Origin: Deltaproteobacteria bacterium
GTDB lineage: Bacteria > Myxococcota > Myxococcia > Myxococcales > JAHFDP01
Direction of reading: 5' to 3'
Assembly (NCBI GenBank): GCA_023248955.1
Contig: JAHFDP010000021.1
Coordinates: 1-51,660, forward strand
DNA length: 51,660 nt
A program made the position numbers and the translations under genes. This document shows, in pieces, positions 1 to 51,660 of this stretch. Each line of letters starts with the position of its first letter. Position 1 is the first letter of the stretch. Below the pieces are notes generated by a model that saw only the letters and a list, made by a program, of their open reading frames with translations, searched no databases and had not been told where the DNA came from.

Positions 1-708
1 ACGCTCGACAAGGGCGAAGCCGTCACGCGCATCTCGGTCAAGACCGCCATCTACCAACTCGGCGAGCCAGCCATTCCCGAGCTAACGCTTCGCGCGGAAA
101 CGCCGCAAGGCCCGCGCACGCTCGTCGTTCCCGCGCAGAAAGTAAAAGTGGCCTCGGTGATCGCTGGCGCCCCGGGCGAAGCGCCGCAGCCCAAAGACAT
201 TCGGCCCCCCGTTCCGCTCATCCGCCGCTCCTTGCTTGTGCTCTGGATCGCCCTCGGCGTTGGTCTGCTGATGTGTGCGATTGTTTTACTGGTGCGTTGG
301 CTCTCCCGGCCGAAGGCCCTGTGCGCCGCACCACCGCCGCCGCCGCGTCCCGCCGAGGAGATCGCGCTGGCGAAGCTGGAGCAGCTCGTCAACGCGCCGC
401 ACGATCGAACTTTCTTCTTCACGCTCTCGGAAATTTTGCGCGAATACCTCGGTCGCCGTTTCGCGTTCGATGCACTCGACATGACCACCGCGGAGTTGTG
501 CGAAACACTCTCGCACCACGCGACACCCGGACTCGACTACGACGCGTTTGTCGCCGCTTGGGGCGAAGGCGATCTCTACCGATTCGCCAACGTTCCGCCG
601 TCCGAAGGTGCGTGTAAAAAGGCGCTGGAATCCGCGCGTGAGCTGGTGCTGACGACGACGCGTGCTGTCGCGGAACGAGCGCGCGCTGAATTGCGGGTGG
701 CGTCATGA
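1..708 (+). CDS. Bat-operon membrane protein with DUF4381-like layout, 5'-truncated
   Basis: The reading frame is open from the first base, so the N-terminus lies outside the window; 235 residues are visible. The first ~60 residues look like the end of an extracytoplasmic beta-rich domain. One membrane segment follows at visible residues ~78-101 (LLVLWIALGVGLLMCAIVLL), then a Pro-rich linker (APPPPPRPAEE) and a helical cytoplasmic domain. This layout, and its position directly upstream of batA, match the DUF4381/BatD-like proteins found in Bat/MoxR operons. The stop overlaps the batA start as ATGA at 705-708, indicating translational coupling. The function is unknown; a role in membrane assembly of the Bat complex is inferred only from context. 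Confidence 0.75.
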   Translation, partial: TLDKGEAVTRISVKTAIYQLGEPAIPELTLRAETPQGPRTLVVPAQKVKVASVIAGAPGEAPQPKDIRPPVPLIRRSLLVLWIALGVGLLMCAIVLLVRWLSRPKALCAAPPPPPRPAEEIALAKLEQLVNAPHDRTFFFTLSEILREYLGRRFAFDALDMTTAELCETLSHHATPGLDYDAFVAAWGEGDLYRFANVPPSEGACKKALESARELVLTTTRAVAERARAELRVAS

Positions 709-1718
709 TCCCCTCAGGTTTCCATCTCGCTTCCCCTTGGGCTCTACTCGCCGTCCTCCTCGTGATCCCCACTGCGATCTGGGCGCTCCGCCTCTTCCGC
801 CGCCGTCCGGCACTGCGCGTCTCCTCCACTATTCTCCTCGGCAGCTTGCCGCGCACTTGGGCCAGCCGCCTCTCGTGGCTTCCGCTCGCTTGCCTCATCG
901 CCGCCGCTGCGCTCAGCGCGCTGGCTTTGTCGCGACCGCGCATTCCCGGTGCACAGCAGCGCGATATCTCCGTCGAAGGAATCGATATCGTTGTGGCCTT
1001 CGACGTCTCCACCTCGATGCTGGCCGCCGACTTCAAGCCGAAGAACCGCCTCTTCGTCGCCAAAGAAGTTCTCAAGAGCTTCATCGAAACACGCAGCAGC
1101 GATCGCGTCGGTCTCATCGCCTTCGCCTCCGAAGCCTATACGCAGTGTCCGCTCACGCTCGACCAGCACGTACTGCTCTCCATTCTCGGGAGCATTCGCA
1201 CCGGCATTATTCCCGACGGCACCGCCATCGGAAACGCCATCGCCACCGCAGCCAACCGCCTGCGTGAATCCGACGCCAAGAGCAAGGTGATCCTGCTCAT
1301 CACCGACGGCGACAACAACGCGGGCAACGTCTCGCCGCTCGCGGCCGCCGAAGCCGCGTCCAAACTCGGGATCAAAATCTTCACGGTGATGGTCGGCACC
1401 GGCGGCCGCGTGCCCTACCCGACCGGCAAAGATCTCTTCGGCAATCCGTCGTACGAAATGGTCGACATCGACGTAAATCCGGATCTTCTCAAACAGATCG
1501 CGAGCACCACCGGCGGACATTTTTACGTGGCCACCGACAAAGCTTCGCTCGAAGCGGGCCTGCAAGACGTTCTTGCACGACTCGAGAAAACAAAACTCTA
1601 CGAAGCCGGCGCTTACGTTTCCTACAACGAACTGTTTCCGTTTCTCCTCTGGCCCGCGGCGGTGTTGGCGTTGCTCGCGGCGCTCCTGCGCGGAAGTCGT
1701 TTGAGGACCTTCCCATGA
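705..1718 (+). CDS. batA: BatA-like von Willebrand factor A membrane protein
   Basis: The 337-residue protein has the BatA plan: two N-terminal membrane segments (~11-30 and ~58-76), a periplasm-facing VWA domain and a C-terminal membrane segment (~315-332). The metal-ion-dependent adhesion site DVSTS is at 100-104, and further VWA signatures are GLIAFASEAY and LLITDGDNN. Bat proteins are linked to aerotolerance and envelope stress in Bacteroides and Leptospira, usually with a MoxR AAA ATPase encoded nearby; none is visible here, but the operon starts outside the window. The start ATG overlaps the upstream stop, and the end overlaps batB by 4 nt. The family call is firm; the physiological role in this organism is inferred. 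Confidence 0.9.
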   Translation: MIPSGFHLASPWALLAVLLVIPTAIWALRLFRRRPALRVSSTILLGSLPRTWASRLSWLPLACLIAAAALSALALSRPRIPGAQQRDISVEGIDIVVAFDVSTSMLAADFKPKNRLFVAKEVLKSFIETRSSDRVGLIAFASEAYTQCPLTLDQHVLLSILGSIRTGIIPDGTAIGNAIATAANRLRESDAKSKVILLITDGDNNAGNVSPLAAAEAASKLGIKIFTVMVGTGGRVPYPTGKDLFGNPSYEMVDIDVNPDLLKQIASTTGGHFYVATDKASLEAGLQDVLARLEKTKLYEAGAYVSYNELFPFLLWPAAVLALLAALLRGSRLRTFP

Positions 1719-2764
1719 CCGCGTGGCAATTTTCCTTTCTCGGCGTGAAGGCGCGCCTCGTGCATCCCGAGCATCTGGCGCTGGCCGCCCTGGCGCTTCT
1801 CGCGTTCGCCGCTGAAGGTTTTTGGCTCGTTCGTTCACGGCGACACGTCGAACGCGCCGTGTCGCCGCGCCTCGTCGATCGCATGGCACCGTCCGCCGGG
1901 CCTGGCCGTGGACTCACGCGCGCGGGTGGCGTCGCGGTTTCCATCGTACTGCTCTCGATCGCGCTGGCCCAACCGCAGTGCGGTTCGCGCACGGAGCTGG
2001 CTAAGCGGTACGGCATCGATCTGGTCGTCGCGCTGGACGCGTCCACCAGCATGCAAGCGCGCGACGTGAAACCGTCGCGGCTGGAGCGCGCCAAGCTTGA
2101 ACTTGCTGGTCTCATCGATCGACTAAAAGGCGATCGCATCGCGATTGTCGTCTTCGCTGGTGACGCTTTCGTGCAATGCCCGCTCACCACCGACTACTCC
2201 GCCGCGAAACTTTTTTTGCGCGCCATCATCACCGACGCCGTCCCGCAACAAGGAACCGCCCTAGCCCGCGCGCTCGCCACCAGCAACGAGCTACTAACCG
2301 CAGCGGACCTCGGTGCCAAAGGCCGAGCGGTGGTGCTGCTCTCCGACGGCGAAGATCACGAAGGCGCCGCGCTGGACGAAGCGCAAAAACTCAGCGACGC
2401 CGGCGCGCGCATCTATACCGTCGGAATCGGCTCGGTCTCCGGCGAACCGATTCCGATCGTCGACAAGGAAGGCAACGTTCACGGTTATAAAAAAGATCGT
2501 GCCGGCAACACGGTGATGACGCGGCTCAACGAAGACATCCTGCGCGAGATTGCCGACAAAGGCGGCGGCCGCTATGTGCACAGCGCGCGCGGTGATTTGG
2601 GCGTTGGGGAAATCGCCGAAGAGCTGGACCGGATGCAAAAGGCCGAGCTCGCAAGCAGCCTCACCGTGCAGTACGACGAGCGTTACCAGGCCTTCGTGGC
2701 ACCCGCGCTCGCGCTCTTGCTTTTGGCACTGCTCGCCGGCGACGGCCGCTGGAGGCGCGCATGA
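1715..2764 (+). CDS. batB: BatB-like VWA membrane protein
   Basis: This 349-residue paralogue of BatA has membrane segments at ~20-38 and ~70-86, a VWA domain with a complete MIDAS motif (DASTS at 108-112), the sequence IAIVVFAGDAFVQCPL, and a C-terminal membrane helix rich in Ala and Leu. ATGA junctions at both ends (1715-1718 and 2761-2764) make this one tightly coupled operon. BatA and BatB are thought to form a membrane VWA complex with the TPR protein BatC. The Cys in the QCPLT motif is present in both BatA and BatB here. Nothing appears degenerate. Confidence 0.9.
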   Translation: MTAWQFSFLGVKARLVHPEHLALAALALLAFAAEGFWLVRSRRHVERAVSPRLVDRMAPSAGPGRGLTRAGGVAVSIVLLSIALAQPQCGSRTELAKRYGIDLVVALDASTSMQARDVKPSRLERAKLELAGLIDRLKGDRIAIVVFAGDAFVQCPLTTDYSAAKLFLRAIITDAVPQQGTALARALATSNELLTAADLGAKGRAVVLLSDGEDHEGAALDEAQKLSDAGARIYTVGIGSVSGEPIPIVDKEGNVHGYKKDRAGNTVMTRLNEDILREIADKGGGRYVHSARGDLGVGEIAEELDRMQKAELASSLTVQYDERYQAFVAPALALLLLALLAGDGRWRRA

Positions 2765-3630
2765 GGGCGATCCTGGCACTTGCGTTTTTATCAAGATTGT
2801 TTTCTGCGCAGGAACCGAACGTCCGCGATGGAAACGAAGCCTTTGCCAAGGGCGACTACGCCGCCGCGCTGAAATCTTATGACGAAGCGCTGGCCCAGAA
2901 TCCGCCGTCACCCGAGCTGCATTTCGATCGCGGCAACGCCCTCTTCAAATTGGGCCGCGCGGAAGAAGCGCACGAAGAGTTCCGCAAAGCGCTCGATGCG
3001 CAGGACGCGAATTTCAAAGAGTCGGACTACTTCAATCTCGGCAATGCGTTCGCGTCGATGCACAAACTCGACCAGGCAGTCGAGAGCTACCAGCGCGCGC
3101 TGGAGCTCAAGCCGAACGACGACGAGGCCAAATACAACCTCGAGCTGGCGTTGCGCGAACAGCAGCAGCAGAAAGAGTCGAAGGATTCCAAAAACGGGCA
3201 GGAAAAAAAAGACGACGAAAAAAAGGACGACAAGAAGAAAGAGGAGCAGCAGTCCAAGAACGATCAGGGTGCGCAGAACAAAGAGAGCACGCCGCGGAAC
3301 GACAAGGGCGAGAAAAAGGACGAGCACGCCAAGCAGGACCAAGAGAAGAAAGACGACCAGAAAACAAACCAGCAGCAAGCACAAGACAAGAAAGAGCAAG
3401 CGCAGAGCGGGAACGCACCGGATGCGGGGCAGGAGAAATCGGCACAGAAAGAGCCGCAGCAGGGCGAGCCAGGGAACGAACAGGCGCAAGCGGGACAACT
3501 GACCCAAGCGATTTCCAAGCGCGACGCGGAGCGGCTGCTCGATGCAATGCGCGCCGACGAAAAGAATTTGCAGATGTGGCAGCTCATGGCGAAAGAGCAC
3601 AAGCAGCGCGCGCTAGAGAAGGACTGGTAA
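2761..3630 (+). CDS. batC: BatC-like TPR protein with charged low-complexity tail
   Basis: The protein has 289 residues. A short hydrophobic N-terminus (MRAILALAFLSRLFSAQ) resembles a signal peptide. TPR repeats span ~20-130 (for example GNAFASMHKLDQAVESYQRA), followed by a ~110-residue region almost entirely of K, E, D, Q and N, and then a short ordered C-terminus (RLLDAMRADEKNLQMWQLM). This architecture is typical of BatC/BatE proteins. TPRs suggest a scaffold for BatA/BatB; the disordered tail could bridge the periplasm, which is inference. The stop codon TAA at 3628-3630 shares its last base with the ATG proposed for batD. Confidence 0.87.
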   Translation: MRAILALAFLSRLFSAQEPNVRDGNEAFAKGDYAAALKSYDEALAQNPPSPELHFDRGNALFKLGRAEEAHEEFRKALDAQDANFKESDYFNLGNAFASMHKLDQAVESYQRALELKPNDDEAKYNLELALREQQQQKESKDSKNGQEKKDDEKKDDKKKEEQQSKNDQGAQNKESTPRNDKGEKKDEHAKQDQEKKDDQKTNQQQAQDKKEQAQSGNAPDAGQEKSAQKEPQQGEPGNEQAQAGQLTQAISKRDAERLLDAMRADEKNLQMWQLMAKEHKQRALEKDW

Positions 3631-5519
3631 TGCGAGAAATTTTGTTTCCCCTCCCCCCTTTGCGGGGGAGGGTTAGGGTGGGGGGACCGAGTAGAAATCT
3701 TGCGGCGCTCGTTCTTCTCTTCTCCCTCGCCGCGCACGCCAACGAGGCGCCGGAGTTCACGGCCACCGTCGACCGCACCGAGATCGCCCTCGACGAAATC
3801 GTGCAACTCGACATTTCCGTCACCCTGGCCGGCCGCGGCGAAACCGGCGAGACGCAACTGCCAACCTTTCACGACTTCGACGTGGTTTCCCGCTCCCAGA
3901 TGGAACAGACCAGCTTCGTCTTCGCCAACGGAACGCCGCAGCTCAAGCGCACCACGATCTTCCAACTCGCGCTCAAGCCGCGTCACGCCGGCAGCGCAAC
4001 GATCGAGCCGGCGATACTCACGTGGCGAGGTCAGCGGTACCAGACAAACGCAGTGGCCATCACGATCTCGCCCCCCGGAAGCGGCGCGCCGCGACCACAA
4101 TCGCAGCAGCAACGAGGGAGGCCGCCCGGCTTCATCGATCCATTTGCCGAGCCCGATCTCTTCGGAGATCCGTTCGCGCAAGCGCCACCGGCCGCCAACG
4201 ACGTGGTGTTGCGCGCGGTGGTCGACAAGCCAAAGGCCTACGTGGGCGAGCAGATCACGTTGTCGCTCTATCTGCTCTCGCGCGTCGACATCTCCGGCGT
4301 GCAGAAACTCTCGCTGCCGAAGCTCGACGGCTTCTGGTCCGAGGAGATCGAGACGCCGACGCAGCTCGTTCCGGAGACGCGCTACCTCGGGGGGCTTCCC
4401 TACCGCGCCTATCTGCTCAAACGCCGTGCGCTGTTCCCGCTCAAGCCTGGCGCGCTCGCCATCGATTCGGCGGAAGTGGAAGTGGTCAGTGGCGGGTTCG
4501 GCATGATGTTCGGCGGTCAGTCGGTGCGGCGCGCGTCTGCCGCGATTTCCGTCGAGGCGCAGCCGCTGCCGTCCGACGGAAAGCCCGCTTCTTTTCCGCC
4601 CAACAACGTGGGCAGTTGGCACATCACGCTCGAGGCCGAACCGCGCGAGGTGCCGCTCGGGCAACCGGTGACCATCAAACTCCTCGCCGAGGGTCGCGGA
4701 AACGCGCGCGCATTGGTGCTGCCGCGGCTCCCGGCGATCGACGGAATTCGCGCGTACGATCCGACCACCAAGGACAGCGTCCGCGCGGTTCATGGTCACA
4801 TCGCCGGCAAACGAGAAATCGACCAGCTCGTCGTTCCAGAAAAAACGGGCACGCTGACCATCCCCTCTCTAGAAATCGCCACGTTCGATCCCGCGACGCA
4901 CCGCTACGAACTCGCGCACACGCCGCCGATCGAATTGCATGTCGGCGCAGGCGCCGCGCCATCCGCTGAGTTGCCACGCGCTGAAACGCCCGCGCAGAAC
5001 ATCCTCGAGGGCGGGCTCAAGCCGCTGCGTTACCACGCCACGCTCGAGCCGAAGCGGCCGCCGCTCTATCGCCGACCGTTTTTCGTTCCGCTCGCCGCGA
5101 CACCGCTGGCGCTCGCGTTGCTCACGATGATGTGGGGACCGCTAGCTGGCTTGTTCCGCAGCAATCCCGACGACCGACGAACTAAGCAAGCGCGCCACCG
5201 CGCACGCGCGCGCCTGAAGAACGCGGAACGCCTGAGTGCAACAGGCGAACGCGCGACCTTCATCGCCGAAGTGCAACGAACGCTCGACGAGTATGTGGAA
5301 ACGCGGCTCGGCATTCCGGAACGCGGCCTCACGCGCGACGCGCTGACCGCTGCACTTGAAACACGCGGCGTCCCAACCGCAGTGTCCAAGCGTCTCTGCA
5401 CGCTGCTCGATACCTGCGATCAGGCGCGCTTCGCGGGTGGCGACGGCGCTCCGCTGGAGACGACGCTTCATGACGCGCTCGGCGTTCTGACGGCGCTGGA
5501 AGCGAACGCGAAGCGTTAA
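3630..5519 (+). CDS. batD: BatD-like aerotolerance protein
   Basis: From the ATG at 3630 (TAATG overlap with batC) this is 629 residues. It contains beta-sandwich repeats typical of BatD (for example ATVDRTEIALDEIVQLDISV) and a membrane segment near residues ~485-503 (FFVPLAATPLALALLTMMWG), followed by a cytoplasmic helical domain. The first ~17 codons lie in a GC-rich palindromic repeat, giving an odd N-terminus (LFPLPPLRGRVRVGG) before a normal signal-peptide core (NLAALVLLFSLAAHANE). An alternative GTG start at 3678 has a GGAGG-like ribosome site 6 nt upstream, supplied by the repeat, and gives a signal peptide of ordinary length. Both starts are possible. The gene ends convergently with the next one, sharing TTAA at 5516-5519. 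Confidence 0.88.
   Translation: MREILFPLPPLRGRVRVGGPSRNLAALVLLFSLAAHANEAPEFTATVDRTEIALDEIVQLDISVTLAGRGETGETQLPTFHDFDVVSRSQMEQTSFVFANGTPQLKRTTIFQLALKPRHAGSATIEPAILTWRGQRYQTNAVAITISPPGSGAPRPQSQQQRGRPPGFIDPFAEPDLFGDPFAQAPPAANDVVLRAVVDKPKAYVGEQITLSLYLLSRVDISGVQKLSLPKLDGFWSEEIETPTQLVPETRYLGGLPYRAYLLKRRALFPLKPGALAIDSAEVEVVSGGFGMMFGGQSVRRASAAISVEAQPLPSDGKPASFPPNNVGSWHITLEAEPREVPLGQPVTIKLLAEGRGNARALVLPRLPAIDGIRAYDPTTKDSVRAVHGHIAGKREIDQLVVPEKTGTLTIPSLEIATFDPATHRYELAHTPPIELHVGAGAAPSAELPRAETPAQNILEGGLKPLRYHATLEPKRPPLYRRPFFVPLAATPLALALLTMMWGPLAGLFRSNPDDRRTKQARHRARARLKNAERLSATGERATFIAEVQRTLDEYVETRLGIPERGLTRDALTAALETRGVPTAVSKRLCTLLDTCDQARFAGGDGAPLETTLHDALGVLTALEANAKR
3648..3687. repeat. GC-rich palindromic dispersed repeat at the start of batD
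   Basis: A CCCTCCCCC arm (3649-3657) and a GGGGGAGGG arm (3664-3672) form a 9-bp stem with a 6-nt loop, followed by TTAGGGTGGGGGG. Repeats of this type are widespread in bacterial genomes; translated, they give the well-known PNPPPQRGEG or PLPPLRGRVRVGG strings. Here it overlaps the junction between batC and batD and either encodes the first residues of BatD or supplies its ribosome-binding site. Confidence 0.7.
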
Positions 5520-6523
5520 TCTCCGCCGGCGCCGCCGCCGTCGAATCCGGAGAGATACGCATCTGCGAGGTTGAGCGCCCAGGCAGCGGCGAGTCCCTCG
5601 AGTAGCTTATTTCGAATGTCGAATCGATTCTGCGCCGTCTGCCGCACGTTGTCGACGCAGGCGGGCACGTTCGCGGTGAATTCCTTCTTGCAAACCGTGT
5701 TCTGCGCGTCGCCATACGTGCTCTGCGCCGAGAGCCCCGCGAGGTGAACACCAACCGCCAAGCCGCCGAGCGCCGCGGCCGTGCCCATCACGATCCAGCC
5801 TTTCGTCACTTGCCGGTTGTAGAATTGCCCCCAACCAGGGATCAGCACACTGCGAAACACCGCACCCGATCGGCTGCGCAGCACCACCGAATCGCTCGAC
5901 AACGCGATGAGCCCCTTCGCGCCAATGGACACTTCGCTCGCACCAACAACTTTGCTTTCGTTCACCGAAAGCACGCGCGCATTCACCCGGTAAACGTCGC
6001 CGATCAGCGCCACGTTGCCGACCACCAACGCGTCGGCACCAGCGAGCTTGGCGATTTTTTCGGCGGCGTTGTCGTCCACGCCGGTGGCCTCGTTGAAGGC
6101 CAGTTCTTTCATGGCGTCCTTGATGTGCAACCGCTCGATCATCACGAAGGCGTGATCGCGTTGCAGCGCGTTTTCTAGCTCGGAGGCGACGACCGTGCCG
6201 AGCTGTTTGTCCTTCACATCACCACCGAGCTCTTCGAATTTCACCACGGCCCAACGACGATAGCGGCCACCGCCCGCCTCTTTGCCGAAAGGCTCGGCGA
6301 GGTGGTCGGCCAACTTTCGCACCTGGATGACGACGGAATCGGAACGCCCTTCCACTGGATCTGACGCAACCGGCAGCGCTGGCGCAGCGGCAACCGGTGC
6401 TGCTGGCGGTGCCGCCACCGGCGAGGGAACAACCGCGGGAGGCGCCGGAGCGGGTGCGGAGGGCGGTGGCTTTGCCGCGTGGGCGGCGGCGGAAACGAGC
6501 AAGGCGGCGAGGAAGGTGTGCAT
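5516..6523 (-). CDS. CsgG/FlgO-like exported protein with C-terminal membrane segment
   Basis: The protein has 335 residues. It has a signal peptide (MHTFLAALLVSAAAHAAK), a Pro/Ala-rich linker to ~residue 60, and then a domain like CsgG/FlgO/TolB-N proteins (RWAVVKFEELG, GTVVASELENALQ, LAGADALVVGNVALIGD). A hydrophobic stretch follows (GWIVMGTAAALGGLAVGVHL), preceded by IPGWGQFYNRQVTKGW as seen in DUF5683-like proteins. The domain occurs in outer-membrane-associated secretion and flagellar proteins; the exact role here is unknown. Its stop overlaps that of batD. The start has no clear ribosome site, but TAAACT lies 9 nt upstream, next to a mobile-element end at 6542. Confidence 0.75.
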   Translation of the reverse strand: MHTFLAALLVSAAAHAAKPPPSAPAPAPPAVVPSPVAAPPAAPVAAAPALPVASDPVEGRSDSVVIQVRKLADHLAEPFGKEAGGGRYRRWAVVKFEELGGDVKDKQLGTVVASELENALQRDHAFVMIERLHIKDAMKELAFNEATGVDDNAAEKIAKLAGADALVVGNVALIGDVYRVNARVLSVNESKVVGASEVSIGAKGLIALSSDSVVLRSRSGAVFRSVLIPGWGQFYNRQVTKGWIVMGTAAALGGLAVGVHLAGLSAQSTYGDAQNTVCKKEFTANVPACVDNVRQTAQNRFDIRNKLLEGLAAAWALNLADAYLSGFDGGGAGGD

Positions 6524-6541
6524 GCGACGCCTAGTTTACAC

Positions 6542-6621
6542 CTAAGCCGGAAATCCACAGTTACCGTGGAACCGAGGCGGCCCGCGATCGGCCGTCGCAG
6601 GTAACGGCAATTCCGGTTTAG
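6542..6621. repeat. 80-bp deletion derivative of a terminal-inverted-repeat element
   Basis: The left end (CTAAGCCGGAAATCCACAG) and the reverse complement of the right end (CTAAACCGGAATTGCCG) form imperfect inverted repeats. They match both ends of the full copy at 12378-12630, including the sub-terminal CGATCGGCCGTCGCAGGTAA. The ~170-bp interior is absent. It sits 19-98 bp upstream of the CsgG-like gene and may contribute to its promoter region. Confidence 0.7.
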
Positions 6622-6641
6622 TCGTCCTTGCCATTTGCACG

Positions 6642-6687
6642 CACGTGGATAGTCGGGTCGAGTCCAGATCGGGCCCGGCCATGACGG
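6642..6687. repeat. Degraded half copy of a dispersed palindromic repeat
   Basis: CACGTGGATAGTCGGGTCGA and GGGCCCGGCCATGACGG resemble the right arm of the repeats at 10505-10592 and 16623-16720 (CGTGGATGGCCGGGTCAAGC, then CCGGCCATGACGG), with a short insertion and point changes. It abuts the 3' end of the next minus-strand gene, like the other copies, which also lie between genes. Confidence 0.5.
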
Positions 6688-6951
6688 TTAGACTTTCGCT
6701 TCAATCTTCACGATCAACGCTTCCAACGCCTCTCGTCGCTCGAGCAACCGCTGCACACGTTCGTAGGTGGCGCGGTCGAAAATCGTGACCAGCAGCGGCG
6801 CGAAAAAGACCATCGCCTGGCTGCCCACGAACGACAACGGCTTCATCGACTCGAGCATGAAAATCGCTGGCGCGTCGAGTCGCAGCTCAACCACGCGCGT
6901 CGCGATGCCCTCGAGAAACGCATCTTCTTCTGGCGAAATCGAACCCGTCAT
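6688..6951 (-). CDS. Small hypothetical protein
   Basis: The protein has 87 residues starting MTGSISPEEDAFLEG; the ATG overlaps the upstream stop (ATGA at 6948-6951). A moderately hydrophobic middle (FVGSQAMVFFAPLLVTIFD) is followed by a charged helix (VQRLLERREALEALIVKIEA). It appears to be the last gene of the dapF-rlmN transcription unit. The family is not recognised. The hydrophobic part resembles a membrane-peripheral or membrane-spanning helix, but one segment is too little to assign a role. Confidence 0.65.
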   Translation of the reverse strand: MTGSISPEEDAFLEGIATRVVELRLDAPAIFMLESMKPLSFVGSQAMVFFAPLLVTIFDRATYERVQRLLERREALEALIVKIEAKV

Positions 6952-7358
6952 TTCGTCTTTCCCAAACGCGCATCGACGAACGCACACACCGCGGCGCGCG
7001 CAGGATCGCCAGTCGCGGGTAGTCGCAAATAGATCCCACGTGGACCGTCCAGCACAGAGCGGCGTGCGAACGGCGAAAGCAAAAGGCCACGCTGCTCATC
7101 GACGCGCCGCCGCAGTGTCGACCAAGGACGCCTCTGCTGCATCCCGAGAAAATGTACCGTCACATCGTCATCGTTCAGGACGAATCGCGACGGTAAAAAG
7201 AAACGCGCGGTGGCCGCGAAGAGCCCGAGCGCGCCCACGGCGGCCCAGAGCGGTTCGCGCCACGCCAACGCTAGCGCGGCTTCTGTAGCCACGATTACCA
7301 GCACAGCCAGGACCGCACGCACTGGCGATTCCCACGCGGGACGTACGATCCAGGTCAC
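6948..7358 (-). CDS. Small two-helix membrane protein with PH-like C-terminus
   Basis: The protein has 136 residues, starting at a GTG that overlaps the rlmN stop (GTGA, 7355-7358). The N-terminus TWIVRPAWESPVRAVLAV leads into two adjacent hydrophobic segments (~15-32 and ~37-52). The remainder (FVLNDDDVTVHFLG, RPWSTLRRR, LDGPRGIYLRL) has the strand pattern of bacterial PH-like domains, in which short beta-strands follow a membrane hairpin. The function is unknown. Overlaps on both sides support a real, co-translated gene. No catalytic motif is visible. The PH-like assignment is by strand pattern only. Confidence 0.72.
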   Translation of the reverse strand: MTWIVRPAWESPVRAVLAVLVIVATEAALALAWREPLWAAVGALGLFAATARFFLPSRFVLNDDDVTVHFLGMQQRRPWSTLRRRVDEQRGLLLSPFARRSVLDGPRGIYLRLPATGDPARAAVCAFVDARLGKTK

Positions 7359-8407
7359 GGTACCGCTCGGCCGACGAGCATGCCGCAAGCCGCGTGCGTC
7401 TCTTTGCCGCCCGAATAACGCCGCGCGATGGGAATGCGCAGCGGTTGCAGCTGCTCGCGAAACGCGGAGAGCTCGGCGAGACTTGGCGCGGCGTAGCCAC
7501 CCGTGCCGCCGTTCATTTCGATGAGGTCCAGCCGCACCGGAAGACCGTCCAAAAGTTTTTCCAACGCGGCCGCCTCGTCCGCGCCGCAATTGACGCCTGC
7601 CATCGCGACCCAGGCGAGATTGATGCGTTCGCTCGTTACTTCGAATCGTTCGCGCAGCGCTTCGATCAACGTTTCGATCGGCCAAGCCCGCTCGTGTGGC
7701 ATCAGCTTGAGCCGGCCTTCGTGCGTCGCCGAGGCCAGCGTCACACTGAGCCGATACGGTTGCCGCTCGCGCGTGTAGCGGCGAATGGCCGGCACCACTC
7801 CCGCGGTCGAGACGGTGATGTTCTTGGCGTCGATACGTCCGCCCGCGGGATGAGAAAGAATGGCGGCGGCGCGCATCACCGCGTCGTAGTTGAGCAGCGG
7901 CTCGCCCATGCCCATGAAGACGACGCCACGAATCGGCAACGCTGAATCGGCGCGGATGGCGAGCACCTGCGCCACGATTTCGCCCGCGGTGAGGTTGCGC
8001 GAAAGTCCCATCGTTCCGGTGGCGCAAAAGGCGCAATGCAGCGAGCAGCCGACTTGTGACGAAACACACACCGTGAATTTTTCAGCGGGCACGTGCGCAT
8101 CGGGACGGCTGTGCGGGAGGGGAATGCGCACCGCTTCGACGCGCGCGCCGTCTGCGAGCTGCACGAGATACTTCACAAATCCGTCGCTCGATTCGCGGCG
8201 ATCAACAACGGTCGCGAATGCGCGCGATTCGTCCGACCAGACCGCTTCGCGCACCACGCGGCGCAGATGCCGCGCCTTCGAGAGATCTGGTTCACCGCGG
8301 CCAACCAGCGCACCGCAGATCGAACGGCATTCGCGCAAAGTGGCGCCAGTGCTGGCGCCGATGGCTTCGAGCAGCGATTCGGGTGTGTGTGACAAGAGAT
8401 CGATCAT
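7355..8407 (-). CDS. rlmN: Dual-specificity 23S rRNA/tRNA adenine-C2 methyltransferase RlmN
   Basis: The protein has 350 residues. It is a radical-SAM enzyme methylating C2 of A2503 in 23S rRNA and A37 in some tRNAs. The [4Fe-4S]-binding CxxxCxxC is present as CSLHCAFC. Both mechanistic cysteines are in place: one in CVSSQVGC, seven residues before the cluster, and one near the C-terminus in HAACGML. GVVFMGMGEPLLNYDAVMRA and NITVSTAGVVP are family signatures. The chosen ATG (8405-8407) overlaps the dapF stop; a longer open frame upstream lacks homology. It lies in an operon dapF-rlmN-two small genes with 4-nt overlaps throughout. Confidence 0.96.
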   Translation of the reverse strand: MIDLLSHTPESLLEAIGASTGATLRECRSICGALVGRGEPDLSKARHLRRVVREAVWSDESRAFATVVDRRESSDGFVKYLVQLADGARVEAVRIPLPHSRPDAHVPAEKFTVCVSSQVGCSLHCAFCATGTMGLSRNLTAGEIVAQVLAIRADSALPIRGVVFMGMGEPLLNYDAVMRAAAILSHPAGGRIDAKNITVSTAGVVPAIRRYTRERQPYRLSVTLASATHEGRLKLMPHERAWPIETLIEALRERFEVTSERINLAWVAMAGVNCGADEAAALEKLLDGLPVRLDLIEMNGGTGGYAAPSLAELSAFREQLQPLRIPIARRYSGGKETHAACGMLVGRAVP

Positions 8408-9183
8408 GCAATACTTTCGATCACACCGTCGAAAACGTGCACCGCGGGTCCGGTCATCCAGATCTCGGAAAGTCCCGCCACGGCTTCGACGGTGAGCGCC
8501 CCGCCGGGCAAATACACCACTTGAGGCACACCTACCTTTGCGCGCCCTTCCGCGATCGCCGCCGCCACCGTCGCGCAGGCGCCCGTTCCACACGCTTCCG
8601 TGAGCCCGGCGCCTCGCTCCCACACGCTCACTTCCCATCCATTCGCGACGGCGCGCGCAAATTCCGCATTCACGCCACCGTCAAAAGCCCGCGCCACCCA
8701 TGGACCCAGCAGCGCCGCGCAATCGGCCACCGGCTCGTCCCAAAACGAGACCGCGTGGGCATTGCCGATCGACACACGCCGCACGTCCAGCGTTCGTCCC
8801 GCGACCGTCAAGGTTTCCCGTTGGTCCGCAACGATCGCCGGCCCCATTGCCACGCGCACGCCGTTGTTTTCGCGCGTACAGACGCGAACGCCGGCCGCTG
8901 TTTCCAACTGAATCTCGTCGCGCTTCAACTTCGCGAACAGGTAGGCGGCCACGCAGCGTGCGCCGTTGCCACACATGGCAGCCTCGGATCCGTCGGCGTT
9001 GTAAATGTGCAACCGCGCATCGAATCGATCGCTCGGGAGCAGCGTCAACACGCCGTCCCCGCCGATGCCTCGGTGACGATCGCAGAGCTGCCGCGCGCGC
9101 TCAGCACCCACGCGCGCTCCGCCATCACACTGATCGAGCAGCACGAAATCGTTCCCGAGGCCGTGCCACTTAGAAAATTCCAT
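8404..9183 (-). CDS. dapF: Diaminopimelate epimerase
   Basis: The protein has 259 residues. DapF interconverts LL- and meso-diaminopimelate in the lysine and peptidoglycan pathway, using two cysteines as acid and base. Both are present: MCGNGARC and EACGTGACA. The N-terminal FSKWHGLGNDFVLLD is diagnostic. The ATG at 9181-9183 is chosen because homology begins there; an in-frame extension to 9228 would overlap the divergent kinase gene. A TATACT hexamer lies 8 nt upstream, so the transcript may have little or no leader. It is the first gene of the unit ending at 6688. Confidence 0.96.
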   Translation of the reverse strand: MEFSKWHGLGNDFVLLDQCDGGARVGAERARQLCDRHRGIGGDGVLTLLPSDRFDARLHIYNADGSEAAMCGNGARCVAAYLFAKLKRDEIQLETAAGVRVCTRENNGVRVAMGPAIVADQRETLTVAGRTLDVRRVSIGNAHAVSFWDEPVADCAALLGPWVARAFDGGVNAEFARAVANGWEVSVWERGAGLTEACGTGACATVAAAIAEGRAKVGVPQVVYLPGGALTVEAVAGLSEIWMTGPAVHVFDGVIESIA

Positions 9184-9199
9184 AACCTTCCAGTATAGA
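9171..9199. promoter_or_regulatory. Back-to-back promoters for dapF and a Ser/Thr kinase gene
   Basis: On the plus strand TAGAAA (9171-9176) and TATAGA (9194-9199) are 17 bp apart, and the kinase GTG follows 7 nt later. On the minus strand TATACT (9192-9197) lies 8 nt before the dapF ATG, without a good -35. The two -10 candidates overlap by four bases, so only one polymerase could bind at a time. This is a by-eye prediction. Confidence 0.4.
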
Positions 9200-9206
9200 G
9201 ACCCGC

Positions 9207-10469
<1,263 letters not shown>

Positions 10470-10504
10470 TCGCAAAGCTCGCTTTGATTGGAGCCACGCC
10501 ATTT

Positions 10505-10592
10505 CGTCATGGCTGGCCAAGGAGCCGGCCATCCACGTGTATCTTACCGGCGTCCACCCCGTGGATGGCCGGGTCAAGCCCGGCCATGACGG
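10505..10592. repeat. Dispersed palindromic repeat (copy A) between the two kinase genes
   Basis: An imperfect 88-bp inverted repeat. The left arm begins CGTCATGGCTGGCCAAGG; the right arm is CGTGGATGGCCGGGTCAAGC followed by CCGGCCATGACGG. The right arm itself contains the small hairpin CCGGGTCAAGCCCGG. The same sequence recurs at 16623-16720 and, degraded, at 6642-6687. Lying between convergent genes, it could act as a bidirectional transcription barrier. The rest of the gap between the two kinase genes shows nothing else. Confidence 0.75.
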
Positions 10593-10625
10593 GTTGTGCA
10601 GCCTCACCTCAAGCGAGTTTTGGGA

Positions 10626-12341
10626 TTAATCGCTCAAAACTTCCTTCAACGTCTCTTTTCCGCCTGCCGGCACATCCACGGTGCGCAGGCGCTCCTTGCC
10701 CAATTCGTCGTTCCACAAACGCACATGGTGCACACCGGCTGAGAGCCTCAACGTGGTGGGCGCGTCGTCCTGCTGCGCGCCGTCCACTTCCACGTGCGCC
10801 CACGGAACGACTTGGAGCACTAGCGTTCCGTCGACCCGCGCAACTTTGATCGGCGAAACCGTCTGCGTGGGAGTGGGTTCCGGCGGCTTGAGGTTGATGA
10901 CGACTTGCTTGGGCGACTCTGGTGGCGCCTCACGTTTGTCTACCGGTGGAGTCACGGGCGGCGTTTCAGCATGCTCCTGCGCAACATGCTTTTTTACCAG
11001 CGGGGTCGCTATCGGCTGACTGGGCACGAGCGTCACCGGAGGGACCGTCAGCGCGACCGGACCGGGCGAAACCGCGACCGGCGCGGCCGCCACCACTTCG
11101 ACTGGCGGCGCCGCATGCGACGTTTCCACTTGCGCGGTATCGTTCGGGCCGAAACCACGAACCACCGCGAACGCGCCGCCCATGGCCACCACCATCACCA
11201 ACGCACCGGCTGCGATTATGCCACCAGAAATTCCGTGCGACGCCGCTGGAGCCGGCGGCGGCGCGCGGTGCAGATCCGCAACACTCGCTTCCATCGGCGA
11301 GGGCCGTGGCGTTCTTGGCGGCGCCGCCGCCCGCATGTCCGCAGTAGCACCCCCGCCAAAAACTTCGTCCATGCTGAGCGTGCCGCCCAACGGCGTCGGC
11401 GTCGACGTATCCGGCGGCGCAAATTTCCCCACCACCTGCGCGATACTCGATGCGGTCACCAGCGTCCCCATCGAGACGAGAAGTGCTTCGAGCTCGGCCT
11501 GCAGCGTCGCACAGTCGGGCGTGCGCGCGTCGCGATCCTTAGCAAGCGCACGGCGAACGATTTCCCAAAGTTCAGATGGCGCGTCGGACCGCAACTCAGC
11601 AATCGGTCGCGGCTCTTGTGTCAATATTATATTAAGTGTCGCAACCTCGCTCGGGCCCTCGAAGGGCTTCGCGCCCGTCACCAACTCGTAGAGCACGACA
11701 CCCAGGGCGAAAACATCGGAACGTCGATCAAGCGGCTCACCGCGCAACTGCTCCGGCGACATGTAGGCGATCTTGCCTTTGAGCGTTCCGGTGTGCGTTC
11801 GCCCGCCACCACTGCTGCTGCCACCGGCCGCTTTGGCGATCCCGAAGTCCACGACCTTCACGCTGCCGTTCTTGTGCAGAAGAATGTTGTCGGGCGAAAC
11901 ATCGCGATGCACGAGGCCCATCGGCGCGCCGGAGGCGTCGGTCATGTTGTGCGCGTAGTGCAAACCGCCCGCGGCCAAGCTGACCACGCGCAGAATTTCC
12001 GGCAACGGGAGTTTCTGATCGAGCTCACGCGCGCGCGCCAACGCAGCCCGTAAGTTGGGCCCGTCGATGAATTCCATGGCGATGTAGTAGTTGCCGCTGA
12101 TTTCGCCGAGGTCGAAGATCTGGCCGATGTTGGGGTGATCCAACGTTGCGGCGAGGCGAGCCTCGTTGAGAAACATCTGCACGAAGGCTTCGTCGCGAGC
12201 CAGGTGCGGAAGGATGCGTTTTAAGCAGACGGACTTTTCGAATCCGCCTGGGCCGGCTGCCTTTGCGAGATAGACTTCGGCCATGCCGCCATTGGCCACG
12301 AGGCGGACGAGCCGGTATTTGCCAAGGGCGCCGGAGCTCAC
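10626..12341 (-). CDS. Ser/Thr protein kinase with transmembrane segment and PEGA domain
   Basis: The protein has 571 residues, starting at GTG (12339-12341). Kinase domain: glycine loop VANGGMAEVY, lysine in CLKRILPHL, catalytic HRDVSPDN (145-152), DFG (165-167) and KIAYMSPEQLRG. The HRDVSPDN form, with V-S instead of L-K, is common among myxobacterial kinases. A ~100-residue linker leads to a membrane segment at ~372-394, a Pro/Val-rich spacer, and a C-terminal PEGA-type beta domain (~503-571, VPWAHVEVDGAQ and ATTLRLSAGVHHVRL-like pattern). PEGA domains are usually extracytoplasmic and may bind the envelope. TAGACT lies 6 nt upstream of the GTG and no ribosome site is visible. Confidence 0.92.
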   Translation of the reverse strand: MSSGALGKYRLVRLVANGGMAEVYLAKAAGPGGFEKSVCLKRILPHLARDEAFVQMFLNEARLAATLDHPNIGQIFDLGEISGNYYIAMEFIDGPNLRAALARARELDQKLPLPEILRVVSLAAGGLHYAHNMTDASGAPMGLVHRDVSPDNILLHKNGSVKVVDFGIAKAAGGSSSGGGRTHTGTLKGKIAYMSPEQLRGEPLDRRSDVFALGVVLYELVTGAKPFEGPSEVATLNIILTQEPRPIAELRSDAPSELWEIVRRALAKDRDARTPDCATLQAELEALLVSMGTLVTASSIAQVVGKFAPPDTSTPTPLGGTLSMDEVFGGGATADMRAAAPPRTPRPSPMEASVADLHRAPPPAPAASHGISGGIIAAGALVMVVAMGGAFAVVRGFGPNDTAQVETSHAAPPVEVVAAAPVAVSPGPVALTVPPVTLVPSQPIATPLVKKHVAQEHAETPPVTPPVDKREAPPESPKQVVINLKPPEPTPTQTVSPIKVARVDGTLVLQVVPWAHVEVDGAQQDDAPTTLRLSAGVHHVRLWNDELGKERLRTVDVPAGGKETLKEVLSD

Positions 12342-12377
12342 GGGATAAGTCTACCCCAGGATCGCTCCGCGGCTGAT

Positions 12378-12630
12378 TTAACCGGAAAGCCACAGTTGCC
12401 GCGGAACCGAGACGGTCGAACGTGGGCCGGCTACGAGGCGCGGACGAGGAGCCCCCGGAAGCGCACTTTTCGGTGCGCTGAGGAGGCACCGGAGGAGCCC
12501 GCTATGTGATCGGGCGCATCCAGCGCCACCAATCGGGCCGGCCGCGCTTTCTGCATGCGCGGCAAGCACCGAAGTAGACGGCTCGCGATCGGCCGTCGCA
12601 GGTAACGGCAATTGTGGTTTTTCGGTTTAG
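12378..12630. mobile_element. Full-length 253-bp inverted-repeat element with a structured core
   Basis: The termini TTAACCGGAAAGCCACAG and (reverse complement) TAAACCGAAAAACCACAA form ~24-bp imperfect inverted repeats. The interior has three hairpins: 12461-12478 (GCGCAC/GTGCGC), 12513-12527 (GGCGC/GCGCC) and 12541-12563 (GCCGCGC/GCGCGGC). The interior aligns with that of 29675-29928, but the ends differ from it, while the ends match the 80-bp copy at 6542-6621. No transposase is encoded, so this is a MITE-like non-autonomous element. The flanks, 12342-12377 and 12631-12723, carry no gene. Confidence 0.75.
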
Positions 12631-12723
12631 TTTTCACCGGCCTTCGGCGGTCCCCGACGCCGGAAACGGGTTCGAGTTTCTTCTTAGGTGACCACTTCGC
12701 GTGTGCAAAAGACGCGAAAGGAC

Positions 12724-13248
12724 CTACTTAACCTCAGCCACAAACGGCAGATTGCGATAGAGGCCCGCGCGGTCCAGCCCGTAGCCGACCACAAATTTAT
12801 CCTCGATAGAGAACCCCAAATAAGAGACCGGTACCTGCACGCGCGCGCGCGACGGCTTCGTGAGCAGCGAGCAGACCCGCACGCTCCGCGGATGGCGTGT
12901 CTCCAAATTTTCGAGCAGGTACTTCATGGTGAGTCCGGTATCGACGATGTCTTCCACCACCACCACGTCCTTACCGACGATGGGCCGGGTGAGGTCGGTG
13001 GTGATCTGCACCACGCCGCTCGTCTCCGTGGCGTCGCCGTAGCTGGAGAGACCGACGAAATCGATGGAGAGCGGCAAGTCGATGGCGCGGGCCAAGTCAG
13101 CGAGAAAAATGAACGAGCCTTTCAGCACGCCCACCAGAACCAGATCGCGGCCTTGGTAATCGCTCGCGATCTGCGCGCCCAGGATGCGGACACGCGCTTG
13201 CAGCACTTCTTCGGAAAAGAGGACGTTCAAGTTTTCGGCGAGTTTCAT
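12724..13248 (-). CDS. hpt: Hypoxanthine phosphoribosyltransferase
   Basis: The protein has 174 residues and transfers phosphoribose from PRPP to hypoxanthine/guanine in purine salvage. The PRPP-binding loop is [21 protein letters not shown] is the family's base-binding region, and [15 protein letters not shown] is another signature. The ATG at 13246-13248 is preferred because GGGA lies 9 nt upstream and homology begins there; ATG at 13263 would add MGSHP. The gene lies 20 bp after tdk, so the two salvage enzymes are probably co-transcribed. Confidence 0.95.
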
Positions 13249-13268
13249 TGGATGGGATCCCATATAAA

Positions 13269-13871
13269 TTAGAATGGCAACCGCGCTTGCTCCGGCACGA
13301 CGGTCCGCGGTTGCGGCTCGGGCTTGAAACATTTGCGGCAACGCGCTTCGTACGATTCCGACGCGCCCACCAACACCTGATCAGAGCTTGCGGCGAGCCG
13401 CTGCGTGCGGTTGGCGGGATTGCCGCACGCCACGCAGATGGCCAGCTCCTTCGAGACAAATTCGCTCACCGCGAGCAGTTGCGGCATCGGCTCGAAGGGC
13501 TTTCCGCGGTAGTCCTGATCGAGGCCCGCGCAGATCACCCGCACGCCGCGCGCGGCCAATTTTTCGCAAACATCCACGATGGCTGATCCCAAAAATTGCA
13601 CCTCGTCGATGCCCACCACTTCGACGTCGGGATCGAGCAGGCGCATCACGTCCTCGGCGGTGTCGATGGCCACACCGGAGAGTTTTTGCGCCGAGTGGCT
13701 GGCGATGGCTTCGTCGTCGTAGCGGCGATCGATGCGCGGCTTGAAAATCTGCACGCGTTGCCGCGCGATGATGGCCCGTTTGAGCCGACGGATCAGCTCT
13801 TCGGTTTTGCCGGAAAACATCGATCCGCAAATCGTCTCGATCCAGCCAGTGCTGGTCGGTGCGTGATGCAT
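13269..13871 (-). CDS. tdk: Thymidine kinase
   Basis: The protein has 200 residues. It phosphorylates thymidine (and deoxyuridine) with ATP. The P-loop is GSMFSGKT near residue 16, the Mg/DEXX-type motif is GIDEVQFLG, and the lasso/zinc region has CVACG and CRKC cysteine pairs, typical of type II bacterial thymidine kinases. The sequence [13 protein letters not shown] precedes the central strand. The start ATG lies 12 nt downstream of the upstream gene's stop, so expression probably depends on the transcript of the fused barrel protein. The C-terminus ends PEQARLPF. Confidence 0.96.
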
Positions 13872-13883
13872 GTCGAGGGGCCC

Positions 13884-15512
13884 CTAGTATTCGAGCAGAA
13901 GGCCGAACCGCCAGCGCGCGGCCGACAGGTTCAGCGTGTGTGAATTGGCAGGCAAAACGAGACGCTCATACTCCGCGAAGAAGTGCGTCGCTTTCAGACC
14001 CGTGTCCTCGTTCGCCTCGCGCGTGAGACGTCCATCCGTCATGAGGTGCTCAAACCAGTCGAGCGAGAGCAGTCCGCCCACGCCCCAGGAGTAGCCGTAG
14101 CCAACACCGCTGGCGCTGTGTCCCTGCGCGTCGCGCGCCACATTGCCGGTGCCGTTGGTGGCGTTCCACCGAGCGGCCACGGCCGCCACGCGCGCAAACG
14201 GGGCGATGGGAAAAACATGAACAAACGGATCGAATCGATACGCCAGTGAGAGCGAAAACGGCAAAATGTTCAGCAGCGTGGGATCGCTCGAAACGGGACA
14301 GAGACCGCTCGCCGGATCTGGTGTGACGCACTTGATGCGGCCGTGCCCGATGTTTTGCCAATAGCCGCCGCCCAGCCCGACAGCCAACGTTCCGTAATTT
14401 GAAATCGGCTCCCACGAAAGCGCGCCTTCGCCGAGCAGGGGGATGCGATTGCCAAACACGTCGCTGTAGGGCGTCTTGCCGGCGGACTTCAACTCGTTGT
14501 CGATGAGCGGGTTGTAGTTGCCGACCGAAAATTCGAATCCCACGCTGCGGCTCGGCTCGGCGCGCGCGGCGATCGGCAGCAAAAATAGCGCACCCAAGAT
14601 CGTCGCCTTGCGCCGCCGCCAGAGGGGGATCGCCAAGAGCGCGAGCCACCAAGCGCCGCCGCCGCTGGCGCATCCGCCACCCTGTGCCCCACCGCCATCG
14701 TCGTCGCGGTAGTGGCGCCAGAAGTCCTGCACCTGTTGCGGCGTACCGATCACCGCGGCCGAGAAAGCACTCTGGTCGCCGACCGTGTCGATCGCCGCTA
14801 CCGTGACCTCGTAGTTGGCTCCGTTGAGCAGGCCAGTCACTCGCGTCGAACAGGCGGCCCCGTTGCAGGCGCTGGTATCCACTTTTTTTTCAGCCGGCGC
14901 CCCACCACCATCCGTACCAGCTGCGATTGTGTGAACCAGGAAGGATTGCGCCACCTGTTTGCTGCTGGCGGCGGCTTTCCATGTCCAATTCACAACCAGG
15001 CTGGTGTCGCCGGATTCCACGGTCACGTTGGTTGGAGCCGGCGGAGGAATGGTGGTGAAATTGAGGGCCGCGATGCCTTTTGCAGTAGAGGCCGTGCCAC
15101 CGAGCGGTCCCGCTGGCACGGTGACAACCACGCAGAAATAGCTCGTCCCCGACTTGCCATCCGGACTGCCGCAGGAGGGGCCGATGCCGGGGAAGTCCTG
15201 AATTTTGAGCGTCTGATCGGTGGTTCCCGGAAACGTTTCCGGCTGCGTTGGCTCGGGACCGTCGGCGCGAAGCGAGACATTGCCGGTGTCGCTCGAGCAA
15301 TCGGATTTCGCGGATAGAAAGACCGATTCGGTGGCGCTCGTCGACGCCGCACCCGCGTCCCATTTGAACGCGACGGCCGTGTTGGCCTTGCAGGCGGCCA
15401 TCCCGACATTCGCCAACGATGTGTCGACGAAGTTGACCGTGAATGTGGAATCCGCGCGCGCCGCCAGCGGAACGAAGGCGACCGCAACCACGAAGCTAAA
15501 AAGGAGACGCAT
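13884..15512 (-). CDS. Fused FN3/MYXO-CTERM protein and outer-membrane beta-barrel protein
   Basis: The protein has 542 residues. Part 1: signal peptide (MRLLFSFVVAVAFVPLAARA), a secreted region with several Cys, and a fibronectin type III-like domain (~155-258, ending GTPQQVQDFW). Then comes a MYXO-CTERM-like signal at ~276-302: GGGCASGGGAWWLALLAIPL followed by WRRRK. Part 2 begins at once with a second signal-like stretch (ATILGALFLLPIAARAEPS) and a ~220-residue outer-membrane barrel with alternating strands and an aromatic C-terminus (RFGLLLEY). In Myxococcus these resemble two adjacent gene families (MXAN_2561 and MXAN_2562, named from memory). No stop separates them here. A frameshift or missing stop, real fusion, or an internal TTG start near 14597 are all possible. 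Confidence 0.8.
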   Translation of the reverse strand: MRLLFSFVVAVAFVPLAARADSTFTVNFVDTSLANVGMAACKANTAVAFKWDAGAASTSATESVFLSAKSDCSSDTGNVSLRADGPEPTQPETFPGTTDQTLKIQDFPGIGPSCGSPDGKSGTSYFCVVVTVPAGPLGGTASTAKGIAALNFTTIPPPAPTNVTVESGDTSLVVNWTWKAAASSKQVAQSFLVHTIAAGTDGGGAPAEKKVDTSACNGAACSTRVTGLLNGANYEVTVAAIDTVGDQSAFSAAVIGTPQQVQDFWRHYRDDDGGGAQGGGCASGGGAWWLALLAIPLWRRRKATILGALFLLPIAARAEPSRSVGFEFSVGNYNPLIDNELKSAGKTPYSDVFGNRIPLLGEGALSWEPISNYGTLAVGLGGGYWQNIGHGRIKCVTPDPASGLCPVSSDPTLLNILPFSLSLAYRFDPFVHVFPIAPFARVAAVAARWNATNGTGNVARDAQGHSASGVGYGYSWGVGGLLSLDWFEHLMTDGRLTREANEDTGLKATHFFAEYERLVLPANSHTLNLSAARWRFGLLLEY

Positions 15513-15519
15513 GCGAAAT

Positions 15520-15548
15520 CGTATACAGCAAAGCGTGGGCCATGCCGA
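15520..15548 (-). promoter_or_regulatory. Candidate sigma-70-type promoter of the fused barrel protein gene
   Basis: On the minus strand TCGGCA (15543-15548) and TATACG (15520-15525) are separated by 17 bp. The ATG at 15512 begins 7 nt after the -10-like hexamer, so the transcript would start at or near the start codon. Confidence 0.38.
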
Positions 15549-15607
15549 CATTCGAGTGAAGGCGTGATCCGACGGCCAAGTTGACAGCGACGCCGGGTGC
15601 GGCGGCG

Positions 15608-16570
15608 TCACCTTGTCATGGCCAATGCGACGCGAATGGCGTTGACGGCGACCGCGCGAATGTTGTCCTGCACCGCGAACATTTGCAGCGGCCCGCCGGG
15701 CACCGCGCGCAGCCGCCCGACCAACGCATCGTCATCGCCAGTTGCCAGAAGCGGCATCGGATAGACGTGATCAGTGGGCGCGTCGACCACTTTCACGCTG
15801 GAGGCGCCGCGCAAAATCTTGCGCGCTTCCTCCGCATCGACCGGGCGTTCGGTCTCCGCCGAGATCGCCGCCGCGTGTCCGTACATCACTGGAACCCGCA
15901 CCGCGTTGACGTGCACCGCGAGGTTCGGCGCGGAAAAGAGGCGTCGCAACTCGGCAGGCACGGCCAATTCACGCGAGGTGAAATCGCCCGCGAACCCTCC
16001 GACCTCGGGAATCAAATTGAACGCCAGCCGATGCGGAAAGCGGCGCGCACGCACGGGACGCGCGGAAAGCAGCAGCGTGGCTTGGCGCGACAGCTCCGCG
16101 GGACCGCGCGCGGCCGCGCCAGATGCGGACTCCAGCAGCGTGACATCGACCCGCGAAAGTTTGGCCGCACGGTGGAGCGGGGCCAGCGCCAGAGCCAGGA
16201 GCGTCGTCGCCGCGCCGGGAATCGCAACGTGTCGCGCACCCGCGGCCAGCGCGCCGTTGACGGCGTCGATCACCAGCGGAATTTTCGCGTCGCCGCGCGC
16301 GGCACGCGAAACATCGAGCGAACGCGCCGCGGCCGCGATGAGCTCTGGCGTTCGCGCCGACGACGGCGAGAAGAGAACCAGATCCAATCCCGCCAACGCA
16401 CGTGCGCTGGCCGGCAGCACCCGCACGTCCGCGCCACGAAACGCGATCGAACCATGCGCCGTCGCGCCGCCAAAAAAACGTACATCTGTAACCTTGGCCG
16501 AACTCTCATCGAGCGAACGAACCATTTCGCGTCCGACCGGACCGCGAACACCCACAATGCCGATTTTCAC
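15608..16570 (-). CDS. Aspartate-semialdehyde dehydrogenase homologue lacking the catalytic Cys
   Basis: The protein has 320 residues from a GTG start with AAAGG 5 nt upstream. The fold follows Asd: N-terminal GIVGVRGPVGREM dinucleotide motif, VTLLESASGAAARG (aligned with the usual QAVSGAG), and VNAVRVPVMYGHAAAIS (aligned with VPVxxGHS). Where active enzymes have NPxCxT, this protein has IPGAAT (residues 117-122), so both Asn and the nucleophilic Cys are replaced; A120 takes the Cys position. This recalls USG-1-type Asd homologues, which also lack the Cys and have no known activity. It should not be annotated as active Asd; the true asd is probably elsewhere. The frame is intact. Confidence 0.82.
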   Translation of the reverse strand: MKIGIVGVRGPVGREMVRSLDESSAKVTDVRFFGGATAHGSIAFRGADVRVLPASARALAGLDLVLFSPSSARTPELIAAAARSLDVSRAARGDAKIPLVIDAVNGALAAGARHVAIPGAATTLLALALAPLHRAAKLSRVDVTLLESASGAAARGPAELSRQATLLLSARPVRARRFPHRLAFNLIPEVGGFAGDFTSRELAVPAELRRLFSAPNLAVHVNAVRVPVMYGHAAAISAETERPVDAEEARKILRGASSVKVVDAPTDHVYPMPLLATGDDDALVGRLRAVPGGPLQMFAVQDNIRAVAVNAIRVALAMTR

Positions 16571-16622
16571 AAAAACCTTTCGTTAGACCCAAAAAAGTAA
16601 CCCTTCAGTCCGGCATACCAGT

Positions 16623-16720
16623 CGTCATGGCCGACAGCTGATCCCCGGGTCAAGCCCGGGGAGGCCATCCACGTGCATCGAAATCCTCGTGGATGGCCGG
16701 GTCAAGCCCGGCCATGACGG
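16623..16720. repeat. Dispersed palindromic repeat (copy B)
   Basis: CGTCATGGCC (left end) and CGTGGATGGCCGGGTCAAGC plus CCGGCCATGACGG (right arm) bound a 98-bp inverted repeat with two internal CCCGGGTCAAGCCCGGG-type hairpins. The right arm is essentially identical to that at 10561-10592. It occupies most of the gap between the Asd-like gene and the YdcH-like gene; the outer flanks share CAGTCC/GGACTG. Confidence 0.75.
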
Positions 16721-16739
16721 ACTGAACAGGACCCAAAAA

Positions 16740-16937
16740 CTACGTCGCTCGCGCTTCCTCACTCACGCGCGCGAGCCGTTCGATCTGATCGCGCTTGGCC
16801 AGCTTCTGCTTCTTGAGCCGATGCAACGCAATGTCTTCTTCCAGCGACAACCAGGCTTTGCGCTCGAGAATCGCAACGCGTTCATTGAGCTCGTGATGTT
16901 CGCGCTTGAGCTGCTCTAACACCATCTTCGTCTCCAT
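16740..16937 (-). CDS. Small coiled-coil protein of the YdcH/DUF465 type
   Basis: The protein has 65 residues: METKMVLEQLKREHHELNER..., then LSLEEDIALHRLKKQKLAKRD. The pattern of a helical hairpin with LHRLKKQKLxxKDQI is characteristic of DUF465/YdcH proteins, which have no established function. The ATG at 16937 is chosen because GGAGG lies 8 nt upstream; an ATG two codons earlier (16943) would be only 2 nt from that site. It is probably transcribed with tsaB, 62 bp upstream. Confidence 0.8.
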   Translation of the reverse strand: METKMVLEQLKREHHELNERVAILERKAWLSLEEDIALHRLKKQKLAKRDQIERLARVSEEARAT

Positions 16938-16999
16938 GCGCATCGCCTCCTGCGGATCTGCGCGACCCTCGATCAAGCTTAATGCCCGATCACGGCAGG

Positions 17000-17692
17000 T
17001 CAACGCGTGTCGAACCCGCGCAGATACGTGGGCTCGAGCGCAAGCACGGAGGCCGCATCGTAGGGGCCAAGCGACGGCGCGGCGAGGTGCGCAAGACCAG
17101 CAGCGGACGGGGTTCGGGGCCCACCGTTCGAACGGTGGGGAATGGAGGCGAAAACATCGGCGTGCGCTTCGACTCCATCGCCAAAAAGCCAGAGCGGCAG
17201 CTCGGTGTTTGACTGGCCAAGCTGAGCAGCGAGCGCGTCCGGAGCATAAGGAGCCTCGGGCACTTCGACTCGAGCGGCGCCATTCTCCACACGATAAATC
17301 GCTGCGTAGACTTGATGGCGACGCGCATCGATACAAGCGCAAAGCCGCGCGCCTTCTGGCGCCGATTGCGCAGCGACCGTCGCCATGGCGTGAAGCGAGG
17401 ACGCGCCGGCGAGCGGAATCTTGCGCCCGTAAGCGAGCCCTTTGGCGGTGGCGAGCCCGATGCGCAGCCCGGTAAAGCTACCTGGACCGAGACCCACCAC
17501 GAGTCCGTTCACCTCTGGAAACGTGCGTCCGTGCGCAGCGAGGAGCGAGAGCAACTCAGCCGGCAGCGCGTCGCTGTGCGTGCGCGGTGGACCGACGAAG
17601 CGCTCCTCGAGAATGCGCACGCTCGCACCCTCCACCTCGGCCAGCGCGACCGAAAGCGTCAGTGTGGCGGTATCGATCGCAAGCACAAGCAT
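17000..17692 (-). CDS. tsaB: tRNA threonylcarbamoyladenosine biosynthesis protein TsaB
   Basis: The protein has 230 residues. TsaB (YeaZ) is the ASKHA-fold partner of TsaD in making t6A37 in tRNAs reading ANN codons. Diagnostic features are MLVLAIDTATLTLSVAL at the N-terminus and GLGPGSFTGLRIGLATAKGL. The ATG at 17692 fits homologues (a GTG one codon upstream is an alternative) and overlaps the stop of the lipoprotein gene. A run IPHRSNGGPRTP coincides with a perfect 20-bp DNA palindrome and looks like an insertion relative to typical TsaB; it is in a variable region, so activity is probably unaffected. Confidence 0.93.
   Translation of the reverse strand: MLVLAIDTATLTLSVALAEVEGASVRILEERFVGPPRTHSDALPAELLSLLAAHGRTFPEVNGLVVGLGPGSFTGLRIGLATAKGLAYGRKIPLAGASSLHAMATVAAQSAPEGARLCACIDARRHQVYAAIYRVENGAARVEVPEAPYAPDALAAQLGQSNTELPLWLFGDGVEAHADVFASIPHRSNGGPRTPSAAGLAHLAAPSLGPYDAASVLALEPTYLRGFDTR
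17119..17138. repeat. Perfect 20-bp palindrome inside tsaB
   Basis: CCCACCGTTCGAACGGTGGG is identical to its reverse complement over 20 bases. It encodes HRSNGG within TsaB. No second copy was noticed in the window. It may be a protein-coding palindromic repeat or a protein-binding site. Confidence 0.6.
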
Positions 17693-18000
17693 CACAGGTC
17701 GGGGAACGTCTTCGAGGTCACGATGCCACTCGACGAATCGTAGTTGTACTCGCCCGGATACTGGAGCTGCTTTAAGTCGATCCCCGGCAACTCCGCGAGC
17801 GACGGCGCCGGTTTTCCCTCGTGCGAGTAGATATACGTTTGCAGCGAACCACGCATCGTGGCGAGATCAAGCTTGACGCGCACGCGGTCGGTGGCAACAT
17901 CATGTGGAACGTGCGCGGGCTCGGGCGGTGGCTCAACAGGACGCGACTTGCACGCTGAGAGCGCGAGCGCACAGAGCAAAAAAACAGCGCGAAAGGTCAT
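17692..18000 (-). CDS. Small lipoprotein of unknown function
   Basis: The protein has 102 residues. The signal peptide MTFRAVFLLCALALSACKS carries a lipobox (LSAC), so Cys17 should be lipidated. The mature part has a Pro-rich linker (RPVEPPPEPAHVP), a helix (VKLDLATMRGSLQTYIYSHEG) and a short beta tail. The stretch DLATMRGSLQTY...KPAPSLAEL, and YPGEYNYDSSSGIV near the end, resemble pseudopilin-type C-terminal domains, but the pilin N-terminal helix is absent. The stop overlaps the tsaB start. No function can be assigned; TACGAA lies 6 nt upstream of the ATG. Confidence 0.75.
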   Translation of the reverse strand: MTFRAVFLLCALALSACKSRPVEPPPEPAHVPHDVATDRVRVKLDLATMRGSLQTYIYSHEGKPAPSLAELPGIDLKQLQYPGEYNYDSSSGIVTSKTFPDL

Positions 18001-18064
18001 ACGCGATTCGTAGCACGTCGCGGCAACGCGGAGATAAACAACAACCCGAGCGCAAAATTTGACG

Positions 18065-18077
18065 CCGCACCGTGCGG
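18065..18077. promoter_or_regulatory. Perfect short palindrome upstream of the carD-region genes
   Basis: CCGCACCGTGCGG is a 6-1-6 inverted repeat in the 114-bp divergent intergenic space between the lipoprotein gene (-) and the small exported peptide gene (+). It is a plausible operator, but short GC-rich palindromes are common by chance here. Confidence 0.3.
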
Positions 18078-18114
18078 TGTCACCATGGTCGCTCGTCCTT
18101 TTTTAGGAGCGCCC

Positions 18115-18291
18115 ATGCGTCTCGCCCTCGCTGCCGTTCTGGTCTTGCTCGTTTCCGGCCTGGTGACGGAAGTGGTGGCCCGCACCAACGCGCGCGAGGA
18201 CCTTTGCGCGGGCGCGCTCGAGCGGCGCATCGACAAGCGTGTCGACGGCCATCTCGCGAAACTGCTTCCGCGTCTCGTTACGCGGCACTAG
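18115..18291 (+). CDS. Small exported or membrane peptide
   Basis: The peptide has 58 residues. A strong ribosome site AGGAG lies 5 nt before the ATG at 18115. The N-terminus MRLALAAVLVLLVSGLVTEV is a signal-anchor or signal peptide, followed by a charged helix (ALERRIDKRVDGHLAKLL). No family is recognised. Support comes from the ribosome site and its position 13 nt before carD, so it may be the first gene of the carD-carG operon. A longer reading from 18085 lacks such a site. Confidence 0.55.
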   Translation: MRLALAAVLVLLVSGLVTEVVARTNAREDLCAGALERRIDKRVDGHLAKLLPRLVTRH

Positions 18292-18304
18292 ACTACGGCG
18301 ACGT

Positions 18305-19198
18305 ATGCCCGCCGCCGGTCCTCAAGGCCCCGAAATTCTCATCGCCAGCGGCGCCGTGCACATCGGCGATCGCGTCGTCTATCCCAACCAAGGGATCTGC
18401 AGGGTCCGCGGAATTGAACACCGCGAGATCGCCGGCCGCAGCTGGGAGTTCGTGACGCTCTCGCGCGAAGAGGACGGCGCCACGGTGATGGTGCCACGCG
18501 AAAAAGTCGCCGGCGTCGGATTGCGCCGCGTGGCCAGCGACAAAGAGATCGAATTGGTTTTCGATTTTCTCTCGGCGCCCGGCGGCGACCCCGAGCTGGA
18601 TTGGAAAGTCCGCCATCGCGCGCACGGCGAAAAAATGGTCGGCGGCGAATTGATGGGCACCACCGAAGTCTTGAAGGGCCTTCACGCGCTGGCTCGCTTG
18701 CGACCGCTCCCGCAGAAGGAGCGCGAGCTGTATGACAATGCAAGACATCTTCTGGTGCAAGAAATTGCGGCGGCAATGAGCCTTGCGCCCGCCGTCGCCG
18801 AGGACAACCTCGACTACGCGCTGGTTCCGCCGGATGGCATGAAGCGCAAAGGCCGCACGCTGATTGCAGCCCAGCCGTTGCGCGCGGTGCCGCCGACGCT
18901 GGCCGCGATCGATGGCGAAGAGGATTTAGAAGACGCGGGCGGCACTGTGGAACTGCCGGGGCTCGAGGACGAGGAAGCGGTGATCGCGGAACCTGCCGTG
19001 GAAGATTCGAGCGAGGCAGACCAAGTTGTTGCACCGAAAAAAGTTGCCGCGAAAAAAAAGCCGGTCGCCAAAAAAACAAAGCCCGCGCCGAAATCGAAGC
19101 CCAAAGGTAAGGCACCGGCCCAGGGCCGGTCCAAGTCCAGCCCTAAGGCCAAGTCCAAGTCCAAGGTGGCCGCTAAACCACGAGCGAAGCGCAAATGA
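18305..19198 (+). CDS. carD: CarD-like transcription regulator with acidic linker and basic H1-like tail
   Basis: The protein has 297 residues. The N-terminal ~17-170 is a CarD_CdnL_TRCF-type module that contacts the RNA polymerase beta subunit (GDRVVYPNQGICRVRGIEHR, VMVPREKV). Next is an acidic stretch (~205-240, for example GEEDLEDAGG and LEDEEAVIAEP) and then a ~55-residue Lys/Ala/Pro-rich basic tail (KKVAAKKKPVAKKTKPAPKS). Myxococcus CarD has the same order, but its basic part has HMGA-type AT hooks; this one has no RGRP core and looks like a histone-H1 tail. In Myxococcus, CarD acts with CarG at light- and development-regulated promoters. The gene downstream is CarG-like, with ATGA overlap. 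The acidic and basic tail distinguishes it from CdnL. Confidence 0.88.
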   Translation: MPAAGPQGPEILIASGAVHIGDRVVYPNQGICRVRGIEHREIAGRSWEFVTLSREEDGATVMVPREKVAGVGLRRVASDKEIELVFDFLSAPGGDPELDWKVRHRAHGEKMVGGELMGTTEVLKGLHALARLRPLPQKERELYDNARHLLVQEIAAAMSLAPAVAEDNLDYALVPPDGMKRKGRTLIAAQPLRAVPPTLAAIDGEEDLEDAGGTVELPGLEDEEAVIAEPAVEDSSEADQVVAPKKVAAKKKPVAKKTKPAPKSKPKGKAPAQGRSKSSPKAKSKSKVAAKPRAKRK

Positions 19199-19713
19199 TC
19201 CGCATCGTGACACTGGCTGAGCTCGATCCCGAAGCGTTGGCGTTCGCTACCAAGCGGCTTTATGCGGCCTTCGGTGTTGGCGTGGAGTCGGCGGGCCAAG
19301 CGAGAATGCCCGCTGACGCCAGCGATGGCGACGCCTTCTTCGCCGACCGCGTCGTCACCCAAGCTCGCGTGGTGAAATCGTTTAGCGACGACAAAGTGCT
19401 CTATTTCACCAACGCGCCGCTAGCGCTCCCGGCGGGCCCCATGGGCGCGGGCCCCGTTTTCGGATTCGCGCAATACGGCGGCGAGCGCGCGGTCGTCACC
19501 AGCCACGGCCTGTCCGGAATGCCGCTGGCCGAGGGCCTGGCCAAGCGCGCCACGCATCACGTCGGTCACCTCTTCGACTTGCACCACTGCTTCGATCCGC
19601 GCTGCGCCATGTACCCGGAGTGGGCACCCGCCTTCGCTCAATTTCCCGACGTCGCGCTCTGCCCGTTTTGCCGCGAGAAGAGCGAGCACAAGATTCGCCT
19701 CGCCGGATCGTGA
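19195..19713 (+). CDS. carG: CarG-like zinc-binding partner of CarD (archaemetzincin-like, probably not a protease)
   Basis: The protein has 172 residues. The metal motif resembles archaemetzincins (HExxHxxGxxHCx4CxM, then CxxC): here HHVGH (121-125), HHC (130-132), C137-A-M139 and CPFC (156-159). The catalytic Glu of HExxH is replaced by His and the Gly by Asp, so protease activity is unlikely, as described for Myxococcus CarG, which is a zinc-bound co-regulator of CarD. The ATG overlaps the carD stop, so the two proteins are co-translated. The identification rests on both the motif and the carD linkage; either alone would be weaker. Confidence 0.85.
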   Translation: MIRIVTLAELDPEALAFATKRLYAAFGVGVESAGQARMPADASDGDAFFADRVVTQARVVKSFSDDKVLYFTNAPLALPAGPMGAGPVFGFAQYGGERAVVTSHGLSGMPLAEGLAKRATHHVGHLFDLHHCFDPRCAMYPEWAPAFAQFPDVALCPFCREKSEHKIRLAGS

Positions 19714-20501
19714 AGCGCCCGCTCGCGTTTGCCGCGGCGATCGCTCTCGCGGTGTCGGCGCTCTACGCCATTCTCTTCGACGTCACGCTCCCGGCGCGAC
19801 TTCCAACCGAAGCCGACTACCGTACTGTGGCCGCCGCGCTGGCCGCCGAAGCGCAGCCTGGCGATCTCGTGCTCGTGCATCCGTTCTGGGCCGACCATCT
19901 TCGCGCATTCGTCGATCTTCCAGTCCGCGGCCTCGCCGATCCCTTCGACGAAGATTACGTCGGGGCGGGCCGCGTCTGGATGCTTGGTCTGCCACGCGCA
20001 CCCCGCGCAGACTTTTCGGCGTTTCAACAAAATGTCAAGTTGGCTACCGCGGCCTCTGGCGTCATCGCCGCTCGGAATTTCGGCGCACTCTCGCTCTCGC
20101 GCGTCGACGTCGGCTTCGGTCCCACGCAGGACATCACCGTGCTTCCGCTGCTCGGTGAAGCACACCCAGTTGAGACGCGCGAAGTCGATGGCCTGCCGCG
20201 CCACTGCCTGGTTCTCGAACCGCGCGTACAAGCGAGTGTGCGCTGGCAAGTCACCACACAAGGCGCTTTCTTGCACGGCCGCGTTGGCTTCATCGGCGCG
20301 CACACCGACTGGGCCGAACGACCGACGCATCTCGACGTCCGGCTCGACGGCGCGATAATTTCGCAACTTGATGTTTTGCCGAGATCGGAAAAACCGTTCC
20401 CGCGCTGGGAAGCGCCCGCTGCGCCTGGTCCGCACGCGATCGAGCTCAATTTTTCCTCGACCGATCCGCGCCCGCTCTGCCTGCAAGCGTGGTCGCGGTA
20501 A
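19710..20501 (+). CDS. Signal-anchored protein of unknown function
   Basis: The protein has 263 residues from a GTG that overlaps the carG stop (GTGA). One N-terminal membrane segment (PLAFAAAIALAVSALYAILF) leads to a periplasmic domain with PGDLVLVHPFWADHLRAFV. That motif resembles the extracytoplasmic domain seen in GT39/ArnT-like glycosyltransferases, but the multi-helix membrane part is absent. The second half is beta-rich (ASVRWQVTTQGAFLHGRVGF). The function is unknown. It sits at the end of the carD-carG unit but need not be functionally linked. Confidence 0.68.
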   Translation: MKRPLAFAAAIALAVSALYAILFDVTLPARLPTEADYRTVAAALAAEAQPGDLVLVHPFWADHLRAFVDLPVRGLADPFDEDYVGAGRVWMLGLPRAPRADFSAFQQNVKLATAASGVIAARNFGALSLSRVDVGFGPTQDITVLPLLGEAHPVETREVDGLPRHCLVLEPRVQASVRWQVTTQGAFLHGRVGFIGAHTDWAERPTHLDVRLDGAIISQLDVLPRSEKPFPRWEAPAAPGPHAIELNFSSTDPRPLCLQAWSR

Positions 20502-20534
20502 ATTCGAGTGCCTAGCCTTCGAAAAGGAGGCGAC

Positions 20535-20960
20535 ATGCGCACCTTAGCGACAGCAGTAGCCCTCACATTCATGACCGTTTGCGGCGGCACGACGTCCAGC
20601 ACTGGCTCCACGAGTGGGCAGGTCATCGTCAGCCTGCACAACCTGGCGTTCGCGCCGCTAAGTCTGTCGATCCAAGTCGGCCAAACCGTCCGCTGGCGCA
20701 ATGACGATCAGGTGGCGCACACCGTAACCTCCGGCGCTCCCGCGCTCTTGAGCGATCTCTTCGATCAGATGCTCAAACCGGGCGAGACGTTCGACTTCAC
20801 CTTCGCCAAAGCAGGAACGTTTCCCTACTTCTGCCGCATCCACGCGCCGATGGGGATGCTCGGATCGATCACCGTTGGGCAGACCAGCGCGACATCGGGT
20901 GGGACGACCAGCGGAACGACGGGTGGCACGACTGGCGGCACCACCGGAATTCCGTATTGA
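20535..20960 (+). CDS. Secreted cupredoxin (plastocyanin-like copper protein)
   Basis: The protein has 141 residues. AGGAGG lies 4 nt before the ATG at 20535. The signal peptide ends near FMTVCGG; the Cys may be lipidated, though the lipobox is imperfect. A single cupredoxin domain follows with type-1 copper ligands in the expected order: His in DDQVAHTVTSG, Cys in YFCRIH, then His in that motif and Met in APMGMLGSITV. The C-terminus is a Gly/Thr/Ser repeat tail (GGTTSGTTGGTTGGTTG), reminiscent of linkers in myxobacterial envelope proteins. It is probably a periplasmic or surface electron carrier; its partner is not identifiable. Confidence 0.88.
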   Translation: MRTLATAVALTFMTVCGGTTSSTGSTSGQVIVSLHNLAFAPLSLSIQVGQTVRWRNDDQVAHTVTSGAPALLSDLFDQMLKPGETFDFTFAKAGTFPYFCRIHAPMGMLGSITVGQTSATSGGTTSGTTGGTTGGTTGIPY

Positions 20961-20973
20961 GTAGAGTGCTCAC

Positions 20974-21714
20974 GTGCCCAACCCCGCTCCGCAACAAGAC
21001 TGTCCCGATCACGAGGACTGCTTCGCGAACCCCACCGAGATCGGCCACGTCTGCGACTACGGGCCGATTTGCGGCACCTGCATCGTCTACAAAGTGCAGG
21101 ACGTCGCGCGCGGACTGCTCGCCGGCACCTGCCGCCTGCGCACCGACCGCGGGCTTTTTCCCTGCACGGCGCCCATCTGCGACAGCTACATGGCCCGCGC
21201 TGGCGCATTGCGCGCCGATGGATCACCAGGCGAAAACCGCGAGCGGATCATTCCGCTCAAATCCGCGCGCGCCCGCGCCCAGCCTGCCCCCGCGCAATCG
21301 ATCGCCGTCGCGCCAGCCCGCACGCCCAACCGCGCCGTAGGAGAACTCGACATGACCACCGACGAACTAAAAGCGCTGATCCGCGAGGCAATGGATGAAG
21401 AACGCGGCGGAGCGACGGTTCCGTTGGCCGGAAAATGGGAAGGTGGAAGCTTGGTCATCAAAGCTGGGAAGCCAGACCTCGCGCCGAAGGAAATTCCCAT
21501 CGACACGCTGCTGCGCAAAGTCGTGATGGTGCGCGACCGGTTGCGCGTACTCGAGCAGAAAATCAACGCCGCGCCCAAATTTTCGGACGCGGAGCGCGTC
21601 GAGCTGCAGAGCTACATCACCAAGTGTTACGGATCGCTGACCACGTTTAACGTGCTGTTCCGCGACGAGTCGGACAAGTTCGTCGGCGAAAAAGGGAAAG
21701 AGGACGGGGCGTAG
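20974..21714 (+). CDS. Cys-rich two-domain protein of unknown function
   Basis: The protein has 246 residues from a GTG start. The N-terminal ~70 residues hold eight cysteines (CPDHEDC, HVCDYGPICGTC, GTCRLRTDRGLFPC, APICD), suggesting a metal- or disulphide-bound module; no signal peptide is visible, so metal binding is likelier. A Pro/Ala linker leads to a helical C-terminal domain (~125-246) with KWEGGSLVIKAGKPD, RKVVMVRDRLRVLEQKIN and LQSYITKCYGSLTTFNVLF. The C-terminal part looks like a conserved myxobacterial protein family with no assigned function. An internal ATG at 21352 (MTTDELKALIREAM) could yield the C-terminal domain alone. Confidence 0.7.
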   Translation: MPNPAPQQDCPDHEDCFANPTEIGHVCDYGPICGTCIVYKVQDVARGLLAGTCRLRTDRGLFPCTAPICDSYMARAGALRADGSPGENRERIIPLKSARARAQPAPAQSIAVAPARTPNRAVGELDMTTDELKALIREAMDEERGGATVPLAGKWEGGSLVIKAGKPDLAPKEIPIDTLLRKVVMVRDRLRVLEQKINAAPKFSDAERVELQSYITKCYGSLTTFNVLFRDESDKFVGEKGKEDGA

Positions 21715-21717
21715 CGC

Positions 21718-22125
21718 CTACGGGAGCAGTCGAAGCGCGGCGCAGTGGCGCGGCCGCACCGCGCGAAAGTGTCTGCGGTCCAGCGTGATAACCAATTCCG
21801 TTCCGAGCTTTTCCGCTGCCGCGACAACAGAGGCATCGGTCGCACCGAGCGGAAAGTCGGCATACGTCTCGACGAGCTCGGCGATTCGCTCCCAATCGTC
21901 GGGCTCCGGCACCTCCACATCGAGCGTCGGCAAGCTACGTAGGAAGCGCGCTTCCGCTTTGGCTCCGAGTCGCATCCCGATCAGGTAGCTGGCCTCCGCC
22001 ACAAGCAAGGAGGGAATCACCAGCCGCAAATCCGAACGCTGCAGCGCACGGACGCAGTGCGCGTGGTCCGCGTCGTCCAGATCGGCTGCCGCATAGAGCG
22101 GGCCGGTATCAACGATAGCGATCAC
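21718..22125 (-). CDS. vapC: PIN-domain toxin (VapC type)
   Basis: The protein has 135 residues from GTG at 22125. PIN-domain nucleases use four acidic residues. Here they are visible as D6 (IAIVDTGPLY), a Glu in LLVAEASYLIG, an Asp in PLGATDASVVAAAE and an Asp in LVITLDRRHF. The gene overlaps the antitoxin by 17 nt, as in many vapBC operons. All four acidic positions are filled, so it should be active as an RNase. VapC toxins usually cleave tRNA or rRNA; the target here is unknown. Confidence 0.88.
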   Translation of the reverse strand: MIAIVDTGPLYAAADLDDADHAHCVRALQRSDLRLVIPSLLVAEASYLIGMRLGAKAEARFLRSLPTLDVEVPEPDDWERIAELVETYADFPLGATDASVVAAAEKLGTELVITLDRRHFRAVRPRHCAALRLLP

Positions 22126-22354
22126 GGGCGCCCCACCCTCGAGCAAGGAGCTTGTCCGCGTCGCGCGCCGTGTGTCGATGCCCGCTGCGACCGAGTCCGA
22201 CGAAGGGAAGTTTTTTCGACTCGTTCGTTCGGCTTTCAAGCTCCGTGACGAGCGCCGCCCGGACAACTGCGGAAACGGATGTGGTGCGACGGTGCGCTTC
22301 TCGGTTCAGGAGCGAGGCCAGCGAATCGGGGAGGCTAATCGTGATTCGGTTCAT
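22109..22354 (-). CDS. vapB: Ribbon-helix-helix antitoxin partner of the PIN toxin
   Basis: The protein has 81 residues. The N-terminus MNRITISLPDSLASLLNREA is a ribbon-helix-helix (CopG/Arc) DNA-binding domain, followed by an Arg-rich tail (RDADKLLARGWGARDRYR) that would wrap the toxin. Three tandem 7-bp repeats overlap the start codon at 22352-22372 and probably form its operator. It overlaps vapC by 17 nt. Antitoxins of this kind repress their own operon. Confidence 0.85.
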   Translation of the reverse strand: MNRITISLPDSLASLLNREAHRRTTSVSAVVRAALVTELESRTNESKKLPFVGLGRSGHRHTARDADKLLARGWGARDRYR

Positions 22355-22372
22355 ACTTCATACATCATACAT
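22352..22372 (-). promoter_or_regulatory. Three tandem 7-bp repeats, candidate antitoxin operator and promoter
   Basis: On the minus strand ATGTATG ATGTATG AAGTATG is three heptamers in a row. TATGAT within them is a good -10 (5 of 6 to TATAAT) and lies 9 nt before the ATG. Tandem short repeats over the promoter are typical of ribbon-helix-helix autoregulation. Confidence 0.5.
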
Positions 22373-22452
22373 CTGCACCAGCAGTGTTCGCAAGTCACCT
22401 GCGCGCGCGTTGGGCGATTGCTTTGCCGGCCCCAGCTCGGTAGTCGCAATCC

Positions 22453-24048
22453 ATGCGGGCGCTCATCCTGCTCCTCCTCGCAGCCTGCGGATCGCAGCCG
22501 CTGCGTGCCGCGCAGAGCAAAATCGAAGTCGATCCCGCCACGCTCGATTTCGGAAAAGTCCTCTCGGGCGCCACCGCTACGCTCACCACCACCCTCACCA
22601 ACAGCGGCGTCGGAGCGCTGACGATTTCCGATTTTGCCATCACCGGCATCGACGGCGTCCATTTCTCCTCGAAGAAGCCGACCGATTCCACCGTTCCGGT
22701 AGGTGGCCATCTGGTGATCTCTGTCCTTTACAAGCCGACCGCCGAGGGACGTCACGCCGCCAAGCTCGTGATCTCCAGCGACGCCGTCAACGCGCCCGCG
22801 CTCACGATTCCGCTCTACGGCCGCGCCGTTGGTCCCTGCACCGACGTCGTTTGCACCACACCGCCGCCGCCCGGCTGCGTCGATGCGCACCATCCTCGAA
22901 GCTACGTCTCGAGCGGCACCTGCGGCGCGGACGGAAAGTGCAGCTACGCCTTCACCGACAGCACCTGCGCCCACGACGCACCCGTCTGCACAAGCGGAAG
23001 TTGCGTGGTACCGCCCGCGGTACCGCTCACCGCGGGCACGTTTCACTCTTGCGCGATCACGCCGAGCGGCGGCGTGCGCTGCTGGGGATCCAACCTCTTC
23101 GGCCAAATTGGCGACAACAGCGCCGTCGATCGACTCACGCCAATCGACGTGCCCGGCCCGTCGAGCATCCGCGCCGTTGTCGCCGGCGGTTACCACACGT
23201 GTGCATTGGACCGTCGCGGCGACGCGTTGTGCTGGGGGTGGAACGCCAAGGGGCAACTCGGCGACGGTACCAGCGCCGATCGCTGGACGCCGACTTTCGT
23301 GACGGGCCTTTCCGGCGCAACATCGCTCGCGGCCGGTTTCCAACACACCTGCGCGATCGTCTCCGGCGCCGTCCGCTGCTGGGGCGAAAACGCTTCCGGT
23401 CAGCTCGGCGACAACACCACCTCGTCCCGCTCGACGCCCGCGGAAGTGGTCGGCCTCGAAGGCGTTACCGCAATCTCCCTCGGCGATACGCACAGCTGCG
23501 CCATCAGCGCGGGCCGCGTAAAGTGCTGGGGCGACAATACAAGCGGACAACTCGGCGACGGCACTAACGCCGCGCGCCGTACACCGGTCGAAGTCGCGGG
23601 CCTGAGCGGCATCACCGCCCTCGCGGCGGGCGACGGCCACTCCTGCGCAGTCACCGCGCAGGGAGGCGTGAAGTGCTGGGGCAACAACAGCCACGGCGCA
23701 CTCGGCGACAACACGCGAACTGATCGCAACCTGCCCGTCGATGTGATCGGGTGCGGGGATCACATCACCGCCGTGACCGCTGGCGATCACACCTGCGCGT
23801 TGAATGGAAGCGTCTTCTGCTGGGGCGACAACGCCTTCGGCCAACTTGGCGACGGCAGCACGCTCGACCGTTTGGCGGCTTGGGGAAACACGTTTGAGTC
23901 TCCCACCGTCTTCGTCGCGGCTGGCGATGATCACACCTGCGCGCTCAGCGATGCGGGGACGCTGACCTGCTGGGGCGACAACCAATCCGGCGCACTCGGC
24001 GACGGCACCACCACGACGCGAAACAATCCGGTACCGGTTCGATTTTGA
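22453..24048 (+). CDS. Lipoprotein with choice-of-anchor D domain, Cys-rich linker and 7-bladed RCC1 propeller
   Basis: The protein has 531 residues. The lipobox is LLAAC (Cys12). A choice-of-anchor D/ASH-type Ig domain follows at ~22-128 (IEVDPATLDFGKVLSG, LTISDFAITG). A Cys-rich linker with CTDVVCTTPPPPGC and a GTC-GKCSY pattern covers ~132-182; the same module recurs in the lipoprotein at 30693. The C-terminus holds seven RCC1-type blades, each with an HxCA and a CWG motif (HSCAI...RCWGSN and so on) that would form intra-blade disulphides. It is a surface or periplasmic adhesion- or recognition-type protein; the ligand is unknown. Confidence 0.86.
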   Translation: MRALILLLLAACGSQPLRAAQSKIEVDPATLDFGKVLSGATATLTTTLTNSGVGALTISDFAITGIDGVHFSSKKPTDSTVPVGGHLVISVLYKPTAEGRHAAKLVISSDAVNAPALTIPLYGRAVGPCTDVVCTTPPPPGCVDAHHPRSYVSSGTCGADGKCSYAFTDSTCAHDAPVCTSGSCVVPPAVPLTAGTFHSCAITPSGGVRCWGSNLFGQIGDNSAVDRLTPIDVPGPSSIRAVVAGGYHTCALDRRGDALCWGWNAKGQLGDGTSADRWTPTFVTGLSGATSLAAGFQHTCAIVSGAVRCWGENASGQLGDNTTSSRSTPAEVVGLEGVTAISLGDTHSCAISAGRVKCWGDNTSGQLGDGTNAARRTPVEVAGLSGITALAAGDGHSCAVTAQGGVKCWGNNSHGALGDNTRTDRNLPVDVIGCGDHITAVTAGDHTCALNGSVFCWGDNAFGQLGDGSTLDRLAAWGNTFESPTVFVAAGDDHTCALSDAGTLTCWGDNQSGALGDGTTTTRNNPVPVRF

Positions 24049-24066
24049 AAGGCGATAGTCCTCCAC

Positions 24067-25359
24067 ATGCACGCCCTACTTGCGATTTTGATAACGACCG
24101 CGACCCTTGATGGCGGTGCTTCCGATGCCGGAACAGGTTCTCCGGCGACACCGCCGCTGCGCCTGGCCGAGCTGCAGCAGAGCATCGTCGCGTCTGGCGT
24201 CGACGGATGGCTGCTCACCGACGCCGGCGGGCAAGACGAACTTGCGTTGCACATCCTCGGACTTTCGGATCAGCGCGATCGCTCGCGACGCTGGTGGTAC
24301 CTGGTCCCGGTGAAGGGCGCGCCCAAAAAACTGGTTCACGCGAGCGAGCCGGACACGCTCGACTCGCTTCCGGGCGAATCGCGTCGCTACACCAGTTGGC
24401 GCGAACGCGATCGCGAGCTGGCGCGACTCCTCACCGGCTTGCGCAAGGTGGCAATGAACTATTCGCCGCGCGCCGAGCTCGCCGACCTCTCGCGCGTGGA
24501 TGCGGGAACCGTGGAGCTCGTGCATGCGCTCGGTCCGACCGTGGTCAGCGCGGGTGACATCGCAGCGCGTTACGACTCCGTTCTTACGCCCGCGCAGCTC
24601 GAGGGCCAGCGGAAAGCCGCGATGGTGCTGGGCGAAATCATCGAGGCTGCCCTGGCGAATGCCGCTGAGCACGCACGCGCGGGACAGCCGTTGACCGAGC
24701 GCGACCTTGCCGACAGGATAGGGGCGCAAATCGCCGCGCGCGGCATGGTGAGCGATCACGCACCACGCGTGTGGGCGGGAACGCACACGGCCGACCCTCA
24801 GGCGAACGCACCTGAAGGTGCCAGCGCACCACTCTCGACGGGATCGTTGGTGCTCATCCAGGCTTGGGCCAAACTCTCCGGCGAGGACGCCGCTTACGCG
24901 GATCTCACGCGCATGGGCTACCTCGGGGCCGAAGTTCCTTTCGCCCAGGCAAGAACGTTCGCAGCGGTCGTCAAAGCCCGCGAAGCCGCGCTGGCACTGC
25001 TCCGGATGCGGTCCGCGCGCGGAAGCGACGTCACGGGCGCGGAGATGGACGATGTGGTCCGCGCTTCCCTCCGCGCCGACGGACTAGAGGCCGCCTTCAT
25101 CCACCGCACCGGCCACTCGCTCGGACGCGAAGTGCGCGCGGGCGGCGCCAACCTGGACGATTACGAAACCCGCGATACGCGCAAACTCCTCGTCGGCAGC
25201 TGTTTCACCATTGCGCCCGACGCGTCGCTGCCCGGAAAATATGGGTGCCGAAGCGGAATCGACGTGTGCATTCTGCCGCCGGCGCCGGGCGAAAAAATGC
25301 CGAACATCGCCATCCCGGGACCAACGCCGCAAAGCGAGCTACCGGCGCTGATGAAGTAG
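24067..25359 (+). CDS. Exported M24 (creatinase/aminopeptidase P fold) pseudo-peptidase
   Basis: The protein has 430 residues. It aligns along its length with the intact M24 protein at 49916-51097. The N-terminus MHALLAILITTATLDGG resembles a signal peptide absent from that paralogue. Of the five metal ligands (D, D, H, E, E), D279 and H350 (RTGHSLG) remain. The first Asp is Q265 (VLIQAWAK versus LLLDVWAK), the first Glu is A383 (FTIAPD versus FSIEPG) and the last Glu is G397 (RSGID versus RSEID). It should not bind two metal ions or hydrolyse peptides. The intact frame and added export signal suggest a new binding role, possibly in the envelope. It lies 18 nt after the RCC1 lipoprotein gene. 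Confidence 0.82.
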   Translation: MHALLAILITTATLDGGASDAGTGSPATPPLRLAELQQSIVASGVDGWLLTDAGGQDELALHILGLSDQRDRSRRWWYLVPVKGAPKKLVHASEPDTLDSLPGESRRYTSWRERDRELARLLTGLRKVAMNYSPRAELADLSRVDAGTVELVHALGPTVVSAGDIAARYDSVLTPAQLEGQRKAAMVLGEIIEAALANAAEHARAGQPLTERDLADRIGAQIAARGMVSDHAPRVWAGTHTADPQANAPEGASAPLSTGSLVLIQAWAKLSGEDAAYADLTRMGYLGAEVPFAQARTFAAVVKAREAALALLRMRSARGSDVTGAEMDDVVRASLRADGLEAAFIHRTGHSLGREVRAGGANLDDYETRDTRKLLVGSCFTIAPDASLPGKYGCRSGIDVCILPPAPGEKMPNIAIPGPTPQSELPALMK

Positions 25360-25361
25360 CA

Positions 25362-25431
25362 ACGTCCAGACACAGGACGTCCACCTGGAGTGAAGACGCT
25401 CCATTCGCTCCCCCCTCAGAAGCGGGGAGCG
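25362..25431. terminator. Two GC-rich hairpins after the pseudo-peptidase gene
   Basis: ACGTCC/GGACGT (25362-25380) and CGCTCCCC/GGGGAGCG (25406-25431, 8-bp stem) follow the stop codon. Neither has a T-run, so they are at best weak or factor-dependent terminators. The rest of the gap to 25507 shows nothing else. Confidence 0.3.
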
Positions 25432-25506
25432 CCGCGCTCGCAAAAGGCACGCCAGTTGCTAGTATCTCGCGTTTAGCTCGAACGCTGGCCTAGAGGAGGA
25501 CCTCCA

Positions 25507-27585
25507 TTGCGTACGCTCGTTCTAACCGCCGGCCTCGCGCTCCTTCTCGTTAGCAGCTGCACTTGCGGCAGCAGCTCGATCCATTCCCAGCCACTGCTCT
25601 TCGTCGACCTCGGCAAGAGCGGCACCAACGGCGTCGTCAACTTCGGCGCGGTTCATGTCGGCGACACCAAGTCGCTGGTCATTACCGTCGACAACAACGG
25701 CTCAGCCGACTTTGTGCCCACGGTCAGTCCCATCGATGGCGACGCGGTCTTCTCGGCCAATCCCTCCGGCACCCTGCACAACTTGGCCGGCCTGAGCAGC
25801 ACCAAATTGACCATCACGTACGCGCCGACCGGCTTGGGACCTAACTCCGGTCGATTCACGGTGAGCTGCCCGGCTTGCGATACCACCACCGTCGAGTTGG
25901 CGGGGACCGGCGTGGCCGAGTGTATACTGAAAATACTACCGACCTCGCTCAATTTTCCGGCGTTAACCGGCGGTCAGAGCAAGACGTTGGCGCTCACGCT
26001 GCAAAACGACGGAAAAGCCGACTGCAACCCCGTCTCCGCGCAGCTCGATCCGGCCAGCGCGCCCAACTTCACGCTTCCCGGCGGCAACATCACTGGCAAA
26101 CTTGGCGCCGGCAAAGCGGGGCCGCTCAGCGTGACCTTCACCTCCGCCAAAACCGCGGCGCCCGGCTCCTATCAAGGCGCGCTGCTCATCGATTCCAACG
26201 ACGCGAAAAATCCGCACCAGCGGGTTTTGCTAACCGCGTCGTCGACCGACAGCGGCTACGCCAACAGCCCGTGGCCCAAGTGGCACCGCAACAGCGGCAA
26301 CACCGGGCTCTCCTTCGTGGACGCCTCGGGAAGCAAAGGACAACTGGTGTGGAAGACAAAGATCGGCGGGCCGGCCAGCGTCGTTCGGGACTCGACGGGG
26401 ACCTACTTGGCGTCGCCATCGATCGGCGCCGACGGCACGATCTACCAGGCGGGATTCGGCTTCAGCGACGGCGCACCGGGCGTTTTCGTGGCGCTCTCTC
26501 CCGACGGAAAAACCAAGTGGAGCGTTACCATCACCCGGCCCGAAGCGACCTGCGCCGAATCCACGCCCACCGTGGCGGCGGACGACACGGTCTATCTCAT
26601 GACCGGCGGCGACGGCGTGAGCTGGGACGACAAGGGTCCACAGTTTTATCACTTTGGCCAAGATGGCAGCATCATCTGGTCCACGCGCAACGAGTTCGAT
26701 GGGTACGACAGCTCGCCCGGCATTGCGCCCGACGGCACGCTCTACGTGATCAACGACGACACCGAGCGCGTAGAAGCCTTCAAAGACGACAAACCGGTTT
26801 GGAACGCCGGCACAGCCTGCGGTCCCTTTAGCTCCGGAGGAAACTGCTGCGACACCACGATGGCCGGTCAGCCGCAATGCCCAGGCCAACTCGACTCCGG
26901 TCACGCGGAAACCTTCTCGGGCCTGCTCACGTCCGACAATCGCTCCTACTGGACCGCGCAGGGCCAGGCTTGGGGCCTCTCAGCGGCAGGCGCTCAGATT
27001 TGGAGCAAGTGGCTGCCCGGCAACAACGCGTCCAACGTCGAATCGAATGGCAAAGCCGCACCCGCACTGGCCGCCGACGGCAGCATCTACGTCTCCGAAG
27101 CACCGCTGGTGATGCCCACCGACCCGTTCGGCAACCCAAGCAACGAAACCACCATGCTGCAGGTGTTCGCGCTGGACCCGAATTCAGGCACCGTCCGCTG
27201 GCAATTCGTCAGCGGCTCGATCGACATGGGTTCACGCGATTCCGCGTTCCTCGGCTTCTCGTCACCGGCCATTCTTCCCGACGGCAAGAGCATGGTGGTC
27301 GGCCACGTCGACGGCCTGCACGCATTCGCCCCTTCGCCGAACGGCGGCGCGACGGGCGTCGAATTGTGGTTTTTCCCCTGCGGGCAAGTGGTCAGCTCGC
27401 CCGCGGTCAGCGCGGATGGGACCGTTTTCTTCGGATCGGCGGACGGCAATCTCTACGCCGTCAAAGACGGCAAAAAAGTCTGGGCGAACAGGATCGGCGC
27501 CGCGGTGAATTCGTCACCGGCCATCGGCGCGGACGGAACCATCTACGTCATGGCCGATGACGGCTTCCTTTACGCGGTCAAATGA
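25507..27585 (+). CDS. Lipoprotein with choice-of-anchor D domains and PQQ-like beta-propeller (copy 1)
   Basis: The protein has 692 residues from a TTG start, with GAGGAGG 7 nt upstream; that site can pair with CCTC in a 4-bp hairpin. The lipobox is VSSC. Two ASH/choice-of-anchor D domains (~35-140 and ~145-250, for example VNFGAVHVGDTKSL) precede a PQQ-dehydrogenase-type propeller with repeated GADGTIYxxxxDGxLYAV motifs. WPKWHRNSGNTG marks the domain junction. Propellers of this kind often lack cofactor and act as binding scaffolds; no catalytic motif is seen. The stop overlaps the start of the next, paralogous gene by 4 nt, so this is a tandem duplication. Confidence 0.87.
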   Translation: MRTLVLTAGLALLLVSSCTCGSSSIHSQPLLFVDLGKSGTNGVVNFGAVHVGDTKSLVITVDNNGSADFVPTVSPIDGDAVFSANPSGTLHNLAGLSSTKLTITYAPTGLGPNSGRFTVSCPACDTTTVELAGTGVAECILKILPTSLNFPALTGGQSKTLALTLQNDGKADCNPVSAQLDPASAPNFTLPGGNITGKLGAGKAGPLSVTFTSAKTAAPGSYQGALLIDSNDAKNPHQRVLLTASSTDSGYANSPWPKWHRNSGNTGLSFVDASGSKGQLVWKTKIGGPASVVRDSTGTYLASPSIGADGTIYQAGFGFSDGAPGVFVALSPDGKTKWSVTITRPEATCAESTPTVAADDTVYLMTGGDGVSWDDKGPQFYHFGQDGSIIWSTRNEFDGYDSSPGIAPDGTLYVINDDTERVEAFKDDKPVWNAGTACGPFSSGGNCCDTTMAGQPQCPGQLDSGHAETFSGLLTSDNRSYWTAQGQAWGLSAAGAQIWSKWLPGNNASNVESNGKAAPALAADGSIYVSEAPLVMPTDPFGNPSNETTMLQVFALDPNSGTVRWQFVSGSIDMGSRDSAFLGFSSPAILPDGKSMVVGHVDGLHAFAPSPNGGATGVELWFFPCGQVVSSPAVSADGTVFFGSADGNLYAVKDGKKVWANRIGAAVNSSPAIGADGTIYVMADDGFLYAVK

Positions 27586-29669
27586 ACACTCATCGATTTG
27601 AATCGCTTTTTCTCCTGGCGCTGGTCCTTGGTGGATGCATGTGCGGCGGTTCGCTGTTGCACAGCCAGCCGGTGCTCGTCCTGCACGCCGCGAAGACCGA
27701 TTTCGGCGCGGTGACCGTGGGAAAGAGCGGCCTCCCGTTAACTGTGACGCTCGAAAATGCCGGCCAAGCCGCGTTCACTCCGACCGCGATTCTCCTCGAC
27801 GGCGCGCCGGATTTCGCCATGACGCCCACCGGCGATCTGCCGGTGCTGCAAGCGGGCGCCACCGCTACGTTGACGGTGACGTTCAGCCCCACCAAGGCGG
27901 GCGCGCACGCGGGAACACTGAAGGCAACCTGCCCCGGGTGCGACGCGGCCACGCTGGTCTTCACGGGCAGCGGAATCGAAACGGGCGATTGCAAACTTGG
28001 CTCGACCGCTTCGTCGCTGATCTTCACGCCCCAGGCCGCCGGCGCCAGCCAGACGCTCCTCGTGCCGCTCTCCGACAGCGGTACGGCCAGCTGCGTGGTC
28101 ACCTTCGCCATCGATCAAGGTAGCGATACCGTGTTCACCGTGGATGCCAGCGCGGCTTCGCTGATTCCCGTCGGACAAACCGGCAATGCGTCCGTCACAT
28201 TCACCGCGCCCAGCGCGGGAAAATCAGACTTCCAAGGCACGTTGATCGTCAACTCGAACGACCTCAAAAATCCGCAACTTCGCATCCCGCTGACGGCTTC
28301 CACCCTTGTCGACACAGGCTACGCGCACAGCCCGTGGCCCAAATGGCACGCCAACGGCGCCAACACTGGCCGCACCTACGTCGACACCACGGCCGGCACG
28401 GGCAAGCTTGTCTGGAGCGCGAAGATCGGCGCGGCTGCTGGCGCTTACGTTTGCGACAACTGCGGCGGTGAAAGCGCCACCTACCTGGCCTCGCCCGCCA
28501 TCGCCGCCGACGGTACGATTTACCAAGCGGGATTCGGCAGCAACCCGTCCAAAGCGGCCTACTTGCGCGCCCTCGATCCAGTCGCCGGAAACGAAAAGTG
28601 GCGGTATGAACTGACGCCGCTCGAGCCAACAAGCTCGCATTCAACGCCCACCGTCGCTGCGGATGGATCTCTGTTAGTGACAGCGGGCGGCGATTTCGTA
28701 AGCGCGCCAATCTGGGACAACACCGGCGACGAATTTTTCCATCTCTCGAGCACGGGAAGCCGCATCGCTTCGTGGCGCAATGGAAGCGACGGTTACGACA
28801 GCAATCCCTCCATCGCTCCCGACGGAACAATCTACGTGATGGAAGACGACGCCAAGCGCGTGCTGGCATTCAAAAACGATCTGGCGATCTGGAACGCCGA
28901 TGCCTGCAACACCACCATGGCTGGCCAAGTGCAGTGCCCGGGCCAACTCGACTCCGGAATGCCGGAAACGTTCGGCGGCGCGTTCGACGCGGACGGGCGA
29001 TCGTACTGGGCAGGCAACGGCAGCGTGTGGGGCCTCGCGGCGAATGGCGTGCAGATGTGGAGCCGCCAAGCACTCGGCGCGGAATCGCTCACCAAGTCGG
29101 CACCTGCGCTAGCCACGGTCACCATCCCTGGCGGCCGCTGCGGAAACGCCAACCCTGCGCAGCTGGTGGTTTTCGTCGCCGAAGTTTTTAGCCCCGACGG
29201 CGGCGCCTCGCTGGGCATCGGACTCTACGCGCTCGATCCCGCCTCTGGCGCCGACGTCGGCCATGGCGCGTCCGTTCCGCAAACCGGATTCGGCGGGCTC
29301 GACCTCGCTGGGAAAAAAGCGTTGCACCTCGGCGTTTCGTCGCCCTCCGTCCTCGCCAACGGCGACGTGGTGGTCGGACACACCGACGGCCTGCACGCCT
29401 TCGGCTGGCGCGGCAACTGCGAAGTCAGCAGCCCGCTTTCCGAGCAGTGGCACTTCGCCAGCGGCAACGTGGTCAGCTCGCCCGCCGTCAGCGCGGAAGG
29501 GACGATCTATTTCGGCTCGGCCGATGGAAATCTCTATGCGGTCAAGTCGGACGGCACGCTCAAGTGGAGCCACCGCATCGGCGCGCAAGTAAATTCGTCG
29601 CCTGCCATCGGCGCGGATGGGACGATCTATGTCACCGCCGACGATGGGTATCTGTACGCGGTCCGGTAG
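27582..29669 (+). CDS. Lipoprotein with choice-of-anchor D domains and PQQ-like beta-propeller (copy 2)
   Basis: The protein has 695 residues; it is a paralogue of the preceding gene, sharing SQPVL near the N-terminus, WPKWHANGANTG and the propeller repeats (PAIGADGTIYVTADDGYLYAV). The lipobox is VLGGC. Compared with copy 1 it has a CDNCGGE insertion before the first blade and a longer loop with PGGRCGNANPAQ. The anchor-D domains have diverged more than the propellers. The ATG overlaps the previous stop (ATGA), so both lipoproteins come from one mRNA and probably work together. Ligand and partner are unknown. Confidence 0.87.
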   Translation: MNTHRFESLFLLALVLGGCMCGGSLLHSQPVLVLHAAKTDFGAVTVGKSGLPLTVTLENAGQAAFTPTAILLDGAPDFAMTPTGDLPVLQAGATATLTVTFSPTKAGAHAGTLKATCPGCDAATLVFTGSGIETGDCKLGSTASSLIFTPQAAGASQTLLVPLSDSGTASCVVTFAIDQGSDTVFTVDASAASLIPVGQTGNASVTFTAPSAGKSDFQGTLIVNSNDLKNPQLRIPLTASTLVDTGYAHSPWPKWHANGANTGRTYVDTTAGTGKLVWSAKIGAAAGAYVCDNCGGESATYLASPAIAADGTIYQAGFGSNPSKAAYLRALDPVAGNEKWRYELTPLEPTSSHSTPTVAADGSLLVTAGGDFVSAPIWDNTGDEFFHLSSTGSRIASWRNGSDGYDSNPSIAPDGTIYVMEDDAKRVLAFKNDLAIWNADACNTTMAGQVQCPGQLDSGMPETFGGAFDADGRSYWAGNGSVWGLAANGVQMWSRQALGAESLTKSAPALATVTIPGGRCGNANPAQLVVFVAEVFSPDGGASLGIGLYALDPASGADVGHGASVPQTGFGGLDLAGKKALHLGVSSPSVLANGDVVVGHTDGLHAFGWRGNCEVSSPLSEQWHFASGNVVSSPAVSAEGTIYFGSADGNLYAVKSDGTLKWSHRIGAQVNSSPAIGADGTIYVTADDGYLYAVR

Positions 29670-29674
29670 CCAAT

Positions 29675-29928
29675 CTAGGGCGTGTCCTCAAATTCGCACG
29701 GGAGCCGGGACGAGTGAGCGTGGGCCGAGTGCGGGCGCGCGCACGAGGAGAACGCGAAGGCGCACTTTGCGGTGCGTCGAGCGGCCCCCACAGGAGCACG
29801 CAATCCGACCGGGCGCTTCCAGCGCCACCTTGCGGGCCGGTCGCGCTTCCAACATGCGCGGCAAGCACGCACGCAGGCGGGCCGCGATCGCTCGTCGTAG
29901 GTCGTGGGAATTTGAGGATACGCCCTAG
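29675..29928. mobile_element. 254-bp inverted-repeat element with structured core and different ends
   Basis: The termini CTAGGGCGTGTCCTCAAATT and (reverse complement) CTAGGGCGTATCCTCAAATT form ~25-bp inverted repeats; CTAG or TA may be a target duplication. The interior aligns with 12378-12630, including the same three hairpins: 29760-29777, 29812-29826 and 29840-29862, where changes sit in loops or become G-U pairs. The terminal repeats are unrelated to those of the 12378 copy. No protein is encoded. The element fills the gap between the second propeller gene and the second toxin-antitoxin locus. Confidence 0.78.
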
Positions 29929-29950
29929 ACCTCGACAACCTTGACCTTGA

Positions 29951-29984
29951 CATGTCGAGCACATGCTTTCATGCTCGCCACATG
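29951..29984. promoter_or_regulatory. Inverted repeat upstream of the second toxin-antitoxin operon
   Basis: CATGTCGAGCACATG and ATGCTCGCCACATG form an imperfect inverted repeat around CTTTC just before the antitoxin start. TTGACA at 29947-29952 could be a -35. It is a likely binding site for the ribbon-helix-helix antitoxin. Confidence 0.45.
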
Positions 29985-29990
29985 TCGATC

Positions 29991-30215
29991 ATGATTCAGA
30001 TCCGAAATGTCCCCGCCCCGCTCCATCGCACGCTGAAGGTTCGAGCGACCGAGGCCGGCATGTCGCTCTCGGACTATCTCTTGCGCGAGATGGAACAAGT
30101 CGCGCGTCGCCCGACGATCCACGAGCTGCTCGCACGCATCCAGGCACGCGGCCAGCCGCGGGGCCGCATCGATTCCGTCGCGCTTATCCGCGCTGATCGC
30201 GAGTCGCGCCGGTGA
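29991..30215 (+). CDS. vapB: FitA/VapB-type antitoxin
   Basis: The protein has 74 residues: MIQIRNVPAPLHRTLKVRAT, then EAGMSLSDYLLREMEQVA and an Arg-rich C-terminus (RADRESRR). This is the classic FitA-like ribbon-helix-helix antitoxin of PIN toxins. The ATG at 29991 matches the family N-terminus; ATG at 29982 would add three residues. The stop overlaps the toxin's GTG (GTGA, 30212-30215). It probably represses its own operon through the inverted repeat just upstream. Confidence 0.88.
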   Translation: MIQIRNVPAPLHRTLKVRATEAGMSLSDYLLREMEQVARRPTIHELLARIQARGQPRGRIDSVALIRADRESRR

Positions 30216-30604
30216 TCGTGCTGGACGCCTCGGCGGCAGTCGATCTCTTGCTCAACCTGCCCCCGCACACCAAAGCGATCGCCCAGCGTGTTGCCAAAAC
30301 GCCGGCCATCGCCGCGCCGCATCTTCTCGACGCGGAAGTTGGCCAGGCACTGCGCCGGCTGGTGCACGCGGGCAAGATTGACGAAGCAACCGCGCTCGCG
30401 GCACTCGCGGATCTCGCCGACCTGCCAATCACCCGTTACGCCCATGGGCCACTCTTACCGGGCGCGCTGGCGCTCCGGAATAACGTAACCGTTTACGATG
30501 CGATCTATCTTGTCCTCGCCGAGGCTCTCGGCGCGACGCTGCTCACGTGCCATGGCGCACTGGAAAAAGTCCCCGGGCAGCGCGCCAAGGTTCACGTCCT
30601 CTAA
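30212..30604 (+). CDS. vapC: PIN-domain toxin (VapC/FitB type), fourth acidic residue replaced
   Basis: The protein has 130 residues from a GTG. Acidic positions visible are D5 (IVLDASAAVDLLL), a Glu in LLDAEVGQAL and an Asp in VYDAIYLVLAEAL. In the last conserved motif, usually T-x-D, this protein has TCHGALEKVPG, with His in place of Asp. The first three acidic residues are enough for metal binding in some PIN proteins, so activity is uncertain. It forms an operon with the FitA-like antitoxin. It is unrelated in detail to the vapC at 21718. Confidence 0.85.
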   Translation: MIVLDASAAVDLLLNLPPHTKAIAQRVAKTPAIAAPHLLDAEVGQALRRLVHAGKIDEATALAALADLADLPITRYAHGPLLPGALALRNNVTVYDAIYLVLAEALGATLLTCHGALEKVPGQRAKVHVL

Positions 30605-30692
30605 GAAGAAACCGCGACCAACCGAGCGCTCGACGCTGAGGGACGGCGCGAAAGTTATCTATTCTGGGCGCGCGGAGGGGGATGGAGACCGC

Positions 30693-31655
30693 GTGCACAA
30701 ACGCATCGCAGCACACTTAATTTTTTTAGCAGCCTGCAATTCTGGCGGGAAAATCGGCCTTCGCGCCGAGCGGCGTCTGATCGAAGTGGCGCCCGCCGCA
30801 CTGGATTTCGGTACTGTCGCTCTCGGAACAACCGCGCTGCGAACCACGCGGCTTCTCAACCCTGGCGCGGGGGCGGTGACGGTGCGCGGCGTGTCCCTGA
30901 GTGGCCCGCACGCGGCGGTGTTCACGATCGTCGACGCCGTTCCATTCGTGATCGCGGGAACTGACAGCGCGCCACTAACTGTTTCCTACGCGCCCACCGC
31001 CACCGGTACGGACACGGCGCGCGTCACCATCCGCAGCGACGCCGCCAACGCACCCGAGCTGTACATCACGGTCGTGGCCGCCGCCACCGATGGTTGCACC
31101 GAACTTGTTTGCAATACGCCGCCCGCGCCCGCCTGCGCCGGAGACAAAACACTTGTCGCGTACAGCGCGCCTGGACGCTGCACCGCCGGCATTTGCAGCT
31201 ACACGCCCGTGACGAGCACGTGCGCGGACGGCTGCGCGACCGACCACTGCGCCACCGATCTCTGCCGCGGCGTCGTTTGCAATGCGCCGCCACCCTGCTT
31301 CACCGGAGGAATCTGCGTGGGCGGCGCTTGTCAGTACCACGCCAACCTCGGCGCGCCCTGCGACCTGGACGACAGCTGCGCCATTGACACACGGTGCAGC
31401 CCCAGCGGCCGCTGCGTGGGACAAACGAAAAGCTGCCCGCCGCCGCCCCCACTCACCTGCGCCGACGGCGTGCTCTCGTTTTTTAGCGCCGGCCTCTGCA
31501 CGCACGGCACGTGCAGCTACGCACCGCACCAGCGAATCTGCGCCACACCCGAGCAGGGGCGCGCGATCTGCGATGGCAATACATGCGGCTTCGTTTGCAA
31601 TACAGGATTCGCGCCCGTCCATGGCGCCTGCCGCGGCGCAACGACCACTCCGTAG
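30693..31655 (+). CDS. Lipoprotein with choice-of-anchor D domain and repeated Cys-rich modules
   Basis: The protein has 320 residues from GTG at 30693, with GGAG 5 nt upstream. The lipobox is FLAAC. One ASH/choice-of-anchor D domain (IEVAPAALDFGTVALG, VTIRSDAANAPELYITVVAA) is followed by ~180 residues with more than 20 cysteines in modules such as CTELVCNTPPAPAC, PGRCTAGICSY, CRGVVCNAPPPC and GLCTHGTCSYAP. These match the linker of the RCC1 lipoprotein at 22453, so the two are related by domain shuffling. No enzymatic domain is seen. The 88 bp before the GTG hold no gene. Confidence 0.8.
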   Translation: MHKRIAAHLIFLAACNSGGKIGLRAERRLIEVAPAALDFGTVALGTTALRTTRLLNPGAGAVTVRGVSLSGPHAAVFTIVDAVPFVIAGTDSAPLTVSYAPTATGTDTARVTIRSDAANAPELYITVVAAATDGCTELVCNTPPAPACAGDKTLVAYSAPGRCTAGICSYTPVTSTCADGCATDHCATDLCRGVVCNAPPPCFTGGICVGGACQYHANLGAPCDLDDSCAIDTRCSPSGRCVGQTKSCPPPPPLTCADGVLSFFSAGLCTHGTCSYAPHQRICATPEQGRAICDGNTCGFVCNTGFAPVHGACRGATTTP

Positions 31656-31668
31656 CGCGCGGCCGGAG

Positions 31669-31697
31669 TCGACGGGGAGGGCAGCCCTTGCTATTTC
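31669..31697 (+). promoter_or_regulatory. Candidate promoter of alaS
   Basis: TCGACG (31669-31674) and TATTTC (31692-31697) are 17 bp apart; the ATG follows 6 nt after the -10-like hexamer and no ribosome site is visible. This would give a leaderless alaS-deoA mRNA. Confidence 0.38.
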
Positions 31698-31703
31698 TCC
31701 GCC

Positions 31704-34391
31704 ATGCAACCTCGATCTGGCGCCGAGCTCCGCACTGCTTTCCTCGACAACTTCGCAGCTCGCGGCCACGCGCGCGTTCCCAGCGCCGCGCTCGTTCCGG
31801 CCAACGATCCCACGCTGCTCTTCACCAGCGCAGGCATGGTGCAGTTCAAGGATCTCTTCACCGGAAAGGAGCGCCGGGACTACACGCGCGCCACGTCGTC
31901 GCAAAAATGCGTCCGCGCGGGCGGCAAGCACAACGATCTCGAAAACGTCGGATTCACCGCGCGACATCACACTTTCTTCGAGATGCTCGGCAACTTTTCG
32001 TTCGGCGACTATTTCAAAAAAGACGCCATCGCTTGGGCGTGGGAATTCGTCACCAAGACGATCGGCATTCCCGAAGACAAACTCGCCATCACCATTTTCG
32101 CGGGCGAAGACAAGATTCCCGCGGACAGCGAAGCGGCCGAGCTGTGGCTCGCGCAAGGCGTGCGCAAGGAGCGCGTTTTTCGTCTCGGGCGCGCGGACAA
32201 TTTTTGGCAAGCCGGCGACACGGGTCCGTGCGGGCCCTGCTCGGAGATTCATATTTTCCGAGGTGATTCCAAGGCGACCTCGGAATTCATCGATCGTCAC
32301 GGCGCCGTTTTTTTTCGAGAGAACGCCGAAAGCCGGTGGGACAAAACGCTCGGCGCGTACGACGGCGATTCCTGGATGGAGATTTGGAATCTCGTCTTCA
32401 TGCAATTCGAGATGCACGCCGGTGGTGCGCTCACGCCGCTACCGCGACCGTCGATCGACACCGGCATGGGACTCGAGCGGCTGTCGGCCGTGGTGCAGGG
32501 CGTGCGATCAAATTACGACACCGATCTTTTCACGCCGATCATTCGCAAAGCCGCCGAGGTGACGGGCAAGCGCTACGGCGACAATGTGCAAGACGACGTG
32601 GCGATGCGCGTTCTCGCGGATCATGCGCGCGCCACGACTTTCTTGATGGCGGACGGCGTGTGGCCGAGCAACGAAGGACGCGGCTACGTACTTCGTCGAA
32701 TCATGCGTCGCGCGATTCGTTACGGCCGACTTCTCCAGTCGAACACGCCGGGCCTGTTTCACCTGTGCTGCTCCACGGTGGTCGACACCATGCGCGCGGC
32801 GTATCCCGAGCTCGGAAATGCCTGGCCCACGATCTCCGACTTCGTGAAAAACGAAACGGAAAGTTTCCTCGCCGTGCTCGACCGCGGCACAGCGTTGCTG
32901 AATGCGGAGATGGAAAAAACGAAGTCCGTGGTGCCGGGCGACGTTGTATTTCGTTTGTATGACACGTTCGGATTTCCGCTCGACCTGACCGAGTTGATGG
33001 CGCGCGAGCGCGGGCTCACCGTCGACGAAGCCGCGTTCAACCGGTTGATGGACGAACAACGCGCGCGCGGATCGTTCGCGGGCTCCGGCGAGACGGGTGT
33101 GGCCGACGTTTACAAATCGCTGCACGGCAAACTCGGCGACACGGACTTTCTCGGGTACGAAACCGTCGTCGCGCACGGAAAAATCACCGCGCTCATTCGC
33201 GGCGGCGCTGCGGAAGACATCGCGCGACAAGGCGACACGGTGCAGATCATCACCGACCGAACGCCGTTTTACGGGGAGAGCGGCGGCCAGGTTGGCGACA
33301 CCGGCGTGATCGTTTCCGCCAAAGCGCGCGCGGAGCTGAGCGACTGCACGCGGCCGTTCGGACAACTCTTCGTGCACCACGCGCGCGTACTCGAGGGTGA
33401 GCTGCGCGTCGGCGACGCGATCGAATTGGCCGTGGACAACGAGCGGCGCCGCGCGATTCGGCGCAACCACAGCGCCACGCACCTGTTGCATCGCGTGCTC
33501 AAGGATCTGCTCGGTGCGCACGTGAATCAGGCCGGCTCGGTGGTGCATCCCGACTATTTGCGATTCGATTTCACGCACATGAAATCGCTCAGCGCCGACG
33601 AACTCGCCGCAGTGGAAGAGCGGGTCAACGCCATCGTCGTCGACAACCACGAAGCGCAAACGAAAGTTCTGCCGCTCGAGGAGGCGCGTAAGAGCGGCGC
33701 GGCGGCGCTGTTCGGGGAAAAATACGGCGACCGCGTGCGTGTGCTCACCATGGGACCGTCGATGGAGCTCTGCGGCGGGACGCACGTTTCGCGCACCGGC
33801 GACATCGGCTACTTCAAGATCGTCAGCGAAGGCGCGATTGCATCTGGGGTGCGGCGCCTAGTGGCGCTCACGGGATCGACCGCAGTGCGAGCCGTGCAAA
33901 GTGAAGAAGCGGAGCTGGCGCGCGCGGCGATCGCGCTCAAAGCTTCGCCAAAAGAGATCGCCGCCAAAGCCGCGGCGGCTTCGGATCGGATTCGCGATTT
34001 GGAAAAACAGCTCGAAGCGTTGCAGGGAAAACTCGCAGCGGGTGCTTCGCGCGATCTCGTCTCGGCGGCGCGTGTCGTCAATGGCGTGAAGGTGCTGGCG
34101 CACAAGAGCGACGCTTCGGATCCAAAAGCGCTGCGCGACCTGGCGGACAAGTTGCGCGATCAGCTCGGCAGCGGGATCGTGGTGCTGGGTGCGGAGCGCG
34201 AGGGGAAGGCGTTGCTGCTGGTCGCAGTAACGAAGGATCTGCTCGGACGATTCAAGGCCGGCGACATCGTGAAGAAGTTGTCCGAAGTGCTTGGTGGGTC
34301 GGGTGGCGGAAAGCCAGACCTGGCGCAAGCTGGCGGCGGGGATCCAGCGAAGCTCGATCAGGCGCTGGCGCGGGCTTACGAGATCGTGTGA
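31704..34391 (+). CDS. alaS: Alanine-tRNA ligase
   Basis: The protein has 895 residues, the usual size. It charges tRNA(Ala) and edits Ser/Gly mischarging. The aminoacylation domain shows class II motifs (FTSAGMVQFKDLF, RATSSQKCVRAGGKHNDLEN, GFTARHHTFFEMLGNFSFGD and GPCGPCSEIH). The editing domain has zinc-binding HSATHLLH and CGGTHVSRTG. The C-Ala domain with a coiled coil (SDRIRDLEKQLEALQGKL) and a Gly-rich end (GGSGGGKPDLAQAGG) completes it. Nothing is missing. It is followed 16 nt later by deoA, so the two may be co-transcribed. Confidence 0.97.
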   Translation: MQPRSGAELRTAFLDNFAARGHARVPSAALVPANDPTLLFTSAGMVQFKDLFTGKERRDYTRATSSQKCVRAGGKHNDLENVGFTARHHTFFEMLGNFSFGDYFKKDAIAWAWEFVTKTIGIPEDKLAITIFAGEDKIPADSEAAELWLAQGVRKERVFRLGRADNFWQAGDTGPCGPCSEIHIFRGDSKATSEFIDRHGAVFFRENAESRWDKTLGAYDGDSWMEIWNLVFMQFEMHAGGALTPLPRPSIDTGMGLERLSAVVQGVRSNYDTDLFTPIIRKAAEVTGKRYGDNVQDDVAMRVLADHARATTFLMADGVWPSNEGRGYVLRRIMRRAIRYGRLLQSNTPGLFHLCCSTVVDTMRAAYPELGNAWPTISDFVKNETESFLAVLDRGTALLNAEMEKTKSVVPGDVVFRLYDTFGFPLDLTELMARERGLTVDEAAFNRLMDEQRARGSFAGSGETGVADVYKSLHGKLGDTDFLGYETVVAHGKITALIRGGAAEDIARQGDTVQIITDRTPFYGESGGQVGDTGVIVSAKARAELSDCTRPFGQLFVHHARVLEGELRVGDAIELAVDNERRRAIRRNHSATHLLHRVLKDLLGAHVNQAGSVVHPDYLRFDFTHMKSLSADELAAVEERVNAIVVDNHEAQTKVLPLEEARKSGAAALFGEKYGDRVRVLTMGPSMELCGGTHVSRTGDIGYFKIVSEGAIASGVRRLVALTGSTAVRAVQSEEAELARAAIALKASPKEIAAKAAAASDRIRDLEKQLEALQGKLAAGASRDLVSAARVVNGVKVLAHKSDASDPKALRDLADKLRDQLGSGIVVLGAEREGKALLLVAVTKDLLGRFKAGDIVKKLSEVLGGSGGGKPDLAQAGGGDPAKLDQALARAYEIV

Positions 34392-34407
34392 ACGTGCTCC
34401 CGAACTA

Positions 34408-35718
34408 ATGCGCACGTACGATCTCATCCACACCAAACGGGACGGCGGTGCGCTCTCGGATTCCGACATCCGCGCGTTCATCGCCGCCTACACGCGCGAC
34501 GAGATCCCCGACTACCAAGCAGCCGCGTTGGCGATGGCGATCTTCTTCCGTGGATTAGACGCGCGCGAGCTCGCGACCTGGACCGACGCCATGCTGCACT
34601 CGGGCGACGTACTTGATCTTTCGTCAATTCCGGGAATCAAGGTCGACAAGCACTCCACCGGCGGCGTTGGTGACAAAATATCAATTCCACTGGCGCCGCT
34701 CGTCGCCGCTTGCGGCGTGAAAGTCCCGATGGTGAGCGGTCGGGGCCTCGGCCACACCGGCGGCACGCTCGACAAGTTGGAATCGATCCCCGGATTCCGC
34801 GTCGATCTCTCCGTCGACCGCTTCACCGAGCTGGTACGTGATCTCGGCCTCGCGCTCGTCGGGCAAACCGAACGGCTCGCTCCCGCCGATCGCCGGCTCT
34901 ACGCGCTGCGCGACGCCACGGCCACCGTGGAATCGATTCCGCTGATCGCCAGCTCCATCATGTCGAAGAAGTTGGCCGAGGGTATCGACGCGCTGGTGCT
35001 CGACGTGAAAGTTGGCGCGGGCGCGTTCATGAAGACGATCGATCAGGCGCGCGCGCTGGCGCGAACGCTATGCGACATTGGTCACCACGCCGGAAAGCCG
35101 TGCGTGGCGCTGCTCACCGACATGGACCAGCCGCTGGGCCGCGCCATCGGCAACGCCAACGAGATTGCGGAGTCGATAGACGTTCTGCGTGGCCAAGGGC
35201 CGGCGGACGTGACAGCGCTGACGTTGGCGCTGGGCGCGGAGATGCTGCTGCTCGCAAAGATCGCCAAGACCGAGCAGGACGCGGACGCGCGGATGAAGGC
35301 CGCCATTTCCAACGGAAGCGCGCTCGACAAATTTCGCTCGCTCATCGAAGCGCAGGGCGGCGATCCGCGCATCGTCGATGATCCGTCGCGGCTGCCGCAA
35401 CCTCGCTCCACGCAGGTGGTCCCCGCTCCGCGCAGTGGATTTGTAACCACGCTGAACGCCGAAGCCGTGGGACACGCGGCGATGCAGCTCGGTGCCGGGC
35501 GCGCGCGCAAGGAGGATCGAATCGATCCGGCGGCCGGCGTCATCCTTCGCGCGAAAGTCGGAGATCGCGTCCAGGCGGGCGAGGCGCTTTGCCTGGTTCA
35601 ATCCAATCTTCCGAACACACCGGCCGTGGCCATCTCGCTACTCGAGGGCGCCTACTCGATCGCCGACGAACCACCGCCAGTACGCCCTCTGGTGCTCGAG
35701 CGAATTGGGACCAGATAG
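34408..35718 (+). CDS. deoA: Thymidine/pyrimidine-nucleoside phosphorylase
   Basis: The protein has 436 residues. It cleaves thymidine, deoxyuridine or uridine with phosphate to base and (deoxy)ribose-1-phosphate. Signatures: KHSTGGVGDKISIPLAPLVA, PMVSGRGLGHTGGTLDKLES, LDVKVGAGAFMKT and the C-terminal domain with GAGRARKEDRIDPAAG. The ATG at 34408 is where homology starts (MRTYDLIHTKRDGG). Whether it prefers thymidine (DeoA) or uridine/thymidine (Pdp) cannot be told from sequence alone. It joins Tdk, Hpt and a purine nucleoside phosphorylase as a salvage set in this window. Confidence 0.94.
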   Translation: MRTYDLIHTKRDGGALSDSDIRAFIAAYTRDEIPDYQAAALAMAIFFRGLDARELATWTDAMLHSGDVLDLSSIPGIKVDKHSTGGVGDKISIPLAPLVAACGVKVPMVSGRGLGHTGGTLDKLESIPGFRVDLSVDRFTELVRDLGLALVGQTERLAPADRRLYALRDATATVESIPLIASSIMSKKLAEGIDALVLDVKVGAGAFMKTIDQARALARTLCDIGHHAGKPCVALLTDMDQPLGRAIGNANEIAESIDVLRGQGPADVTALTLALGAEMLLLAKIAKTEQDADARMKAAISNGSALDKFRSLIEAQGGDPRIVDDPSRLPQPRSTQVVPAPRSGFVTTLNAEAVGHAAMQLGAGRARKEDRIDPAAGVILRAKVGDRVQAGEALCLVQSNLPNTPAVAISLLEGAYSIADEPPPVRPLVLERIGTR

Positions 35719-35733
35719 ATCTTGCGCTAATAT
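35705..35733 (+). promoter_or_regulatory. Candidate promoter of the two-haem lipoprotein gene
   Basis: TTGGGA (35705-35710) and TAATAT (35728-35733) are 17 bp apart. The ATG at 35766 is 32 nt further on with GGAG 7 nt before it, so this gene has an ordinary leader. The -35 lies inside the last codons of deoA. Confidence 0.45.
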
Positions 35734-35765
35734 CAAGGGTTCACTTTTCAACGCGGAGTGACCCT

Positions 35766-38228
35766 ATGACAAGATCATCCTACGCAGCGCTCGCCGTTCT
35801 GCTTACCGGCTGCCCTTCCGGAACAAACGATTCCAACAACGCCACACCTTCCGCGGACTTCGCTTCAGTCAAAGCGATTCTGTCGACGCAATGTGCGGGC
35901 TGTCACGTCGGCGTTCAATCACCAAGTGGGAATCTGGCACTCGATCCGGCGGTCGCGTTTTGCAACACCGTCGGCAAGTTCGCCGGCGAATCGCCGACGA
36001 AAAAGTACATCGACCCGGGCCATCCAGAATCAAGCTACCTCTTGGCGCGCCTCAAGGGCGCCGACGGCAGCAACGCGCAGATGCCGCTAGGCAAGCCCGC
36101 GCTCGCCGCCGAGCAGATCGCCACCATCGATGCCTGGATCGCCGCCGGTGCGCTGCCGTCCAGCGATTCGGAGAAGAATTGCATATCCACCGACACCACC
36201 GCACCGACCTTTGCAGGGCTCAAGTCGGTGGCCGCCAAAGGAGAAACGAAAGCCGAGCTCAAATGGGAAGCAGCGAGCGACGACAAGTCCGCGGCCGCAG
36301 CCATTCATTATCGTATTTACGTTGGCGCCACCGCGGGCGCGGAGAATTTCACGACGCCAGCACTCACCACCGATGCCGGCGCGACTTCGGCGGAAATGAC
36401 AATCACCAGCGCGGTGGCCGCGTTCTTTGTCGTGCGCGCCGTCGACGAAGCGGGCAACGAGGATAAGAACAGCGTCGAGCTCAGCATGACTTCCAAGGAC
36501 CAGACACCGCCGACGTTCAAGGGCCTCGTCTCGCTCACGCTCAACAGCGATGATTCGGTCACGGCCAGCTGGGATCCTGCGACGGACAACGTCGACGGCG
36601 CCGACAAGATCGCCTACGCCATCTACACAGGAACGGAACCGGGATCCGAAGACTTCAAGCAGCCAGTCGACGAAGTGCAAGGCGCGACGACGCGGCAGAG
36701 CGCGACGCTCCCCGAAGGACAAACCGTTTATGTCGTCGTGCGCGCCCGCGATCGGGCAGGCAACGAAGAGGCCAACACCGCGGAAAAATCGGTCATCATT
36801 CCCGACGTCACACCGCCGATCTTTGACGGAGCCACCTCCGCGGTAGCCGCAACTGGATCGGTCACCGTCTCGTGGAGCGATGCGATCGACAACGTGTCGG
36901 ATTCGTCGGCGATCAAATACGCCGTCTATCAAACAACCGAAGCGGGCAAGGAGAATTTCAAGAATCCGACGACCATCGCCAACGCGGGGCAGACCAGCTT
37001 CATCGCCTCCGGGTTGGCCGCGAATACAAAGTATTACTTTGTCGTACGCGCACGCGATGCGGCTGGAAATGAAGAGGACAACAAGGTCGAAGTGTCCGCG
37101 ACCACTCCATCCACAAGCGACACGACTGCACCCGTTTTTTCAGGCGCAACCAGTGCTTCGCCACTCTCCCCAACATCCATTCAAATAGGTTGGGAGGCTG
37201 CGACGGACGACGTGACCGCGCAGAACCAGATCGTCTACCTCGTCTACGTGGCGACCGCGACGGCGGCGCAGAATTTCGGGACGGCCAGCGCCTCCAGCAA
37301 TCCAGGCGCGACCTCCGTCACACTTACGGGACTCGTGCCGTCGACGAAATATTTCGTTGTGGTTCATGCGCAGGATGCGGCCGGGAATATCAATGCGAAC
37401 CCGAAAGAAGTCAGCGCCACCACGCCCGACGACACGACACCGGCTGCGGTCACCGTGTCGCCAAACACCCTCTCAGTGAAGATCGGTGAAAACGTCACTC
37501 TTGCGGCGACCATCACCAACGCGGAAGGCGCAACCCTCTTGACCGCTACCGCAAACTGGTCCACGGACAACGCGGCGATTGCTTCGATCGATTCACAGAC
37601 GGGCAAGGTGACCGGCGTCGCTGTCGGATCGGCAAACATCAAAGCAACGTCGGGCGGCAAATCGAGCACGCCGGTTCCCGTGACAGTAACAACAAACGTG
37701 TCGAAGGTGACCATCAGCCCGACCTCGATCGCGGCGCTGAACGTCGGTGCGACCTCAGCGCTCACGGCCACCGTCACCGACGCCAGCGGCGCAACGCTCA
37801 CAGGAAAGACCGTCTCGTGGGACACCGCAAGCCACGCCATCGCCACCATCTCCAGCGCCGGAGTACTCACCGGCGTCGCCGCCGGCGGCACCACCGTCAA
37901 GGCCACGGTCGAGGGTGTCGCTTCCGATGCGGCGGCGGTGACCATCACCGCAAACACCAGCGGCGTTAGCTTCAAGAACGACGTGACGCCGATCTTTGGG
38001 ACCAGCATCGCCCACTGCAACAACTGTCACAACTGGACCCGCAGCAACGTCATGCCCTGGGTGGTCGCGGGTGACTCAGCAGCCAGCACGTTTTACAAGA
38101 AAGTCAGCGGCGTCGCTAGCGCGGGTAAATCGATGCCGCAGGATGTTTCCCAGCCGCTCAGCACGCTCGATTCCGCGGCGGCCCAGAAAATTAAAGACTG
38201 GATCGATCAAGGCGCGCTGGACAATTGA
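35766..38228 (+). CDS. Lipoprotein with two c-type haem motifs flanking FN3 and Ig-like domains
   Basis: The protein has 820 residues. The lipobox is LLTGC (Cys16). An N-terminal cytochrome c-like segment has CAGCH (43-47) and a candidate axial Met106 (NAQMPLG), ending DAWIAAGALPS. Four fibronectin type III repeats follow (~144-560, each with a VVRAxDxAGNE-type motif), then two Ig-like BIG2 domains (~563-735, VTVSPNTLSVKIGENVTL). A second haem segment closes the protein with CNNCH (751-755), Met790 (KSMPQD) and KIKDWIDQGALDN. The haem segments resemble those in planctomycete-type cytochromes. It may carry electrons at the outer surface; the spacer would hold the haems apart. This is inference. 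Confidence 0.85.
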   Translation: MTRSSYAALAVLLTGCPSGTNDSNNATPSADFASVKAILSTQCAGCHVGVQSPSGNLALDPAVAFCNTVGKFAGESPTKKYIDPGHPESSYLLARLKGADGSNAQMPLGKPALAAEQIATIDAWIAAGALPSSDSEKNCISTDTTAPTFAGLKSVAAKGETKAELKWEAASDDKSAAAAIHYRIYVGATAGAENFTTPALTTDAGATSAEMTITSAVAAFFVVRAVDEAGNEDKNSVELSMTSKDQTPPTFKGLVSLTLNSDDSVTASWDPATDNVDGADKIAYAIYTGTEPGSEDFKQPVDEVQGATTRQSATLPEGQTVYVVVRARDRAGNEEANTAEKSVIIPDVTPPIFDGATSAVAATGSVTVSWSDAIDNVSDSSAIKYAVYQTTEAGKENFKNPTTIANAGQTSFIASGLAANTKYYFVVRARDAAGNEEDNKVEVSATTPSTSDTTAPVFSGATSASPLSPTSIQIGWEAATDDVTAQNQIVYLVYVATATAAQNFGTASASSNPGATSVTLTGLVPSTKYFVVVHAQDAAGNINANPKEVSATTPDDTTPAAVTVSPNTLSVKIGENVTLAATITNAEGATLLTATANWSTDNAAIASIDSQTGKVTGVAVGSANIKATSGGKSSTPVPVTVTTNVSKVTISPTSIAALNVGATSALTATVTDASGATLTGKTVSWDTASHAIATISSAGVLTGVAAGGTTVKATVEGVASDAAAVTITANTSGVSFKNDVTPIFGTSIAHCNNCHNWTRSNVMPWVVAGDSAASTFYKKVSGVASAGKSMPQDVSQPLSTLDSAAAQKIKDWIDQGALDN

Positions 38229-38234
38229 CGCCAA

Positions 38235-38681
38235 CTACTGCGTCGCAATGGCGATGCGCGAAAGTCCCGCGGCCTTCGCGGCTTCGATCATCGCCACCAC
38301 TTTTCCGTGGCTTGTTGCCGTATCGGCCTGCACGATCACCAGCGTATCGGGCGCTTCTTTCGCGACCGCCTCCAGCGCGGACTTGAGCGCCACGTCGTCG
38401 ATTTCCTTGCCGCCGAGAAAGATTTTCCCCTCGACGGTTATGGCGACCGCGACATCTTTCGCGCGCGCCTCGACTTCGTGCGCTTGACCTTTTGGCAACT
38501 CGACTTTGACGCCCGCACCGGCGCCCGCGTTGCCCTGCTCGACCAGCGCGGTGCTGGTCACCATGAAGATGATCAGCAGCACCAGAAAAATATCGGTCAG
38601 CGGCGTGATGTTGATGTCGACGAAAAGCGAGGCTTCGCCCTCGTCGTCGCGCGCGCCGCCGGTGGGTCCGCCCATGGACAC
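38235..38681 (-). CDS. exbD: ExbD/TolR-type proton-channel protein
   Basis: The protein has 148 residues. A single N-terminal membrane helix (DIFLVLLIIFMVTSTALV) contains the proton-transfer Asp (PLTDIFLVLL), preceded by DINITPL, which is diagnostic of ExbD/TolR. The C-terminal periplasmic domain (VAVAITVEGKIFLGGKEIDD, LVIVQADTATSHGKVVAMIE) is typical. The GTG at 38681 directly follows the exbB stop with AAGG 8 nt upstream; ATG at 38675 is an alternative. With ExbB it would energise a TonB- or Tol-like system; no TonB or TolA is in the window. Confidence 0.92.
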   Translation of the reverse strand: MSMGGPTGGARDDEGEASLFVDINITPLTDIFLVLLIIFMVTSTALVEQGNAGAGAGVKVELPKGQAHEVEARAKDVAVAITVEGKIFLGGKEIDDVALKSALEAVAKEAPDTLVIVQADTATSHGKVVAMIEAAKAAGLSRIAIATQ

Positions 38682-39305
38682 TTACGCCGCCTTGTCCGTG
38701 CTTTGTCCGAGTAGCTCGACGAGCTCTTCGGTGCGCAGCGCCAGCTTCGCTGCGTCGCGCGCGATTCGCGCCGAGATCCAGTTGTAGAGCACCACCGCTT
38801 CGATGGCGACGGCGATGCCGCCAGCAGTGGTGACGAGCGCTTCAGCGATGCCACCCGCCACGACGGTAAATCCGCCGGTGCCCGCAATGGCCATCTGCCG
38901 AAACGATCGCAGAATGCCGACCACCGTTCCGAACAATCCGATGAACGGCATCGTGGCGCCGATCGTTCCGAGCAGCCAAACCGGTCCACGCAAAAGATCA
39001 AGCGTGGCGCGGCGCTCCCGATCGGTTGGTGCGGCGGGATCGAAACCGCGGGCGTGCCGCTCGAGCGCGGTGCGGTAGATCGTTGCGATCGGTGTGCGCG
39101 CCCGCTCGGCCGCTCCCCGTGCGCCCGCGAGATCGCGGTTCATCAGCGCACGAATCACCTCGGCATGCAGCGCTCGCCCGGCCGCTGAAAACGAACGCAG
39201 CGCGAGATAGCGTTCAACGAACATCGCCACCGCCACGACGGAGCCGACGACGATCAGCGCCATCGCGATGCCGCCCTGCTTGAGGAGCTCGATCGCTTCG
39301 GTCAT
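38682..39305 (-). CDS. exbB: ExbB/TolQ/MotA-type proton-channel protein
   Basis: The protein has 207 residues with three membrane segments: ~14-31 (GIAMALIVVGSVVAVAMFV), ~109-131 (GPVWLLGTIGATMPFIGLFG) and ~147-173. The LGTIGATMPFIGLFGTVVGI and ALVTTAGGIAVAIEAVVLYN motifs carry the conserved Thr/Gly of the family. The operon is exbB-exbD. TAAGTT lies 9 nt upstream of the ATG. MotA is excluded because flagellar genes and the MotA stator loop are absent; TolQ and ExbB cannot be separated without a partner. Confidence 0.93.
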   Translation of the reverse strand: MTEAIELLKQGGIAMALIVVGSVVAVAMFVERYLALRSFSAAGRALHAEVIRALMNRDLAGARGAAERARTPIATIYRTALERHARGFDPAAPTDRERRATLDLLRGPVWLLGTIGATMPFIGLFGTVVGILRSFRQMAIAGTGGFTVVAGGIAEALVTTAGGIAVAIEAVVLYNWISARIARDAAKLALRTEELVELLGQSTDKAA

Positions 39306-39385
39306 GGGAGTTGCAACTTAGCAGTCCGTCCAAAAATTGCCGTTGCGGTTTGTGACGATGACCCGTCCGACGAGGTCCCCCCCAA

Positions 39386-39414
39386 TAGACGCCGCGCCCC
39401 CTTTCCGCTATCTC
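39386..39414 (+). promoter_or_regulatory. Candidate promoter of the purine nucleoside phosphorylase gene
   Basis: TAGACG (39386-39391) and TATCTC (39409-39414) are 17 bp apart and the ATG at 39422 follows after 7 nt, without a clear ribosome site. GCCCC/GGGGC around the -10 could also form a small stem. Confidence 0.38.
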
Positions 39415-39421
39415 CGGGGCG

Positions 39422-40243
39422 ATGCTGACCTTCGACCAAGTCGAAGAAACCGCTGCGCTCATTCGCGCGCGTGCACCCGCACCTGACGTGGGCGTGATCC
39501 TCGGCAGCGGGCTCGGTGCGTTCGCCGACACGCTCACGAACGCCGCCGCGTTTTCCTATTCGGAGCTGCCGCATTTTCCGACCTCGTCGGTGGTCGGCCA
39601 CGCCGGTCGACTCGTGGTTGGTCGCGTGGGCGGAATCACCGCCGCGGTGATGGCCGGCCGCGTTCACGGGTACGAGGGCTACGGCGCCGCACAAGTCGCG
39701 TTTCCCGCGCGCGTGTTGTGCCGGTTGGGTGTGCGCGCGCTCTTGGTGACCAACGCCGCTGGCGGGATTCATCCCCGTTTCTCGGCGGGCACCCTGATGC
39801 GCATCACCGATCACTTAAACCTCTCCGCGCAAAATCCACTGAGTGGATCCAACGACGATCGGCTCGGCCCGCGCTTTCCCGATCTCTCGCACGCCTACGA
39901 TCCACGCCTCGGCACCGTGCTCGAGAAAGCAGCGGAGACGATCGGCCTTTCGATCGATCGCGGCATCTACGCGCACCTCTCCGGCCCCAGCTACGAGACG
40001 CCCGCGGAGATCCGTATGCTGCGAACGCTCGGCGCCGATGCGGTGGGCATGAGCACCATTCCCGAAGTGATTGTCGCCGCGCACATGGGCGTTCCGGTGG
40101 TCGGCCTTTCCCTCATCACCAATCTTGCTGCCGGTGTCGGCGCTTCGCTCTCGCATCAGGAGGTCTTGGAAACCGCCGAACGCGTGCGACCGGATTTGCT
40201 GCGACTGCTCACGAACTTTTTGCCCCGTCTGGTGCAAGCATGA
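39422..40243 (+). CDS. punA: Purine nucleoside phosphorylase, trimeric (PunA) type
   Basis: The protein has 273 residues. It cleaves inosine and guanosine to base and ribose-1-phosphate. Signatures of the trimeric PNP family: GVILGSGLGAFADTL, GRVHGYEGYGAAQV, LLVTNAAGGIHPRFSAGTLM, GIYAHLSGPSYETPAEIRML and GLSLITNLAAG. The phosphate-binding Ser/His/Arg and the base-binding Glu and Asn appear present. The stop overlaps the ATG of the small lipoprotein gene (ATGA). Its products would feed Hpt. Confidence 0.94.
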   Translation: MLTFDQVEETAALIRARAPAPDVGVILGSGLGAFADTLTNAAAFSYSELPHFPTSSVVGHAGRLVVGRVGGITAAVMAGRVHGYEGYGAAQVAFPARVLCRLGVRALLVTNAAGGIHPRFSAGTLMRITDHLNLSAQNPLSGSNDDRLGPRFPDLSHAYDPRLGTVLEKAAETIGLSIDRGIYAHLSGPSYETPAEIRMLRTLGADAVGMSTIPEVIVAAHMGVPVVGLSLITNLAAGVGASLSHQEVLETAERVRPDLLRLLTNFLPRLVQA

Positions 40244-40566
40244 AATTTTTTCTCCACTTCCTCGCCGCGGTCCTGCTGCTTAACTTGAGCGCTTGCAACC
40301 TGAGCCCTTGCTACAAATTGGCGGAACGGCTCTGCCAGTGCCAACCCGGCGACGTTGCGGTGAACAGTTGCAAGCAGCGCGCGAGCGACGAATCCGACCG
40401 CCTAAACCCGTCGAGCGCGGAGGAAGATCGGTGCAAAGCGATCCGCGACAGCTGCGACAAAGTTCTCGAAGCGGTGCCGGAAGATTGCCCGAAACTCGCC
40501 ACCGACGAGGGAAAACTGGCCTGCGGGCTCGCCTATCCCAACGCGGCCGACGCCACGGTACGGTGA
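40240..40566 (+). CDS. Small Cys-rich lipoprotein of unknown function
   Basis: The protein has 108 residues. The signal peptide MKFFLHFLAAVLLLNLSACN has a lipobox (LSAC). The mature part has nine further cysteines in a spaced pattern (SPCYKLAERLCQCQPGD, NSCKQRAS, DRCKAIRDSCDKV, DCPKLA, LACGLAYPN), consistent with four disulphides in a helical fold. It is co-translated with PNP but no functional link is evident. No family is recognised. Confidence 0.8.
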   Translation: MKFFLHFLAAVLLLNLSACNLSPCYKLAERLCQCQPGDVAVNSCKQRASDESDRLNPSSAEEDRCKAIRDSCDKVLEAVPEDCPKLATDEGKLACGLAYPNAADATVR

Positions 40567-40570
40567 GCTA

Positions 40571-41503
40571 ATGGCCACGTACCTCGTCACGGGCGTGGCC
40601 GGTTTCATCGGATCGAACCTCGCCGCCGATCTTTTAGCCAGCGGCGAGCGCGTACGCGGAGTTGACAATTTCTCAAGTGGCAAGCGCAACAACTTAACAG
40701 CCCTTCACGGGCTCGATCTGATCGAAGGCACCATCGCCGATCCGGAAATCTGCCGCCGCGCCTGCAGCGGCGTTGACTACGTTCTGCATCACGCCGCCAT
40801 TCCGTCGGTTCCGCGTTCCGTCGCCGAGCCGATCGAAACCGACCGCGTCAATGTCCACGCCACGGTGCAGCTCCTCGCCGCCGCGCGCGATGCCTCGGTG
40901 AAACGATTCGTCTTCGCCGGAAGCTCTGCGGCGTACGGTGATTCGCCGGCGCCGAAGAAACGGGAAGAGATGCTGCCCGCGCCGTTGTCACCGTATGGTG
41001 CGCAAAAGGTCGCCTGCGAGCTTTACCTCCGCGCGTTTCATCGCTGCTACGGTTTGGAAACGGTCGGGCTGCGCTACTTCAACGTCTTCGGTCCGCAGCA
41101 AGATCCGCAGTCCGAGTACGCCGCGGTCATTCCGAAATTCATCACCGCGCTACTCGCCGGTGAAGCGCCACCCATCTTCGGCGACGGTCAGCAGACGCGC
41201 GATTTCGTCTATATAGCCAACGTGATTCACGCCAACCGTTTGGCCTGCACCGCGCCAGGTGTCGCTGGCCATCTTTTCAATGTCGCATGCGGTGAGCCGC
41301 TCGATCTCAACGCGCTGGTGTCGATCCTCAATGAGCTCACGGGACAGCAACTTGCCGCGCGCCATCTGCCACCGCGCGCGGGCGACATCCGCGACTCGCT
41401 GGCGGACATTTCCAAAGCGCGAACGATGCTTGGTTACGAGCCCGTGGTGCCGACGCGCGAAGGACTTTCGCGCACCGTTGCTTGGTACAAAAGCCGCGCC
41501 TGA
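40571..41503 (+). CDS. NAD-dependent UDP-sugar 4-epimerase (WbpP/GalE-like)
   Basis: The protein has 310 residues, an extended short-chain dehydrogenase. The cofactor motif is TGVAGFIGSN, the catalytic pair appears as SSAAYGD with YGAQK (Tyr-x3-Lys), and GLRYFNVFGPQQDPQSEYAAVIP is typical of UDP-GlcNAc/GalNAc 4-epimerases. A likely reaction is UDP-GlcNAc to UDP-GalNAc. The last 70 bp overlap the convergent rluD-like gene. WecB, which also acts on UDP-GlcNAc, lies 1 kb downstream, so both may supply sugars for a surface polysaccharide. Confidence 0.88.
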   Translation: MATYLVTGVAGFIGSNLAADLLASGERVRGVDNFSSGKRNNLTALHGLDLIEGTIADPEICRRACSGVDYVLHHAAIPSVPRSVAEPIETDRVNVHATVQLLAAARDASVKRFVFAGSSAAYGDSPAPKKREEMLPAPLSPYGAQKVACELYLRAFHRCYGLETVGLRYFNVFGPQQDPQSEYAAVIPKFITALLAGEAPPIFGDGQQTRDFVYIANVIHANRLACTAPGVAGHLFNVACGEPLDLNALVSILNELTGQQLAARHLPPRAGDIRDSLADISKARTMLGYEPVVPTREGLSRTVAWYKSRA

Positions 41504-42510
41504 AATTCCGCCAGGTCCGGCGGCAACGGCGAAGTCAGCTCAATGAGCGCGCCGGTTTCCGGATGCGCGATCGACAAAAACGCGGCGTGCAGCGCGTGAC
41601 GCGGAAGCCGCAACTTGGCACGTTCCTCCTCGGTAATCAGTGGATCGAAGGTGCCAATCGGCGCCGGCGGACGACGGCTTTCCGCAAGCCGCAAAAAGAT
41701 CTGCTCGTCCGGTCCGTAGAGTTTATCGCCGACGATCGGAAGTCCCACCGACGCGAGGTGCACGCGAATTTGATGTTGCCGACCAGTGAGCGGCTCGGCC
41801 TCCACCAGCGTCAGTGGCGCGCCGTTTCCGTCGACGAATCGCGCCAACACACGCACGCGGGTAAGCGCCGGCGCACCATCGGCGCGCGGTGCCATGCGCA
41901 CCTGAACGAGCCCACCGTTCAACGCCAGCGGCAACGCAATCTCGAAGAAATCCGTTTCGGCCGCGCCTTCACAAAATGCCAAATAGCGTTTCTTCACTGT
42001 GCGCGCGGCGAATTGCGCTTTCAGCCGCGCGGTGAAGCGTGGCGCCATCCCACACGCAATAAGTCCGCTGGTTTCGCGATCCAGACGATGCGCAGGGTCG
42101 GGCTTCGCGCCGTTCTCTGAAAAATGCGTGCGCAGCGCGGTGGTGAGTGTCTGCACGCGCGTACTCGCCGTCGGATGCAGCGTAAGTCCCGCCGGTTTGT
42201 CAATCACGAGCAGCGCACCGTCCCGGTAAATCACGGGCGGCGGCGGCGGAACGTCCGGCGACTCCAGCCGCACCGTGCGCCGGAGCGAAAACGTGAGACC
42301 CGTCCACACCAACGTCGACGCCTTGAGCCGCGCGGGCGGCGTCTCGTGCGGCGTTCGCGTCGGCGGAACGTAGACGAGCGCTTCGCGAATGAGCCGCTGT
42401 GCGCGCGCGCGGGACATGCGCCCGATTTTTTCGAGGAGAAAACGATCGAGCCGCCAGCCGTCATGGCTGTGCTCCACCGTAAACGGGATCAAGATTTCGC
42501 CGTCAGACAC
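41434..42510 (-). CDS. RluA/RluD-family pseudouridine synthase
   Basis: The protein has 358 residues from a GTG start. The N-terminal S4-like RNA-binding domain (WRLDRFLLEKIGRMSRARAQ) is followed by the catalytic domain with HRLDRETSG (catalytic Asp) and PLTGRQHQIRVHLASVG. It converts uridine to pseudouridine in rRNA or tRNA; the exact target (RluA, RluC or RluD type) is not clear. The C-terminus (LAEFQARLLYQATVRE) overlaps the epimerase gene by 70 nt, an unusually long convergent overlap. The frames are both convincing to their ends. Confidence 0.9.
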   Translation of the reverse strand: MSDGEILIPFTVEHSHDGWRLDRFLLEKIGRMSRARAQRLIREALVYVPPTRTPHETPPARLKASTLVWTGLTFSLRRTVRLESPDVPPPPPVIYRDGALLVIDKPAGLTLHPTASTRVQTLTTALRTHFSENGAKPDPAHRLDRETSGLIACGMAPRFTARLKAQFAARTVKKRYLAFCEGAAETDFFEIALPLALNGGLVQVRMAPRADGAPALTRVRVLARFVDGNGAPLTLVEAEPLTGRQHQIRVHLASVGLPIVGDKLYGPDEQIFLRLAESRRPPAPIGTFDPLITEEERAKLRLPRHALHAAFLSIAHPETGALIELTSPLPPDLAEFQARLLYQATVRESPSRVGTTGS

Positions 42511-42563
42511 GGGTCATCGTCGTGCTTGCCATTGACGAAGGCAATGCCCACCCTTTTGGGTGC

Positions 42564-43691
42564 ATGTCTCCCATCAACATTTTGCACATTGTTGGCGCGC
42601 GGCCGAACTTCATGAAAATCGCGCCGGTGATGCGCGCCATCGAGGCGCGAAGCGAACTTGTCGTCACGCAGATGCTCGTGCACACGGGCCAGCACTACGA
42701 CGCGACGATGAGCGATGTTTTTTTTCGCGATCTTCGGTTGCCCAAACCGGATCTTGATCTCGGTGTTGGATCCGGCTCGCAGGCCGAGCAGACCGGACAA
42801 ATCATGGTCGCGCTCGAGCGTGTGATCGAAGAGCGCAGGCCCGATCTCATGGTTGCTGCGGGCGACGTCAACTCCACGCTCGCCGCCGCGCTGGTAGCAG
42901 CCAAGGCCGGCGTGCCGGTCGCGCACGTTGAATCGGGACTGCGCAGCAACGACTGGACGATGCCTGAAGAAGTGAACCGGGTGGTGACGGATCGACTCGC
43001 CACTTTACTCCTCACGCCGTCGCCCGACGCGAACGCAAACTTGGCGCGCGAAGGCGCGGACCCGGCGCGCGTGCATTTCGTCGGCAACGTGATGATCGAT
43101 TCGCTGCACGCGGGGCTTGCGGCGGCCAAGGCCTCCCACGTGCACGAGATGCTCGGGATCGCACCCAATGGCTACGCGCTGATCACCTTGCATCGGCCCG
43201 CAAACGTCGACGATCCGCGGGTGCTGGCACCGATTATCGAGGTGCTGCTGGAAGTGGCCAGCGATTTACCGTTGGTCTTTCCGGTCCATCCACGCACGCG
43301 CAAACGGCTCGACGAAATGCATCTGGCGAATCGCGTGCAGCCGCAAAAAAATCTGCGACTTGTCGATCCGTTTGGCTATCTCGATTTTCTGGCGCTCATC
43401 GCCAGTGCGCGATTGGTGCTCACCGATTCGGGCGGCATTCAAGAGGAGACCACCGCGCTCGGCATTCCGTGTCTCACGCTGCGCGAGAACACGGAGCGAC
43501 CAATCACGGCCGAGGTGGGAACGAACGTGCTCGTGGGCCGCGATCCTGCGCGCATTCTACCCGAGGTGAAGCGGGTGCTTTCAGGTCGAGGCAAAGCGGG
43601 ACGTGTTCCGGAGAAGTGGGACGGACGTGCGGCGGAGCGCGTGGCGGAAGTGATCGAGCAGTGGTGGAAGCGCGGCGGACCGCGAGCGTAA
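42564..43691 (+). CDS. wecB: UDP-N-acetylglucosamine 2-epimerase
   Basis: The protein has 375 residues. It converts UDP-GlcNAc to UDP-ManNAc. Signatures: ILHIVGARPNFMKIAPVMRA, VHTGQHYDATMSDVFF, AHVESGLRSNDWTMPEEVNR, ITLHRPANVD and TDSGGIQEETTALGIPCLTL. All the acidic and His residues usually cited for catalysis appear present. The ATG at 42564 is where homology starts; a GTG at 42522 would add 14 residues. Divergent from the pseudouridine synthase gene. Confidence 0.95.
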   Translation: MSPINILHIVGARPNFMKIAPVMRAIEARSELVVTQMLVHTGQHYDATMSDVFFRDLRLPKPDLDLGVGSGSQAEQTGQIMVALERVIEERRPDLMVAAGDVNSTLAAALVAAKAGVPVAHVESGLRSNDWTMPEEVNRVVTDRLATLLLTPSPDANANLAREGADPARVHFVGNVMIDSLHAGLAAAKASHVHEMLGIAPNGYALITLHRPANVDDPRVLAPIIEVLLEVASDLPLVFPVHPRTRKRLDEMHLANRVQPQKNLRLVDPFGYLDFLALIASARLVLTDSGGIQEETTALGIPCLTLRENTERPITAEVGTNVLVGRDPARILPEVKRVLSGRGKAGRVPEKWDGRAAERVAEVIEQWWKRGGPRA

Positions 43692-43722
43692 TACGTCCGA
43701 TTACATTGTATTGCTTTTGCGA

Positions 43723-44727
43723 TCAGACCGATCGCGGCTTCCCGAGCGTCACCAGCGTCGTTCCTTGGCGCGCCGCACTGTCGTAACGGCTCAACGCATC
43801 CTGCAATCGCTCGCGTTCATCGCCCGTCGCAACGACCAGTCGCGCAGTCACTGATCCACGCGCACGTTCCATCAATGCGCGCGCACCCGCATCGTCATTG
43901 GTCCCGGTGAGCAACGCATGCGCCCGCAACACCTCTTCCGGCTCCCACCTCTCCACCGCCACCATCGACAACGCGCGCTGGGCCGCGGCCGCGGCGCCGG
44001 CAAGATCTTCCGCCGCTTGCAGCACTTCGCTCTCCACCCGAATCGCCTCGACCGGCTCCACATCTCCATTCGCGGCAGCGGTACGCGCGAGCGTAAGCGC
44101 CCGTTCGGTTTCTCCGCCAAGCGCGAGAAGTCGCGCGCGCAACGCAACGTAACGTTGCCAATCGGAGTGATCGTTCTCGCCTTCTTCCGAAACCGCATCG
44201 AAGAGCCGCGCTTTTTCGGCCCAATCGAGCAACGATTCATCGAGCGCAATCATTTTCTCGCCCGGATTCAGCGGCGCTTCCTCGAGGAGATCGGCGCGTT
44301 CGATCGCGGCTTCCAGCAGCGTTAACGCAGCTTCCTCCGCACCCACGGCGGGCTCCGCGTTGGCAGCGATTGCGGTGCGCGCTTCAACGAGTTGTGTGGA
44401 GAGACCCGCGATCGCGCGACCGAAATGCGCACGTGATTCTGCGTAGCGACCCGCGAGACGAAGCGTTCGAGCCAATCCCAACTCGGCAGCGGAGAGTCCC
44501 GGCGCGGCAGCAAGCACCGCGCGAAATTCATGCTCGGCTCCATCGAGATCGCCGAAATCGTCGAGGTAAATTTCCGCCAATGCACCATGCGCAAGCACCG
44601 CGGCCTCGCCTTCTTGCGCAGCCACGCGACGAAGCACGCGAACGGCTTCGTCGCGATCGCTGTCCCGCAACTCAAACGCAGCGCGCCGAACTTCGTGGAG
44701 CGCGTCCTTTCCGTTTCCGTCCGTCAC
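43723..44727 (-). CDS. TPR-repeat protein
   Basis: The protein has 334 residues from a GTG overlapping the upstream stop (GTGA). It is entirely helical with degenerate tetratricopeptide repeats (AVLAHGALAEIYLDDFGDLD, AELGLARTLRLAGRYAESRA, ALTLARTAAANGDVEPVEAI). There is no signal peptide, so it is cytoplasmic. It ends the operon with the HD-GYP and SAMHD1-like proteins and could bind one of them, but this is inference from gene order. Confidence 0.82.
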   Translation of the reverse strand: MTDGNGKDALHEVRRAAFELRDSDRDEAVRVLRRVAAQEGEAAVLAHGALAEIYLDDFGDLDGAEHEFRAVLAAAPGLSAAELGLARTLRLAGRYAESRAHFGRAIAGLSTQLVEARTAIAANAEPAVGAEEAALTLLEAAIERADLLEEAPLNPGEKMIALDESLLDWAEKARLFDAVSEEGENDHSDWQRYVALRARLLALGGETERALTLARTAAANGDVEPVEAIRVESEVLQAAEDLAGAAAAAQRALSMVAVERWEPEEVLRAHALLTGTNDDAGARALMERARGSVTARLVVATGDERERLQDALSRYDSAARQGTTLVTLGKPRSV

Positions 44728-46229
44728 GTCGCCTTCTTCATCAGCATGGGCACGTCGGCCTCGGTGAACACCGCGAGCAGATCGCGATCCAAAAATCCAC
44801 GCCGCGATTCATCCCGCAAGATCTCCATGGCCTTCTCACGCGGCAACGCTTTTTTGTACGGGCGATCGCTCGCGGTCAACGCGTCGTAGATGTCGCTGAT
44901 GGTCATCATGCGCGTCTGCAATGGAATCGCTTCCGCCGAAAGCGCGCGGGGATAGCCATGGCCATCGAGTTTTTCGTGATGCCCGTACGCGATGGTGGGC
45001 ACGTTGCGCAGCGCGCGCGTCCAAGGAATTTGCGAGAGGAAACGAAAGGTGTGCGTGACGTGGCTCTCGATTTCGAGCCGCTCCTTCGACGATAGCGAGC
45101 CGCGTCGAATCGAGAGCACTTCGACTTCGTCGGGCGTCAAAAAGGTCCGCGAAACTCCCGCCATGTCGCGGTAGGTCCGCTGCGCCACTTCGCCGAGTCG
45201 CGCGGGAACACCCTCCGCCAAGACCGACGGCTTATTGCACTGCAAAATAAAATTCCAAAGCTCCACGATTTCGGTGCGCCGTGCAGCGGCGCGCGCGGTG
45301 AGCTCGGCCAGGCGCGGAGAGCCACGTCCCTCCTGCTCGAGAACGGTGAGCTGCTCGCGCAGAATTTCCGTTTCCAGCGCCGCGGCAATGGCATCGAAAC
45401 GCGCCCGCAGAATTTCCAGATCGCTCGGAAAAAGTTTGTTCGCTTTGACGAGCACGCCTTCCCGCACGCCAACTTTTCCGAAATCGTGCAGGAGCGCGGC
45501 GTAGCGCAGCTCGACCCGCTCGTCGTCGGTGAGCGCGGAATGGCGCCACGGTCCTGCCGTCGCTCCCGCTCGCGGAAGTGCATCCGCGAGCCCAAGGGTG
45601 AGCATCGCCACGCGCTCGGAGTGGCCCGCCGTCACTGGATCCCGCGATTCGACCGCCACGACGCTGGCCCGAACGAATCCTTCAAAGAGGCGCTGAATGT
45701 CCTCGTGCAGAAGCGCGTTCTGAATTGCCACGGCCGCCTGACCACCCATGGCGCCGAGCAGCTCTTCGTCCTCGACGTCAAACGGCGCGCCTGATCGCTT
45801 GTTGAGCGCTTGTAATACGCCGGCCACGCGCCCCTCGTGATCCAACATCGGCATGCAGAGAATGGAGTGGGTGGCGTATCCGGTCGCGCGATCGACAGCC
45901 GGATTGAAACGCTCGTCTTTGTACGCATCGGGCAGGTTGATCACCTGACCCTTTTGCGCCACCACGCCAGCGATTCCGCGACCCAGCGGAAAACGCAGCA
46001 CCGTGGTGCCGAGTCCTTGGGCGACTTTGCTCCAAAGCTCGTTTTTTTCCTGATCCAGAATGAAGAGCGAGCAGCGATCCGCGTCGACCACGCGCTTGGC
46101 CTCTTCGACGATGCGCGCCAGGAGCCGGTCGAGATCGCGCTCCGCCGTCAGCGCCTTGGCGACATCGAGAATGCCGGTAAGTTTTTGAACGCGCCGCGCG
46201 AGATCCATCGCGCCGATCGTAACACTCAC
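44724..46229 (-). CDS. GAF domain plus HD-GYP cyclic-di-GMP phosphodiesterase-like protein
   Basis: The protein has 501 residues; GTG start at 46229 overlapping the upstream stop, or ATG at 46208. A GAF sensor domain covers ~20-180 (DADRCSLFILDQEKNELWS, FPLGRGIAGVVAQKG). The HD-GYP domain has GHSERVAMLTLGLAD, LLHDFGKVGVRE and HHEKLDGHGYPR, then ISDIYDALTASDRPYKKAL. Between HDFGK and the next conserved helix there is a ~100-residue insertion, longer than in classical HD-GYP proteins. HD-GYP enzymes hydrolyse c-di-GMP (or cGAMP). The metal-binding residues appear present. Confidence 0.9.
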   Translation of the reverse strand: MSVTIGAMDLARRVQKLTGILDVAKALTAERDLDRLLARIVEEAKRVVDADRCSLFILDQEKNELWSKVAQGLGTTVLRFPLGRGIAGVVAQKGQVINLPDAYKDERFNPAVDRATGYATHSILCMPMLDHEGRVAGVLQALNKRSGAPFDVEDEELLGAMGGQAAVAIQNALLHEDIQRLFEGFVRASVVAVESRDPVTAGHSERVAMLTLGLADALPRAGATAGPWRHSALTDDERVELRYAALLHDFGKVGVREGVLVKANKLFPSDLEILRARFDAIAAALETEILREQLTVLEQEGRGSPRLAELTARAAARRTEIVELWNFILQCNKPSVLAEGVPARLGEVAQRTYRDMAGVSRTFLTPDEVEVLSIRRGSLSSKERLEIESHVTHTFRFLSQIPWTRALRNVPTIAYGHHEKLDGHGYPRALSAEAIPLQTRMMTISDIYDALTASDRPYKKALPREKAMEILRDESRRGFLDRDLLAVFTEADVPMLMKKAT

Positions 46230-47482
46230 CGCGTGGTTTCAACCACCGCGCGCGCCGCTTCGAATTGCTCCGGCGCAACGTAGACGCGCGAGAGCCGCAC
46301 GCGCTCGCTGTAACGGCGAAAAATCGGCGTCGCTTCGGCCAACGGAACGTCGCGCGTGCGTTCGCGAACAAAAATCGTGAAGTCACCGCCGCTCATGTAT
46401 TTCGAAAGCGAACCGCGCGACTCGGCGAGGAAGGATTCGATGCCGGCCTGCTGCAACGCCGCCAACGCGGCCACAGCGTCGCCGCCTTTTTCGTACGGCT
46501 CTGCTTCGTACACCGCGCGATAACCTTGGCGATGCACGATGCGCTGCGCCCAAGGGCAGCTGCTTGTGCGCAACGCGGTGATGAGCGCGACGTCATCGTG
46601 CGACGCGTACGCCTCGATGTCCGACGGCAATGTATAGGTCGCCAACTTTCCGGCGAAGTGGCGCTCGAGCATCTGCTCGTAGCCGACACTGGTCGCGTGC
46701 AGATAGACCGACACGAACATGTGAAAACGGGAGAGGAGAAAATCCTCGAACGCAAAAACCGCGCGCCGCTCCAACGCGAGGTGCCGCTGACCGTCGACCT
46801 CGACCGCGGCGATGTTTTGCGCGATCCAGTCGAGATCGAATTTGCCGTAATTGACACCCGTGTAGAACGAATCGCGGAGCAAGTAGTCCATGCGATCGGC
46901 GTCCATCTCCGAGGAGACAATCTGCCGCAAGAGCGGAAAGTGATCGAGACCGTTGCATACGAAAGGCGCAGCACCCGGCGGGCGCACACCCGCGATGAGC
47001 GCGGCAACGTGCGCGGGCTCGATTCCGTGCGAAGAAAAATGCCCGCGGATCAAAGCGGCGAGTCCGCTGCCGAGCACGAGCTTCAGACTGTAATCTTCGT
47101 GCGTGGCCTGCCGCTTTTCCGCGCCCAGCCAATCGGGGAGCGCCAGCGCGGCGCGCGGCGGCATCAGCCGCTCAGTGGCATGCGAAAGCGGCGGGTGCCC
47201 GAGATCGTGGAAGAGCACCGCGAGTCGCAAGGTCTGGCGCAAACGCGCGACGTCGCCCGGTGCAATCGCCAAGGTCGGCGTCAGCGCATCGAAGAGACGC
47301 GTCGCCACCGCCATCGCTCCGAGACCATGCGCGTAACGCGTGTGCGTGGCACCGGGAAACGCCAGGTCCGCGAAACCGAGCTGCTTTACCAAACGCAATC
47401 GTTGGTAGTAGGGCGAATCGATGAGCGTGCGCTCGTCAGAGGAGACTTCGATGGCGCCGTGAATCGGATCGCGGATGTGCAT
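46226..47482 (-). CDS. SAMHD1-like HD phosphohydrolase (dNTP triphosphohydrolase type)
   Basis: The protein has 418 residues. The HD metal motif is spread over HTRYAHGLGAM, LAVLFHDLGHPPLSHATE and SSEMDADRMDYLLRDSFYTG, as in SAMHD1-like dNTPases. The N-terminus MHIRDPIHGAIEVSSDE and QRLRLVKQLGFADLAFPG are conserved in this family. It probably hydrolyses dNTPs or other nucleotides; the substrate is not provable from sequence. The ATG at 47482 is chosen by homology; TATGGT lies 8 nt upstream. It leads an operon with HD-GYP and TPR genes, joined by GTGA overlaps. Confidence 0.9.
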   Translation of the reverse strand: MHIRDPIHGAIEVSSDERTLIDSPYYQRLRLVKQLGFADLAFPGATHTRYAHGLGAMAVATRLFDALTPTLAIAPGDVARLRQTLRLAVLFHDLGHPPLSHATERLMPPRAALALPDWLGAEKRQATHEDYSLKLVLGSGLAALIRGHFSSHGIEPAHVAALIAGVRPPGAAPFVCNGLDHFPLLRQIVSSEMDADRMDYLLRDSFYTGVNYGKFDLDWIAQNIAAVEVDGQRHLALERRAVFAFEDFLLSRFHMFVSVYLHATSVGYEQMLERHFAGKLATYTLPSDIEAYASHDDVALITALRTSSCPWAQRIVHRQGYRAVYEAEPYEKGGDAVAALAALQQAGIESFLAESRGSLSKYMSGGDFTIFVRERTRDVPLAEATPIFRRYSERVRLSRVYVAPEQFEAARAVVETTR

Positions 47483-47531
47483 GGCGAGCGACCATATCTT
47501 CCATCCCCCCTTTTCTGCTACCTGGGCGCTC

Positions 47532-49040
47532 ATGGTCGCGCCGCAACCTTCCGCCTCCGCCATCCTCTGGCGCCGCGTGAACGATCACCTCGAAGTCTTC
47601 TGGGTCCAACGCGATGCGCGCCTCGCCTTCGCCGGCGGCTTCTACGCATTTCCAGGCGGGCGCGTGGATGCAGCGGACGCGAACGCACCCGTATTACAAA
47701 CGATCGCTCCGGAAGAAACCGCGCACCTCTCCGCTTGCGCGCGCGAGCTCTTCGAAGAGACCGGTGTCCTCTGCGTGCGCGATGCAGACGGCGCGCGTCC
47801 GAGCGTTTCCGCAGACGAACGCCGCGCGCTTCGGCGTGATCTCACCGAACGATCTCCGAAAAGTGGTGAACGTCCTGGCCGCTTCGCCGACCTCTTGCGC
47901 GCGCGTGGACTCGCGGTAGACGCGCGCGATTTTGCCTTCGCCGGCCGCTGGATCACCCCGCGCTTCATGCCGATTCGATTCGACGCGCGCTTCTATCTTG
48001 TCGAGTGTCCGGCGAACGAAACCGCGGACGTGTGGGAAGGCGAGCTGACCCACGGCGAATGGATTCGTCCCGAAGTTGCACTGGCACGTTGGCGCGCAGG
48101 AACGGCGCTGTTGCACCCACCGGCACGCCACTGTCTCGAAGTGCTCGCCGAAGATGGCCCGACGCCGCGCGGCCTCGAGCGACTGCGCAATCCGCCGGAC
48201 GTTGATGCTGAGTCTGTCGCGAAGCGAATCGATTTCCAGCAGGGCGTTCTGCTCATCCCGCTGCGCACACCGACGCTTCCGCCTTGGACGCACACCAACG
48301 CGTTTCTCCTCGGCGAAGACGCGCTCGTGCTCATCGATCCGGGCTCGCCCTATCCAGAAGAGCAGGCGGTGCTCTCCGGCGCTCTCCGCGCGCTCGCGAG
48401 CGAGGGCCGGCGCCTCACGGAAATCCTCCTCACGCATTGGCACCACGATCATGTCGCCGGCGCGGAAACGATTGCTCGCGAAACTGGCGCGCGAATCGTG
48501 GCCCACCGCGAAACCGCTGCCCGCGCTGGTTTGCGCGTTGATCGTCTGATCGACGACGGTGCAAGTTGGTCGCTGGGATCGCACCGTTGGCGCGCGCTCT
48601 ACACCCCCGGACATACACGCGGCGATCTCTGTTTGCTCGACGAATCGTCCGGCGCGCTGCTGGCGGGAGATACCGTTGCCGGTATGGGAACGGTGGTGAT
48701 CGATCCGCCCGATGGCGACATGACCGATTACGTTCGCTCACTCGAACGGCTCGCGACGCTACAGTTGCGAACGATCTATCCCGCACACGGTCCAGCGATC
48801 GCCGATGGTCCGGCGAAGATCGCGGAGTACATCCGCCACCGCGCCGATCGGGAAGCGCAGATCGCGCGTGCGCTGGCGCAGCGTGGACGCGCGACGCCCG
48901 CCGAGTTGGTCGCCGACGTGTACACCGACGTGTCGCCTGCGCTACATCCCATTGCCGCACGCAGCGTGCTCGCGGTCCTGGAGAAGCTGGAGCGCGCGGG
49001 AAAGGTTCGTCGCGCCGGATCGTTTTTCGAATCCGTTTAG
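47532..49040 (+). CDS. NUDIX hydrolase fused to a metallo-beta-lactamase-fold hydrolase
   Basis: The protein has 502 residues. The N-terminal domain (~1-215) is NUDIX: LAFAGGFYAFPGGRVDAADA and RELFEETGVL (71-80). The C-terminal domain (~235-440) is a metallo-beta-lactamase fold with THWHHDHVAG (zinc ligands H302, H304, D306, H307), followed by YTPGHTRGDLCLLDE, AGDTVAGMGTVVIDP and AHGPAI. A helix-turn-helix-like end (PAELVADVYTDV...ARSVLAVLEKLERAGKV) resembles LACTB2-type proteins. NUDIX hydrolases act on nucleoside diphosphates linked to another group; the second domain's substrate is unknown. It overlaps the next gene's stop (TTAG). Confidence 0.9.
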   Translation: MVAPQPSASAILWRRVNDHLEVFWVQRDARLAFAGGFYAFPGGRVDAADANAPVLQTIAPEETAHLSACARELFEETGVLCVRDADGARPSVSADERRALRRDLTERSPKSGERPGRFADLLRARGLAVDARDFAFAGRWITPRFMPIRFDARFYLVECPANETADVWEGELTHGEWIRPEVALARWRAGTALLHPPARHCLEVLAEDGPTPRGLERLRNPPDVDAESVAKRIDFQQGVLLIPLRTPTLPPWTHTNAFLLGEDALVLIDPGSPYPEEQAVLSGALRALASEGRRLTEILLTHWHHDHVAGAETIARETGARIVAHRETAARAGLRVDRLIDDGASWSLGSHRWRALYTPGHTRGDLCLLDESSGALLAGDTVAGMGTVVIDPPDGDMTDYVRSLERLATLQLRTIYPAHGPAIADGPAKIAEYIRHRADREAQIARALAQRGRATPAELVADVYTDVSPALHPIAARSVLAVLEKLERAGKVRRAGSFFESV

Positions 49041-49834
49041 CCGCACTTCACGATCGACACGCTTCCGGACACCGAGCCGCTCGTCTGCGTGCGGGTGACG
49101 TTTCCGTTGTCGTCGTACGACACGTTAACCGTGGTATTCGCGTTTCCATTGCGCTGCGACCATTGCGTCAGCCTTCCCTTGGAATCGTAGCTAAAATATT
49201 CGGTGATCGACGCGTTACCGGCGCGTTGCGACCATTGCGTTAGTCGGTCGCTCGAGTCATAGCTGAAATACTCGGTGGTCGAATCGTTACCGTTGCGCTG
49301 CGACCACTGCGTTAGCCGGCCGCTCGAGCCGTAGCTGAAGTACTCGGTGGTCGAATCGTTACCATTTCGCTGCGACCATTGCGTGAGCCGTCCGCTCGAG
49401 TCGTAGCTGAAGTACTCGGTGGTCGAATCGTTGCCGCTGCGCTCAGACCATTGCGTCAGCCTGCCGCTCGAATCGTAACTGAAATACGCGGTGGTCTGGG
49501 TGCTGCCGCTGCGCATCGACCATTGCGCGAGCCTGCCGTTCGAATCGTAGCTGGCATCCACGCGCGAGTCGCTACGCGTTGGTGGAAGGGCCAAAAGGTT
49601 TTTCGTGTGCGCGGCGGCCATGGTTAACCGTAGCTCTACGCTCGAGACGGTAATGGGAACGCATGGATCAGAACTTCTCGACCCACCAGTCGTTCCCCCA
49701 GAGCTTCCGCCAGTGGTTCCTCCCGTAGTCCCGCCGGACGTTCCGCCCGATCCGCCGAAATCTCCCGAACGGCCTGAAGGACCGCAGGCGGTGATTTCCG
49801 CAATCGCGACAACAATGATCGTGGCCCTATTCAT
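49037..49834 (-). CDS. Lipoprotein with YD/RHS-type repeats
   Basis: The protein has 265 residues. A good ribosome site (GAGGGAG, 5 nt spacing) precedes the ATG at 49834. The lipobox is ITAC, followed by a Gly/Ser/Thr linker (GGTSGGTTGGTTGGSSGG). The mature region is a series of 24-residue repeats of YDSSGRLTQWSQRNGNDS type, six or seven in all. YD repeats build the shells of RHS/teneurin toxins, but this protein is far too short to encapsulate a toxin and lacks a protease or toxin end. It may form a small beta-solenoid or adhesin. Confidence 0.85.
   Translation of the reverse strand: MNRATIIVVAIAEITACGPSGRSGDFGGSGGTSGGTTGGTTGGSSGGTTGGSRSSDPCVPITVSSVELRLTMAAAHTKNLLALPPTRSDSRVDASYDSNGRLAQWSMRSGSTQTTAYFSYDSSGRLTQWSERSGNDSTTEYFSYDSSGRLTQWSQRNGNDSTTEYFSYGSSGRLTQWSQRNGNDSTTEYFSYDSSDRLTQWSQRAGNASITEYFSYDSKGRLTQWSQRNGNANTTVNVSYDDNGNVTRTQTSGSVSGSVSIVKCG
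49110..49556. repeat. 72-bp tandem repeats encoding YD repeats
   Basis: Anchor points (TAGCT or close variants) recur at 49116, 49188, 49260, 49332, 49404, 49476 and 49548, exactly 72 bp apart. Units 3-5 are the most alike, differing at a few positions. Such near-identical direct repeats are prone to copy-number change. Confidence 0.9.
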
Positions 49835-49915
49835 GGATTCTCCCTCGAAGTAAGACTGCGGCGCGAATAGCACGACGAAATACGCACAACAACGCGCCGA
49901 AGTAACGGAGAAACC

Positions 49916-51097
49916 ATGCTCAACGTCCCCGCCCTTCAAGAAGATCTCGCCGCGCGCAAACTGGCCGGTTGGCTTTTGTATGACTTCCGATCACAAAACC
50001 CGACCGCGCAAACCGCGCTCGATCTCGCCGGCCACATGCTCACGCGGCGCTGGTTCTATTTCGTTCCCGCGCGTGGCGAGCCGACGCTGATCGCGCACGC
50101 CATCGAGCGCGATAATTTCCCGCCGCTCCCGGGACGCCGCGTTCTCTACTCCGGCTGGGAAGCGCTGATGACGCAACTGCGCGCGCTCAAGCTGGGCGCG
50201 GGTCCGGTGGCCATGGAGTATTTTCCGCTCGGCGCGATTCCCTACTTGTCGCGCGTCGATGCGGGAACGATTGAACTGATTCGATCGCTCGGTGTGGAGA
50301 TCGTTTCCAGCGCCGATCTCGTTCAAGCATTCTTGTGTCGATGGAACGCCGATGCCTTTGCCAGCCACGAACGCGCCAGCGACGGCGTCTACGCGGCCGT
50401 GCAGCGCGGTTTTGCCTACGTTAAAGAATCGATCGCCAACGGACGCGAGCCGCTGGAATTGGAAGTGCAAGCACAGCTCCTCGCGGAGTTCAAAGCGCGC
50501 CGGATGACAACCGATCACGCACCGATCGTTGCCGTCGGACCGCACGCTGGAAATCCGCACTACGAAACGGGCGCCGCGGGGCCAACGAAAATTCGCCGCG
50601 GCGAGCTGCTCCTCCTCGACGTCTGGGCCAAAGAAGATGATCGCGACGCCGCCTACGCCGACATCACCTGGACCGGCGTGGTCGACGACGCGGTGCGCAC
50701 GCCGCGACATGCAGAGGTTTTCAAAGTCGTCGCCGATGGACGGGACGCCGCGCTCGATCTGATCAAGAAGGCCCACGCGCAAAGCCGCTCCCTGCGCGGT
50801 TTTGAGGCCGATCGCGCCGCCCGTGATCTGATCGCCAGCCGCGGTTACGGCGAACGTTTCTTACACCGCACCGGTCACAACATCGGGTGCAACGCCGTGC
50901 ACGGCGACGGCGCCAACCTCGACGATTTCGAAACGCACGACACACGCGAGCTGATGCCGCGCACCTGCTTCTCCATCGAGCCCGGTGTCTACCTCGAGGA
51001 TTTCGGGATTCGCAGCGAGATCGATGTCTTTCTCGCCGAGGATGGACCGCGCGTCTGCGCGCCGATTCAGCGTGAGCTGGTCCGGATCCTGGCCTAA
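49916..51097 (+). CDS. M24-family metallopeptidase (Xaa-Pro aminopeptidase type)
   Basis: The protein has 393 residues. GGAG lies 5 nt before the ATG. The N-terminal creatinase-like domain (LAGWLLYDFRSQNPTAQTAL) is followed by the pita-bread catalytic domain. All five metal ligands are visible: D235 (LLLDVWAK), D249 (AYADITW), H321 (RTGHNIG), E355 (FSIEPGVY) and E368 (RSEIDVF). No signal peptide, so it is cytoplasmic. It probably removes N-terminal residues next to Pro, or acts on a related dipeptide. The exported pseudo-enzyme at 24067 is its paralogue. The stop overlaps the rsmB start (TAATG). Confidence 0.92.
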   Translation: MLNVPALQEDLAARKLAGWLLYDFRSQNPTAQTALDLAGHMLTRRWFYFVPARGEPTLIAHAIERDNFPPLPGRRVLYSGWEALMTQLRALKLGAGPVAMEYFPLGAIPYLSRVDAGTIELIRSLGVEIVSSADLVQAFLCRWNADAFASHERASDGVYAAVQRGFAYVKESIANGREPLELEVQAQLLAEFKARRMTTDHAPIVAVGPHAGNPHYETGAAGPTKIRRGELLLLDVWAKEDDRDAAYADITWTGVVDDAVRTPRHAEVFKVVADGRDAALDLIKKAHAQSRSLRGFEADRAARDLIASRGYGERFLHRTGHNIGCNAVHGDGANLDDFETHDTRELMPRTCFSIEPGVYLEDFGIRSEIDVFLAEDGPRVCAPIQRELVRILA

Positions 51098-51660
51098 TGC
51101 GTCCCGAGCTCGTCCGCTCGGCGATCGTCGAAGTTTACGAATCGGTGCGCCGCGAAGGTGCGCTAGCCGATCGCGCGCTCGAGCGTGTGTTACGCCGCGA
51201 TCGCAAGGCGCTACACTCGAGCGAGCGGCGACAAGTCGCGGACGTGGTGTACGGGCTGCTGCGCCTACAAGGCCGCGTCGATTGGTTGCTGGCGCGCGCG
51301 CTCGAAGCGAATGGAGCGCGGCTCTCGTCGATGGCCACGCCCACGCAACATCTGCTTCGCGTCGCGGCTTACCTCGTCATCGGCGAAAACGCCGATCCCG
51401 TTGTCGCCGCTGCGCTCGGTGGACCCGAAGTACGACCGCATCTCGCCGCGCTTGCGCTTTTGCGCGCACCCGAGAAATTGCCGTGGCCCACCGATCCGAT
51501 TGATCGGTTGGCCGCCGAAACTTCGCTTCCCCGCTGGCTAACCGCGCTTTGGCAACACGAGCTTGGCGACGAGGAAACACGCGCGCTGGCCACGGCGCTC
51601 TCCGCACGCGCCCCGCTCAATATTCGAGCGAATACACTCAAAACAACACGCGAAGATCTC
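51097..51660 (+). CDS. rsmB: 16S rRNA m5C967 methyltransferase RsmB, 3'-truncated
   Basis: The frame is open to the end of the window; 188 residues are visible. The N-terminal NusB-like RNA-binding domain is present (SSERRQVADVVYGLLRLQGR), then SLPRWLTALWQHELGDEETR and the start of the methyltransferase domain (SARAPLNIRANTLKTT), which is diagnostic of RsmB/Fmu. The SAM-binding and catalytic Cys motifs are beyond the window. ATG at 51097 shares its A with the previous stop. Confidence 0.9.
   Translation, partial: MRPELVRSAIVEVYESVRREGALADRALERVLRRDRKALHSSERRQVADVVYGLLRLQGRVDWLLARALEANGARLSSMATPTQHLLRVAAYLVIGENADPVVAAALGGPEVRPHLAALALLRAPEKLPWPTDPIDRLAAETSLPRWLTALWQHELGDEETRALATALSARAPLNIRANTLKTTREDL

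What the first reader, a model, noticed from the sequence alone, without database searches (positions are those of the whole stretch)
12378..12630. MITE-like element whose core carries three conserved hairpins
The interiors of 12378-12630 and 29675-29928 align over ~200 bp, and both fold into the same three stems: GCGCAC/GTGCGC, GGCGC/GCGCC and GCCGCGC/GCGCGGC. Differences between copies fall in loops, or turn a pair into G-U: the last base of GTGCGC becomes T, and GCCGCGC becomes GTCGCGC. That is what selection on an RNA fold would leave. No transposase or protein is encoded. This could be a mobile non-coding RNA in Myxococcota.
Basis: partly seen in the sequence, partly recalled or inferred. 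Interest (0 to 1): 0.68.

Follow-up and report, generated by a model that had tools for sequence, protein, structure and literature searches.

The report
Modular MITE with optional hairpin modules
The two repeats are copies of a small, transposase-less jumping DNA that has spread about 45 times through this myxobacterium-like genome; its hairpins are real, but two of the three sit in an optional 69-base module that comes and goes, so it looks like a modular mobile repeat (like pneumococcal BOX) and not a free-standing three-stem RNA.

Summary
In detail: both copies, all three stems and both G-U changes are present, and stems differ less than the rest (2/36 vs 46/164 positions). The genome carries about 45 copies, 40 of 41 complete ones intergenic and mostly at gene 3' ends. 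The window's two copies belong to two families with different ends. Family 1 (12382-12625) has IS1380-type features: ends like those of a decayed IS1380 copy in the same genome, and 5-bp NTNAN target duplications (24/31 match at 4 or 5 of 5). Family 2 (29678-29925) has different ends and a TA target. Both share one core, into which palindromic modules X (57 bp), Y (63 bp, family 1 only) and Z (69 bp) are inserted or missing. Stems 2 and 3 lie in Z, which is absent from at least 12 copies, tandem in others, and occurs in diverged form in an unrelated repeat. Some compensatory changes exist, so hairpins are maintained, but G-U does not clearly outnumber A-C, so RNA is not favoured over DNA. Nothing similar was found elsewhere. 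Best reading: a BOX-like modular MITE, lineage-restricted.

The parts
12377..12381 (.). left target duplication of copy 1, TTTAA
   Evidence: NTNAN 5-mer; partner TTTAG at 12626-12630, 4 of 5 identical
12382..12625 (+). copy 1: family-1 (IS1380-type) MITE, form without X or Y and with one Z
   Evidence: 94-95% identical to its nearest copies
12382..12401 (+). left TIR, CCGGAAAGCCACAGTTGCCG
12606..12625 (-). right TIR
12626..12630 (.). right target duplication of copy 1, TTTAG
12460..12479 (+). hairpin 1 (7 bp), constant part of the core; present in 45 scored copies
12499..12567 (+). module Z (69 bp), optional; carries hairpins 2 and 3
   Evidence: exactly absent from 177-bp copies; three tandem units in C114, tandem units in C82
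12513..12527 (+). hairpin 2 (GGCGC/GCGCC) inside Z
12541..12563 (+). hairpin 3 (GCCGCGC/GCGCGGC) inside Z
12627..12687 (-). 62-bp repeat abutting the right end; 11 copies in the genome, 9 with a family-1 or IS1380-like end at the same junction (one degenerate)
29676..29677 (.). target dinucleotide TA, left of copy 2
29678..29925 (+). copy 2: family-2 MITE (TIR GGGCGTGTCCTCAAATT) with one Z
29926..29927 (.). target dinucleotide TA, right of copy 2
29760..29777 (+). hairpin 1 of copy 2 (closing G-U)
29798..29866 (+). module Z of copy 2 (69 bp), with hairpins 29812-29826 and 29840-29862
6547..6616 (+). third, core-deleted family-1 element in the window: both ends, 70 bp, no hairpin 1 and no modules

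Best explanation
Both sequences are non-autonomous miniature transposons (MITEs) built on one modular core. SHOWN: about 45 copies with TIRs; 5-bp NTNAN duplications for family 1 and TA for family 2; intergenic, mostly 3'-of-gene placement; interiors that differ by exact presence or absence of palindromic modules X (57 bp), Y (63 bp) and Z (69 bp, 0 to 3 copies). INFERRED: family 1 moves when an IS1380-family transposase acts in trans on its CCGGAAA..CCACAGTTGCCG ends; family 2 is moved by another transposase with a TA target (IS5/IS427-like is a guess). INFERRED: the core is shared between the families, and X and Z switch on and off in both, through recombination between copies and slippage across palindromes flanked by short direct repeats (AGC..AGC at Z). 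INFERRED: when a copy sits just after a stop codon it is co-transcribed and folds into strong hairpins that may affect mRNA 3'-end stability, as proposed for BOX, ERIC and Correia elements; it is a passenger, not a dedicated ncRNA gene.
For: Copies. Ends: of 31 family-1 elements 11 have identical 5-mers and 24 match at 4 or 5 of 5; 21 have an identical central 3-mer (permuted-flank null mean 2.3 for 5/5 with maximum 7, and 6.0 for the 3-mer with maximum 16). A decayed IS1380 gene in the same genome (NF033539, E=6e-25) ends in CCTGAAAACCTCAGTTGACCG, which aligns to the family-1 TIR above 2000 shuffles (score 26, shuffle maximum 19-20) and sits on the same 62-bp repeat. IS1380 copies in same-order genomes have 5-bp NTNAN duplications (15 of 18 exact); IS1247 (IS1380 family) is tabulated with 5-bp repeats and IS5/IS427 with 2 bp (PMC3281130). 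Modularity: length classes 177, 246, 303, 309, 366 and 505 bp correspond to base, +Z, +X+Z, +Y+Z, +X+Y+Z and +X+Y+3Z. X and Z are polymorphic in both families at the same junctions. Context: 40/41 intergenic; divergent gaps 3, convergent 10.
Against: No intact IS1380 transposase was found in this draft genome; only a fragment at a contig start, so the left end of that IS is unseen. No transposase was identified for family 2. Ten of 31 family-1 copies, mostly the Y-bearing ones, lack an identical 3-bp core of the duplication (possibly age, inter-copy recombination or mis-assembly). No empty orthologous site was found because no close relative is held. Gene calls are from a simple codon-usage caller. 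The 3'-end mRNA effect is untested.
Confidence: 0.8

Rival explanations
1. A functional mobile non-coding RNA: the three stems are one RNA fold kept by selection, carried on a MITE.
For: Stems vary less than the rest. Compensatory changes in hairpin 1 (2 pairs) and Z (3 pairs); covariation score and cells with double changes reached by 0 of 500 shuffles, and slid controls are far lower. In 21 of 28 scored family-1 copies the 3' end of a gene abuts the left end, so co-transcription is likely.
Against: Two of the three stems lie in Z, absent from at least 12 copies, tandem in others and present in diverged form in an unrelated repeat. Double changes amount to only a few independent events, and the tool warns that relatedness inflates the shuffle result. 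By hand count one-sided changes are about 6 G-U against 3 A-C, not significant, so no transcribed strand is favoured; one Z pair is unpaired (A-C) in half the distinct sequences. No Rfam match. RNA folding beats shuffles for one copy only.
Confidence: 0.1
2. DNA-level hairpins: X, Y and Z are independently spreading REP- or RPE-like palindromes, moved or amplified through single-stranded DNA hairpins during replication, which happen to accumulate in the MITE core; compensatory changes come from template switching within palindromes. (Compatible with the MITE reading; it concerns where the modules come from.)
For: X occurs outside the MITE as single and tandem units of 57 bp within long, coding-like open frames; Z-like units occur in elements bounded by two palindromes; tandem Z arrays; X, Y and Z are each a multiple of 3 in length; compensated stems also appear in X.
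Against: No dedicated transposase (Y1/RAYT) was searched for; module target duplications are at most 3 bp and ambiguous; Y was found only inside family 1.
Confidence: 0.35
3. Plain internal-deletion derivatives of one long ancestral transposon, modules being leftovers lost by deletion; no module movement.
For: Module-minus copies are precise deletions at short direct repeats (AGC..AGC at Z), as expected of palindrome deletion by slippage; core-deleted forms of 70 and about 36 bp exist.
Against: X units outside the MITE and Z-like units in another repeat imply some gain or transfer; tandem Z arrays need amplification.
Confidence: 0.3

Closest known systems
BOX elements of Streptococcus pneumoniae (PMC3049150)
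   Same: Modular MITE-like repeat with terminal inverted repeats, an internal unit absent or in several copies (boxB; here Z), hairpin-rich, intergenic, over-represented between convergent genes, proposed to be mobilised in trans by an IS with similar ends.
   Different: No sequence relation was tested or claimed; three different optional modules at three sites; two families with different ends and targets share the core; 5-bp NTNAN duplication in family 1; units of 57, 63 and 69 bp; GC-rich, Myxococcota-like host.
BrickBuilt MITE of Porphyromonas gingivalis (PMC4596501)
   Same: A tandemly repeated unit inside a MITE; 19 intergenic copies; limited host range.
   Different: 23-nt minisatellite unit, not hairpin modules of 57-69 bp; one element type.
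IS1380-family insertion sequences
   Same: TIR beginning CC, 5-bp NTNAN target duplication, TIR similar to an IS1380 remnant in the same genome.
   Different: No transposase inside; 70-505 bp instead of about 1.7 kb (IS1247: 1672 bp, PMC3281130).
Rickettsia palindromic elements (reviewed in PMC10969869)
   Same: Module X is palindromic, a multiple of 3 long, and occurs within long open frames as well as in the MITE.
   Different: 57 bp instead of about 150 bp; tandem units; different phylum; in-frame status judged from codon composition only.

Membership tests
MITE | short, multicopy, TIR-bounded | tested here: met
   41 complete elements, 36-505 bp as scored, with TIRs; 45 copies of hairpin 1
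MITE | target-site duplication | tested here: met
   family 1: 24/31 match at 4 or 5 of 5 bases, above permuted flanks; family 2: TA on both sides in 8 of 10
MITE | no transposase encoded | tested here: met
   no Pfam hit in four open frames at E<=1
IS1380-derived MITE (family 1) | ends shared with an IS1380-family element of the host | tested here: met
   C28 IS1380 remnant end aligns above 2000 shuffles; only one end of that IS is visible
IS1380-derived MITE (family 1) | same target duplication as IS1380 | tested here: met
   NTNAN 5-bp in same-order IS1380 copies (15/18 exact) and in family 1; 5 bp in PMC3281130
IS1380-derived MITE (family 1) | mobilised in trans by that transposase | not testable with these tools
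   needs a transposition assay
IS5/IS427-derived MITE (family 2) | 2-bp duplication and matching IS ends | tested here: inconclusive
   TA target fits 2 bp; PF01609 found only 3 places in the genome, and the two typed are IS1380 and ISAs1
BOX element | A-B(n)-C modular build with variable copy number of the inner unit | tested here: met
   Z at 0, 1 or 3 copies in complete elements; resemblance of build only
BOX element | boxA/boxB/boxC sequence | not tested
   BOX sequences were not compared; not claimed as a member
structured non-coding RNA family | match to a known RNA family | tested here: not met
   0 Rfam matches in the window at gathering threshold
structured non-coding RNA family | one fold conserved across members | tested here: not met
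   stems 2 and 3 absent with Z in at least 12 copies
structured non-coding RNA family | covariation beyond phylogeny | tested here: inconclusive
   beats shuffles, but few events and no tree-aware test
RPE-like palindromic element (module X) | in-frame insertion in protein-coding genes | tested here: inconclusive
   X lies within long open frames with coding-like GC3 in several loci; no orthologue without X was compared

The most novel reading that the evidence does not exclude
A selfish structured core has been adopted by at least two unrelated transposition systems (IS1380-type and TA-type) and serves as a landing platform for palindromic modules that are themselves mobile and also land in-frame in genes, with module and net insertion lengths kept at multiples of three so that the whole assembly is tolerated inside coding sequence.
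Probability: 0.15. Interest if true: 0.65.

Novelty: new variant of a known kind. Interest (0 to 1): 0.4.

Why it matters
It is a GC-rich analogue of pneumococcal BOX, with optional hairpin modules shared between MITE families that have different ends and targets, and one module that also sits within open frames. That offers a natural series of copies (with and without X, Y or Z) for asking how palindromic modules are gained and lost. It is also a caution: two copies with three shared stems and G-U changes look like an RNA under selection until the whole copy set shows that the stems are separable.

Tried and rejected
Rfam scan of the window: nothing. Exact-pattern scans for hairpin 1 in genome contigs and viral contigs: nothing (the own genome or a very near one may be left out there). 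Element in 99 relatives and in up to 195 phylum genomes: only short chance-level matches outside the own genome. Plasmids: none. Decayed transposase inside the element: none. Terminator or promoter: one weak terminator-like site, at chance level, no sigma-70-like promoter. Empty orthologous site through the neighbouring hpt gene: the nearest locus (L183, 69%) keeps a kinase gene about 1.1 kb downstream of hpt and holds no element, but is too diverged for an empty-site comparison. The PF01609 hits C71 and C95 were not pursued as sources (C95 is an ISAs1-type transposase). The 'left TNA' count printed for family 1 is void (a letter-case slip in my script) and is not used.

Full report
What was checked. 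The window copies are as described. The three stems, the shared 200-bp interior and both G-U changes are real. Stems differ at 2 of 36 positions and the rest of the core at 46 of 164. RNA folding of the cores beats shuffles for copy 1 (z=-2.5) but not for copy 2 (z=+0.3), and Rfam has no match in the window.

The copy set. Searching the own genome (G000, 3.83 Mb, 116 contigs) with each copy gave dozens of related places; 45 copies of hairpin 1 in family context were extracted, and 41 elements with both ends were catalogued. They fall into two families. Family 1 (window 12382-12625) has ends CCGGAAATCCACAGTTGCCG; family 2 (window 29678-29925) has ends GGGC[G/C]TGTCC..AAATT. The inner parts are homologous (75-78% over about 200 bp) while the outermost 25 bp or so are not alike. 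A further end type at C33:10794-11026 carries the same hairpin 1 (it is counted with family 2 in the catalogue).

Ends and targets. For family 1, the 5-mers outside CCGG..CCGG are identical in 11 of 31 elements and match at 4 or 5 of 5 bases in 24; most fit NTNAN. A permutation of flanks gives a mean of 2.3 identical pairs and a maximum of 7 in 5000 trials. IS1380 copies in genomes of the same order have 5-bp NTNAN duplications (15 of 18 exact), and IS1247 of the IS1380 family is listed with 5-bp repeats (PMC3281130). The own genome holds a decayed IS1380 gene (NF033539, E=6e-25; below that model's curated cut-off because it is a fragment) whose visible end aligns with the family-1 ends above all of 2000 shuffles and abuts the same 62-bp repeat as seven family-1 copies, the window's first copy among them. 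I therefore read family 1 as an IS1380-type MITE. Family 2 has TA on both sides in 8 of its 10 listed elements; its mobiliser is unknown.

Modularity. Family-1 lengths cluster at 177, 246, 303, 309, 366 and 505 bp. These are the base element with added modules: Z (69 bp), X (57 bp) and Y (63 bp), and three Z units in the 505-bp copy. X and Z vary at the same junctions in family 2 (178-179, 248, 305 bp). Hairpins 2 and 3 of the finding lie inside Z (window 12499-12567 and 29798-29866). Z is exactly absent from nine family-1 copies of 177-178 bp, from the C77:19790 copy and from two family-2 copies, and is tandemly repeated in C82 and C114. Z-like units sit in a third repeat bounded by two palindromes (L065-L069, L106). 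X occurs outside the two MITE families in several places, single or tandem at a 57-bp period, mostly within long open frames with coding-like third-position GC. So the 'three conserved hairpins' are one constant hairpin and two module hairpins.

Covariation. In 22 distinct Z sequences, 94.9% of cells pair; three pairs show changes on both sides, the covariation score is reached by 0 of 500 shuffles, and slid controls are far lower. In 15 distinct hairpin-1 sequences two pairs show double changes. This supports maintained hairpins. It does not identify RNA: the double changes are a handful of events in related sequences; one-sided changes number about six to G-U and three to A-C by my hand count, which is not significant; and one outer pair of hairpin 2 does not pair in half of the distinct Z sequences. 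Template switching within palindromes (general knowledge, not tested here) would give the same pattern.

Context. With a simple codon-usage gene caller, 40 of 41 complete elements are intergenic; scored gaps are 15 same-direction with the element, 8 opposite, 10 convergent and 3 divergent. Elements often start within 0-40 bp of a stop codon. This resembles BOX, which is over-represented between convergent genes (PMC3049150). Read-through transcription would make these hairpins part of mRNA 3' ends; an effect on mRNA stability is inference.

Frame compatibility. X, Y and Z are all multiples of three, and 25 of 31 family-1 elements plus the 5-bp duplication are too. One reverse frame is open in 33 of 40 elements. 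A 36-bp family-1 element lies inside a predicted gene, and a family-1 end lies in-frame within a predicted protein just after its signal-like N-terminus. Copies share descent, so this is suggestive only (three module lengths all divisible by three: 1 in 27 by chance).

Distribution. The element was not found in 99 relatives, in a phylum sample of up to 195 genomes, in an exact-pattern scan of about 85,000 species genomes, in IMG/VR or in PLSDB. The host's family is represented by this genome alone in the sets shown. Its Hpt is nearest to Deltaproteobacteria, Polyangiaceae, Anaeromyxobacter and Myxococcaceae records at 59-69% identity.

Caveats. The genome is a draft in which several contigs end inside these elements; mis-joins could explain why Y-bearing copies have poorer target duplications. 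Only one end of the IS1380 remnant is visible. The family-2 mobiliser is unknown.

Verdict. A real, lineage-restricted, modular MITE family: BOX-like in build, IS1380-type in one family's ends and targets. The hairpins are real and partly covarying, but they are separable module hairpins, not a three-stem RNA.

Noticed in passing
C86:21945-22113 (L079), C110:946 (L077), C105:6793 (L081), C2:4885 (L085), C45:10503 (L087): Module X (57-bp palindrome) sits within long coding-like open frames, singly or as tandem 57-bp units; in L087 a diverged part lies in a YggS-like reading frame and in L077 two units precede a prepilin-like motif. Looks like a Rickettsia-palindromic-element analogue.
   Followed up: partly
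window 12627-12687 and ten other places (L147-L157): A 62-bp repeat (CTAAGAAGAAACTCGAACCC..GAAAACTAA), tandem at 57 bp in C20, has a family-1 or IS1380-like end at the same junction in 9 of 11 copies: a preferred target or a companion module.
   Followed up: partly
L065-L069, L106: A third repeat family: a Z-like core bounded by two palindromes (CTGTGAGC..GCTCACAG and AGAGGTTGTGA..TCACAACCTCT, or variants), resembling hairpin-ended elements.
   Followed up: no
L082 (C33:10794-11026): A fourth end type (GAGCCTGTCTCGATATTGCCC) carries the same hairpin 1 and an X module.
   Followed up: no
L103 (C45:16808): A family-1 end lies in-frame after the signal-like N-terminus of a predicted protein (..SAGKPQLPLPTTAERGPAPS..).
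   Followed up: no
L159, L162-L179 (G121): A same-order genome carries at least 19 near-identical IS1380-family copies with 5-bp NTNAN target duplications.
   Followed up: partly
window 29952-30604: A FitA-like antitoxin and PIN-domain gene pair follows copy 2 directly.
   Followed up: no
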